Below, piece by piece: positions 1 to 39,170 of a stretch of 39,170 nt of DNA; position 1 is the first letter of the stretch, and each line of letters starts with the position of its first letter. The notes beneath the pieces were generated by a model. It made no database searches. It was not told the origin of the DNA and saw nothing but the letters and a program-made list of their open reading frames with translations. Source of the DNA: an uncultured Clostridia bacterium. GTDB taxonomy: Bacteria; Bacillota; Clostridia; Oscillospirales; Ruminococcaceae. The translations under genes and the position numbers were made by a program. The DNA is taken from NCBI GenBank assembly GCA_948465665.1, contig CAOJXI010000002.1:1-39170 (forward strand), given 5' to 3'.

Positions 1-11
1 AGTTCTTTCAT
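1..11 (-). CDS. Start of the next gene of the glp operon (ATG AAA GAA..), probably DUF1667 protein; truncated by window edge
   Basis: On the minus strand ATG at 11-9, preceded by GGGAGAG RBS-like sequence just after the stop of the 35..1288 ORF; DUF1667 commonly follows these two oxidoreductases (synteny inference only). Confidence 0.45.
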
Positions 12-34
12 AGCTGTTTCGCTCTCCCTTCCGC

Positions 35-1287
<1,253 letters not shown>

Positions 1288-1288
<1 letters not shown>

Positions 1289-2727
1289 TACAGCTCGCCT
1301 CCCTTGGTTTCTGCCAGAAGGATATAGCTTCCGGTCTTGTCCTTCTCAATGTCCATATAATTCAGATTTAATTCACGGGCGATGATTTCCTGTACCCTTG
1401 GGCCGCAGAACCCGCCCTGGCAGCGTCCCAGGCCGCACCCGCAGCGGCGTTTTACGCCGTCGATGGTGTGAGGGGGCAGGGGGCGATGGAGCGCGTCCAC
1501 AATTTCCCCTTCGGTGATGGTTTCGCAGCGGCAGATGACCCGGCCATAGAGGGGATTCTTTTTGACCATCTCCGCCCGCTCCTCATGGCTGAGGGTGTGG
1601 AAGATAACCGCTTCCCGGCGGTCTATGCAGTTTTCCTTTTTGGGGAAGGTGTAGCCGCTTTCCGCCAGGATGCGGGGCATATCCTCGCCGATGGCCGGGG
1701 CGCTGGTCAGGCCGGGGGATTTGATGCCCGCCAGGTTGAAGAAGCCGGGAACACCGTCAACCGGCCCAATGATGAAGTCATCTATTTCAGTAGCAGCACG
1801 TACCCCAGCGAAATTGCGGATTGCTTCACGCAGGTTAAAGGCCGAGGTGGAGCGCATAGCCTGGTTGACCACAAACTGTAAGCCTTCCCGGTCGGTAGAG
1901 CAGTCGTCAGGGGAAGATACGTCCACAGCGTCGGGGCCGACAATTAAGTTCCCGTCAACAGTGGGGGATACCAGAACGCCTTTTCCCACCTTGGAGGGGC
2001 ACTGGAAGATAACCGAATGGACAACCTGTCCCTGGTTTTTGTCCAAAACATAGTATTGCCCTTTGTTGGGATGGATTGTAAAGGAATGGGGAGCTGCCAT
2101 GTCGTTGATTTGGTCGGAATGGGTTCCGGCGGCATTGATGACAACGCGGGTTTCAAAGGTTTCCCCGTCTGCCGTGACGCGGAAGCCGTTTTCTGTCTTT
2201 TCAATCGCTGTGACAGGGTGGTCGAAGAAGAATTCCGAACCGTTTTCACAGGCGTTTTCCGCCATGGCGATGGTGAACTTCCAGGGGCTTACGATTGCCC
2301 CGGTGGGGGCATAGAGGGCAGAGGTAATTTTATCGCTGAGAGCGGGTTCCATTTTAAGGGTTTCCTCTTTGGAGAGGATGCGGAGCCCCTCCACGCCGTT
2401 GGCGACGCCACGGTCATAGAGCTTTTGGACGGTTTTATCCTCCTCCGGGGAAAATGCCAGCACAAAGGAACCAATCTGCTGAAAGGGGACTGACAGCTTT
2501 TCGCAGAGCTCCGGGTAAAGCTGGGAGCCGCGGACGTTGTACTTAGCCATCAAAGTACCGGGGAGGGGATCATATCCCGCGTGGACAATGGCGCTGTTGG
2601 CGCGGGTAGAACCCATGGAAACATCATTTTCCTTTTCCAGAACTGCCAGCTTCATCTGATAGCGGGAAAGGTACGCCGCCACAGAGCAGCCCACAACCCC
2701 CGCGCCGACAATTACCACATCATACAT
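1288..2727 (-). CDS. glpA: FAD-dependent glycerol-3-phosphate dehydrogenase/oxidase (GlpA-like) with C-terminal BFD-like [2Fe-2S] domain
   Basis: MYDVVIVGAGVVGCSVAAYLSR; C-terminal VICRCETITEGEIVDA...RCGCGLGRCQGGFC. Start placed at the internal ATG 2727 with GGAGAG upstream rather than the track start 2787. Confidence 0.85.
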
Positions 2728-2778
2728 GGCGCAATCTCTCCTTTTTTGTCTGCCGTCCGCCGAAAGTAAAATAAAAGT

Positions 2779-2840
2779 CCGGCACAAACATAAGCCTGTC
2801 GGGATATGGTATCCTCAGACTTTATCACTGTTTGTGCCGG
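2779..2840 (-). promoter_or_regulatory. Leader terminator/antiterminator hairpin upstream of glpA-like gene, candidate GlpP target
   Basis: Perfect 11-bp inverted repeat CCGGCACAAAC (2779-2789) / GTTTGTGCCGG (2830-2840); on the minus-strand transcript it is followed by ACUUUUAUUUU and then the RBS; a GlpP-family ORF is nearby. Confidence 0.7.
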
Positions 2841-2959
2841 CTCTCAATTCTCTGGCAAACGTCTTATGAACTTGTTATTGAAAGTATAGCATAGATAGCG
2901 GGAAAATACAATAGATTTTAGGAAATCTTTTGGAGACGTGTCGGATTTTCAATTGTGGA

Positions 2960-3136
2960 TTAATTATCATCAGCACCATCCATATGTGCTAATGCAAAAG
3001 TAATACATTGATTAATAAACTCATTGCGGGAAATATCCGCAGCGGCCGCTTGTTGGTCTACTTTCTCTAATAAGTCAATGGGTATTCTCATAGAAATAAT
3101 TTCTTTTTCTGGTTTTCTTGGTAAAAATTTTTCCAA
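2960..3136 (-). CDS. Small ribbon-helix-helix (Arc/CopG-like) protein, 58 aa, TTG start; absent from ORF track
   Basis: Own translation: LEKFLPRKPEKEIISMRIPIDLLEKVDQQAAAADISRNEFINQCITFALAHMDGADDN*; the pattern I-S-M-R-I-P-x-x-L-L-E-K-V-D...SRNEFINQ is RHH-like; upstream AGGTGAT RBS-like. Confidence 0.75.
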   Translation of the reverse strand: MEKFLPRKPEKEIISMRIPIDLLEKVDQQAAAADISRNEFINQCITFALAHMDGADDN

Positions 3137-3248
3137 TATATCACCTGCTTCCCTTGACTATTGTATTCTATTTTGTTATAATATTAAATATTCTAAAAAT
3201 GATATATAAAAACAATATTAAAATAAATTATAAAAAAGAGGTACAGGG

Positions 3249-3572
3249 ATGAGAAAGGAAAATAAGATAGCAGCCACAATCCAAATTACGGGTTTCTTTA
3301 TTATTCAAATAGGCTTTATGGCCTCTTTTTTCTTGGGAAAGCAAATTCCCACTATAACAATCCATTATGAGTATGTTGAAGAAAGTTATAATTGGGCGTT
3401 GGCTATTGGAGGGTCGGTTGGAAGTTTTTTAACGGGACTTCTGTTTCTAGGATTTTCTGAGCTTATTGAGTTATTGTCTGAAATTGAAAAATCCTTATAT
3501 ACTGCTGCAATTGGTATTTCTTTTGTTACTTTTATTATTAGAGAAAAGCAGTCTGCTCAACAGAATCTTTAA
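3249..3572 (+). CDS. Small hypothetical membrane protein (about 3 TM)
   Basis: 107 aa ORF with hydrophobic segments; RBS-like AAAAGAGG upstream; terminator directly downstream. Confidence 0.65.
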   Translation: MRKENKIAATIQITGFFIIQIGFMASFFLGKQIPTITIHYEYVEESYNWALAIGGSVGSFLTGLLFLGFSELIELLSEIEKSLYTAAIGISFVTFIIREKQSAQQNL

Positions 3573-3591
3573 TTTTTCTATATCAAAAAGT

Positions 3592-3636
3592 AATCCCTAC
3601 CTTAGCAGATTACTGCCTGCTGAGGTAGGGATTTTT
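3592..3636 (+). terminator. Rho-independent terminator
   Basis: AATCCCTACCTTAGCAG ... CTGCTGAGGTAGGGATT followed by TTT. Confidence 0.85.
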
Positions 3637-3734
3637 ATAAAAATCCTTTTGGTCTTCTTTACACTTGTTAATTATTGATTGCAGGTGTATGATAAAGCCA
3701 TACTAAATAATTCCATAAAAAGGGTGCATCAACC

Positions 3735-3944
3735 ATGAACAATCGAGAATTTGCAAAGAAGCTAATAGACCAGATACCAGAAAACCGTCTTTTTTATGTT
3801 ATTTCCTATTTGCAGGGGGCAGCGATCCCGGATGAAACGCCAAACGCCGGCACACTGGAGGCGATAGAAGAATTGGACAACGGCGGCGGGTATAGGTTCA
3901 GCGGCTCTACAAAGAATCTTTTTAATGAATTGATGGAGTGCTGA
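3735..3944 (+). CDS. Small antitoxin-like protein (RelB-like pattern)
   Basis: MNNREFAKKLIDQIPENRLFYVISYLQGA...PNAGTLEAIEELDNGGGYRFSGSTKNLFNELMEC resembles clostridial RelE/ParE-partner antitoxins; no intact toxin ORF follows. Confidence 0.55.
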   Translation: MNNREFAKKLIDQIPENRLFYVISYLQGAAIPDETPNAGTLEAIEELDNGGGYRFSGSTKNLFNELMEC

Positions 3945-3995
3945 TTATAAGTTTATATCAAAGCGAGGATATACTCCTTTTCCGAGTTTATCTTT

Positions 3996-4655
3996 TCATT
4001 CCCACTCAAAGTTATCAATTCCTGCGCCAAGTTCAAAATGGTACTTTACCAGCCCCAAATCAGCCCCGGTAAAAATACCGTTATTGCAGGTGATGGACAC
4101 TTTCTTTCCATGGCCTTTGATAAAAAACGCCTGTTTGTTCAATGCGGTAGGCGCAAGAAGGGCAGCTTTGACCCCTTCCAAGAACCAAACGGGAGGCTCG
4201 CTCTCAAAGGAACTGACTTCCCGGGGGTTTTTACTTTTGTGGGGCGTTCCCTGTGCTGCCCCATATCCAACAGCAACAATTCCAATGATTTTATTGCCAT
4301 TCGCCTTTTTGGTTATACCTTTCCGGTTAAAGGTTCCGCCGACCCACCAGGTATTAAGCCCCAGCGTTTGCGCATAGAGCATTAAATCCGCGCTGCTGTA
4401 ACCAAGATGCTCTCCCAGCTCCGGGGTATCCGGCCCCGCAAGAATAAAATAATTTTTGACGCCTTTGGCAAGGATCAGTTTAACGACTGGCCCAAAGGCG
4501 CTTCCATCATTTGTAATCAATTTGATTGCCAGCCCGTATTTTTGGTTGTGTTCCAATATATGGGCGTTTAGTTTTGAAATCAGTTTTTCCGGTATAGGCG
4601 CGTCTGTGTATTTGCGAACTGTATGCCTTGCCTGCATTGCTTCTTCTAGTGTCAT
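3996..4655 (-). CDS. Nitroreductase family protein
   Basis: MTLEEAMQARHTVRKYTDAPIP N-terminus and nitroreductase-like C-terminal half (LGLNTWWVGGTFNRK); start moved to internal ATG 4655. Confidence 0.85.
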   Translation of the reverse strand: MTLEEAMQARHTVRKYTDAPIPEKLISKLNAHILEHNQKYGLAIKLITNDGSAFGPVVKLILAKGVKNYFILAGPDTPELGEHLGYSSADLMLYAQTLGLNTWWVGGTFNRKGITKKANGNKIIGIVAVGYGAAQGTPHKSKNPREVSSFESEPPVWFLEGVKAALLAPTALNKQAFFIKGHGKKVSITCNNGIFTGADLGLVKYHFELGAGIDNFEWE

Positions 4656-4671
4656 GATACAGCCTCCATTT

Positions 4672-5076
4672 TTATTCCTTACAACCGAAAAAATAATCAA
4701 GTGAATGAATCAGCAGTTTGCGTTTATACAATTCCTGGATCTGTTCCAGAGACATCCATTCCGCCTGTTCAACTTCTTTGGTAGTTGCCTGTTCCAATGG
4801 AATATCGCCGTCATAAGGAAAAAACCAGCCATCAAGAATATAACTGTACTGCTTCCTGATTTCGGTAAACATCAGCCTGCCTTCGGCTTCGTTTTCCCAT
4901 AAAAGGGGGAAAGAATTCCTGTCTGCGGAACGCTGGGCAATTAAATACTGTCCGTTGCTGTTGCGTATCCAGGCGCGGACTGCTAAATGATAACAGCCGT
5001 CGGGAACCTTTTCTCCCCGGATATGGTCTTTTCCGATCCGTTCCTTCTTTTCGTTGTATAAGTCCCATAATTCCAT
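4672..5076 (-). pseudogene. NUDIX hydrolase-like protein lacking the NUDIX box (in-frame internal deletion)
   Basis: MELWDLYNEKKERIGKDHIRGEKVPDGCYHLAVRAWIRNSNGQYLIAQRS...FPLLWE then jumps to NEAEGRLMFTEIRKQYSYILDGWFF; no GX5EX7REUXEEXGU motif. Confidence 0.7.
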
Positions 5077-5156
5077 GCTGGCTGGCTCCTTTTTACGTTT
5101 TTTAAATCAACCTGCAATCCGGGAAATATATTCATCCTCTTTCTTTTTATCATGTA

Positions 5157-5420
5157 TCATCCTGCATAAGCACAGATACATTCCGCCAGAGAGCCGACAG
5201 CAGAATCCGGCACTTTGTAGGGCTTGTCTTTTCGGGGATCGTCGCTGTAGCGGATGGGCCTGAGCCGTACCCCCAAGGCGCTCTCTACCTTATCTTTAAC
5301 TGCCTCCATAAACCTCAAGGCTGCTTCCTCTTTGTCAAAAAGTATGATTCTTCCATCTAAAAGGGCTTCCCGCAGGTAAATAATACCCCTTTTTCCATCA
5401 ACAATCTGAATCGCCCACAT
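5157..5420 (-). CDS. Conserved hypothetical protein, 87 aa
   Basis: Clean ORF between glpK and the NUDIX-like gene on the same strand; no recognised domain. Confidence 0.55.
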   Translation of the reverse strand: MWAIQIVDGKRGIIYLREALLDGRIILFDKEEAALRFMEAVKDKVESALGVRLRPIRYSDDPRKDKPYKVPDSAVGSLAECICAYAG

Positions 5421-5457
5421 AGTATCGCCTCTTCCATTTATATTCCATTTATGTGAA

Positions 5458-6951
5458 TTAGTTTTCCGTTTCCCAGTTTTTTGCCCGCTCTACTGCCTTG
5501 TTCCAGCCCCGGATCAGCTTCTGGCGCTGTTCCTCTCCTATAAGGGGAATATAGGCCCGGTCTAAAGTCCAGCCCTGGCGGATTTCTTCCTCGTCCTTCC
5601 ACATTCCAACGTCCAATCCTGCCAATAAAGCAGCCCCCAGGGCAGTCGTTTCCCGTATTTTGGGGCGGCGGACTTCACAGCCCAGAATGTCAGCCTGGAA
5701 CTGCATCAAAAAGTTGTTGGCGCTGGCGCCGCCATCTACCCGGAGATAATCCAAAGGGATCCCAGTGTCCGACTGGATAGCTTCCAGCAAATCCCTCGAC
5801 TGATAGGCGATGGATTCCAGGCAGGCCCGGATAATGTGGTTTTTATTGCTGCCCCGGCTCAAACCCACCAGTGCGCCCCTGGCATACATATCCCAATGGG
5901 GAGCGCCCAGCCCTGTAAATGCAGGCACCATGTAAACCCCGCCGCTGTCGGATACCTTTCGGGCAAAATACTCGCTGTCTGAAGACTCGGTGATAAGATG
6001 CAGCTCATCCCGCAGCCATTGAACCACTGCCCCCGCTGTGAATACGCTCCCTTCCAGGGCGTAGTGGATATTTCCCTTTTGAGAGGCGGCAATGGTAGAG
6101 AGCATCCCGTTTTTGCTTTGGCAGATTTTATCCCCTGTGTTCATCAACAGGAAACAGCCTGTTCCATAGGTGTTTTTCGCGCTTCCCCGGTCAAAACACG
6201 TCTGGCCATAAAGGGCAGCCTGCTGGTCGCCTGCCACGCCGCTGATGGGGATTTCCGTCCCAGACAAGTTCAGGGAACCGAAATACCCGCTGGACGGCCT
6301 TGTCTCCGGCAGCATGGAGCGGGGGATCTTCAGCAGTTCCAGCAGTTTTTGATCCCATTCCAAGGTTTTAATATTAAAAAGCATGGTGCGGGAAGCATTG
6401 GTGTAATCAGTAGCATGGATTTTCCCGCCGGTAAGTTTCCAGATAAGCCAGGTATCGACAGTCCCAAACAAAAGCTCTCCAGCCTCTGCCTTCTGGCGCA
6501 CCCCTGGAACTTGGTCTAAAATCCAGGCGATTTTCGTCGCGGAGAAGTAAGCGTCAATAACCAGACCTGTAGTTTCCCGGATGTACGGCTCCCATCCATC
6601 GGCCTTTAACCTTTCACAAATGGCGGAGGTTCGGCGGCACTGCCAAACAATAGCATTATAAACCGGCTCGCCGGTATTTTTATCCCAGACAATAGTTGTT
6701 TCCCGCTGGTTGGTGATGCCAATAGCTGCAATTTCCGAAGGGGAAACCCCGCTCTTGGCTACAACTTCCATCAATACCCCATACTGGGAGGAGTAAATCT
6801 CCATAGGATCCTGCTCCACATAGCCGGACTGTGGGTATATCTGGCGGAACTCCTTCTGGGCAACTGCCATAATCTCCTGCTGCCGGTTAAAAAGGATAGC
6901 GCGGGAACTGGTGGTTCCCTGATCTAAGGCTATCAAATATTGTTTTGTCAT
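5458..6951 (-). CDS. glpK: Glycerol kinase
   Basis: [21 protein letters not shown]..., [26 protein letters not shown]; full FGGY kinase. Confidence 0.97.
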
Positions 6952-6981
6952 ACTGCCCGCTCCTTTTATTTATTGTCTTAA

Positions 6982-7560
6982 TCACATAAACCATACTTGG
7001 GGTTTTGTAGAGGATATTGCTGCCGCCCCGCAGTCCAAAGCAGTAAGAACGTCCTCTTTATCGGTAATCAGCCCGCTGGCAATTACCGGCACGTCTACCG
7101 CCTCGCATACGCTGCGCAAAATTTTAGGCAGCACCGCTGGAAGAACCTCCACATAGTCCGCCTGCCCAACGATAAGCTGTTTTTGCACATTTTCAAAGGC
7201 AATGGAATCAATTAGGAAAAAACGTTGGACGGCAGTCAGCCCTAATTCCTTAGCGCGGCGGATCAGCGCCGGCTTGGTGGATAAAATGCCGTCCGCCTGC
7301 GTATACTGTCGGATAAAGGAAACTGAAATTTCCCGCAGGGCAAGGCCGTCTATGAATTCCATATGCACAAAGGCAAGCTTCCCAGCCTTCTTGACAAGTT
7401 CCACCAGGCCGCTGATGGTGCAGATATTCCCAAACAGCAAAAACACAGCAGCGCAGTCAGAAGTCAGACAAATTTTCAACTGCTCCTCATCTTTTACTGC
7501 GGCAATAATAGGGGAACGGTCAAATGCTTGGGATAATGTAAAATGAGTTCCATCGGTCAT
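6982..7560 (-). CDS. glpP: Glycerol-3-phosphate responsive antiterminator
   Basis: RSPIIAAVKDEEQLKICLTSDCAAVFLLFGNI...KKAGKLAFVHMEFIDGLA...GILSTKPALIRRAKELGL; C-terminal PVIASGLITDKEDVLTALDCGAAAISSTKP. Confidence 0.93.
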   Translation of the reverse strand: MTDGTHFTLSQAFDRSPIIAAVKDEEQLKICLTSDCAAVFLLFGNICTISGLVELVKKAGKLAFVHMEFIDGLALREISVSFIRQYTQADGILSTKPALIRRAKELGLTAVQRFFLIDSIAFENVQKQLIVGQADYVEVLPAVLPKILRSVCEAVDVPVIASGLITDKEDVLTALDCGAAAISSTKPQVWFM

Positions 7561-7696
7561 ATGCTTTCTCCTTTTTCCGTTTGCCTGTTTATGACGCTTT
7601 TTTTTAACTGAAAAAATTATACCACACTTTTCTGGCTCCTTCTATATCGTTTTGTAAATTCTGTCTAAATCGTGTAGGAAATACAAAAAAACAGGA

Positions 7697-7725
7697 TTGA
7701 CAAATAGCCGGATAAATATTAAAGT
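7697..7725 (+). promoter_or_regulatory. Candidate sigma-A promoter (TTGACA-17-TAAAGT)
   Basis: TTGACA at 7697, 17-bp spacer, weak -10 TAAAGT, upstream of acyl-CoA synthetase. Confidence 0.4.
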
Positions 7726-7965
7726 TAATACACAAACCTTTTATTTAATATAAAATGTTTGGCTGTCTATACGTTTTGCCGCCTGTTTGGGCGAATCTGT
7801 TATCTGTTATCTATCACCTGCAGCGATATTGCTGTAATATCTGTTTTCCGGTTCCGTTCGCGCGGTTATGCTGGGCAAAGACAGCAGGTTGCAAAGTCGT
7901 CTGATGAAATGCCTGCGGAATGTACAAGAGAGTACCCTATCCTATATTGTAAAGGAGAATCCACT

Positions 7966-9645
7966 ATGGGACAAGCACAGCGCTACTATAAAAATTTTTG
8001 CCGGGAAACTTTTGATGAAAACGGCGTCCTGTCCGGCTTTGAAGCCGTCTATGAGGAAAATTTTAATTTTGCCTATGATGTAGTAGATAAAATTGCCGAG
8101 ATGGAACCAGATCGCCGCGCTATGGTTTGGTGCAACGAAGAAGGGGAAGAACGCACCTTTACTTTTGGCGAAATCAGCCGTTACAGCAATATGGCTGCAA
8201 ATCTTTTCACTGCCTGTGGCATTAAAAAAGGCGACCGGGTTATGCTTATTCTTAAAAGGCATTACCAGTTTTGGTTCGCCATCCTGGGCCTGCACAAAAT
8301 CGGGGCGATTGCTGTGCCCGCTACGCATCTGCTTACTGCTAAAGATTTGGTATACCGCTTTCAGGCTGCTGGAATCTCTGCCGTTGTCTGCACAGGGGAA
8401 GGGGAAGTCTCCAGCCATGTAGAAGACGCTATGGAATCCTATGAGGGGATTCAGAACCGTTTCCTGGTAAGGGAATGTGGGGAGCGGGAAGGGTGGATTT
8501 CCTTTGACCGTGAAATAGAAAAATATCCAGCTTCTTTTGAACGGAGGAATTTCCCAGCGAGTGAATTGATGCTTCTCTATTTTACTTCCGGGACAACAGG
8601 GTATCCCAAAATGGTCTGCCATAACTATCTTTATCCCCTTGCCCACATTGTCACTGCCAAACACTGGCATAATGTCCAGCCAGATGGGCTTCACCTGACC
8701 GTTTCCGAAACCGGATGGGCCAAGTCTGTTTGGGGGAAAATTTACGGGCAGTGGTTTTTGGGGGCTGGTATCTTTGTATACGATTTCGATAAATTTATCC
8801 CGTCTCATCTACTAGAACGGATTCAAAAATACAAAGTGACAACCTTCTGCGCCCCGCCGACAATTTACCGTTTTTTGATAAAAGAAGGGCTGGAGCATTT
8901 TGATCTTTCTTCCCTGCAATACGTTACTACTGCCGGGGAAGCCCTTAACCCGGAAGTATTCCGTAAATTCCAGGAGTATACCGGACTGATGATTATGGAA
9001 GCGTTTGGACAGACTGAAACGACTGCCCTGACAGCCAATTACGTGGGTACAAAAACCAAGGTCGGCTCCTTGGGAAAAGCTTCCCCCATGTACGATCTGG
9101 ATGTGGTGGATGAAAACGGGAATCCTGTTCCAAACGGGACTGTGGGGGAGCTGGTTGTCCATACACGCGGGGAAAAGCAGTTGGGAATGTTTGTCGGCTA
9201 TTATGAAGGGCCTGAAAAAACGGAAGAAGTGTGGAAAAACGGCGTTTACCATACCCTTGATACCGTTTGGAGGGATGACGACGGGTTCTTTTGGTATGTA
9301 GGGCGGATGGACGATGTGATCAAGGCTTCCGGCTACCGTATCGGCCCCTTTGAGATTGAAAGCGTTTTGATGGAACTGCCTTATATTTTGGAATGTGGTG
9401 TAACCGGTGCGCCTGATCCTGTCCGGGGTGTTGTGGTCAAGGCCAGTATTGTACTGACCAAGGGTACAGAACCTTCTGACGCCCTTGTGAAAGAAATTCA
9501 GGACTATGTAAAGAAACAGACAGCCCCTTATAAATACCCCCGTATTGTGGAATTTGTGGACGAGCTTCCCAAGACCATCAGCGGGAAAATACGCCGGGTA
9601 GAGCTGCGGAAAACGCTGCCAGAGGCACGGGAAGCCCAAGAATAA
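7966..9645 (+). CDS. AMP-dependent acyl-CoA synthetase (acetyl/medium-chain family)
   Basis: YFTSGTTGYPKMVCHN, EAFGQTETTA, YVGRMDDVIKASGYRIGPFEIE, PKTISGKIRRVELR; start set at ATG 7966 with AAAGGAG RBS, not the track start 7759. Confidence 0.93.
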   Translation: MGQAQRYYKNFCRETFDENGVLSGFEAVYEENFNFAYDVVDKIAEMEPDRRAMVWCNEEGEERTFTFGEISRYSNMAANLFTACGIKKGDRVMLILKRHYQFWFAILGLHKIGAIAVPATHLLTAKDLVYRFQAAGISAVVCTGEGEVSSHVEDAMESYEGIQNRFLVRECGEREGWISFDREIEKYPASFERRNFPASELMLLYFTSGTTGYPKMVCHNYLYPLAHIVTAKHWHNVQPDGLHLTVSETGWAKSVWGKIYGQWFLGAGIFVYDFDKFIPSHLLERIQKYKVTTFCAPPTIYRFLIKEGLEHFDLSSLQYVTTAGEALNPEVFRKFQEYTGLMIMEAFGQTETTALTANYVGTKTKVGSLGKASPMYDLDVVDENGNPVPNGTVGELVVHTRGEKQLGMFVGYYEGPEKTEEVWKNGVYHTLDTVWRDDDGFFWYVGRMDDVIKASGYRIGPFEIESVLMELPYILECGVTGAPDPVRGVVVKASIVLTKGTEPSDALVKEIQDYVKKQTAPYKYPRIVEFVDELPKTISGKIRRVELRKTLPEAREAQE

Positions 9646-9653
9646 GTAAGGAC

Positions 9654-9690
9654 CAGAGCCGCAAGGGTAATCTTTGCGACTCTGATTTCT
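9654..9690 (+). terminator. Likely Rho-independent terminator
   Basis: CAGAGcCGCAA...TTGCGaCTCTG followed by ATTTCT. Confidence 0.5.
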
Positions 9691-9936
9691 ATGCCGGACG
9701 GGGGAAGCTATGGCGGCAGAGGTAAAAAGAAACGCTTGTGTGAATCCGCTGTGTTCTACATAGGAATTTGCCATAGGATGCTGTCCAAAGAAGGGGGATA
9801 GTCATTTGAAATACAATCTGGATAAGCAGGTTGAAAATGTGAAAAAGAATTACATTTCTTTGTTTGATAAATTGAAAGCGAAGATTGCGAATCAATGGAT
9901 ATCATGAAATATATTAAAAAGTGAAGGGGATTTTTT

Positions 9937-10443
9937 ATGCTGAGACTACGGCCTTACAAGGCGTGCGACGCGGATGTTATCACAAAATGGCTCAAAAGTG
10001 AATACGCCCTCCGCCAGTGGAGCGCAGACCGCTATGAAAAATATCCTATCACCTCCGACGATATGAATGCCTACTATGACAGGGATAAGGACAGCGGGAA
10101 AATTTGGGGCATGACTGCCTTTGACGATACAGGGGTAATCGGGCATTTTACCATGCGCTTTCCCAATGAAAACAACCTCGGCGAAATACGGCTGGGGTTT
10201 GTCATTGTGGACAGCCAAAAGCGGGGGAAAGGCTATGGGAAGGAAATGCTTTCCCTTGCCGTTCGATATGCCTTTGAGATTCTTAGGGTTGACAAAGTAT
10301 CGCTGGGGGTTTTTGAAAACAACCAAGCCGCTATACGGTGCTATGAATCCTGCGGGTTTCAAAGGGTTTCATTGCCGGAGCCGGAAAGCTACCGCTGTAT
10401 GGGGGAAGTGTGGAATTGTATTGAAATGGAGCTGGTCAAATAA
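9937..10443 (+). CDS. GNAT family N-acetyltransferase (RimJ/RimL type)
   Basis: LGFVIVDSQKRGKGYGKEMLSLAVRYAFE...VSLGVFENNQAAIRCYESCGF. Confidence 0.9.
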   Translation: MLRLRPYKACDADVITKWLKSEYALRQWSADRYEKYPITSDDMNAYYDRDKDSGKIWGMTAFDDTGVIGHFTMRFPNENNLGEIRLGFVIVDSQKRGKGYGKEMLSLAVRYAFEILRVDKVSLGVFENNQAAIRCYESCGFQRVSLPEPESYRCMGEVWNCIEMELVK

Positions 10444-10464
10444 TCCACATCCATGAAAATAGGA

Positions 10465-10493
10465 TTGAAAGAAACGTCAATTTATGGTATGAT
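10465..10493 (+). promoter_or_regulatory. Candidate promoter of miaB (TTGAAA-17-TATGAT, TGG extended -10)
   Basis: TTGAAA 10465-10470, 17-bp spacer, TGGTATGAT; lies inside the track ORF start, supporting a downstream translation start. Confidence 0.6.
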
Positions 10494-10524
10494 AAAGTGT
10501 AATATGCTGACTGGGGGGAGAATT

Positions 10525-11946
10525 TTGCCAATTAATATTCACCAGGAAGTACCGCAGCAGGTTATGGAGGAACAAAAGGCAACCGCCCAAGCCCTCCAGC
10601 CCCGTTTAAAAAAACGGTTTGGACATAACCCGCTGGCGATGGTACATACCTTTGGATGCCAGCAGAATGTGGCGGACAGCGAAAAACTAAAGGGGATTCT
10701 CGCCCAAATGGGCTTTTCTTTTACCGATTCCCCGGAAAAGGCGGATTTGATTCTTTTCAATACCTGCGCCATCCGGGAAAACGCTGAAACAAAGGTATTC
10801 GGCAACATCGGGAACCTGAAGCAGCTCAAAGCCGCCAAGCCTTCCATGCTGATTGGCGTCTGCGGCTGTATGACGGAACAGCCCCATGTTGTGGAAAAAC
10901 TGAAAAAAAGCTATCCTTATGTGGGGTTTGTCTTTGGCTCCCACTCCGCTTATCTTCTGCCGTCCCTGCTGCAAAGCTGCCTGGATGAAGGAAAACGCAT
11001 TTTCCAGGTTGCGCCGGACGACGGCTGTGTTGCGGAGGGAGTCCCAGTTGTGCGGGAGGACGGGGTAAAGGCATGGCTTCCCATTATGTATGGCTGCGAT
11101 AACTTTTGTTCGTACTGCGTTGTGCCCTATGTGCGGGGGAGGGAAAGGAGCCGCCGCCCGGAACGGATCTTGGAGGAATTCAAAGAACTGGTTCAGTCCG
11201 GCCACAAGGATATTACCCTTTTGGGGCAAAACGTTAATTCTTATGGAAAAGGCTTGGAAGAACCTACAGACTTTTCAGCCCTGCTGGGACAGCTAAATGC
11301 TGTCCCAGGTGATTTCCGCATCCGGTTTATGACCTCCCACCCAAAGGACTGTACCCATCGTCTGATTGATACCATTGCCCGCTGTGAAAAAGTCTGCAAC
11401 CATATCCATCTGCCGGTTCAATGCGGCAGCAGCCGGGTTTTAAAGGAAATGAACCGCCATTATGACAGGGAAGGTTATCTGGAGCTTGTCAATTACGCAC
11501 GTGAGAAAATTCCAGACGTTACCTTTACCAGCGATATTATTGTCGGCTTTCCGGGGGAAACTTATGATGAGTTCCAGGAAACCCTTTCGCTGCTGCGGGA
11601 GGTAAAATATATTTCGCTGTATACTTTTATCTTTTCGCCCCGTCCGGGGACAAAGGCAGCGGCGATGCCTGATCCTGTCAGCGGAGAGGAAAAGGGGAAA
11701 TGGTTCCGGGAACTTCTGGCGCTCCAGGACGAAATCGGCATGGAGCAAATGCAGCCCTATATTGGGCGGACAGTCCGGGTATTGGCGGAAGATTTCGGAC
11801 ATACCGGAGAGGGAATTTTACAGGGAAGGACAGAATCTAATTTGATTACGGAATTTCCTGGCAGCCCGTCCCTTGTGGGGCAGTTTGTAGATATCAAAAT
11901 CCAGTCCGTAAAAAAATGGGCGCTGTTAGGCCAATTGAGCCAATAA
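10525..11946 (+). CDS. miaB: tRNA-2-methylthio-N6-dimethylallyladenosine synthase (radical SAM)
   Basis: HTFGCQQNVADSEKLKGIL, radical SAM CDNFCSYCVVPYVRGRERSR, TRAM-like C-terminus. TTG start at 10525 after GGGGGGAG RBS. Confidence 0.93.
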   Translation: MPINIHQEVPQQVMEEQKATAQALQPRLKKRFGHNPLAMVHTFGCQQNVADSEKLKGILAQMGFSFTDSPEKADLILFNTCAIRENAETKVFGNIGNLKQLKAAKPSMLIGVCGCMTEQPHVVEKLKKSYPYVGFVFGSHSAYLLPSLLQSCLDEGKRIFQVAPDDGCVAEGVPVVREDGVKAWLPIMYGCDNFCSYCVVPYVRGRERSRRPERILEEFKELVQSGHKDITLLGQNVNSYGKGLEEPTDFSALLGQLNAVPGDFRIRFMTSHPKDCTHRLIDTIARCEKVCNHIHLPVQCGSSRVLKEMNRHYDREGYLELVNYAREKIPDVTFTSDIIVGFPGETYDEFQETLSLLREVKYISLYTFIFSPRPGTKAAAMPDPVSGEEKGKWFRELLALQDEIGMEQMQPYIGRTVRVLAEDFGHTGEGILQGRTESNLITEFPGSPSLVGQFVDIKIQSVKKWALLGQLSQ

Positions 11947-11968
11947 AAAAGACAAAGGAGCATTTAAA

Positions 11969-12370
11969 ATGGATATTATTGAAATGACAAGGGCGCTTGG
12001 AAAAGCAATCCAGCAGGATGAACGGTATATCCGCCTTTCTGTTGCGCGCGATAACAATGACAACGACGAAAAACTTCAGGAAATGATTGGGAACTTCAAC
12101 CTGAAACGGGTTGAAGTCAATCAGGAAGCTGCCCGTCCTGACAAAGACCAGGCAAAATTGGACGCACTGAATGAGAGCATCCGCGCATTATATAAAGAAA
12201 TTATGGAAAACCCCAACATGGTGGAATTTAATGCCGCCAAAGAAGAGATTGACAGCTTAATGAATTTTGTCAATCAAATTTTAGTTCTCAGTGTCAACGG
12301 CCAAGACCCTGACACGGTTGAACAGTCCAGTTGTACCGGAAGCTGTTCCACATGTGCAGGCTGTCATTGA
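11969..12370 (+). CDS. ricA: YlbF/YmcA family protein with Cys-rich C-terminus, RicA-like
   Basis: MDIIEMTRALGKAIQQDERYIRLSVARDNND...; position miaB-ricA-mutS-mutL matches B. subtilis ymcB-ymcA order; tail SSCTGSCSTCAGCH. Confidence 0.8.
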   Translation: MDIIEMTRALGKAIQQDERYIRLSVARDNNDNDEKLQEMIGNFNLKRVEVNQEAARPDKDQAKLDALNESIRALYKEIMENPNMVEFNAAKEEIDSLMNFVNQILVLSVNGQDPDTVEQSSCTGSCSTCAGCH

Positions 12371-12393
12371 CAGTTAAGAAAAAATCTCTTTTT

Positions 12394-12438
12394 GACCCTT
12401 GGCTTCTGATAAAAAAGAGGCCAGGGGTTGGGGTTTTT
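12394..12438 (+). terminator. Rho-independent terminator
   Basis: GACCCTTGGCTTCT...AGAGGCCAGGGGTT followed by GGGGTTTTT. Confidence 0.65.
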
Positions 12439-12476
12439 ATTTTAGGAAACATTTGGATGGGAATGGAGGGAAAACC

Positions 12477-13256
12477 ATGGAGCAGAAAGTTTTGGAATCC
12501 TTTCCTTTAAAGCTCCTTTCCCAATTTACGGAAATGTGCAGGAATGTTTTAGGGGAGAACCTTACGGGGGTTTATCTTCATGGTTCGGCGGTTATGGGAT
12601 GCTTCAATCTCCAAAAAAGCGATTTGGATTTGATTATTGTGGTAAATGATACTGTCCCGGACGCGGAAAAACTGGAGTTTATGGAAAAAGCGGTCACGCT
12701 GAATAAAGAAGCCCCGTCAATGGGTTTTGAATGGAGCGTCGTTAAAAAAGGATTCTGCAAGCCGTTTGTATATCCGACCCCCTACGAGCTTCATTTTTCC
12801 AATTCCCATTTAAACTGGTTTCAGCAAAACCCAACTGACTATATCCAGAAAATGCAGGGAACGGATAAAGACTTAGCCGCGCATTTTACCATTATCAACC
12901 ATTATGGGAAAACCCTTTTTGGTGAGGAAATCAGGGAAGTTTTTGGCGAAGTTCCTAAAGAAGATTACATCAACAGCATTTGTCTTGATGTTGAAAACGC
13001 CTGCACAGATGTTGTATCTAACCCTGTCTATATTATTTTAAACCTGTGCCGCGTGCTGGCATACTTGCAGGGCGGATTGGTTTTATCCAAAAAAGCGGGC
13101 GGCCAGTGGGGGATGGACAACCTTTCGGCAACATACCGCCCGCTGATCCAAAACGCGCTTGCCGCCTATACAGGCAGTGGGGAATTTTTATCTCCTCCTG
13201 AAAATGCCCAGGCGTTTGCAGGGGACATGGCTGCAAAAATTGAAAGACTGAAATAA
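12477..13256 (+). CDS. Nucleotidyltransferase-domain protein, aminoglycoside adenylyltransferase-like (DUF4111-type)
   Basis: GVYLHGSAVMGCFNLQKSDLDLIIVVND (GS..G....SDxD NTase motif) plus helical C-terminal domain; start at ATG 12477. Confidence 0.8.
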   Translation: MEQKVLESFPLKLLSQFTEMCRNVLGENLTGVYLHGSAVMGCFNLQKSDLDLIIVVNDTVPDAEKLEFMEKAVTLNKEAPSMGFEWSVVKKGFCKPFVYPTPYELHFSNSHLNWFQQNPTDYIQKMQGTDKDLAAHFTIINHYGKTLFGEEIREVFGEVPKEDYINSICLDVENACTDVVSNPVYIILNLCRVLAYLQGGLVLSKKAGGQWGMDNLSATYRPLIQNALAAYTGSGEFLSPPENAQAFAGDMAAKIERLK

Positions 13257-13278
13257 ATCGAAGTCTGTGGAGGAAAAG

Positions 13279-13755
13279 ATGGACATTACTTTTAAGACAG
13301 AGGATGGAAGGTTTAATTACAGGGCCTGCGCCATTATCTTAAATGGCAGTAAAATCCTGGCCATGCACGATGAACGCTCTCCTTATTTTTATCTTCCAGG
13401 CGGACGGGTTTCCCTGCATGAAACAGCGGAACAGGCAGTCCTTCGGGAATTAAAGGAAGAATTGTGCATTGACGCGGAAATCATCCGCCCATTGTGGCTT
13501 AACCAGAGTTTCTTTACAGAAGTTGTCAGCCAGGAGCGTTTTCACGAAATATGCCTTTACTTTTTAATAGATGCCAGCAAAACCGGATTGTTTTCAAAAG
13601 GGGAATCCTTTACCCTTTATGAAGGGAAACATACAAACAAATTTGAATGGCTGGAAATAGGGCGCCTGCAGGATGAATATTTTTATCCGAATTTCTTAAA
13701 GGAAAAAATTTTCCATTTGCCGGAACACCCGGAATTGCAGGCAGAGTTTGAATAA
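13279..13755 (+). CDS. NUDIX hydrolase
   Basis: Intact NUDIX box GGRVSLHETAEQAVLRELKEELCI. Confidence 0.9.
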   Translation: MDITFKTEDGRFNYRACAIILNGSKILAMHDERSPYFYLPGGRVSLHETAEQAVLRELKEELCIDAEIIRPLWLNQSFFTEVVSQERFHEICLYFLIDASKTGLFSKGESFTLYEGKHTNKFEWLEIGRLQDEYFYPNFLKEKIFHLPEHPELQAEFE

Positions 13756-14339
13756 CGTGAGTTCGACGAAATTTCATGGCTTCCGGTTTTAGGTACGCCA
13801 TCGTCGCAAACCGTTGGTTTGCGACGATGGCTGCAAGAGGAATCTTGGAGGTTTTGTCCAACTCTGCGGAGTTGGACGAAAAGGAAGAAAGCCCGCCATA
13901 ATGGGGATGCCCCAACGAAGCTGGTTTCAATCCCAATCTGATACCACCCCCTGAGCAATTCTCCAGCGGGCTTTATTTTAAATACTGACGAAGTGGTTAG
14001 TTATCAGTCTCTTAGAGCCTGTTTAGGATCTCAACATGTGCGGATTAGCGAGCGGATTTTTTGCCCGGCAAGGCAAAAAACCGCAGCAATCCTGACGGAT
14101 TGCAAGGGTTTTTAACGCAGTCTGGGCGGAAAATCCGCCGCTAAGACGTGCGCGGGGAGATTCTAAACAGGCTCTTAGGCAAGGTTTACCTTGGCTTCAA
14201 GCTTGCTGGGGTATTTCGCGCCTGCGGGCGCGACCAGGGGGCTTTTGAGGAAAGCCCCCTGGACCCGAAACCTTTTTAATCCGCCGTAGCCTATACTCGT
14301 CTTAGCTTATCCCCGCAAATATGCTTTATCGAACTCACG
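13756..14339 (+). mobile_element. Structured non-coding repeat element, copy 1 (MITE-like; interrupted by a nested MITE)
   Basis: TIR CGTGAGTTCGA (13756-13766)/TCGAACTCACG (14329-14339); flanks TTGAATAA at 13748-13755 and 14340-14347; multiple hairpins; homologous to copies 2 and 3. Confidence 0.75.
14015..14174 (+). mobile_element. Nested 160-bp MITE (IS5-like TIRs) inserted at TTA inside repeat copy 1
   Basis: GAGCCTGTTTAGGATCTC (14015-) and GGAGATTCTAAACAGGCTC (-14174) inverted ends; TTA at 14012-14014 and 14175-14177; absent at the equivalent site (CTTCTTAGG / TTTCTTAGG) in copies 2 and 3. Confidence 0.8.
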
Positions 14340-14378
14340 TTGAATAAAGTACAATGATAAAATAACGCAGACCTGGCG

Positions 14379-14401
14379 TTAAGAGCCTAAACAGGCTCTA
14401 A
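14379..14401 (+). repeat. 23-bp palindrome made of the two MITE tips
   Basis: TTAAGAGCCTAAACAGGCTCTAA; same tip sequence (GAGCCTGTTTAG) as the 160-bp MITE. Confidence 0.65.
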
Positions 14402-14436
14402 GCTTTCCAAACAGGTCAAAACGAAGGAGGTTCACT

Positions 14437-17064
14437 GTGTCCATTCCATCTTCTGAAAATCTTTCCCCTATGATGCGGCAGTATTTTGCTGTCAAAGAGC
14501 AGTATGCAGACTGCATCCTGTTTTTTCGGCTCGGCGACTTTTATGAAATGTTTTTCGACGACGCGAAACGGGTTTCCAATGAACTGGAATTAACGCTGAC
14601 TGGCCGGGACTGCGGTTTAAAAGAACGCGCCCCTATGTGCGGCGTGCCATATCACAGTGCAGAATCTTATATTTCCCGCCTTATCAAAAAGGGGTATAAA
14701 GTTGCTATCTGTGAACAGATGGAGGATCCCGCCACAACGAAAGGGATGGTGCGCCGGGAGGTGATACGGGTTGTAACCCCTGGTACAGTTGTTGAAAGCG
14801 CCATGCTGGACGAAGGCAGCAATAATTTTATTGCCAGTATTTACGCGGCAGAAAATGGGATTGGCTTTGCTTTTTCGGATATTACCACAGGCGAGGTTTA
14901 CCTTTGCGATTTGGCAGCCGGGGCAGAGGACAGGTTAAAAAATGAACTGGGGAAAATTGCCCCGTCAGAGGTCATTTTTAATGCGGATTTTACCAAATAT
15001 ACAGAGCTTGGGGCATTTTTAAAAGACCGCCTGCATTGTACCGCTGATTTGATAGAGGACAGCGCTTTTGCATACAATGCCGCCTGCCAGCTCCTATGCC
15101 GCCATTTCAAGGCGGATTCAATCGGGGAAATGGGTTTGTCCGATCTGCTTTACGGCGTTCCGGCGGCAGCGGCGCTTTTGGGGTATGTGCAGAAAACCCA
15201 TGAAGCAGCCGCCAGCCGAATTGTTTCGCTCAACCGGTATTCTGACGCTCAATTTATGAACCTGGATTTAAATTCCCGCCGGAACTTGGAATTGACGGAA
15301 ACCATGCGCAGCCGGGAAAGGCATGGAACCCTTTTATGGGTAATTGATAAAACCAAAACTGCTATGGGCAAGCGGCTTCTCCGCAGCTATGTAGAGCAGC
15401 CCCTGATTAATCCAACTGCCATTAACAAGCGCTTAAACGCAGTGACAGAGCTGTTTGGGGAAACGATGGTACGGGAAGAAATCCGGGAACTGCTGGCGAA
15501 AATTCCAGACTTGGAACGGCTGATGACCCGTGTCATTTACGGGAATATAGGGCCAAGGGAATTAAAAGCCCTGGAGGGAGGGCTTAGGCTTCTTCCTCTT
15601 TTGAAGGAGAAAACTGCTGGTTTGAAAAGTATCTTCTTAAAAGAAACCCATCGTCAGATAGACACTTTAACGGATGTGGCGGACTGTATTTCCTGCGCCA
15701 TACGGGAGGATCCGCCTGCCTTGCTGCGGGAGGGCAATATCATACGCCAGGGGTTCAGCCAGGAATTGGATGAGCTCAGGGATATCCTTTCAAACGCGAA
15801 GAAGTATATTGCAGGGATTGAAGCAGCGGAACGGGAAAAAACCGGTATCAAAAACCTGCGCATCAGCTATAACAAGGTATTTGGCTACTTTATTGAAGTG
15901 ACAAAGTCCTATACTGCCCAAGTGCCGGAAACCTACATCCGCAAGCAGACCCTGACCAACTGTGAACGGTACATAACCCCGGAACTCAAAACCATTGAGG
16001 AAAAAATCCTGGGGGCAGGGGAGAAAATTGCTGCCCTGGAGGTTCATCTGTATGAACAGGTTCGTTCCATGGTTGCCGGTCAGGTAAACCGTATGCAGGA
16101 GACCTCTTCCGCTGTTTCACGGTTAGACGTATATGCCAATCTCGCCCATGTGGCTGTTGAAAATAATTACTGCTGCCCAACAGTAGATTTTTCCGGGGAA
16201 ATCGACATTGACGAGGGCCGCCATCCCGTTGTAGAAAAACTGCTGGAAGGCGGGTTTGTCTCCAACAATACTTTCCTGAATAAAGATTCAGACCGGGTTG
16301 CCATTATTACCGGCCCCAATATGGCTGGAAAATCTACCTTTATGCGGCAGACCGCCTTAATTGTCCTGATGGCGCAGATGGGTTCCTATGTGCCTGCCAG
16401 CCGTGCCCATATTGGGACAGTAGACGGGATTTATACTAGGGTTGGAGCTGCGGACGACCTGGCTTCAGGGCAGTCTACTTTTATGGTGGAAATGAATGAA
16501 GTTTCCTATATCCTGAAAAACGCCACTTCTGACAGCCTTCTGATTCTGGACGAAATCGGAAGGGGAACCTCTACCTTTGACGGGATGAGCATTGCAAGGG
16601 CGGTTGTTGAACATATTGCCGATAAGAAAAAACTGGGGTGCAAAGCGCTTTTCGCTACACACTACCACGAACTTACTGAACTGGAAAACCGGGTAGAGGG
16701 GATTAAAAATTATAATGTCGCTGTTATCAAAAAGGGATATGATATTACCTTTTTGCGGCGCATCATTCCGGGAGGAGCGGATGACAGCTACGGCATTGAG
16801 GTTTCCAGGCTGGCGGGAATCCCGGAAAGCATCCTGAAACGCGCCCATGCTATTTTGGACGATTTGGAACAGGGAAGGGCTGTTGAGCTCCCTAAAAAGC
16901 CAAAGCCGCAGGAAACAATTATGGACGGGCAGCTTACTTTAACCACTGCTGCCGACCATCCTGTAATTTCCCGTATCAGGGCGATTAATTTCGACCAAAT
17001 AACTCCCCTCCAAGCGTTAAACTTACTATATGAACTGAAATCCCTGGCAGATAATGGAAAATAA
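14437..17064 (+). CDS. mutS: DNA mismatch repair protein MutS
   Basis: Full-length 875 aa; N-terminal PMMRQYFAVKEQYADCILFFRLGDFYEMF; Walker A TGPNMAGKSTFMRQ. Confidence 0.98.
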   Translation: MSIPSSENLSPMMRQYFAVKEQYADCILFFRLGDFYEMFFDDAKRVSNELELTLTGRDCGLKERAPMCGVPYHSAESYISRLIKKGYKVAICEQMEDPATTKGMVRREVIRVVTPGTVVESAMLDEGSNNFIASIYAAENGIGFAFSDITTGEVYLCDLAAGAEDRLKNELGKIAPSEVIFNADFTKYTELGAFLKDRLHCTADLIEDSAFAYNAACQLLCRHFKADSIGEMGLSDLLYGVPAAAALLGYVQKTHEAAASRIVSLNRYSDAQFMNLDLNSRRNLELTETMRSRERHGTLLWVIDKTKTAMGKRLLRSYVEQPLINPTAINKRLNAVTELFGETMVREEIRELLAKIPDLERLMTRVIYGNIGPRELKALEGGLRLLPLLKEKTAGLKSIFLKETHRQIDTLTDVADCISCAIREDPPALLREGNIIRQGFSQELDELRDILSNAKKYIAGIEAAEREKTGIKNLRISYNKVFGYFIEVTKSYTAQVPETYIRKQTLTNCERYITPELKTIEEKILGAGEKIAALEVHLYEQVRSMVAGQVNRMQETSSAVSRLDVYANLAHVAVENNYCCPTVDFSGEIDIDEGRHPVVEKLLEGGFVSNNTFLNKDSDRVAIITGPNMAGKSTFMRQTALIVLMAQMGSYVPASRAHIGTVDGIYTRVGAADDLASGQSTFMVEMNEVSYILKNATSDSLLILDEIGRGTSTFDGMSIARAVVEHIADKKKLGCKALFATHYHELTELENRVEGIKNYNVAVIKKGYDITFLRRIIPGGADDSYGIEVSRLAGIPESILKRAHAILDDLEQGRAVELPKKPKPQETIMDGQLTLTTAADHPVISRIRAINFDQITPLQALNLLYELKSLADNGK

Positions 17065-17145
17065 TATTATGATAATACATATGGCAGCGTACAAAATATT
17101 AGATTGGTATCCGGGTCTTGACCATGGCAGAAAGGAAGGAACGGT

Positions 17146-19125
17146 ATGCAGCAAAAGCCTTCGCCCATTCGGGTGCTGGATAAGGAAACGGCAGAATTGA
17201 TTGCAGCAGGGGAAGTTGTGGAACGTCCTGCTTCCATTGTAAAAGAATTACTGGAAAATTCAGTGGATTCTGGGGCGGATGCAATTACCCTTGAAATTCG
17301 TAATGGCGGCGTTACCTTTATTCGTGTTTCGGACAACGGGTGCGGCATCCATCGTGCCGATGTGCCGACAGCCTTTCTCCGCCATGCTACCAGCAAAATT
17401 TCCCAAAAGGCAGATTTGCAGTCCATCCTCACATATGGATTCCGGGGAGAGGCTTTGGCGGCAGTTGCGGCAGTTGCCAAAGTGGAGGTTTTGACCAGGG
17501 CAGAGGACGAGCTTTCCGGCACGCATTACTGTATTGAGGGAGGTTCTCCCATCTGTTGTGAAGACGCGGGGTGTCCTCAAGGAACTTCGATTACTGTCCG
17601 CGACCTGTTCTATAATACCCCAGCCCGTATGAAATTCCTCAAACGGGATTCTGTTGAAACCTCTGCTGTCAGCGCTGTGATAGAAAGGGCTGCTGTTTCA
17701 AATCCCAAAATCGCTATGAAATTTATTGTAAATGGGAATGTGCGGCTCCATACCCCTGGGGACGGAAAACCTCTGTCTGCCATCCATATGGTGTTTGGGA
17801 AGGATTTTTCCGGCGCTCTGCTCCCAGCGGAAAACCGGAACGGGGGAGTAATGGTAAGCGGATTTATTATCCGCCCGGAAGCTGCCCGTTCCAACCGGTC
17901 TATGCAGTATTTTTTTGTCAACGGACGTTATATCCGCTCTAAAATATGCTCCGCTGCATTGGATGAAGGATATAAGGGAAGCGTTATGGCGGGCAGGTTC
18001 GCGGCCTGCGTGCTCAATGTGGAGGTTGACCCATCACAGGTAGATGTAAATGTCCATCCAGCTAAAATCGAAGTCAAATTTTCCGATGAAAAGGCAGTAT
18101 ATGACGCAGTTTACTTTGCGGTACGGTCAGTTCTGCATAAAAATGACCTCAGCCCCCAACTGCAAATGAAAGGCATGGATTTCCATAAGCAAACGTCTTT
18201 TGATTACCGCAGTTCCGCCCCTGCCAGTCCAGCCGGCTATGAGGCAAAAGAAAAGCCCCTTCGGATGAGCGCTCAGGAATACCGCGCCGCAGTGCAGGGG
18301 AAAAATTTGCCCGAACCTCCCCCTGCCGGAGAATTTCCAAATCTCCCGCCAAAACCGAAACAGCCGCCAGCTGCCCCTGCCTATCCAGCTGGTAAGCCTT
18401 TCCTTTTACATGACCGCCCCCCGGAGCTTCTCCAGCAGCAGGATGATGCACCAAATGTTTTAAAAAAGGAAGGGGACAGTCCGCTGCTCCCCCCTCTGAT
18501 CCCAGCAATGGAACCGCCGCCGGAAAACAGCCCGTTTCGGGAAAAGGGGCGTTTTGAGGATGCGCGGATCGTAGGGGAGCTGTTTGAAACTTATCTAGTT
18601 TTGGAACAGGGGGATAGAATCCTTTTGGTGGACAAACATGCGGCCCATGAGCGTTTGCTTTATGAACGCTTTAAGGCGGATGCAGATCAAAGCAGTCGGC
18701 AGTTTCTGCTGGAGCCAGTAACAGTAAACCTTTCCAGCGAGGAATTCGGCGCGCTGGTTCAAAACCAGGATGCTTTACACGGGTCGGGATTTTCCATAGA
18801 GGAATTCGGTTTTAATACGGTTTTGGTACGGGAAGCCCCTATGTCAGCCGATGGTTTTGATTTAGCTGAACTGGTGACAGACCTTGCGCAGCAGCTCCTT
18901 CACAGCCGCAGACATCTTCTCCCGGAAAAAATAGACGACCTGCTGCACAATATCGCCTGCCGCTGCGCTATCAAAGCCCACAACCGGACCTCGAAGGAGG
19001 AATTTGAGGAAATCCTCCGCCTGCTGTCCGAACATGAGGACGTGAAATTCTGTCCCCACGGCCGTCCTATTGCAACGGTGCTGACAAAGCGGGAAATCGA
19101 AAAACAGTTTGGAAGGATTGTTTAA
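17146..19125 (+). CDS. mutL: DNA mismatch repair protein MutL
   Basis: IRVLDKETAELIAAGEVVERPASIVKELLENSVDSGAD, GFRGEAL; C-terminal MutL domain CRCAIKAHNRTSKEEFEEIL. Confidence 0.97.
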   Translation: MQQKPSPIRVLDKETAELIAAGEVVERPASIVKELLENSVDSGADAITLEIRNGGVTFIRVSDNGCGIHRADVPTAFLRHATSKISQKADLQSILTYGFRGEALAAVAAVAKVEVLTRAEDELSGTHYCIEGGSPICCEDAGCPQGTSITVRDLFYNTPARMKFLKRDSVETSAVSAVIERAAVSNPKIAMKFIVNGNVRLHTPGDGKPLSAIHMVFGKDFSGALLPAENRNGGVMVSGFIIRPEAARSNRSMQYFFVNGRYIRSKICSAALDEGYKGSVMAGRFAACVLNVEVDPSQVDVNVHPAKIEVKFSDEKAVYDAVYFAVRSVLHKNDLSPQLQMKGMDFHKQTSFDYRSSAPASPAGYEAKEKPLRMSAQEYRAAVQGKNLPEPPPAGEFPNLPPKPKQPPAAPAYPAGKPFLLHDRPPELLQQQDDAPNVLKKEGDSPLLPPLIPAMEPPPENSPFREKGRFEDARIVGELFETYLVLEQGDRILLVDKHAAHERLLYERFKADADQSSRQFLLEPVTVNLSSEEFGALVQNQDALHGSGFSIEEFGFNTVLVREAPMSADGFDLAELVTDLAQQLLHSRRHLLPEKIDDLLHNIACRCAIKAHNRTSKEEFEEILRLLSEHEDVKFCPHGRPIATVLTKREIEKQFGRIV

Positions 19126-20113
19126 TGTGCTGGAATATGAGAAAATCCCCGTTGTTGCCGTCATAGGCCCGACCGCTTCCGGTAAAACGCGCCTTGCCGT
19201 TGATTTAGCCAGGCTTTTTGATGGAGAGGTCGTTTCTGCAGATTCCATGCAGATTTACCGGTATATGGATATCGGCACTGCCAAAGTTACCGGGGAAGAA
19301 CAAAAAGGGGTTCCCCATCATATGATTGATTTCCTTGACCCTGGCCAGCCTTTCAGCGTGGCAGACTATGTGGAGATGGCCGGAAATTGTGTGGAGGATA
19401 TCTATAAAAGGGGAAAAATCCCCATCTTAGCCGGGGGAACCGGGCTGTATGTGGATTCTCTTTTGGATAACACGGTTTTCCAGCCCATACGTTCTGATCC
19501 CGAACTTCGTCTTTCCCTCCAAAGGGAAGCGGATGAAAACGGCGGCGAATATCTTTTAAACCAGCTGGCACAGATAGACCCAGAAACCGCCGCAAAACTT
19601 CATCCCAATAATAAAGGCCGTATTATCAGGGCGCTGGAAGTTTTCCGCCTTACCGGAATCCCTATGAGCGTTCATCAAAAAGAAGCCGTATCCCATCCGT
19701 CGCCCTATGAAAGCTGCTATATTGGATTGGATTTTTCCCAGAGACAAATATTGTATGAAAGAATCAACCAAAGGGTGGAGCAGATGCTTAAAGACGGATT
19801 GGAAGGCGAAGCCCGTTTGCTGGCGCAGAAAGGTTTTGGAGCCACAGCAGCACAGGCGATTGGGTACAAAGAATTTCTGCCGTACTGGAATGGAGAACGT
19901 TCCCTGGCGGAAACAACGGAAGAGATTAAGCGCCAAACCCGCCGGTATGCCAAACGCCAGTTGACCTGGTTCCGGCGCAGGCAGGAAATCCATTGGCTCT
20001 ATCCAGATTTAGAACCCTACCCGGCCCTGTTGGAAAAGGCGTCTTCCTTTATCCGGGATAAGCTGAAAATAGAAATACAGCACAAAACAGCTGAAATATT
20101 TGAAAAGGAGTAA
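19109..20113 (+). CDS. miaA: tRNA dimethylallyltransferase
   Basis: VVAVIGPTASGKTRLAVDLARLFDGEVVSADSMQIYRYMDIGTAK; start TTG 19109 or GTG 19127. Confidence 0.96.
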   Translation: MEGLFNVLEYEKIPVVAVIGPTASGKTRLAVDLARLFDGEVVSADSMQIYRYMDIGTAKVTGEEQKGVPHHMIDFLDPGQPFSVADYVEMAGNCVEDIYKRGKIPILAGGTGLYVDSLLDNTVFQPIRSDPELRLSLQREADENGGEYLLNQLAQIDPETAAKLHPNNKGRIIRALEVFRLTGIPMSVHQKEAVSHPSPYESCYIGLDFSQRQILYERINQRVEQMLKDGLEGEARLLAQKGFGATAAQAIGYKEFLPYWNGERSLAETTEEIKRQTRRYAKRQLTWFRRRQEIHWLYPDLEPYPALLEKASSFIRDKLKIEIQHKTAEIFEKE

Positions 20114-20118
20114 TATAA

Positions 20119-20391
20119 ATGAAAAATATCAATTTACAGGACGTTTTTTTAAACCAGGTTCGCCGGGCAAAACTGCTTGTCACTGTATACCTGACCAATG
20201 GGTTCCAATTTAAAGGCATTGTAAAAGGCTTTGACAACTATGTTGTTATTTTGGACTGCGACGGCAGGCAGAACTTGGTCTATAAGCACGCTATTTCCAC
20301 CGTTATCCCGTCAAAGCCCATTGGTATCCTGGACATTTCCCCGTCCGGCGAGGGGGAAGATTCTGAAATTGACGCTGGAAATGAAGAATGA
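20119..20391 (+). CDS. hfq: RNA chaperone Hfq
   Basis: [41 protein letters not shown]...[14 protein letters not shown]. Confidence 0.97.
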
Positions 20392-20427
20392 GCCAGAGCA
20401 TAGGCCATTGGGGGGAGGTGTTCTCCC

Positions 20428-21666
20428 ATGCGGATTAATTTTCTGGCAAAGCTCTGCTTTTTCTTCGTGATAGCCTGCGTTTTGGCTATGGTTGGATATC
20501 AGATTTACCTGAAAGCTTCTGCTCCTTATGAAACAATGGAAGCAAAGGGGGTCGTTGTCAGGGACAGTTATTCTACCACTGCTTTGGTGCTGCGGGATGA
20601 AAAGGTCATCCCTATGGTTAACCGTGGAACGGTAAGTTATCTGTTCAACGATGTGGCGAAAGTAACGGAAGGTATGGCTGTGGCGGAAATCTATGAAAGC
20701 TATGAACAGGTTGCATTGAAACACCGCATCGCCCTTTTAGACGAAGAAATTAAAATGATATCAGAAGCAGACGATCCCGGCGTGACCGAAGTTGCTAATT
20801 TGGATTCTATCAACCGTCTGGTTTTGGCACAGATCAAAAAGCTGGGGGAAACCACGGTAAAGGGCGTTGTGGGGAGTGTCAACGGGATTAAAAACGAGCT
20901 GACCAAACAGTTGAGCAAAAAACAGATTATCACTGGGCTGGAGGAAAATTTCATCGTCCGGCAGACAGCTTTGGAGACAGAAAAGGCGGAGCTGGAAGGG
21001 CAGTTTCGTCTTGCCAAGCCCCAGGTTATCACTGCCCCGGAATCGGGCTACTTTATTGGCTATTCTGATGGGTATGAAAGTTCCCTGACTACCGAATATG
21101 CCCAGAGTATGACCTTGGATGTGTTCGATATGTTTATGGAAGGACAGAACCAGGATGTGGCAGACCCTGCCCAAACCGTAGGGAAGGTAATTTCTAATTA
21201 TAACTGGTATATTGCCTACCCTGTCTCCAATGACAGCCTTTCTGAATTTAGGAAGGGAGCCAGTTATAATCTGAATTTTCTGAGTATTGGGGTAAACGAT
21301 GTACAGGCAAAAGTTTATGATATTATTACCGAAAAAGATGAAGACCGAAGCCTGATTATTTTTAAGAGTAATCTTATGTCTTCCGAGCTGGCGTCAGTTC
21401 GATTCCCGGAAATTGAGATTGTATTTCGGTCTTACGACGGCTTACAGGTACCTGTCTCAGCGCTCCACTATTCCAATGAAAAAGGATATACTGGAGTCTA
21501 CGTCCAAGAAGCGAACGTTATCCGGTTTAAAAAGGTGGAGCCGGTTTTCCAGAATGAACGTTTTGTGGTGTCGGAGATAAACCAGTCGGATTCTTCACGT
21601 CTTCAGCTTTTTGACAAGGTAATTACTTCCGGCAAGGATTTGTATGATGGAAAACCTTTGGAATAA
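20428..21666 (+). CDS. HlyD/RND-adaptor-like membrane-anchored protein
   Basis: N-terminal TM, coiled-coil and lipoyl-like half motifs (GVVVRDSYSTTALV... TAPESGYFIGYSDGYES). Confidence 0.65.
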   Translation: MRINFLAKLCFFFVIACVLAMVGYQIYLKASAPYETMEAKGVVVRDSYSTTALVLRDEKVIPMVNRGTVSYLFNDVAKVTEGMAVAEIYESYEQVALKHRIALLDEEIKMISEADDPGVTEVANLDSINRLVLAQIKKLGETTVKGVVGSVNGIKNELTKQLSKKQIITGLEENFIVRQTALETEKAELEGQFRLAKPQVITAPESGYFIGYSDGYESSLTTEYAQSMTLDVFDMFMEGQNQDVADPAQTVGKVISNYNWYIAYPVSNDSLSEFRKGASYNLNFLSIGVNDVQAKVYDIITEKDEDRSLIIFKSNLMSSELASVRFPEIEIVFRSYDGLQVPVSALHYSNEKGYTGVYVQEANVIRFKKVEPVFQNERFVVSEINQSDSSRLQLFDKVITSGKDLYDGKPLE

Positions 21667-21749
21667 CAAAGTTAATACAGTTATTATAGAAACACCTCTT
21701 TAATATACTCCTAATAATAAAGAAAACGATAAAGAAATGTTTGGATATC

Positions 21750-21778
21750 TTGACATCCGGGAGAAAAATGAAGATAAT
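21750..21778 (+). promoter_or_regulatory. Candidate promoter of sepF cluster (TTGACA-17-GATAAT)
   Basis: TTGACA 21750-21755; GATAAT 21773-21778 in AT-rich intergenic region. Confidence 0.6.
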
Positions 21779-21902
21779 AGTAATTATGATTATGTCGTTA
21801 TGCTCTAAACCCTTGTTTTTTAGACAGCCGGATATTGGAAGTTTAAAACTTATGAGGTAAGAAAAAACAGGGCAGGGAAGCGTTTACGGACAGGAGGCTT
21901 TT

Positions 21903-22367
21903 ATGGCAGGGTTTATTGATAAGTTTAAAGACTTAATGGGAATACCGCCGGAGGACGACGAGGATCAGGACGAACTGGACAGCGACCAGGATTATGAAAT
22001 GGACGACGAACCTCTGGACAATGACTTTTTTTCAGATTCTGGAAACAGCTCCTCCACAAAACACAATAAAGTTGTAAAAGTTCATGCTACTACACAGCTT
22101 CAAGTGGTTATTGTAAAACCAGAGAAGTTTGAAGACGCAAGTTCTATCGCTGACCGCCTGAACGACAAGCATACAGTTGTCCTTAATCTGGAATCCTGCA
22201 GCAAGGATGTTTCCCGCCGTTTGATAGACTTTTTAAGCGGCGTTGCCTATGCAAACCGTGGGCAGATTAAAAAGGTCGCCAACAGTACCTTCATTATTAC
22301 GCCATATCATGTTGATATTATGGGGGATCTGATGGACGAGCTGGAAAGCAGCGGTATCTATTTCTAA
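21903..22367 (+). CDS. sepF: Cell division protein SepF
   Basis: Acidic linker then VVIVKPEKFEDASSIADRLNDKHTVVLNLESCSKDVSRRLIDFLSGVAYANRGQIKKV. Confidence 0.95.
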   Translation: MAGFIDKFKDLMGIPPEDDEDQDELDSDQDYEMDDEPLDNDFFSDSGNSSSTKHNKVVKVHATTQLQVVIVKPEKFEDASSIADRLNDKHTVVLNLESCSKDVSRRLIDFLSGVAYANRGQIKKVANSTFIITPYHVDIMGDLMDELESSGIYF

Positions 22368-23143
22368 TGGATATAAGAAGATTTGTTCAGGAACTTTCCC
22401 AGGAAGACCGCATCTTTCTTTCCAGGGCAGAGGACGCTTTTGCCGTTGCCAGCGAAAAATGTATTGAAAAGTTTTCCGCCTTTCTGGACGGCAGGCAGCA
22501 GATGCTTGCCCGGCAGGCTGCACAGAAAGCTGGATTTGAAAATTTCCTTTTATTTGGCGGGATGCCGGAAAGCGAGCGCAGAATATTAGGATGTTTCCCT
22601 TATTATGAGGAACCAGAACCGGATAAGTTTCCCATTGTCCCACTTACCTTTACTTACCGGACAGCAGATTCACTGACCCATCGGGATTTTTTAGGATGCT
22701 TTATGGCGTTAAATCTGAAACGGGAAACAATAGGGGATATTTTAGTTGGGGAAGGGCGCTGTATTGCTTTTTTTCTGCCGCAGGCTGCGGAAATTGCCGA
22801 AACGGAAATCTCTAAAATCGGAAGGGTCGGGGTTGGCGTTCAAAAAGGAATTGTGGGAGAGCCGCCCTTACTATACCATACCAAAAAAGAAGAAGGTGTT
22901 GTAAGTTCGCTTCGGTTAGACTGCCTAGTTGCCCTGGTCTGCAAGGTCAGCAGGGAGAAGGCTCAGCAGCTTATACGTTCTGGTCTTGTTGTGCTTTGCT
23001 GGCAGGTATGTACGGACGTTGCTTTTACACTGGAAAAAGGGGATGTTTTTTCCATACGCGGATTTGGTAAATTTCGGCTGGAACAGGTTGGCGCCCCTAC
23101 TAAAAAGGGCAGGCTTCATCTTATATACAGCCAATATGTATAA
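22367..23143 (+). CDS. ylmH: YlmH-type RNA-binding protein (S4 domain)
   Basis: Follows sepF; DFLGCFMALNLKRETIGDILV; S4-like REKAQQLIRSGLVVLCW...GDVFSIRGFGKFRL. Confidence 0.9.
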   Translation: MDIRRFVQELSQEDRIFLSRAEDAFAVASEKCIEKFSAFLDGRQQMLARQAAQKAGFENFLLFGGMPESERRILGCFPYYEEPEPDKFPIVPLTFTYRTADSLTHRDFLGCFMALNLKRETIGDILVGEGRCIAFFLPQAAEIAETEISKIGRVGVGVQKGIVGEPPLLYHTKKEEGVVSSLRLDCLVALVCKVSREKAQQLIRSGLVVLCWQVCTDVAFTLEKGDVFSIRGFGKFRLEQVGAPTKKGRLHLIYSQYV

Positions 23144-23226
23144 ATATCTGGATCTGGTGCAAAACTGCATTTACGATTGCAGGCATTTTCTTTATCTATT
23201 TCATCTGATAAAAACTAAAATTGTAT

Positions 23227-23272
23227 AAAAATCAGCCATAAAAAGATAAAGGGATGTTTATGGCCGATTTTT
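23227..23272 (+). terminator. Likely terminator between ylmH and divIVA
   Basis: AAAATCAGCCATAAA...TTTATGGCCGATTTTT (one mismatch). Confidence 0.6.
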
Positions 23273-23288
23273 ATCGGACAATTTTTGA

Positions 23289-24209
23289 ATGGCTAATGTA
23301 AACGACAAACCAAACCCTCCAGATATTCGTTTTCCAGAAGGGAAGTTTGAAAAGAACAGAAAGGAACAGGTCAAGGACATGGTAACATCACAGGAAATTA
23401 TGGAAAAGCGTTTTAATAAAGGTAAACTTTTCGGGTATCATCCAGAGGAAGTCGATTCCTTTCTGGATTCAGCTGCAAAAACTTTACAGGACTTGGAAAG
23501 TCAGAATCATACCCTGGAAAACCGGATTCAGGAATTGAACGAAAGAATCCAGCAGTATCAGGAGGATGAAGAAAGCCTTCGTTCAGCCCTGGTCGGGGCC
23601 CAGAAGCTTGGGGACAGCATGGTCAGGGAAGCGCGCCAAAAGGCCGACAATATTTTGCAGGCAGCTAATGAACAGGCCGAGCAGATTCTTTACGCTGCCA
23701 GAAGGCGGGAAGAAAACCAGTTGGAGGGCTTGGAGCAGATTAAACAGGAAGTCAGCGACTTTAAAAGCCGCCTAATAGACGTATACCGCAAACATATTGA
23801 ACTGATTCGGGAACTTCCGGCAGCAGAGCCGGAGGAAGGGGTTATTCCCCAATCCCCTGAAGAACAGCATCCTGCCGAAGCATCTCCTGTTTTGGAGGAT
23901 ACAATAACAGAAGAAAACACATCCAACGAGATAGAAAGCGAAACTGCAGTTATTCCACAGCCCGCATCAGAGGGCGAGCCTCACGCTGTTTCTCCAGGGG
24001 GATTTCAAATTTCCTTTGAACGATTTGAAGAGGACTTTAAGGGCGAACGGAAAGAATCCACCTCAGATGCAGCACAGCGGATTGCATCCCGCTTTGATAA
24101 GTCGTCAGACCCGTATGCTGGGATGAAAAAAGACAGTTCTAAATTTGGACAGTTGAAGTTCGGCTCAGGCTATGAAGTGACCCGCGACGAACATAAAAAG
24201 AAACGATAG
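23289..24209 (+). CDS. divIVA: DivIVA domain protein
   Basis: MVTSQEIMEKRFNKGKLFGYHPEEVDSFLDSAAKTL followed by coiled coil; translation may start at 23289 or at ATG 23379. Confidence 0.88.
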   Translation: MANVNDKPNPPDIRFPEGKFEKNRKEQVKDMVTSQEIMEKRFNKGKLFGYHPEEVDSFLDSAAKTLQDLESQNHTLENRIQELNERIQQYQEDEESLRSALVGAQKLGDSMVREARQKADNILQAANEQAEQILYAARRREENQLEGLEQIKQEVSDFKSRLIDVYRKHIELIRELPAAEPEEGVIPQSPEEQHPAEASPVLEDTITEENTSNEIESETAVIPQPASEGEPHAVSPGGFQISFERFEEDFKGERKESTSDAAQRIASRFDKSSDPYAGMKKDSSKFGQLKFGSGYEVTRDEHKKKR

Positions 24210-24226
24210 GGAAGGAACAGCGCACA

Positions 24227-24742
24227 ATGATAACTTTTTCTGCCGTCGGGCTAATTGTCCTGCTGATCGCCGTTGACCAGTGGATAAAGGTCTGGGCGGT
24301 TAATAACCTGGCGGGAAACGCCTCTATCCCTTTGATTCCAGGGGTTCTTCAGTTTTCTTATGTGGAAAACTATGGGGGAGCTTTTGGGATCTTTCAGGGG
24401 AAAGCCCTGATCCTGGCAATTATAACAGCTGTATTTCTGGGGGTGCTGGCGGGTCTTGTCGTCTTTTTCGGGCTGAAAAAACGTTATACTTTTATGTGGA
24501 TCCTGGCTGTGATCACAGGCGGGGGGATCGGGAATTTAGTGGATCGGTTTCATCGCGGCTTTGTAGTGGATTATATTGACTTCTGTCTAATTAATTATCC
24601 TGTTTTTAACTTTGCCGACTGCTGTATTGTTGTGGGGACGATTGTTTTAATGGTTTATATCTTTTTTACTGATCGGGCCGCGGAAAAGAAGAAAAAAGCT
24701 GCTCTGGAAAAGCTGGAGGATAACGCCCCTCCAGAAAATTGA
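24227..24742 (+). CDS. lspA: Lipoprotein signal peptidase
   Basis: VAVDQW-type DQWIKVWAVNNL, VENYGGAFGIFQGK, GGGIGNLVDRFHRGFVVDYIDF, PVFNFADCCI. Confidence 0.96.
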   Translation: MITFSAVGLIVLLIAVDQWIKVWAVNNLAGNASIPLIPGVLQFSYVENYGGAFGIFQGKALILAIITAVFLGVLAGLVVFFGLKKRYTFMWILAVITGGGIGNLVDRFHRGFVVDYIDFCLINYPVFNFADCCIVVGTIVLMVYIFFTDRAAEKKKKAALEKLEDNAPPEN

Positions 24743-24793
24743 ATATTGATACAATAAAAGGTTTGCTGTTTTTCAGAAAGGGGAAGACATATT

Positions 24794-25720
24794 ATGGAGG
24801 TTGTCTCCTGCAAAGTGGAATCCAGCGAGGAAGGGATTCGTATTGACAAATATCTTACGGAACAATTCGATTCCCTGGCAAGCCGTTCCGCTGTCCAGAA
24901 GCTTTTTGAAAGCGGGAATATTACTATAAATGGAAAACAGGTTTCTAAAAAATATAAAGTTCATGAAGGCGAGGAAATTTCAGTCATTCTCCCTGATCCA
25001 GTGGAACTGGATGTAACGCCAGAGAATATTCCCCTGGAAATTGTTTATGAGGATTTATATCTCCTGGTAGTGAATAAACCCAAGGGGATGGTAGTTCATC
25101 CGGCCCCCGGACACGCTTCCGGTACTTTGGTAAACGCCCTCCTGTATCACTGCCGTGATGAATTATCCGGGATAAACGGGGTAATACGCCCTGGGATCGT
25201 CCATCGGATTGATAAGGATACCAGCGGCCTTCTGATTGTCGCGAAAACTGACGCGGCGCATCTTGGACTGGCTGAACAGATTAAGGAGCATTCTTTTCAG
25301 AGACAGTACAGGGCAGTTGCTTATGGGGGATTTTCTGCTGAGGTGGGGACGATTGACGCGCCGATAGGACGGCATAAGTCCGACCGGAAAAAAATGTGCG
25401 TCGTCACCGATTCCAGCCAGAAGTCAAGGAATGCTGTTACTCATTACAGGGTTTTAGAACGAATGGGGCAGTTTACTTACCTACAGTTGGAACTGGAAAC
25501 TGGAAGGACTCATCAAATACGGGTGCATCTGGCTTCTGTCGGGCATCCTGTGGCGGGAGATGAAGTTTATGGGCCAAAGCCTCCTATTTCAGAGCTGCAT
25601 GGGCAATGCCTTCACGCCGGAAAGATTGGATTTGTCCACCCTATTGCGGGTAAGTATTTGGAATTTGACAGCCCGCTTCCAGATTATTTTGAAAAATTTT
25701 TAAAAAAGTGTCGTAATTAG
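24794..25720 (+). CDS. rluD: RluA-family 23S rRNA pseudouridine synthase
   Basis: S4 domain plus GIVHRIDKDTSGLLIVAKTD and LETGRTHQIRVHLASVGHPVAGDEVYG. Confidence 0.93.
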   Translation: MEVVSCKVESSEEGIRIDKYLTEQFDSLASRSAVQKLFESGNITINGKQVSKKYKVHEGEEISVILPDPVELDVTPENIPLEIVYEDLYLLVVNKPKGMVVHPAPGHASGTLVNALLYHCRDELSGINGVIRPGIVHRIDKDTSGLLIVAKTDAAHLGLAEQIKEHSFQRQYRAVAYGGFSAEVGTIDAPIGRHKSDRKKMCVVTDSSQKSRNAVTHYRVLERMGQFTYLQLELETGRTHQIRVHLASVGHPVAGDEVYGPKPPISELHGQCLHAGKIGFVHPIAGKYLEFDSPLPDYFEKFLKKCRN

Positions 25721-25780
25721 ATCAACTTTATGGTAAAATATAGATAAAAGTTTTATATAAACTTCCTTTATAGCTTATAA

Positions 25781-25823
25781 CCGGGGATATAGAAAACGAG
25801 ATAAATTTATTCTTATCCCCCGG
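25781..25823 (+). promoter_or_regulatory. Hairpin in leader of transketolase genes
   Basis: CCGGGGATA ... TATCCCCCGG inverted repeat between rluD and transketolase; no strong U-tract. Confidence 0.45.
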
Positions 25824-25891
25824 TGCAAAATACATTTGTTATAAAATCTGCAAACCCCTTCAGGGCGGCAGGAAAAACAGGAGGTTGTACA

Positions 25892-26734
25892 ATGAATCCA
25901 GACGTTGTAAAACAGCTAAGTATTCACGCCTATCAGATTCGCAAGGGTGCTGTCACCGCTGTGTTCAGCGCAAAGTCAGGGCATCCGGGAGGATCGCTGT
26001 CAGTGGCAGATATCCTGACCTATCTCTATTTCCATGAGATGAACATTGATCCGGCGAACCCCCATATGGAAGACCGGGATCGTTTTGTCCTTTCAAAAGG
26101 TCATTGTGCCCCCGCTTTATATGCAACGCTGGCCGAACGCGGCTATTTTTCCAAAGATGAGCTGACAGGCCTGCGCCACTATGGCAAATTGCTCCAGGGC
26201 CATCCTGATATGAAAACTATTCCTGGCGTGGATATGTCTACCGGTTCGCTGGGACAGGGTGTTTCTACTGCCTGCGGTATTGCATTGTCCACTAAACTGC
26301 GCAATAAGGATTACAGGGTGTATTCTGTTTTGGGTGATGGTGAAATTGAGGAAGGCCAAGTTTGGGAAGCAGCTATGTTCGCATCCCACTATAAGCTGGA
26401 CAACCTCTGTATCTTTGTAGATAACAACGGCCTTCAGATAGACGGGCCTATTTCTACTGTTTGTTCGCCGGAACCAATCCCGGATAAATTTAAAGCTTTT
26501 GGATTCCATGTCATTGAAATTAACGCCCACGATTACAACGAGATCGAGGCTGCGGTTGAAGAAGCCAAAAAGACAAAAGGGCAGCCTACCGCCATTATTG
26601 CCCACAGCGTAAAGGGAAAAGGGGTTTCCTTTATGGAAAACAACCCTGCATGGCATGGAGCCGCTCCAAATGCAGAGCAGTATGAACAGGCAATGAAAGA
26701 TCTTGACGGCCATTTGGCAGAATTGGAGGGATAA
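25892..26734 (+). CDS. Transketolase, N-terminal subunit
   Basis: GHPGGSLSVADILTYLYF, STGSLGQGVSTACGIALS, GDGEIEEGQVWEA; start at ATG 25892. Confidence 0.95.
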   Translation: MNPDVVKQLSIHAYQIRKGAVTAVFSAKSGHPGGSLSVADILTYLYFHEMNIDPANPHMEDRDRFVLSKGHCAPALYATLAERGYFSKDELTGLRHYGKLLQGHPDMKTIPGVDMSTGSLGQGVSTACGIALSTKLRNKDYRVYSVLGDGEIEEGQVWEAAMFASHYKLDNLCIFVDNNGLQIDGPISTVCSPEPIPDKFKAFGFHVIEINAHDYNEIEAAVEEAKKTKGQPTAIIAHSVKGKGVSFMENNPAWHGAAPNAEQYEQAMKDLDGHLAELEG

Positions 26735-26737
26735 AAG

Positions 26738-27694
26738 ATGGCTGATGTGATTAAAAAAGCAACCCGCGAAAGCTACGGTGAAGCTTTGGCAGAACTTGGC
26801 GCCGAATACCCTCAGTTGGTGGTACTGGACGCTGACCTTTCCAAGTCTACCAAAACAGATGTTTTTAAGAAGAAATTCCCGGAACGGTTTATTAACTGCG
26901 GCATTGCAGAAGCAAATATGATGTCTATTGCAGCCGGCTTGTCCTCTACGGGGATGATTCCCTTTGCAAGTTCCTTTGCAATGTTCGCTGCCGGGCGGGC
27001 TTTTGAACAGGTTCGCAATTCGATTGGATATCCTCATTTAAATGTGAAAATCGGCGCGACCCATGCAGGTATTTCCGTTGGCGAAGACGGCGCAACCCAT
27101 CAATGCTGCGAGGATATTGCTTTAATGCGTTCGATCCCTGGCATGGTAATCCTGAACCCTGCCGACCATGTGGAAGCCAAGGCCGCTGTACGTGCCGCGG
27201 TGGAATATAACGGGCCGGTTTACCTGCGCTTTGGCAGGCTGGCGGTTCCGGTATTTAATGATCCTGAAACGTATAAGTTTGAAATAGGCAAAGGCGTTAC
27301 CCTTCGGGACGGGAATGATGTTACCATTATTGCCACTGGACTGATGGTCTGGGAAGCTATCAAAGCTGCTGACCAGCTCAAGGAGCAGGGGATTCATGCC
27401 AGAGTTATTAACATCCATACCATTAAGCCCTTTGATAAGGAATTGGTGGTCAAAGCCGCTAAAGAAACCGGCGTTGTTGTCACTGTTGAGGAACACAGCG
27501 TAATCGGCGGCTTGGGCGAAGCTGTTTCTTCCGCTATCTGTGAGGAAGGCGTTGCCTGCGGCGTGGTTAAGATCGGTGTCCAGGATCGGTTTGGCGTGTC
27601 CGGGCCTGCTGTGGAAGTGCTGAAAGCTTTCGGGCTGGATTCGGAGAATGTTGTCTCTGTTGTTAAGGATGCAATGAAAAAATTTAAAGCATAA
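26738..27694 (+). CDS. Transketolase, C-terminal subunit
   Basis: LDADLSKSTKTDVFKKKFPERFINCGIAEANMMSIAAGLSS; TVEEHSVIGGLGEAV. Confidence 0.95.
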   Translation: MADVIKKATRESYGEALAELGAEYPQLVVLDADLSKSTKTDVFKKKFPERFINCGIAEANMMSIAAGLSSTGMIPFASSFAMFAAGRAFEQVRNSIGYPHLNVKIGATHAGISVGEDGATHQCCEDIALMRSIPGMVILNPADHVEAKAAVRAAVEYNGPVYLRFGRLAVPVFNDPETYKFEIGKGVTLRDGNDVTIIATGLMVWEAIKAADQLKEQGIHARVINIHTIKPFDKELVVKAAKETGVVVTVEEHSVIGGLGEAVSSAICEEGVACGVVKIGVQDRFGVSGPAVEVLKAFGLDSENVVSVVKDAMKKFKA

Positions 27695-27724
27695 TATAAG
27701 CACTGATAGGATTCTATAAACAAC

Positions 27725-27770
27725 GGTACACAGTGTACGGGTTGGGCTGTACACTGTGTACCTGGTTTTT
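27725..27770 (+). terminator. Rho-independent terminator
   Basis: Perfect 14-bp stem GGTACACAGTGTAC / GTACACTGTGTACC then TGGTTTTT. Confidence 0.9.
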
Positions 27771-27786
27771 AATGGAGAGTGATTAA

Positions 27787-28014
27787 ATGATTGCCAGCAC
27801 CGCTGAAGTTATGGCTAAAGGAATGAAATGCTTAACCAAAGAAATGGGGATTGTTGATGCAGAACGTTTTATCTCCATCATTATTCAGGAAAAATTCGAT
27901 TATACAAAATGGCAAAGAGAATATTTTTATGCCAAACCTCCAGAAGAAATCAGCAGGGAAGCAGCTAATTTTGAAAAGGCACATCCATATAAGGAAAACG
28001 GCATAAGGCTTTAG
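27787..28014 (+). CDS. Conserved small protein, 75 aa, possibly antitoxin-like
   Basis: MIASTAEVMAKGMKCLTKEMGIVDAERFISIIIQEKFDYTKWQREYFY; resembles small proteins common in clostridia; function unknown. Confidence 0.6.
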   Translation: MIASTAEVMAKGMKCLTKEMGIVDAERFISIIIQEKFDYTKWQREYFYAKPPEEISREAANFEKAHPYKENGIRL

Positions 28015-28108
28015 AGCCTTTGATTAACTCTAATTTTAAATCAGGTAGTTTCCAAAAAATAGAAAACTCATTCCATTTTGATATGATATAAGCAAAGAGG
28101 GGGATATT

Positions 28109-28330
28109 ATGAATACAGAAAAAAAGAGAATAAGTTATATTATTGCCTGTATTAGTGAATTCTCCAGAAAACGTAATTTAAAATTAAAAGAAGGATTTCA
28201 AGTTCTTTTTCAGTATAAGGCTATCGAATTTCTGAAAGAAAACTATGATATAGAGCATACATTGTCATTTGATGATGTGCTTGACGATATGGAAATCATT
28301 TGCAGAAAAAATGGAGGAATAGCTAAATGA
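28109..28330 (+). CDS. DUF3791 domain protein
   Basis: ISYIIACISEFSRKRNLKLKEGFQVLFQYKAIEFLKENYDIEHTLSFDDVLDDMEIIC; overlaps next ORF by ATGA. Confidence 0.8.
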   Translation: MNTEKKRISYIIACISEFSRKRNLKLKEGFQVLFQYKAIEFLKENYDIEHTLSFDDVLDDMEIICRKNGGIAK

Positions 28331-28833
28331 CTCTATACCATGGAACAAATGTTGACATACAATCAATCGATCTTGCGTTATGCCGGCCTTATAAAGATTT
28401 TGGCAGGGGATTTTATACTACCAAACTGCGCCAGCAGGCACAGAAAATGGCAGAACGTGTTGCAAGAATTTATGGCGGCAGTCCTGTTGTAAATGTTTAT
28501 GAATTTGATAACAGCCTTTTGAAAACCAGCATTTTAAATATTAAGGATTTTGGCATCACCCCATCAGAAAGCTGGGCATTATTTGTAATGAATAATAGAA
28601 ATAGAGCGTTTACAGATTTTAATAATTTGAACTGTAATTTTGATTGTAAATATGACATTGTATGCGGACCGATTGCTGACGATGATATGACTATGTTATT
28701 TCGTCAGTATCAAAGTGGCCTGATCTCTTTTGAATCTTTAATTAAGGGAATGACTTTCAAGGAAATTACAAGCCAATATTCGTTTCATACTGAAAAGGCA
28801 GTACAGTTTCTAAAGAAGGAGGGCGTTTTATAG
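28327..28833 (+). CDS. DUF3990 domain protein, ADP-ribosyltransferase-like
   Basis: LYHGTNVDIQSIDLALCRPYKDFGRGFYTTKLRQQAQKMAERVA ... ITSQYSFHTEKAVQFL. Confidence 0.85.
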   Translation: MTLYHGTNVDIQSIDLALCRPYKDFGRGFYTTKLRQQAQKMAERVARIYGGSPVVNVYEFDNSLLKTSILNIKDFGITPSESWALFVMNNRNRAFTDFNNLNCNFDCKYDIVCGPIADDDMTMLFRQYQSGLISFESLIKGMTFKEITSQYSFHTEKAVQFLKKEGVL

Positions 28834-29063
28834 TGACGAAGCAAGATCAATTGATAGAGTATATTATACAGGATATTATTGAATATATTATAAACGATTG
28901 GCATGTTGAGCTTCTCGAAGCTTTTCGGTTATTTTATAATTCAGAAACGATTGATAAACTTACAGATCTTGAAACAGGCTTGTATCTCGAAAGTTCAGCG
29001 TATGTTTATGGTATTTTCCAGGATGAAATGAATTTTGGCAGACTGATTCAGGTAGAAATATGA
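28833..29063 (+). CDS. Second DUF3791-like small protein (divergent), GTG start
   Basis: TAGTG overlap with DUF3990 stop; DQLIEYIIQDIIEYIINDWHVELLEAFRLFYNSETIDKLTDLETGLY. Confidence 0.65.
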   Translation: MTKQDQLIEYIIQDIIEYIINDWHVELLEAFRLFYNSETIDKLTDLETGLYLESSAYVYGIFQDEMNFGRLIQVEI

Positions 29064-29096
29064 ATAAAGGCTTTTCAATTTAACTTTTTAAAACAG

Positions 29097-29130
29097 CCAT
29101 ACAGCGATTGGATTTTGCTGTGTGGTTTTT
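29097..29130. terminator. Convergent-gene terminator
   Basis: CCATACAGC...GCTGTGTGG with A-rich 5' and TTTTTT 3'. Confidence 0.7.
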
Positions 29131-30263
29131 TATTTTGCGGAACTTGAAAAAGAGTTTTCTGCCGTCAAAATAGTAATGGCGCACACTGCTATCAGGCAAA
29201 ACGTCAAGGGCAGTGTCATAGGGCGGCTGGCAAGGGAAGGGCGCTGTTGGGAAATCCGCAGGAAAACCGGCTCTGCCTTCAGGAAAAACCTCCCTAAAAA
29301 AGTCCTTATTGCAAAATACCATCCAACTGCGCAAACACCATTGACAATCCTCCAAAGGATCACCTTAACCGGCTGGATGGAAAGCCCCTCTGCTGTAAAA
29401 CCTGCTAAAACCTGGGCGATCACCGAAAGCCCGGAAAAGGAAAGCAGGAAAACCGCTGTCAATTCTCCCAAAAGCCCCGGAAAAGCCGAAGCCTGCAAGC
29501 ATCCTTTTGTTACTTCCAAAATTCCAAGGGACAGCCTGGCGTTTTCCCCAAAATTCATAGCAACTGGTTCCAGCCAGGCAGTCACCCCTGAAAAAAGGAT
29601 GATAAAAGAACATAAAACCAACATCCCGTTGGCGCTGTCAATTACAGCCTGGATTAACGCCTGTATAAGGGGAACCCGGACCGGATTCCTGCTGGCGGGT
29701 TTCCTGGACGGCACAGGTCTGCCGAATGAAGAAAGCACCCCTGCTGTACAGGATGCAAGGATATGGGCGCAAAGCATCATTCCTCCTATAAACCGGTTTC
29801 CAAACATTTGTATCCCAACAGCAGTTAGAATAAAAGATGGCCCTGCATTAATGCAGAAGCAAAGCATCCTCTGTCCATCCTCTGGGGAAACGGATTTATT
29901 TTTTATTAGCTTTGCCGCCATCCGCCCGCCTACCGGGAAACCGCCGATGAAGCTCATCAGCACAGCAGCCCCCGCTTGGCGCGGAAGCCGGAACAGCCGC
30001 CGGGTTACTGGGGAAACTATGCCGGAGATGATATCAGCAAGCCCGCTTAATGCCAGAAATGTTGTAAAAACCATAAACGGGAACAAGGAAGGGATTACCA
30101 CCTCTACACATAAGGACATCCCGTTTTGGATCCCGTTACAGATCGTTTTTGCATCGGAAAGCAGAACCCAGGCAGCCCCCAGCGCAAGGCTTACCGCAGA
30201 AAAACGCAGGAGCAGTATGGAATTAAATTTCTTATCCCTTTTCAAACCAGCAGCAAAAGCCAT
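29130..30263 (-). CDS. ylbJ: Sporulation integral membrane protein YlbJ (nucleoside recognition domain)
   Basis: VVIPSLFPFMVFTTFLALSGL, MSFIGGFPVGGRMAAKLIKNKSVSPEDGQRMLCFCINAGPSFI. Confidence 0.88.
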   Translation of the reverse strand: MAFAAGLKRDKKFNSILLLRFSAVSLALGAAWVLLSDAKTICNGIQNGMSLCVEVVIPSLFPFMVFTTFLALSGLADIISGIVSPVTRRLFRLPRQAGAAVLMSFIGGFPVGGRMAAKLIKNKSVSPEDGQRMLCFCINAGPSFILTAVGIQMFGNRFIGGMMLCAHILASCTAGVLSSFGRPVPSRKPASRNPVRVPLIQALIQAVIDSANGMLVLCSFIILFSGVTAWLEPVAMNFGENARLSLGILEVTKGCLQASAFPGLLGELTAVFLLSFSGLSVIAQVLAGFTAEGLSIQPVKVILWRIVNGVCAVGWYFAIRTFLGRFFLKAEPVFLRISQQRPSLASRPMTLPLTFCLIAVCAITILTAENSFSSSAK

Positions 30264-30428
30264 TAAACCGACCCTCTTTCTCTAAAACCTGGAGCTTTTA
30301 CTAATAAATCCTTATGGATGAAATATATGCGGCTTATATTCTCTCCATCCATTGGTGCATATCTTTTTTTGCTGGAACATAATTTTAAACTGGAAAATGT
30401 CCGAAACAAAATGGAAGGAGCGGAAACT

Positions 30429-30746
30429 ATGAACCGCAGCAAAAAAAATATGGGGCAGCCAGTCCCATACAAAAATGAAAGTAAATTGGCAAAAATGCTT
30501 GATATCCCTATGTCCCTTTTACCAGATGTATTTCATCTGGAATTTTCCGGGAACCGGGAGGCAACTCTGACTGGTTGTACAGGGATTCAGGAATATGAGG
30601 AGGGTGTTATCACAATAGGGGCTGGGAAAATTTCTGTGCGTTTTTGCGGAAATATTCAAATACGTTCTATGACTGAAGACGCTATTGTTTTGGAAGGCGT
30701 TATCCAGTCCGTTACATTTCTTCCAGCTTCGGAACAAAAATCCTGA
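30429..30746 (+). CDS. yqfC: Sporulation protein YqfC
   Basis: SLLPDVFHLEFSGNREATLTGCTGIQEYEEGVITI; directly upstream of YqfD-like ORF; start ATG 30429 after GGAAGGAG-type RBS. Confidence 0.85.
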   Translation: MNRSKKNMGQPVPYKNESKLAKMLDIPMSLLPDVFHLEFSGNREATLTGCTGIQEYEEGVITIGAGKISVRFCGNIQIRSMTEDAIVLEGVIQSVTFLPASEQKS

Positions 30747-30814
30747 TTTAAATGAATGTAAATCGCCAGAGATTTTTTAACCGGCGGTTTGTATTGACAG
30801 GAGGGCGAAAACTT

Positions 30815-31999
30815 ATGCTGTTTATGAAATCTCTGCGCTGGTGTATTGGTTCGGTAGAGTTTACCGCGGAAGGCGGTTTTCCAGAACGTTTTATCAGCCT
30901 GATGGGGAGCTGCGGCATCCCTGCCCAATCGCTTCATCCCACCCCCTTGGGGCTTCGTGCTTCCGTCCGTCCGGGGCTTTACCATAAACTGCGCCCCATT
31001 GCCAGGAAAAGCGGGATGCGGATGAGGATCTGCGGCAGGCGCGGCCTGCCCTTTCTGGTCTATCGGTATCATCGGCGCACTGGCCTGTTAGTAGGGATAA
31101 TACTTCTGTCTATTATGCTAATGGTGATGCAGCTCTTTGTATGGAAAATAGACATTGTTGGATATGAGACGCTGGAAGAACAAAGGGTTATGGATCATCT
31201 TACAGCTTTGGGGGTAAAGAAAGGGGCATTTCTGCCATCTATTGATTCAACCCATGTGGAGAGATCACTTCTGCTTCAGATTCCAGAACTTTCCTGGGCA
31301 GCAGTAAACATTATGGGCAGTACGATTGAGGTTAATCTGCGGGAAAGGATTATCCCCCCGGTTCAGGTGGATAAAAAGGGGGCTGCAAACGTCATTTCTG
31401 GCGGAACTGGGATTGTACGGGAAATGGAAGTTTACGACGGGCAGCCCCTTGTCGAATTAGGGGAGGCTGTCTGGGACGGCAGGCTTTTAGTGGCAGGTAT
31501 TTTCGATGCCAACCAACGCACTGTTGTAAGTTATGCACAAGCAAAAATAATTGCGGAAATTGAGGACTCTCTGACAGTAGAGATCCCATTTGAGCAGGAA
31601 GTAGAACGGGCAACCGGACAGGACGCTAACCAAATTTTTCTCCAATTCCGTCAAAGCGAAATTCTCTTGAATCCATGGACAAAACTGCCGGAAAAGTCCT
31701 GGGTCTCCCGAACTGTACTATGGGAACCACCTGACGTTGCCTGGTTAAGCTGGCTGCCAAAAGTTGTAAAACAAACCTGTGAGGGCTGCGAACTGGCTGT
31801 TGTTCGTTATTCTCCTGATGAAGCAAAAGAACAGGCATTTGCAATGCTGGAGAAAAGGGAAAAGGTGGAATTTGAAGAATTTGGATATTTAGAGCGTTCC
31901 CTAAGCGGGGAGGCCAAAGGAGACAGGTATTTTCTTGTTGCTTCTTATCGAAGATTGCAGGATATTGCAGTTACACAAGAAATTTTAATAAATCAATAA
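30815..31999 (+). CDS. yqfD: Sporulation protein YqfD
   Basis: CWIG-like N-term WCIGSVEFTAEGGFPERF..., central TM, VNLRERIIPP; start ATG 30815 with AGGAGGG RBS. Confidence 0.88.
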   Translation: MLFMKSLRWCIGSVEFTAEGGFPERFISLMGSCGIPAQSLHPTPLGLRASVRPGLYHKLRPIARKSGMRMRICGRRGLPFLVYRYHRRTGLLVGIILLSIMLMVMQLFVWKIDIVGYETLEEQRVMDHLTALGVKKGAFLPSIDSTHVERSLLLQIPELSWAAVNIMGSTIEVNLRERIIPPVQVDKKGAANVISGGTGIVREMEVYDGQPLVELGEAVWDGRLLVAGIFDANQRTVVSYAQAKIIAEIEDSLTVEIPFEQEVERATGQDANQIFLQFRQSEILLNPWTKLPEKSWVSRTVLWEPPDVAWLSWLPKVVKQTCEGCELAVVRYSPDEAKEQAFAMLEKREKVEFEEFGYLERSLSGEAKGDRYFLVASYRRLQDIAVTQEILINQ

Positions 32000-32177
32000 C
32001 ACATTGTAAGGAAAATATGGTATAATAGCCGAAGAAAAATTTTTATTTATGTACCATCCTCTTTTATATAAGTATTCCATTTTGTTCCACTCTATGGTAT
32101 ACTATTTGCAGGGCAGGAATTTGCAGAATTGTTATGTATTAAAAGAAATGGCAGGCATTTGCCAAAAATAAAAAGGA

Positions 32178-33158
32178 TTGGGGGCGATTTTTATCGAACA
32201 GCTTATTAATATTGGCAGAATGGAGTATGCAGCGGATTTATTTGGGAACCTTGACTCCAATGTCCGTTTTTTAGAATCCCAATACGGTGTTTCCATTATC
32301 TGCCGGGATTCGGAAATAAAGGTATCAGGGGAGGAGGAGCCGGTTTCCAAGGCGGTTCGTGCAGTTGAAAGCCTCCTTACCCTTATCAACAAAGGAAACC
32401 CGCTTACGGAACAAACCCTGCGTTATGTGGTTTCCATGGTACAGGATGGGACAGAGGATAAACTTGCCTCTTTATCAGATGATTGTATTTGTATTACGAC
32501 AAAAGGAAGGCCAGTCCGCCCTAAAACCCTGGGGCAGAAAAAATATGTGGATGCTATTAAACAGAATACTGTCACCTTTGGAGTAGGGCCTGCCGGTACG
32601 GGAAAAACCTATCTGGCTGTCGCTATGGCGGTTCGGTCGTTCCGCGCTCATGATATAAACCGTATTGTGCTGACACGTCCGGCGGTGGAAGCCGGGGAAA
32701 AATTGGGATTCCTGCCGGGCGACCTGCAAAACAAAGTTGATCCCTATCTCCGGCCCCTTTATGATGCGCTTTTTGATATGCTTGGGGCGGAAAACTACCA
32801 AAAGTATGTAGAAAAAGGGAATATTGAAGTTGCGCCGCTGGCTTATATGCGCGGCAGGACATTGGATGATTCTTTTATTATTTTGGATGAAGCCCAAAAC
32901 ACCACCCCTGAACAGATGAAGATGTTCCTGACCCGTTTGGGATTTAATTCCAAGGCGGTTATTACCGGGGACATTACCCAGATCGATCTCCCCGACATAA
33001 AACGTTCCGGTTTGATGGATGCTGTTAAAATCCTGAAAAATGTGGACGATATCAGCATAAACTATTTGACTAATAAAGATGTAGTGCGCCATCGCATTGT
33101 TCAGGATATCATAAAGGCGTATGAACGATATTATGAGGAGGGTAAACGTCACAAATAG
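32178..33158 (+). CDS. phoH: PhoH-family ATPase
   Basis: GPAGTGKTYLAVAMAVRSF, LTRPAVEAGEKLGFLPGDLQNKVDPYLRPLYDAL, ILDEAQNTTPEQMKMFLTRLG. Confidence 0.95.
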   Translation: MGAIFIEQLINIGRMEYAADLFGNLDSNVRFLESQYGVSIICRDSEIKVSGEEEPVSKAVRAVESLLTLINKGNPLTEQTLRYVVSMVQDGTEDKLASLSDDCICITTKGRPVRPKTLGQKKYVDAIKQNTVTFGVGPAGTGKTYLAVAMAVRSFRAHDINRIVLTRPAVEAGEKLGFLPGDLQNKVDPYLRPLYDALFDMLGAENYQKYVEKGNIEVAPLAYMRGRTLDDSFIILDEAQNTTPEQMKMFLTRLGFNSKAVITGDITQIDLPDIKRSGLMDAVKILKNVDDISINYLTNKDVVRHRIVQDIIKAYERYYEEGKRHK

Positions 33159-33160
33159 CC

Positions 33161-33700
33161 ATGAATATTAATACAACAAATCGCAGCCATAAGGCAAAAA
33201 GTGTAAAGGTTTATATTACCAACCGCCAAAAAGAAGTTAAAATCCCTACTGGTATGCGGCTTTTGGTACGCCGGTGCTGCAATGCAGCCCTTGTGTGTGA
33301 AAACTTCCCATATGATGCGGAAATCAGCGTCAGCTTTGTGGACAATGAGCAGATTCATGAACTGAACGCTAAATATCGCAATATTGACGCGCCTACAGAC
33401 GTTTTGTCCTTTCCTCTGGGGGAAAATAATGAATATGACCGCAATGAGGAAACCGGCGCTATGACGCTGGGGGACATTGTTATTTCTATTCCCAAGGCTG
33501 TGGAACAGGCAGAACGGTATGGACATTCATTCCAAAGGGAAGTTGGTTTTTTAACAGTACATTCTATGCTCCATCTGTTGGGCTACGATCATGAAACCGA
33601 TAAATTGGAAGCCCTAAGGATGCGGGAAAAGGAAGAAGCAATTATGAAGCGCCTAGGACTGGAGGAAAGCGCCAGCTATGTGATGGAGGACGATGAATAG
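33161..33700 (+). CDS. ybeY: Endoribonuclease YbeY
   Basis: NIDAPTDVLSFPL and VHSMLHLLGYDHETD zinc motif. Confidence 0.95.
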   Translation: MNINTTNRSHKAKSVKVYITNRQKEVKIPTGMRLLVRRCCNAALVCENFPYDAEISVSFVDNEQIHELNAKYRNIDAPTDVLSFPLGENNEYDRNEETGAMTLGDIVISIPKAVEQAERYGHSFQREVGFLTVHSMLHLLGYDHETDKLEALRMREKEEAIMKRLGLEESASYVMEDDE

Positions 33701-34187
33701 CCTTCTGAAAAGTTTCCGGTATGCCGCTGCCGGAATCATTGCCTGCCTTCGATGCGAACGGAATTTTCGGATTCATTTGACAGCAGTCTGCTGTGTTCTA
33801 TGGATGAGCCGCTTTTACTCGTTCTCAAGGGCTGAGAAAGCTTTGCTGGCAGTTGTCTGCGGGACAGTTTTGGCAGGCGAGTTATTTAATACTGCTGTGG
33901 AAAGGACTGTTGATCTGGCAACACAGGAACACAGCCCTTTGGCAAAGGCCGCTAAAGACGCCGCTGCCGGGGGCGTGCTGGCTGCGGCAATCTGTTCTGT
34001 GATAGCAGGCGTTTTCCTGTTTGGGAGGAAGAAACCGCTCCTTAAATGTCTGGAATTTTTTCTGTCACAGCCAGGCCGTTTCCTTTTCCTCGTCCTGGCG
34101 GCAATTGGTGCAGTCTTTTTTATTTTTACGGATTGGGACAGGCTTTTATATAAACGGGAGAAAGGTTCCCATTCCCAGACCTTTTAA
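33693..34187 (+). CDS. dgkA: Diacylglycerol/undecaprenol kinase family protein
   Basis: SFRYAAAGIIACLRCERNFRIHL, GELFNTAVERTVDLATQEHSPLAKAAKDAAAGGVL. Confidence 0.92.
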   Translation: MNSLLKSFRYAAAGIIACLRCERNFRIHLTAVCCVLWMSRFYSFSRAEKALLAVVCGTVLAGELFNTAVERTVDLATQEHSPLAKAAKDAAAGGVLAAAICSVIAGVFLFGRKKPLLKCLEFFLSQPGRFLFLVLAAIGAVFFIFTDWDRLLYKREKGSHSQTF

Positions 34188-34205
34188 TTTTTTGGAGGAA
34201 CTTTC

Positions 34206-35126
34206 ATGCAGACAAAATCCGCATTTATAGCAATCGTAGGCCGCCCCAACGTTGGAAAATCGTCTTTGCTCAACGCTTTAGTAGGGGAAAAGGTCGCGAT
34301 TGTTTCCAATAAACCCCAGACTACCCGTACCCGCATTACCGGCGTTTTGACAAAAGGGGAGACACAATTTGTTTTGTTGGACACCCCCGGCCTGCATAAG
34401 CCTAAAACGGCTTTAAGTGAATATATGGTTAAGCAGGTGAATGAATCTGTATCCGATGTGGATGCAGCCGTCTTGGTAACGGAGGCTGTCGGCGAAACCA
34501 CCAACGCGGAACGGCAGTTGATGGAAACCTTTTCAACTTTGAAGATACCAGCCATTTTGGCAATGAATAAAATAGACCTTCTGGATGAAAAGGAAAAAAT
34601 GCTTGGGAAAATTGCTGAGTTTTCACAGGCATTCCCGTTCAGCGCAGTTGTCCCAATCAGTGTACTGAACGGAGACGGGATCGACGATCTTTTAAAAGAA
34701 ATATCTGTTTTTGCAAAAGAAAGCCCTCATTTTTTCCCGGACGACGCTATGACAGACCAGCCGGAACGGGTGATTGCAGCAGAGATTATACGGGAAAAGA
34801 TGCTTTTCAATCTTCACGAGGAGGTTCCTCATGGGACGGCGGTCGTAATTGAGAAAATGCACGACCGTTCGGAGGACGATCCTTCTGAAAGCAGCTATTC
34901 CAATCGTGAGATAGTGGATATTGAAGCTACTATCTATTGTGAAAAGGAAAGCCATAAAGGAATTGTAATTGGAAAACGGGGCGCGATGCTGAAAAAAATC
35001 GCCTCAGAAGCCCGTCTGGAAATGGAAAGCTTTTTCGGGATACGGGTAAATTTACAATGCTGGGTCAAAGTCCGGGAGGATTGGCGCAACCGCCAGAGCC
35101 AGCTCCGCAATTTCGGGTTCCAATAA
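34206..35126 (+). CDS. era: GTPase Era
   Basis: GRPNVGKSSLLNALVGEKVAIVSNKPQTTRTRITG; KH domain KGIVIGKRGAMLKKI. Confidence 0.98.
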   Translation: MQTKSAFIAIVGRPNVGKSSLLNALVGEKVAIVSNKPQTTRTRITGVLTKGETQFVLLDTPGLHKPKTALSEYMVKQVNESVSDVDAAVLVTEAVGETTNAERQLMETFSTLKIPAILAMNKIDLLDEKEKMLGKIAEFSQAFPFSAVVPISVLNGDGIDDLLKEISVFAKESPHFFPDDAMTDQPERVIAAEIIREKMLFNLHEEVPHGTAVVIEKMHDRSEDDPSESSYSNREIVDIEATIYCEKESHKGIVIGKRGAMLKKIASEARLEMESFFGIRVNLQCWVKVREDWRNRQSQLRNFGFQ

Positions 35127-35222
35127 ACACCCAATTTTCTGGCGTGAATTTCCTGTGATAGCTTCTTCCCAAATAGTGCAGACTAATATTGTCTCACGCT
35201 GAAACAACGATAGGGAAGGAGT

Positions 35223-35471
35223 ATGTCCAGAATGAACCCTTATTTTGGGCCTTCCGCTTTGCAGAATCCCGAAAAAAATATAAATTCAAATTTATTTGGC
35301 TCCTGTGCTTTTGACGCAGCAGAAGCATGGGAGCGTTTTGCCCATACGGGCGGAATTTCCGATTATCTTCAATATAAGCGTCTGGAAAACCATCGTCTGG
35401 AGGTGACTGCCCATTATGGGGGCGCAGATAAAGACCAATGGGATCATTCTCCAAACCCGTATGATGGGTGA
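35223..35471 (+). CDS. YqzL-like small protein
   Basis: AAEAWERFAHTGGISDYLQYK between era and recO, overlapping recO start; YqzL-type motif. Confidence 0.65.
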   Translation: MSRMNPYFGPSALQNPEKNINSNLFGSCAFDAAEAWERFAHTGGISDYLQYKRLENHRLEVTAHYGGADKDQWDHSPNPYDG

Positions 35472-36171
35472 GGAGGATCGCCTTCTTACCATCCTTACGG
35501 AAAAAGAAGGGGTTCTTACTGCTTATGGGAAAGGTGCCAGACGGTTTAAAACCAAAATGGCATCGGCAACGGAGGCTCTTTCTTACTCAGAACTGATCCT
35601 GTTTCATAATAAGGATCAGTACATATTGGACGGTGCGTCTACCCTCCATATATTTTTCGGTCTGCGCTCCGACATTTTAAAGCTGGCGCTGGGATGTTAT
35701 TTCGGCCAAATTACGGCGGAGCTTGCTCCAAGAGGGGAGCCGTCGGACAAATATACAAGGCTGCTGCTCAATACCCTGTCCTTTTTGGAGAACGGGAAAC
35801 GTCCCGCTGAACTGCTGAAGCCGCTTTATGAATTCAGGCTTTTGTCCATGGCGGGTTACATGCCTGACTTGGTGGGGTGCCGCAACTGCGGCTGTTATGA
35901 AAACGCCGCCATGCTTTTTGATCCGCTGGAGGGGAACCTTCTTTGTCCTGACTGTGCAAAAGAGGACGCTTCAGCAAAAAAATCAATCCCTGTCTCCAAC
36001 AGCGTTTTGGCGGCTATGCGCCATATCATCTATTCAGAACTGGAAAAACTATTCCAGTTCCAGCTCCCTGTTCATGATCTGGAATCTCTCCAGCGGATAG
36101 GGGAAACCTATCTTTTGATACAAACAGATCAAAGTTATACATCTTTGGACTATTATAAGTCTCTGTTTTAA
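35416..36171 (+). CDS. recO: DNA repair protein RecO
   Basis: KTNGIILQTRMMGEEDRLLTILTEKEGVLTAYGKGARR; Cys4 zinc motif CRNCG...CPDC. Confidence 0.95.
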   Translation: MGAQIKTNGIILQTRMMGEEDRLLTILTEKEGVLTAYGKGARRFKTKMASATEALSYSELILFHNKDQYILDGASTLHIFFGLRSDILKLALGCYFGQITAELAPRGEPSDKYTRLLLNTLSFLENGKRPAELLKPLYEFRLLSMAGYMPDLVGCRNCGCYENAAMLFDPLEGNLLCPDCAKEDASAKKSIPVSNSVLAAMRHIIYSELEKLFQFQLPVHDLESLQRIGETYLLIQTDQSYTSLDYYKSLF

Positions 36172-36522
36172 GGTTTTTCCTTCTAGGGACGCCATCTCAG
36201 CAGCCGTTGGCTGTTCCGCTGGCTGCAAGAGGAAACTTTCAGTAAAGAATCCCGCCATATATCCCCCACGGAAGCCAATCTAAACTTGCTGCTTTCTGCA
36301 CCCTCTAAAGAAAATGGCGGGATTCCCATAAGGCTTTAAGTATCTGCTTCTTAGGTAAGGATTCCGTTAGCTTTCAGCGAGCTGGGGTATTTCGCGCCTG
36401 CGGGCGCGACCAAAGGAACTTTTTAGGAAAGTTCCTCTGGACTCTTCAAACCTTTTTAATCCGCCCCAGCTTGTTACTCATATTAGGTTATCCCCGCAAA
36501 TTCGCTTTATCAAACTCATGTT
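36172..36522 (+). repeat. Structured non-coding repeat element, copy 2 (left terminus truncated)
   Basis: Shares acgccat..hairpin..ggctgcaagaggaa, cccgccata, CTTAGG, ctggggtatttcgcgcctgcgggcgcgacc, aacctttttaatccgcc, ttatccccgcaaat..gctttatc.aactca with copy 1. Confidence 0.8.
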
Positions 36523-36549
36523 AAATAAATTAGGAGGCCAAAAACGGCT

Positions 36550-38946
36550 ATGTGGGAAATAGAAAAACATTGCCGGGCACTGGAATTTGACAAGGTATGC
36601 CGGATGCTGGCAGACAACGCTGGCAGCGACGACGCAAAATCCCGCGCCCTGACACTTATTCCAAAAACAGCCCTGGTACAAGTACAAGGGGAAATGAACC
36701 GTACCGAGGATGCACATTCCCTGGCGGCGCGGTACGGGTATCCATACATTCTCAAGCTGAAAAATTGTGAAGACGCTTTAAAACGCGCCCATGCAGGGGC
36801 ATCCATTACGCCGAGGGATTTACTGGATATTGCGCGTATCCTGCAAAGTTCCCGCACATTAAGCGACTGGCGGGGAAGGTGTGAAGAAGATCACACAACA
36901 TTGGACAGCATTTTCCATGATCTTCTGCCAAATAGAACGCTGGAGGATAAGATTACCAGCACGATTCTTTCAGAAGAGGAAATTGCAGACAATGCAAGCC
37001 CGGCACTTGCTGACATCCGCCGGAAAATCCGAATCAGCGAGCAAAGGGTGCGCAGCCAACTGGATGGTCTGATCCATTCCACCGCTTATCAAAAGTATCT
37101 CCAGGAGCCAATTGTCACCATACGTGACGGGCGCTTTGTGGTTCCGGTGAAAGCGGAATACCGCGGCGAGGTCAAAGGCTTAGTCCATGCAAGTTCTGCC
37201 AGCGGTTCCACATTGTTTATTGAACCGATTTCTGTTGTAGAAGCCAATAATGAAATCAAGGTGTTGGAATCCAAAGAAGAAATCGAAATTGAAAGGATTA
37301 TCCTGGAACTTTCCGGCGAGGTTGGCAGCTCTAAAGACAACATTCTGCAAAGTTATGATGCTGTTATTGACCTGGATCTCTATTTCGCAAAGGCAATGCT
37401 GGCAGAGCAGATGAACGCTACAGCCCCGGAAATAACAGACGACGGGATTGTAATATTGAAAAACGCCCGCCATCCGCTGATTGATAAAAACAAAGTAGTC
37501 CCTACAAATATCAGCCTTGGAGAAACATTCGACACATTAGTTATTACAGGCCCCAACACAGGCGGAAAAACTGTTGTGCTGAAAACGCTGGGGCTGTTTA
37601 CATTGATGGCTATGTCAGGGCTGATGATTCCAGCCGGTTTTGGAAGCAGAGTTTCAGTCTTTTCCCAAGTGCTGGCGGATATAGGGGATGAGCAAAGCAT
37701 TGAACAGAGCCTGTCCACTTTTTCCGCCCATATGACAAAAATTATCCGTATCCTTCAGGATACCGATGAACACACATTGGTTCTGCTGGATGAACTTGGG
37801 GCGGGGACTGATCCCGTGGAAGGGGCGGCGCTGGCGGTTTCCATTATTCAAAAACTTCGTTCCAGGACAGCGAAGATTGCCGCTACCACCCATTATCCTG
37901 AAATCAAGATGTATGCCCTCCAAACTGAAGGCGTGGAAAATGCCTGCTGCGAATTTGACGTGCAGACCCTTCAGCCGACTTTCCGGCTGCTGATCGGTGT
38001 TCCGGGAAGGTCAAATGCTTTTGCCATTAGTGAACGGCTTGGAATGGATCCCGACGTAGTGGAAAACGCCAGGGCTTTGATTTCCGGTGAGGATGCCCGT
38101 TTTGAAGATGTTGTTTCTGAATTGGAGCGTTCCCGCCAGGAATTAGAACGCGAGAAACAGGAAGCAAATATTCACACCATTCAGGCTGCAAATCTTCGGA
38201 AAGAGCTTCAGGATGAAAAAGCCCGGATTGACGTGATGCGGGAACGCGAAATGGAAAAGGCGCGGATGGATGCCCAGAAAATGCTGGATGACATCCGGCT
38301 CGAAGCAAAAAAGATGATGGACGAACTGGAAGAACTTAAAAAGCAGAAAGACAATGAAGCATTTTCCCAGATGGCTGCCGATGCTAGGGTATCTTACCGA
38401 ACCAGTATGAAAAAACTGGAACGTTTAGCTGACCCGGTATTTAAGCGGACGGGGCAGACGAACTATACACCTGAAAGGGAAATCCGCCGCGGGGATTCTG
38501 TTATCCTTCCAGGTGTAAAAAAATCCGGGGTCGTCCTTACAAATCCCGATCAAAATGGTTATGTTACCGTTCAGGCGGGCGTTATGAAAACAAAAGTGAG
38601 AACATCGGAATTAAGATTGGCTGGACAACCGGATAAAAAAACCACCGTGAATTCCCGCACTGGTTCCAATATTCGCGCTAATGTCGGACGGGGAACAAGG
38701 GATGTTCGTACTGAGGTCGATGTAAGAGGGAAGACTGTCCAAGAAGCGCTTTTGGATGTGGATCAATTTATTGATAATGCGGTACTTTTAGGTTTGAATA
38801 TTGCTACAATTATTCATGGGAAGGGAACAGGTACGCTACGCGCTGCTGTCCATGAACATTTGAGGGGCCATAGGAATGTCAGAAGCTTTCGGCTCGGGGT
38901 TTATGGAGAAGGGGAGAACGGCGTTACTGTTGTGGAATTGAAATAA
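36550..38946 (+). CDS. mutS2: Endonuclease MutS2 (MutS2 ATPase plus Smr domain)
   Basis: VITGPNTGGKTVVLKTLGLFTLMAMSGLMIPA; C-terminal Smr VDVRGKTVQEALLDVDQFID...IIHGKGTGTLR. Confidence 0.97.
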   Translation: MWEIEKHCRALEFDKVCRMLADNAGSDDAKSRALTLIPKTALVQVQGEMNRTEDAHSLAARYGYPYILKLKNCEDALKRAHAGASITPRDLLDIARILQSSRTLSDWRGRCEEDHTTLDSIFHDLLPNRTLEDKITSTILSEEEIADNASPALADIRRKIRISEQRVRSQLDGLIHSTAYQKYLQEPIVTIRDGRFVVPVKAEYRGEVKGLVHASSASGSTLFIEPISVVEANNEIKVLESKEEIEIERIILELSGEVGSSKDNILQSYDAVIDLDLYFAKAMLAEQMNATAPEITDDGIVILKNARHPLIDKNKVVPTNISLGETFDTLVITGPNTGGKTVVLKTLGLFTLMAMSGLMIPAGFGSRVSVFSQVLADIGDEQSIEQSLSTFSAHMTKIIRILQDTDEHTLVLLDELGAGTDPVEGAALAVSIIQKLRSRTAKIAATTHYPEIKMYALQTEGVENACCEFDVQTLQPTFRLLIGVPGRSNAFAISERLGMDPDVVENARALISGEDARFEDVVSELERSRQELEREKQEANIHTIQAANLRKELQDEKARIDVMREREMEKARMDAQKMLDDIRLEAKKMMDELEELKKQKDNEAFSQMAADARVSYRTSMKKLERLADPVFKRTGQTNYTPEREIRRGDSVILPGVKKSGVVLTNPDQNGYVTVQAGVMKTKVRTSELRLAGQPDKKTTVNSRTGSNIRANVGRGTRDVRTEVDVRGKTVQEALLDVDQFIDNAVLLGLNIATIIHGKGTGTLRAAVHEHLRGHRNVRSFRLGVYGEGENGVTVVELK

Positions 38947-38956
38947 GAAAAAAGTA

Positions 38957-38987
38957 GGCGGCTGTCTTAACCAAAAAGACAGCCGCC
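38957..38987 (+). terminator. mutS2 terminator
   Basis: GGCGGCTGTCTT / AAGACAGCCGCC 12-bp stem. Confidence 0.8.
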
Positions 38988-38995
38988 GTTTATAT

Positions 38996-39170
38996 TATGT
39001 GAGATAAAGCTCATTTGCGGGAGAAAGCTAAGATGAGTACAAGCTGGGGCGGATTAAAAAGGTTTCGGGTCTAGGGGGCTGTTCCTCAAAAGCCCCCTAG
39101 TCGCGCCCGCAGGCGCGAAATACCCCAGCAGGCTTAAAGCCAAGGTAAAGCTGACCTAAGAAACTGAAAA
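38996..39170 (-). repeat. Structured non-coding repeat element, copy 3 (opposite orientation, continues past window end)
   Basis: Reverse complement contains ctggggtatttcgcgcctgcgggcgcgac, hairpin CTAGGGGGCT..AGCCCCCTAG, acccgaaacctttttaatccgcc, ending in CTCACAT. Confidence 0.8.

What the first reader, a model, noticed from the sequence alone, without database searches (positions are those of the whole stretch)
13756..14339. A three-copy family of large, multi-hairpin intergenic elements (structured MITE or ncRNA)
Non-coding elements at 13756-14339, 36172-36522 and 38996-39170 (inverted) share a common architecture. It runs: 5' hairpin (gccat..atggctgcaagaggaa), a long stem beginning cccgccata, a TTAGG site, an invariant core CTGGGGTATTTCGCGCCTGCGGGCGCGAC (itself a hairpin), a variable-sequence hairpin, invariant ACCTTTTTAATCCGCC, and a conserved right end. 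None encodes a plausible protein. Three copies in 39 kb implies many per genome. The family name, if any, is unknown to me.
Basis: seen in the sequence. Interest (0 to 1): 0.85.

Follow-up and report, generated by a model that had tools for sequence, protein, structure and literature searches.

The report
Jumping elements carrying a conserved fold
A gut bacterium's genome is peppered with well over a hundred copies of a gene-less jumping DNA element, and inside it sits a folded cassette that other, differently ended short repeats in distant Clostridia also carry, which suggests an undescribed structured RNA (or single-stranded DNA) module that spreads by hitch-hiking.

Summary
The core occurs 132 times in the host draft genome (2.54 Mb, 70% complete; backwards-pattern control 0). 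The window copy at 13756-14339 is an insertion. It has inverted ends CGTGAGTTCGA/TCGAACTCACG and an 8-bp target duplication (TTGAATAA), and the syntenic site in a sister species is empty. So it is a MITE (a small non-autonomous transposon), built as a mosaic: a second, IS5-type MITE (14015-14174) and a third unit (13885-13986) are nested inside it.

The "invariant core" plus "variable hairpin" form a structured cassette found in many uncultured Clostridia: a hairpin TTTCGC-N-TGCG-N-GCGACCA, then a second hairpin. One clade also has a covarying loop/3' pseudoknot. Covariation beats all 500 shuffles, and outer-stem changes are 82 G-U against 3 A-C. The cassette sits inside repeats with at least three unrelated end types. 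It matches no Rfam family, shows no orientation or gene association, and several carrier genomes have no Y1 (REP/RAYT-type) transposase. The mobilising transposase and any transcript were not found.

Best reading: a trans-mobilised MITE family carrying an old, selected single-strand fold, probably RNA.

The parts
13748..13755 (.). left target-site duplication TTGAATAA of copy 1 (overlaps the end of the upstream NUDIX gene)
   Evidence: sequence; repeated at 14340-14347; single and diverged in the empty site of G002
13756..14339 (+). copy 1, complete element between inverted repeats CGTGAGTTCGA / TCGAACTCACG, with nested insertions
13756..13770 (+). left terminal inverted repeat of copy 1
   Evidence: the 18-base end motif occurs 148 times in the genome at up to 3 mismatches, control 1
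13797..13831 (+). 5' hairpin GCCATCGTCGCAAACC-GTT-GGTTTGCGACGATGGC
   Evidence: sequence and self-match; variants
13856..13877 (+). second hairpin GTCCAACTC-TGCG-GAGTTGGAC
   Evidence: paired variants such as GTCCAACGT-TGCG-ACGTTGGAC
13885..13986 (+). inserted module (stem AAAGCCCGC / GCGGGCTTT) flanked by 10-bp near-repeats GACGAAAAGG (13875-13884) and GACGAAGTGG (13987-13996)
   Evidence: absent from sister copies L044, L056, L076, which read GGACGAAGCGGTTAG
14015..14174 (.). nested IS5-type MITE GAGCCTGTTTAG...CTAAACAGGCTC, with 3-bp duplication TTA (14012-14014, 14175-14177)
   Evidence: other copies lack it at TCTCTTAGG; an IS5-like transposase gene between similar ends in the same genome
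14205..14290 (+). structured cassette of copy 1: closing stem GCTGGGG (14205-14211) with GCCGTAGC (14283-14290), enclosing the two hairpins
   Evidence: class-wide model R1 hit 14214-14268, 46.7 bits, E 5.9e-12; fold z -3.6; wobble asymmetry
14216..14233 (+). hairpin H1 TCGCGCC-TGCG-GGCGCGA
   Evidence: covariation
14234..14262 (+). hairpin H2 (variable sequence, constant CCA...TGGA ends)
   Evidence: covariation
14270..14285 (+). invariant ACCTTTTTAATCCGCC
14325..14339 (+). right terminal inverted repeat TTTATCGAACTCACG
14340..14347 (.). right target-site duplication TTGAATAA
36172..36520 (+). copy 2 (between recO and mutS2); left inverted repeat missing; long stem GAATCCCGCCAT (36247-36258) / ATGGCGGGATTC (36314-36325)
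   Evidence: site empty in G001 and G002
36381..36470 (+). structured cassette of copy 2: closing stem 36381-36387 / 36463-36470, H1 36392-36409, H2 36410-36440
   Evidence: R1 hit 36390-36449, 39.6 bits; fold z -4.65
38995..39170 (-). copy 3, inverted, downstream of mutS2, cut by the contig end
39071..39118 (-). cassette hairpins of copy 3: H1 39101-39118, H2 39071-39100
   Evidence: R1 hit 39065-39120, 42.5 bits; fold z -4.72

Best explanation
It is a high-copy family of non-autonomous DNA transposons (MITEs) in an uncultured Oscillospiraceae species. A transposase acting in trans recognises the inverted ends CGTGAGTTCGATAAA and inserts copies into AT-rich intergenic sites, duplicating 8-9 bp. 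Shown here: inverted ends, target duplications in three copies, and empty orthologous sites. Inferred: a DDE-type enzyme acting in trans, which was not found. Copies are mosaics because other small elements insert into them and hairpin modules are swapped among copies. Each copy carries an older cassette: a closing stem around hairpin H1 (TTTCGC-N-TGCG-N-GCGACCA) and hairpin H2, whose loop pairs with a downstream TTCGG/TTCGC in the larger clade. The cassette is kept folded as a single strand, and it also rides in repeats with unrelated ends in other Clostridia. The fold is most likely exercised in RNA when transcription crosses the element. There it would stabilise or insulate transcripts, or act as a small RNA, making insertions tolerable. 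That last step is inference; I give it about 0.4, against about 0.15 for a role as a single-stranded DNA recognition structure.
For: Copy number 132 against a control of 0; end motif 148 against 1. Perfect duplications: copy 1 ttgaataa 8 bp, L320 ttatttaa 8 bp, G001 L284 tcatcttaa 9 bp. The mutS upstream site is empty in G002, and the mutS2 upstream site is empty in G001 and G002. No own-genome core lies inside a called ORF and there is no strand bias. Cassette: 42 double-change cells against 9.9 in shuffles, 0 of 500; wider model-found set 129 against 27.9, covariation score 0.281 against 0.106 shuffled and at most 0.092 slid. H1 inner pair occurs as CG, GC, UA and AU. Pseudoknot swap CCGN/TTCGG to GCGN/TTCGC. 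Linker length equals stem length minus 4 in all standard cases. Closing stem of 92 own copies: 82 G-U against 3 A-C. Three end types, mutually exclusive: G000, and bin18 14 of 22 with both ends, RGIG5986 11 of 35, crossed controls 0.
Against: No transposase with these ends was found in the four genus genomes for IS256-type (PF00872) or DDE_Tnp_1 (PF01609) families; other families were not searched. Only 3 of about 20 end-to-end copies show clean duplications. Outside the closing stem, wobble is not preferred: 23 G-U against 15 A-C. Locus-specific pairing of the outer flanks was not significant, 899 of 5000 permutations. No promoter or terminator beyond expectation in copy 2. No transcript data. 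The distribution is patchy: 7 of 292 class genomes, although that search scored at most 19 candidates per genome.
Confidence: 0.7

Rival explanations
1. REP/BIME-like palindromes: the hairpins are recognised as single-stranded DNA by a Y1 (HUH, RAYT/IS200-type) transposase, and the covarying fold is that recognition structure.
For: Hairpin arrays, mosaic structure, a fold conserved on one strand, many intergenic copies.
Against: Y1_Tnp (PF01797) was not found in G001, G002 (99% complete, 20 cores), RGIG5986, bin18, G063 or G066. The G000 elements have inverted ends and 8-9-bp duplications, as DDE elements do.
Confidence: 0.1
2. Plain MITEs: the hairpins are passive palindromes with no selected function, and covariation reflects gene conversion or palindrome correction at the DNA level.
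For: High copy number, mosaic swaps, mostly perfect Watson-Crick stems, no general wobble preference in H1/H2, patchy distribution.
Against: A pseudoknot that covaries, a linker that scales one-to-one with stem length, a conserved UNCG-type loop and one-sided G-U in the closing stem are not expected of palindrome correction. The cassette persists in repeats with unrelated ends.
Confidence: 0.25
3. A cis-regulatory RNA (riboswitch, leader or terminator-type element) controlling neighbouring genes.
For: Stable fold with a pseudoknot in one clade; many copies lie just upstream of genes, as with mutS and mutS2 in the window.
Against: No orientation bias relative to flanking genes and all four gene arrangements found; no conserved neighbour family across loci; sister species lack the element at the same genes.
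Confidence: 0.05

Closest known systems
Structured bacterial MITEs such as ERIC, RUP, Correia/NEMIS, and QMITE of Coxiella
   Same: Short, gene-less, inverted ends, 7-9-bp duplications, intergenic, stem-loop transcripts predicted; QMITEs yield small RNAs (review PMC10969869)
   Different: Here an internal cassette is conserved by covariation across Clostridia and is shared by repeats with unrelated ends
REP/BIME palindromes and REPINs
   Same: Hairpin modules, mosaics, many intergenic copies
   Different: No Y1/RAYT gene in several carrier genomes; DDE-like ends and duplications in the host species
BOX, RUP and SPRITE repeats of pneumococcus (PMC3049150)
   Same: Modular interspersed repeats with predicted RNA folds (lead from the literature, not compared by sequence here)
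   Different: Different host group; the cassette here is spread across Clostridia
IS5-family MITEs (IS1031-like group, named from memory)
   Same: This is what the nested insert at 14015-14174 is: ends GAGCCTGTTTAG, 3-bp TTA duplication
   Different: The main element has different ends and an 8-9-bp duplication

Membership tests
MITE (non-autonomous DNA transposon) | terminal inverted repeats | tested here: met
   CGTGAGTTCGA / TCGAACTCACG; 148 occurrences of the end motif, control 1
MITE (non-autonomous DNA transposon) | target-site duplication | tested here: met
   8, 8 and 9 bp perfect in three copies; most other copies have lost or lack it
MITE (non-autonomous DNA transposon) | empty orthologous site | tested here: met
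   mutS upstream in G002; mutS2 upstream in G001 and G002
MITE (non-autonomous DNA transposon) | no transposase gene inside | tested here: met
   elements of about 225-590 bp between ends; the 3-kb pair in L312 is two copies around a transporter operon
MITE (non-autonomous DNA transposon) | autonomous partner with the same ends | tested here: inconclusive
   none among PF00872 and PF01609 hits in the genus; other families not searched, genome 70% complete
REP / RAYT system | Y1 transposase (RAYT) encoded in the genome | tested here: not met
   absent in G001, G002, G061, G062, G063, G066; one in G000
Rfam RNA family (any of 4227) | score at or above a family's gathering threshold | tested here: not met
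   0 hits in the window; relaxed scan of 7 related loci gave nothing on the cassette
cis-regulatory RNA / riboswitch | consistent orientation and associated gene family | tested here: not met
structured RNA (as a class) | covarying base pairs above controls | tested here: met
   one-sided wobble in the closing stem
structured RNA (as a class) | it is transcribed | not testable with these tools
   no RNA-seq available
IS5-type MITE (nested insert only) | IS5-like ends, 3-bp duplication and a candidate partner in the genome | tested here: met
   GAGCCTGTTTAG ends, TTA duplication; L355 carries a DDE_Tnp_1 gene between GAGTCTATTCAAAATC / GATCTTGAATAGGCTC ends

The most novel reading that the evidence does not exclude
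The cassette is an undescribed structured RNA class of Clostridia: a UNCG-capped hairpin followed by an H-type pseudoknot whose linker tracks the stem one-to-one, as if lying in its groove. It multiplies by being captured into several unrelated MITE families, so the RNA rather than the transposon ends is the unit that persists.
Probability: 0.35. Interest if true: 0.78.

Novelty: new variant of a known kind. Interest (0 to 1): 0.55.

Why it matters
Structured MITEs are usually species-bound and their folds are written off as palindromes. Here the inner fold outlives the ends: it covaries across Clostridia and is found inside repeats with at least three end types. That makes it testable whether a selected RNA module, and not the transposon, drives the spread of such repeats. 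It also matters practically. In the host draft genome about 44 of 54 plus-strand cores listed by the search lie within about 300 bp of a contig end, so this element is a main cause of fragmentation of such metagenome assemblies.

Tried and rejected
Rfam at gathering threshold and relaxed: no family. Exact-sequence literature search: no paper. REP/RAYT: Y1 transposase missing in several carriers. Partner gene beside the cassette: none recurring. Orientation bias: none. Locus-specific complementarity of the outer flanks in other species: not significant, so I do not claim it. Wobble preference in H1/H2: not significant. Autonomous element: the one long end-to-end pair, L312 4239-7265, is two copies flanking a transporter operon; IS256 and DDE_Tnp_1 genes of the genus do not carry these ends. 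Phages and plasmids: no plasmid match, one short phage-record match; viral contigs gave 1 and 11 stretches, several with the full fold and some chance hits.

Full report
What was checked. The three copies and their landmarks are in the sequence. The family is not three copies but over a hundred. The core pattern occurs 132 times in the host draft genome G000 (2.54 Mb, 287 contigs, 70% complete), with 0 for the reversed control. The end motif occurs 148 times, with 1 in the control. Counts are approximate because most copies lie at contig ends.

Host. The window's genome has three held relatives of the same genus. Full elements occur in G000 and a few times in G001; G002 and G003 have mainly the core in other surroundings.

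Mobility. In G002 the interval between the NUDIX gene and mutS is otherwise alike but lacks the element...CAGAGATTTAATTACATGATAAAATAACG..., while G000 reads ...CAGAGTTTGAATAA[element]TTGAATAAAGTACAATGATAAAATAACG... The site of copy 2, upstream of mutS2, is empty in both G001 and G002. Two further copies have perfect duplications: L320 with ttatttaa and G001 L284 with tcatcttaa. Other end-to-end copies show none or partial ones, as expected of old or recombined copies. No core of the own genome lies inside a called ORF and orientation relative to flanking genes is not fixed. No autonomous element was found, so trans-mobilisation is inferred.

Mosaic anatomy. Copy 1 contains a nested 160-bp MITE (14015-14174) with ends GAGCCTGTTTAG and a TTA duplication; uninserted copies read TCTCTTAGG at that place. 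The same genome holds a DDE_Tnp_1 transposase gene between similar ends (L355), so this insert is of IS5 type. A second inserted module (13885-13986) lies between GACGAAAAGG and GACGAAGTGG; copies L044, L056 and L076 have the single GACGAAGCGG. Copy 2 has a different long stem at the corresponding place. Hairpin loops are also replaced: the unit CTGGCGGG(T/C)T...GCTGAACT occurs in the loop of H1 in some copies and of the second hairpin in others.

The cassette. Cores from G001-G003 already show paired changes in H1. The scan pattern fixes part of H1, so I searched again by H2 plus pseudoknot and with a covariance model R1. These found H1 stems free of that constraint, for example TCGCTCCT-TGCG-AGGAGCGA, TCGCCCAT-TGCG-ATGGGCGA and TCGCCTC-TGCG-GAGGCGA, with loops TGCG, TACG and TTCG. 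On 42 distinct cores, 98.7% of cells pair and 42 double changes are seen against 9.9 in shuffles (0 of 500). On the wider set 129 are seen against 27.9, covariation score 0.281 against 0.106, and sliding the partner never exceeds 0.092; that alignment is fitted to the model and leans towards it. The three window copies match R1 at 46.7, 42.5 and 39.6 bits and fold with z scores of -3.6 to -4.7.

Pseudoknot. In the larger clade the H2 loop CCGN faces a downstream TTCGG, and GCGN faces TTCGC (CCGA/TTCGG 47 and GCGA/TTCGC 7 cases, one mixed case), again seen in an unrelated viral-collection contig, L369. The linker between H2 and this strand has exactly the stem length minus four: ACC for 7 bp, ACTC for 8, AAACC/ACTCC/ACCCC for 9 and ACCCCC for 10. 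Its letters mirror the 3' strand of the stem. This fits a linker lying in the groove of the stem, which is my inference. In the host genus the pseudoknot is replaced by AAACCTTTTT after H2, and I do not claim one there.

Which strand, DNA or RNA. In 92 own copies the closing stem departs from Watson-Crick by 82 G-U and 3 A-C pairs. The copies are related and nearly all changes are on the 3' side, so this is not 82 events, but wobble occurs at six of seven positions and A-C at one. In H1/H2 of the wider set the difference is not significant, 23 to 15. So one strand appears to be the folded one; RNA is likelier than single-stranded DNA but not proven.

Different vehicles. In MAG BRZ_BV bin18 the cassette lies between ends like CAGACTGTTGACAAAG and CTTTTTCAACAGTCTG (14 of 22 copies with both), often flanked by duplicated whole terminator-like hairpins, up to 30 bp identical. 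In RGIG5986 11 of 35 lie between ATACTGATCTCAG and CTTGAGATTAGTAT, with no clear duplication; crossed controls are 0. In G000 the ends are CGTGAGTTCGATAAA. The cassette thus outlives its vehicles. No neighbour gene recurs, and a Y1 transposase is missing in several carriers, which speaks against a REP/RAYT system.

Known or new. No Rfam family matches and no held paper prints the core sequence. Surveys of stem-loop repeats and of structured RNAs in human microbiomes exist (PMC2267715, PMC8040213, PMC12306157); their supplementary tables could not be searched here, so an unnamed listing there cannot be excluded. As a kind it is a structured MITE; the cassette shared across end types is the new part.

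Verdict. Observation confirmed, interpretation partly right. Mobility and covariation are shown. The identity of the transposase, transcription and the role of the fold are inferred or open.

Noticed in passing
window 14383-14398: A 16-bp palindrome GAGCCTAAACAGGCTC flanked by TAA on both sides, absent in G002 (GTGTTACGCTTTCC): looks like a minimal remnant or footprint of the IS5-type MITE.
   Followed up: partly
L355 (G000:C76, about 1340-2700): An IS5-like element with a split DDE transposase, ends GAGTCTATTCAAAATC / GATCTTGAATAGGCTC and TAA flanks, next to a solo nested-type MITE: candidate mobiliser of the MITE inserted in copy 1.
   Followed up: partly
L312 7033-7300: A copy of the element sits between an ABC ATPase gene and its permease gene, with the start of the permease (ATG..TGGCCCTTTGAAAACGACACC) repeated on both sides of it.
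   Followed up: no
L217, L236, L243, L270 (bin18): The bin18 element is flanked by long direct repeats that are whole terminator-like hairpins (up to 30 bp identical), as if it targets and duplicates a terminator.
   Followed up: partly
L184, L195, L197, L205, L221, L232, L256: The H2 loop is often replaced by another long hairpin, in several cases with a GCCACTGGC apex: a further small repeat family of rumen Clostridia.
   Followed up: no
L360, L365, L367: Tandem doubling of the H2-plus-pseudoknot unit behind a single H1.
   Followed up: no
G000 contig ends: By hand count, 44 of 54 listed plus-strand cores lie within about 300 bp of a contig end: the repeat breaks the metagenome assembly.
   Followed up: partly
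window 13267-19122 and 35416-38946: The window's copies flank DNA-repair genes (mutS, mutL, recO, mutS2, by Pfam); with over a hundred copies genome-wide this is probably chance.
   Followed up: no
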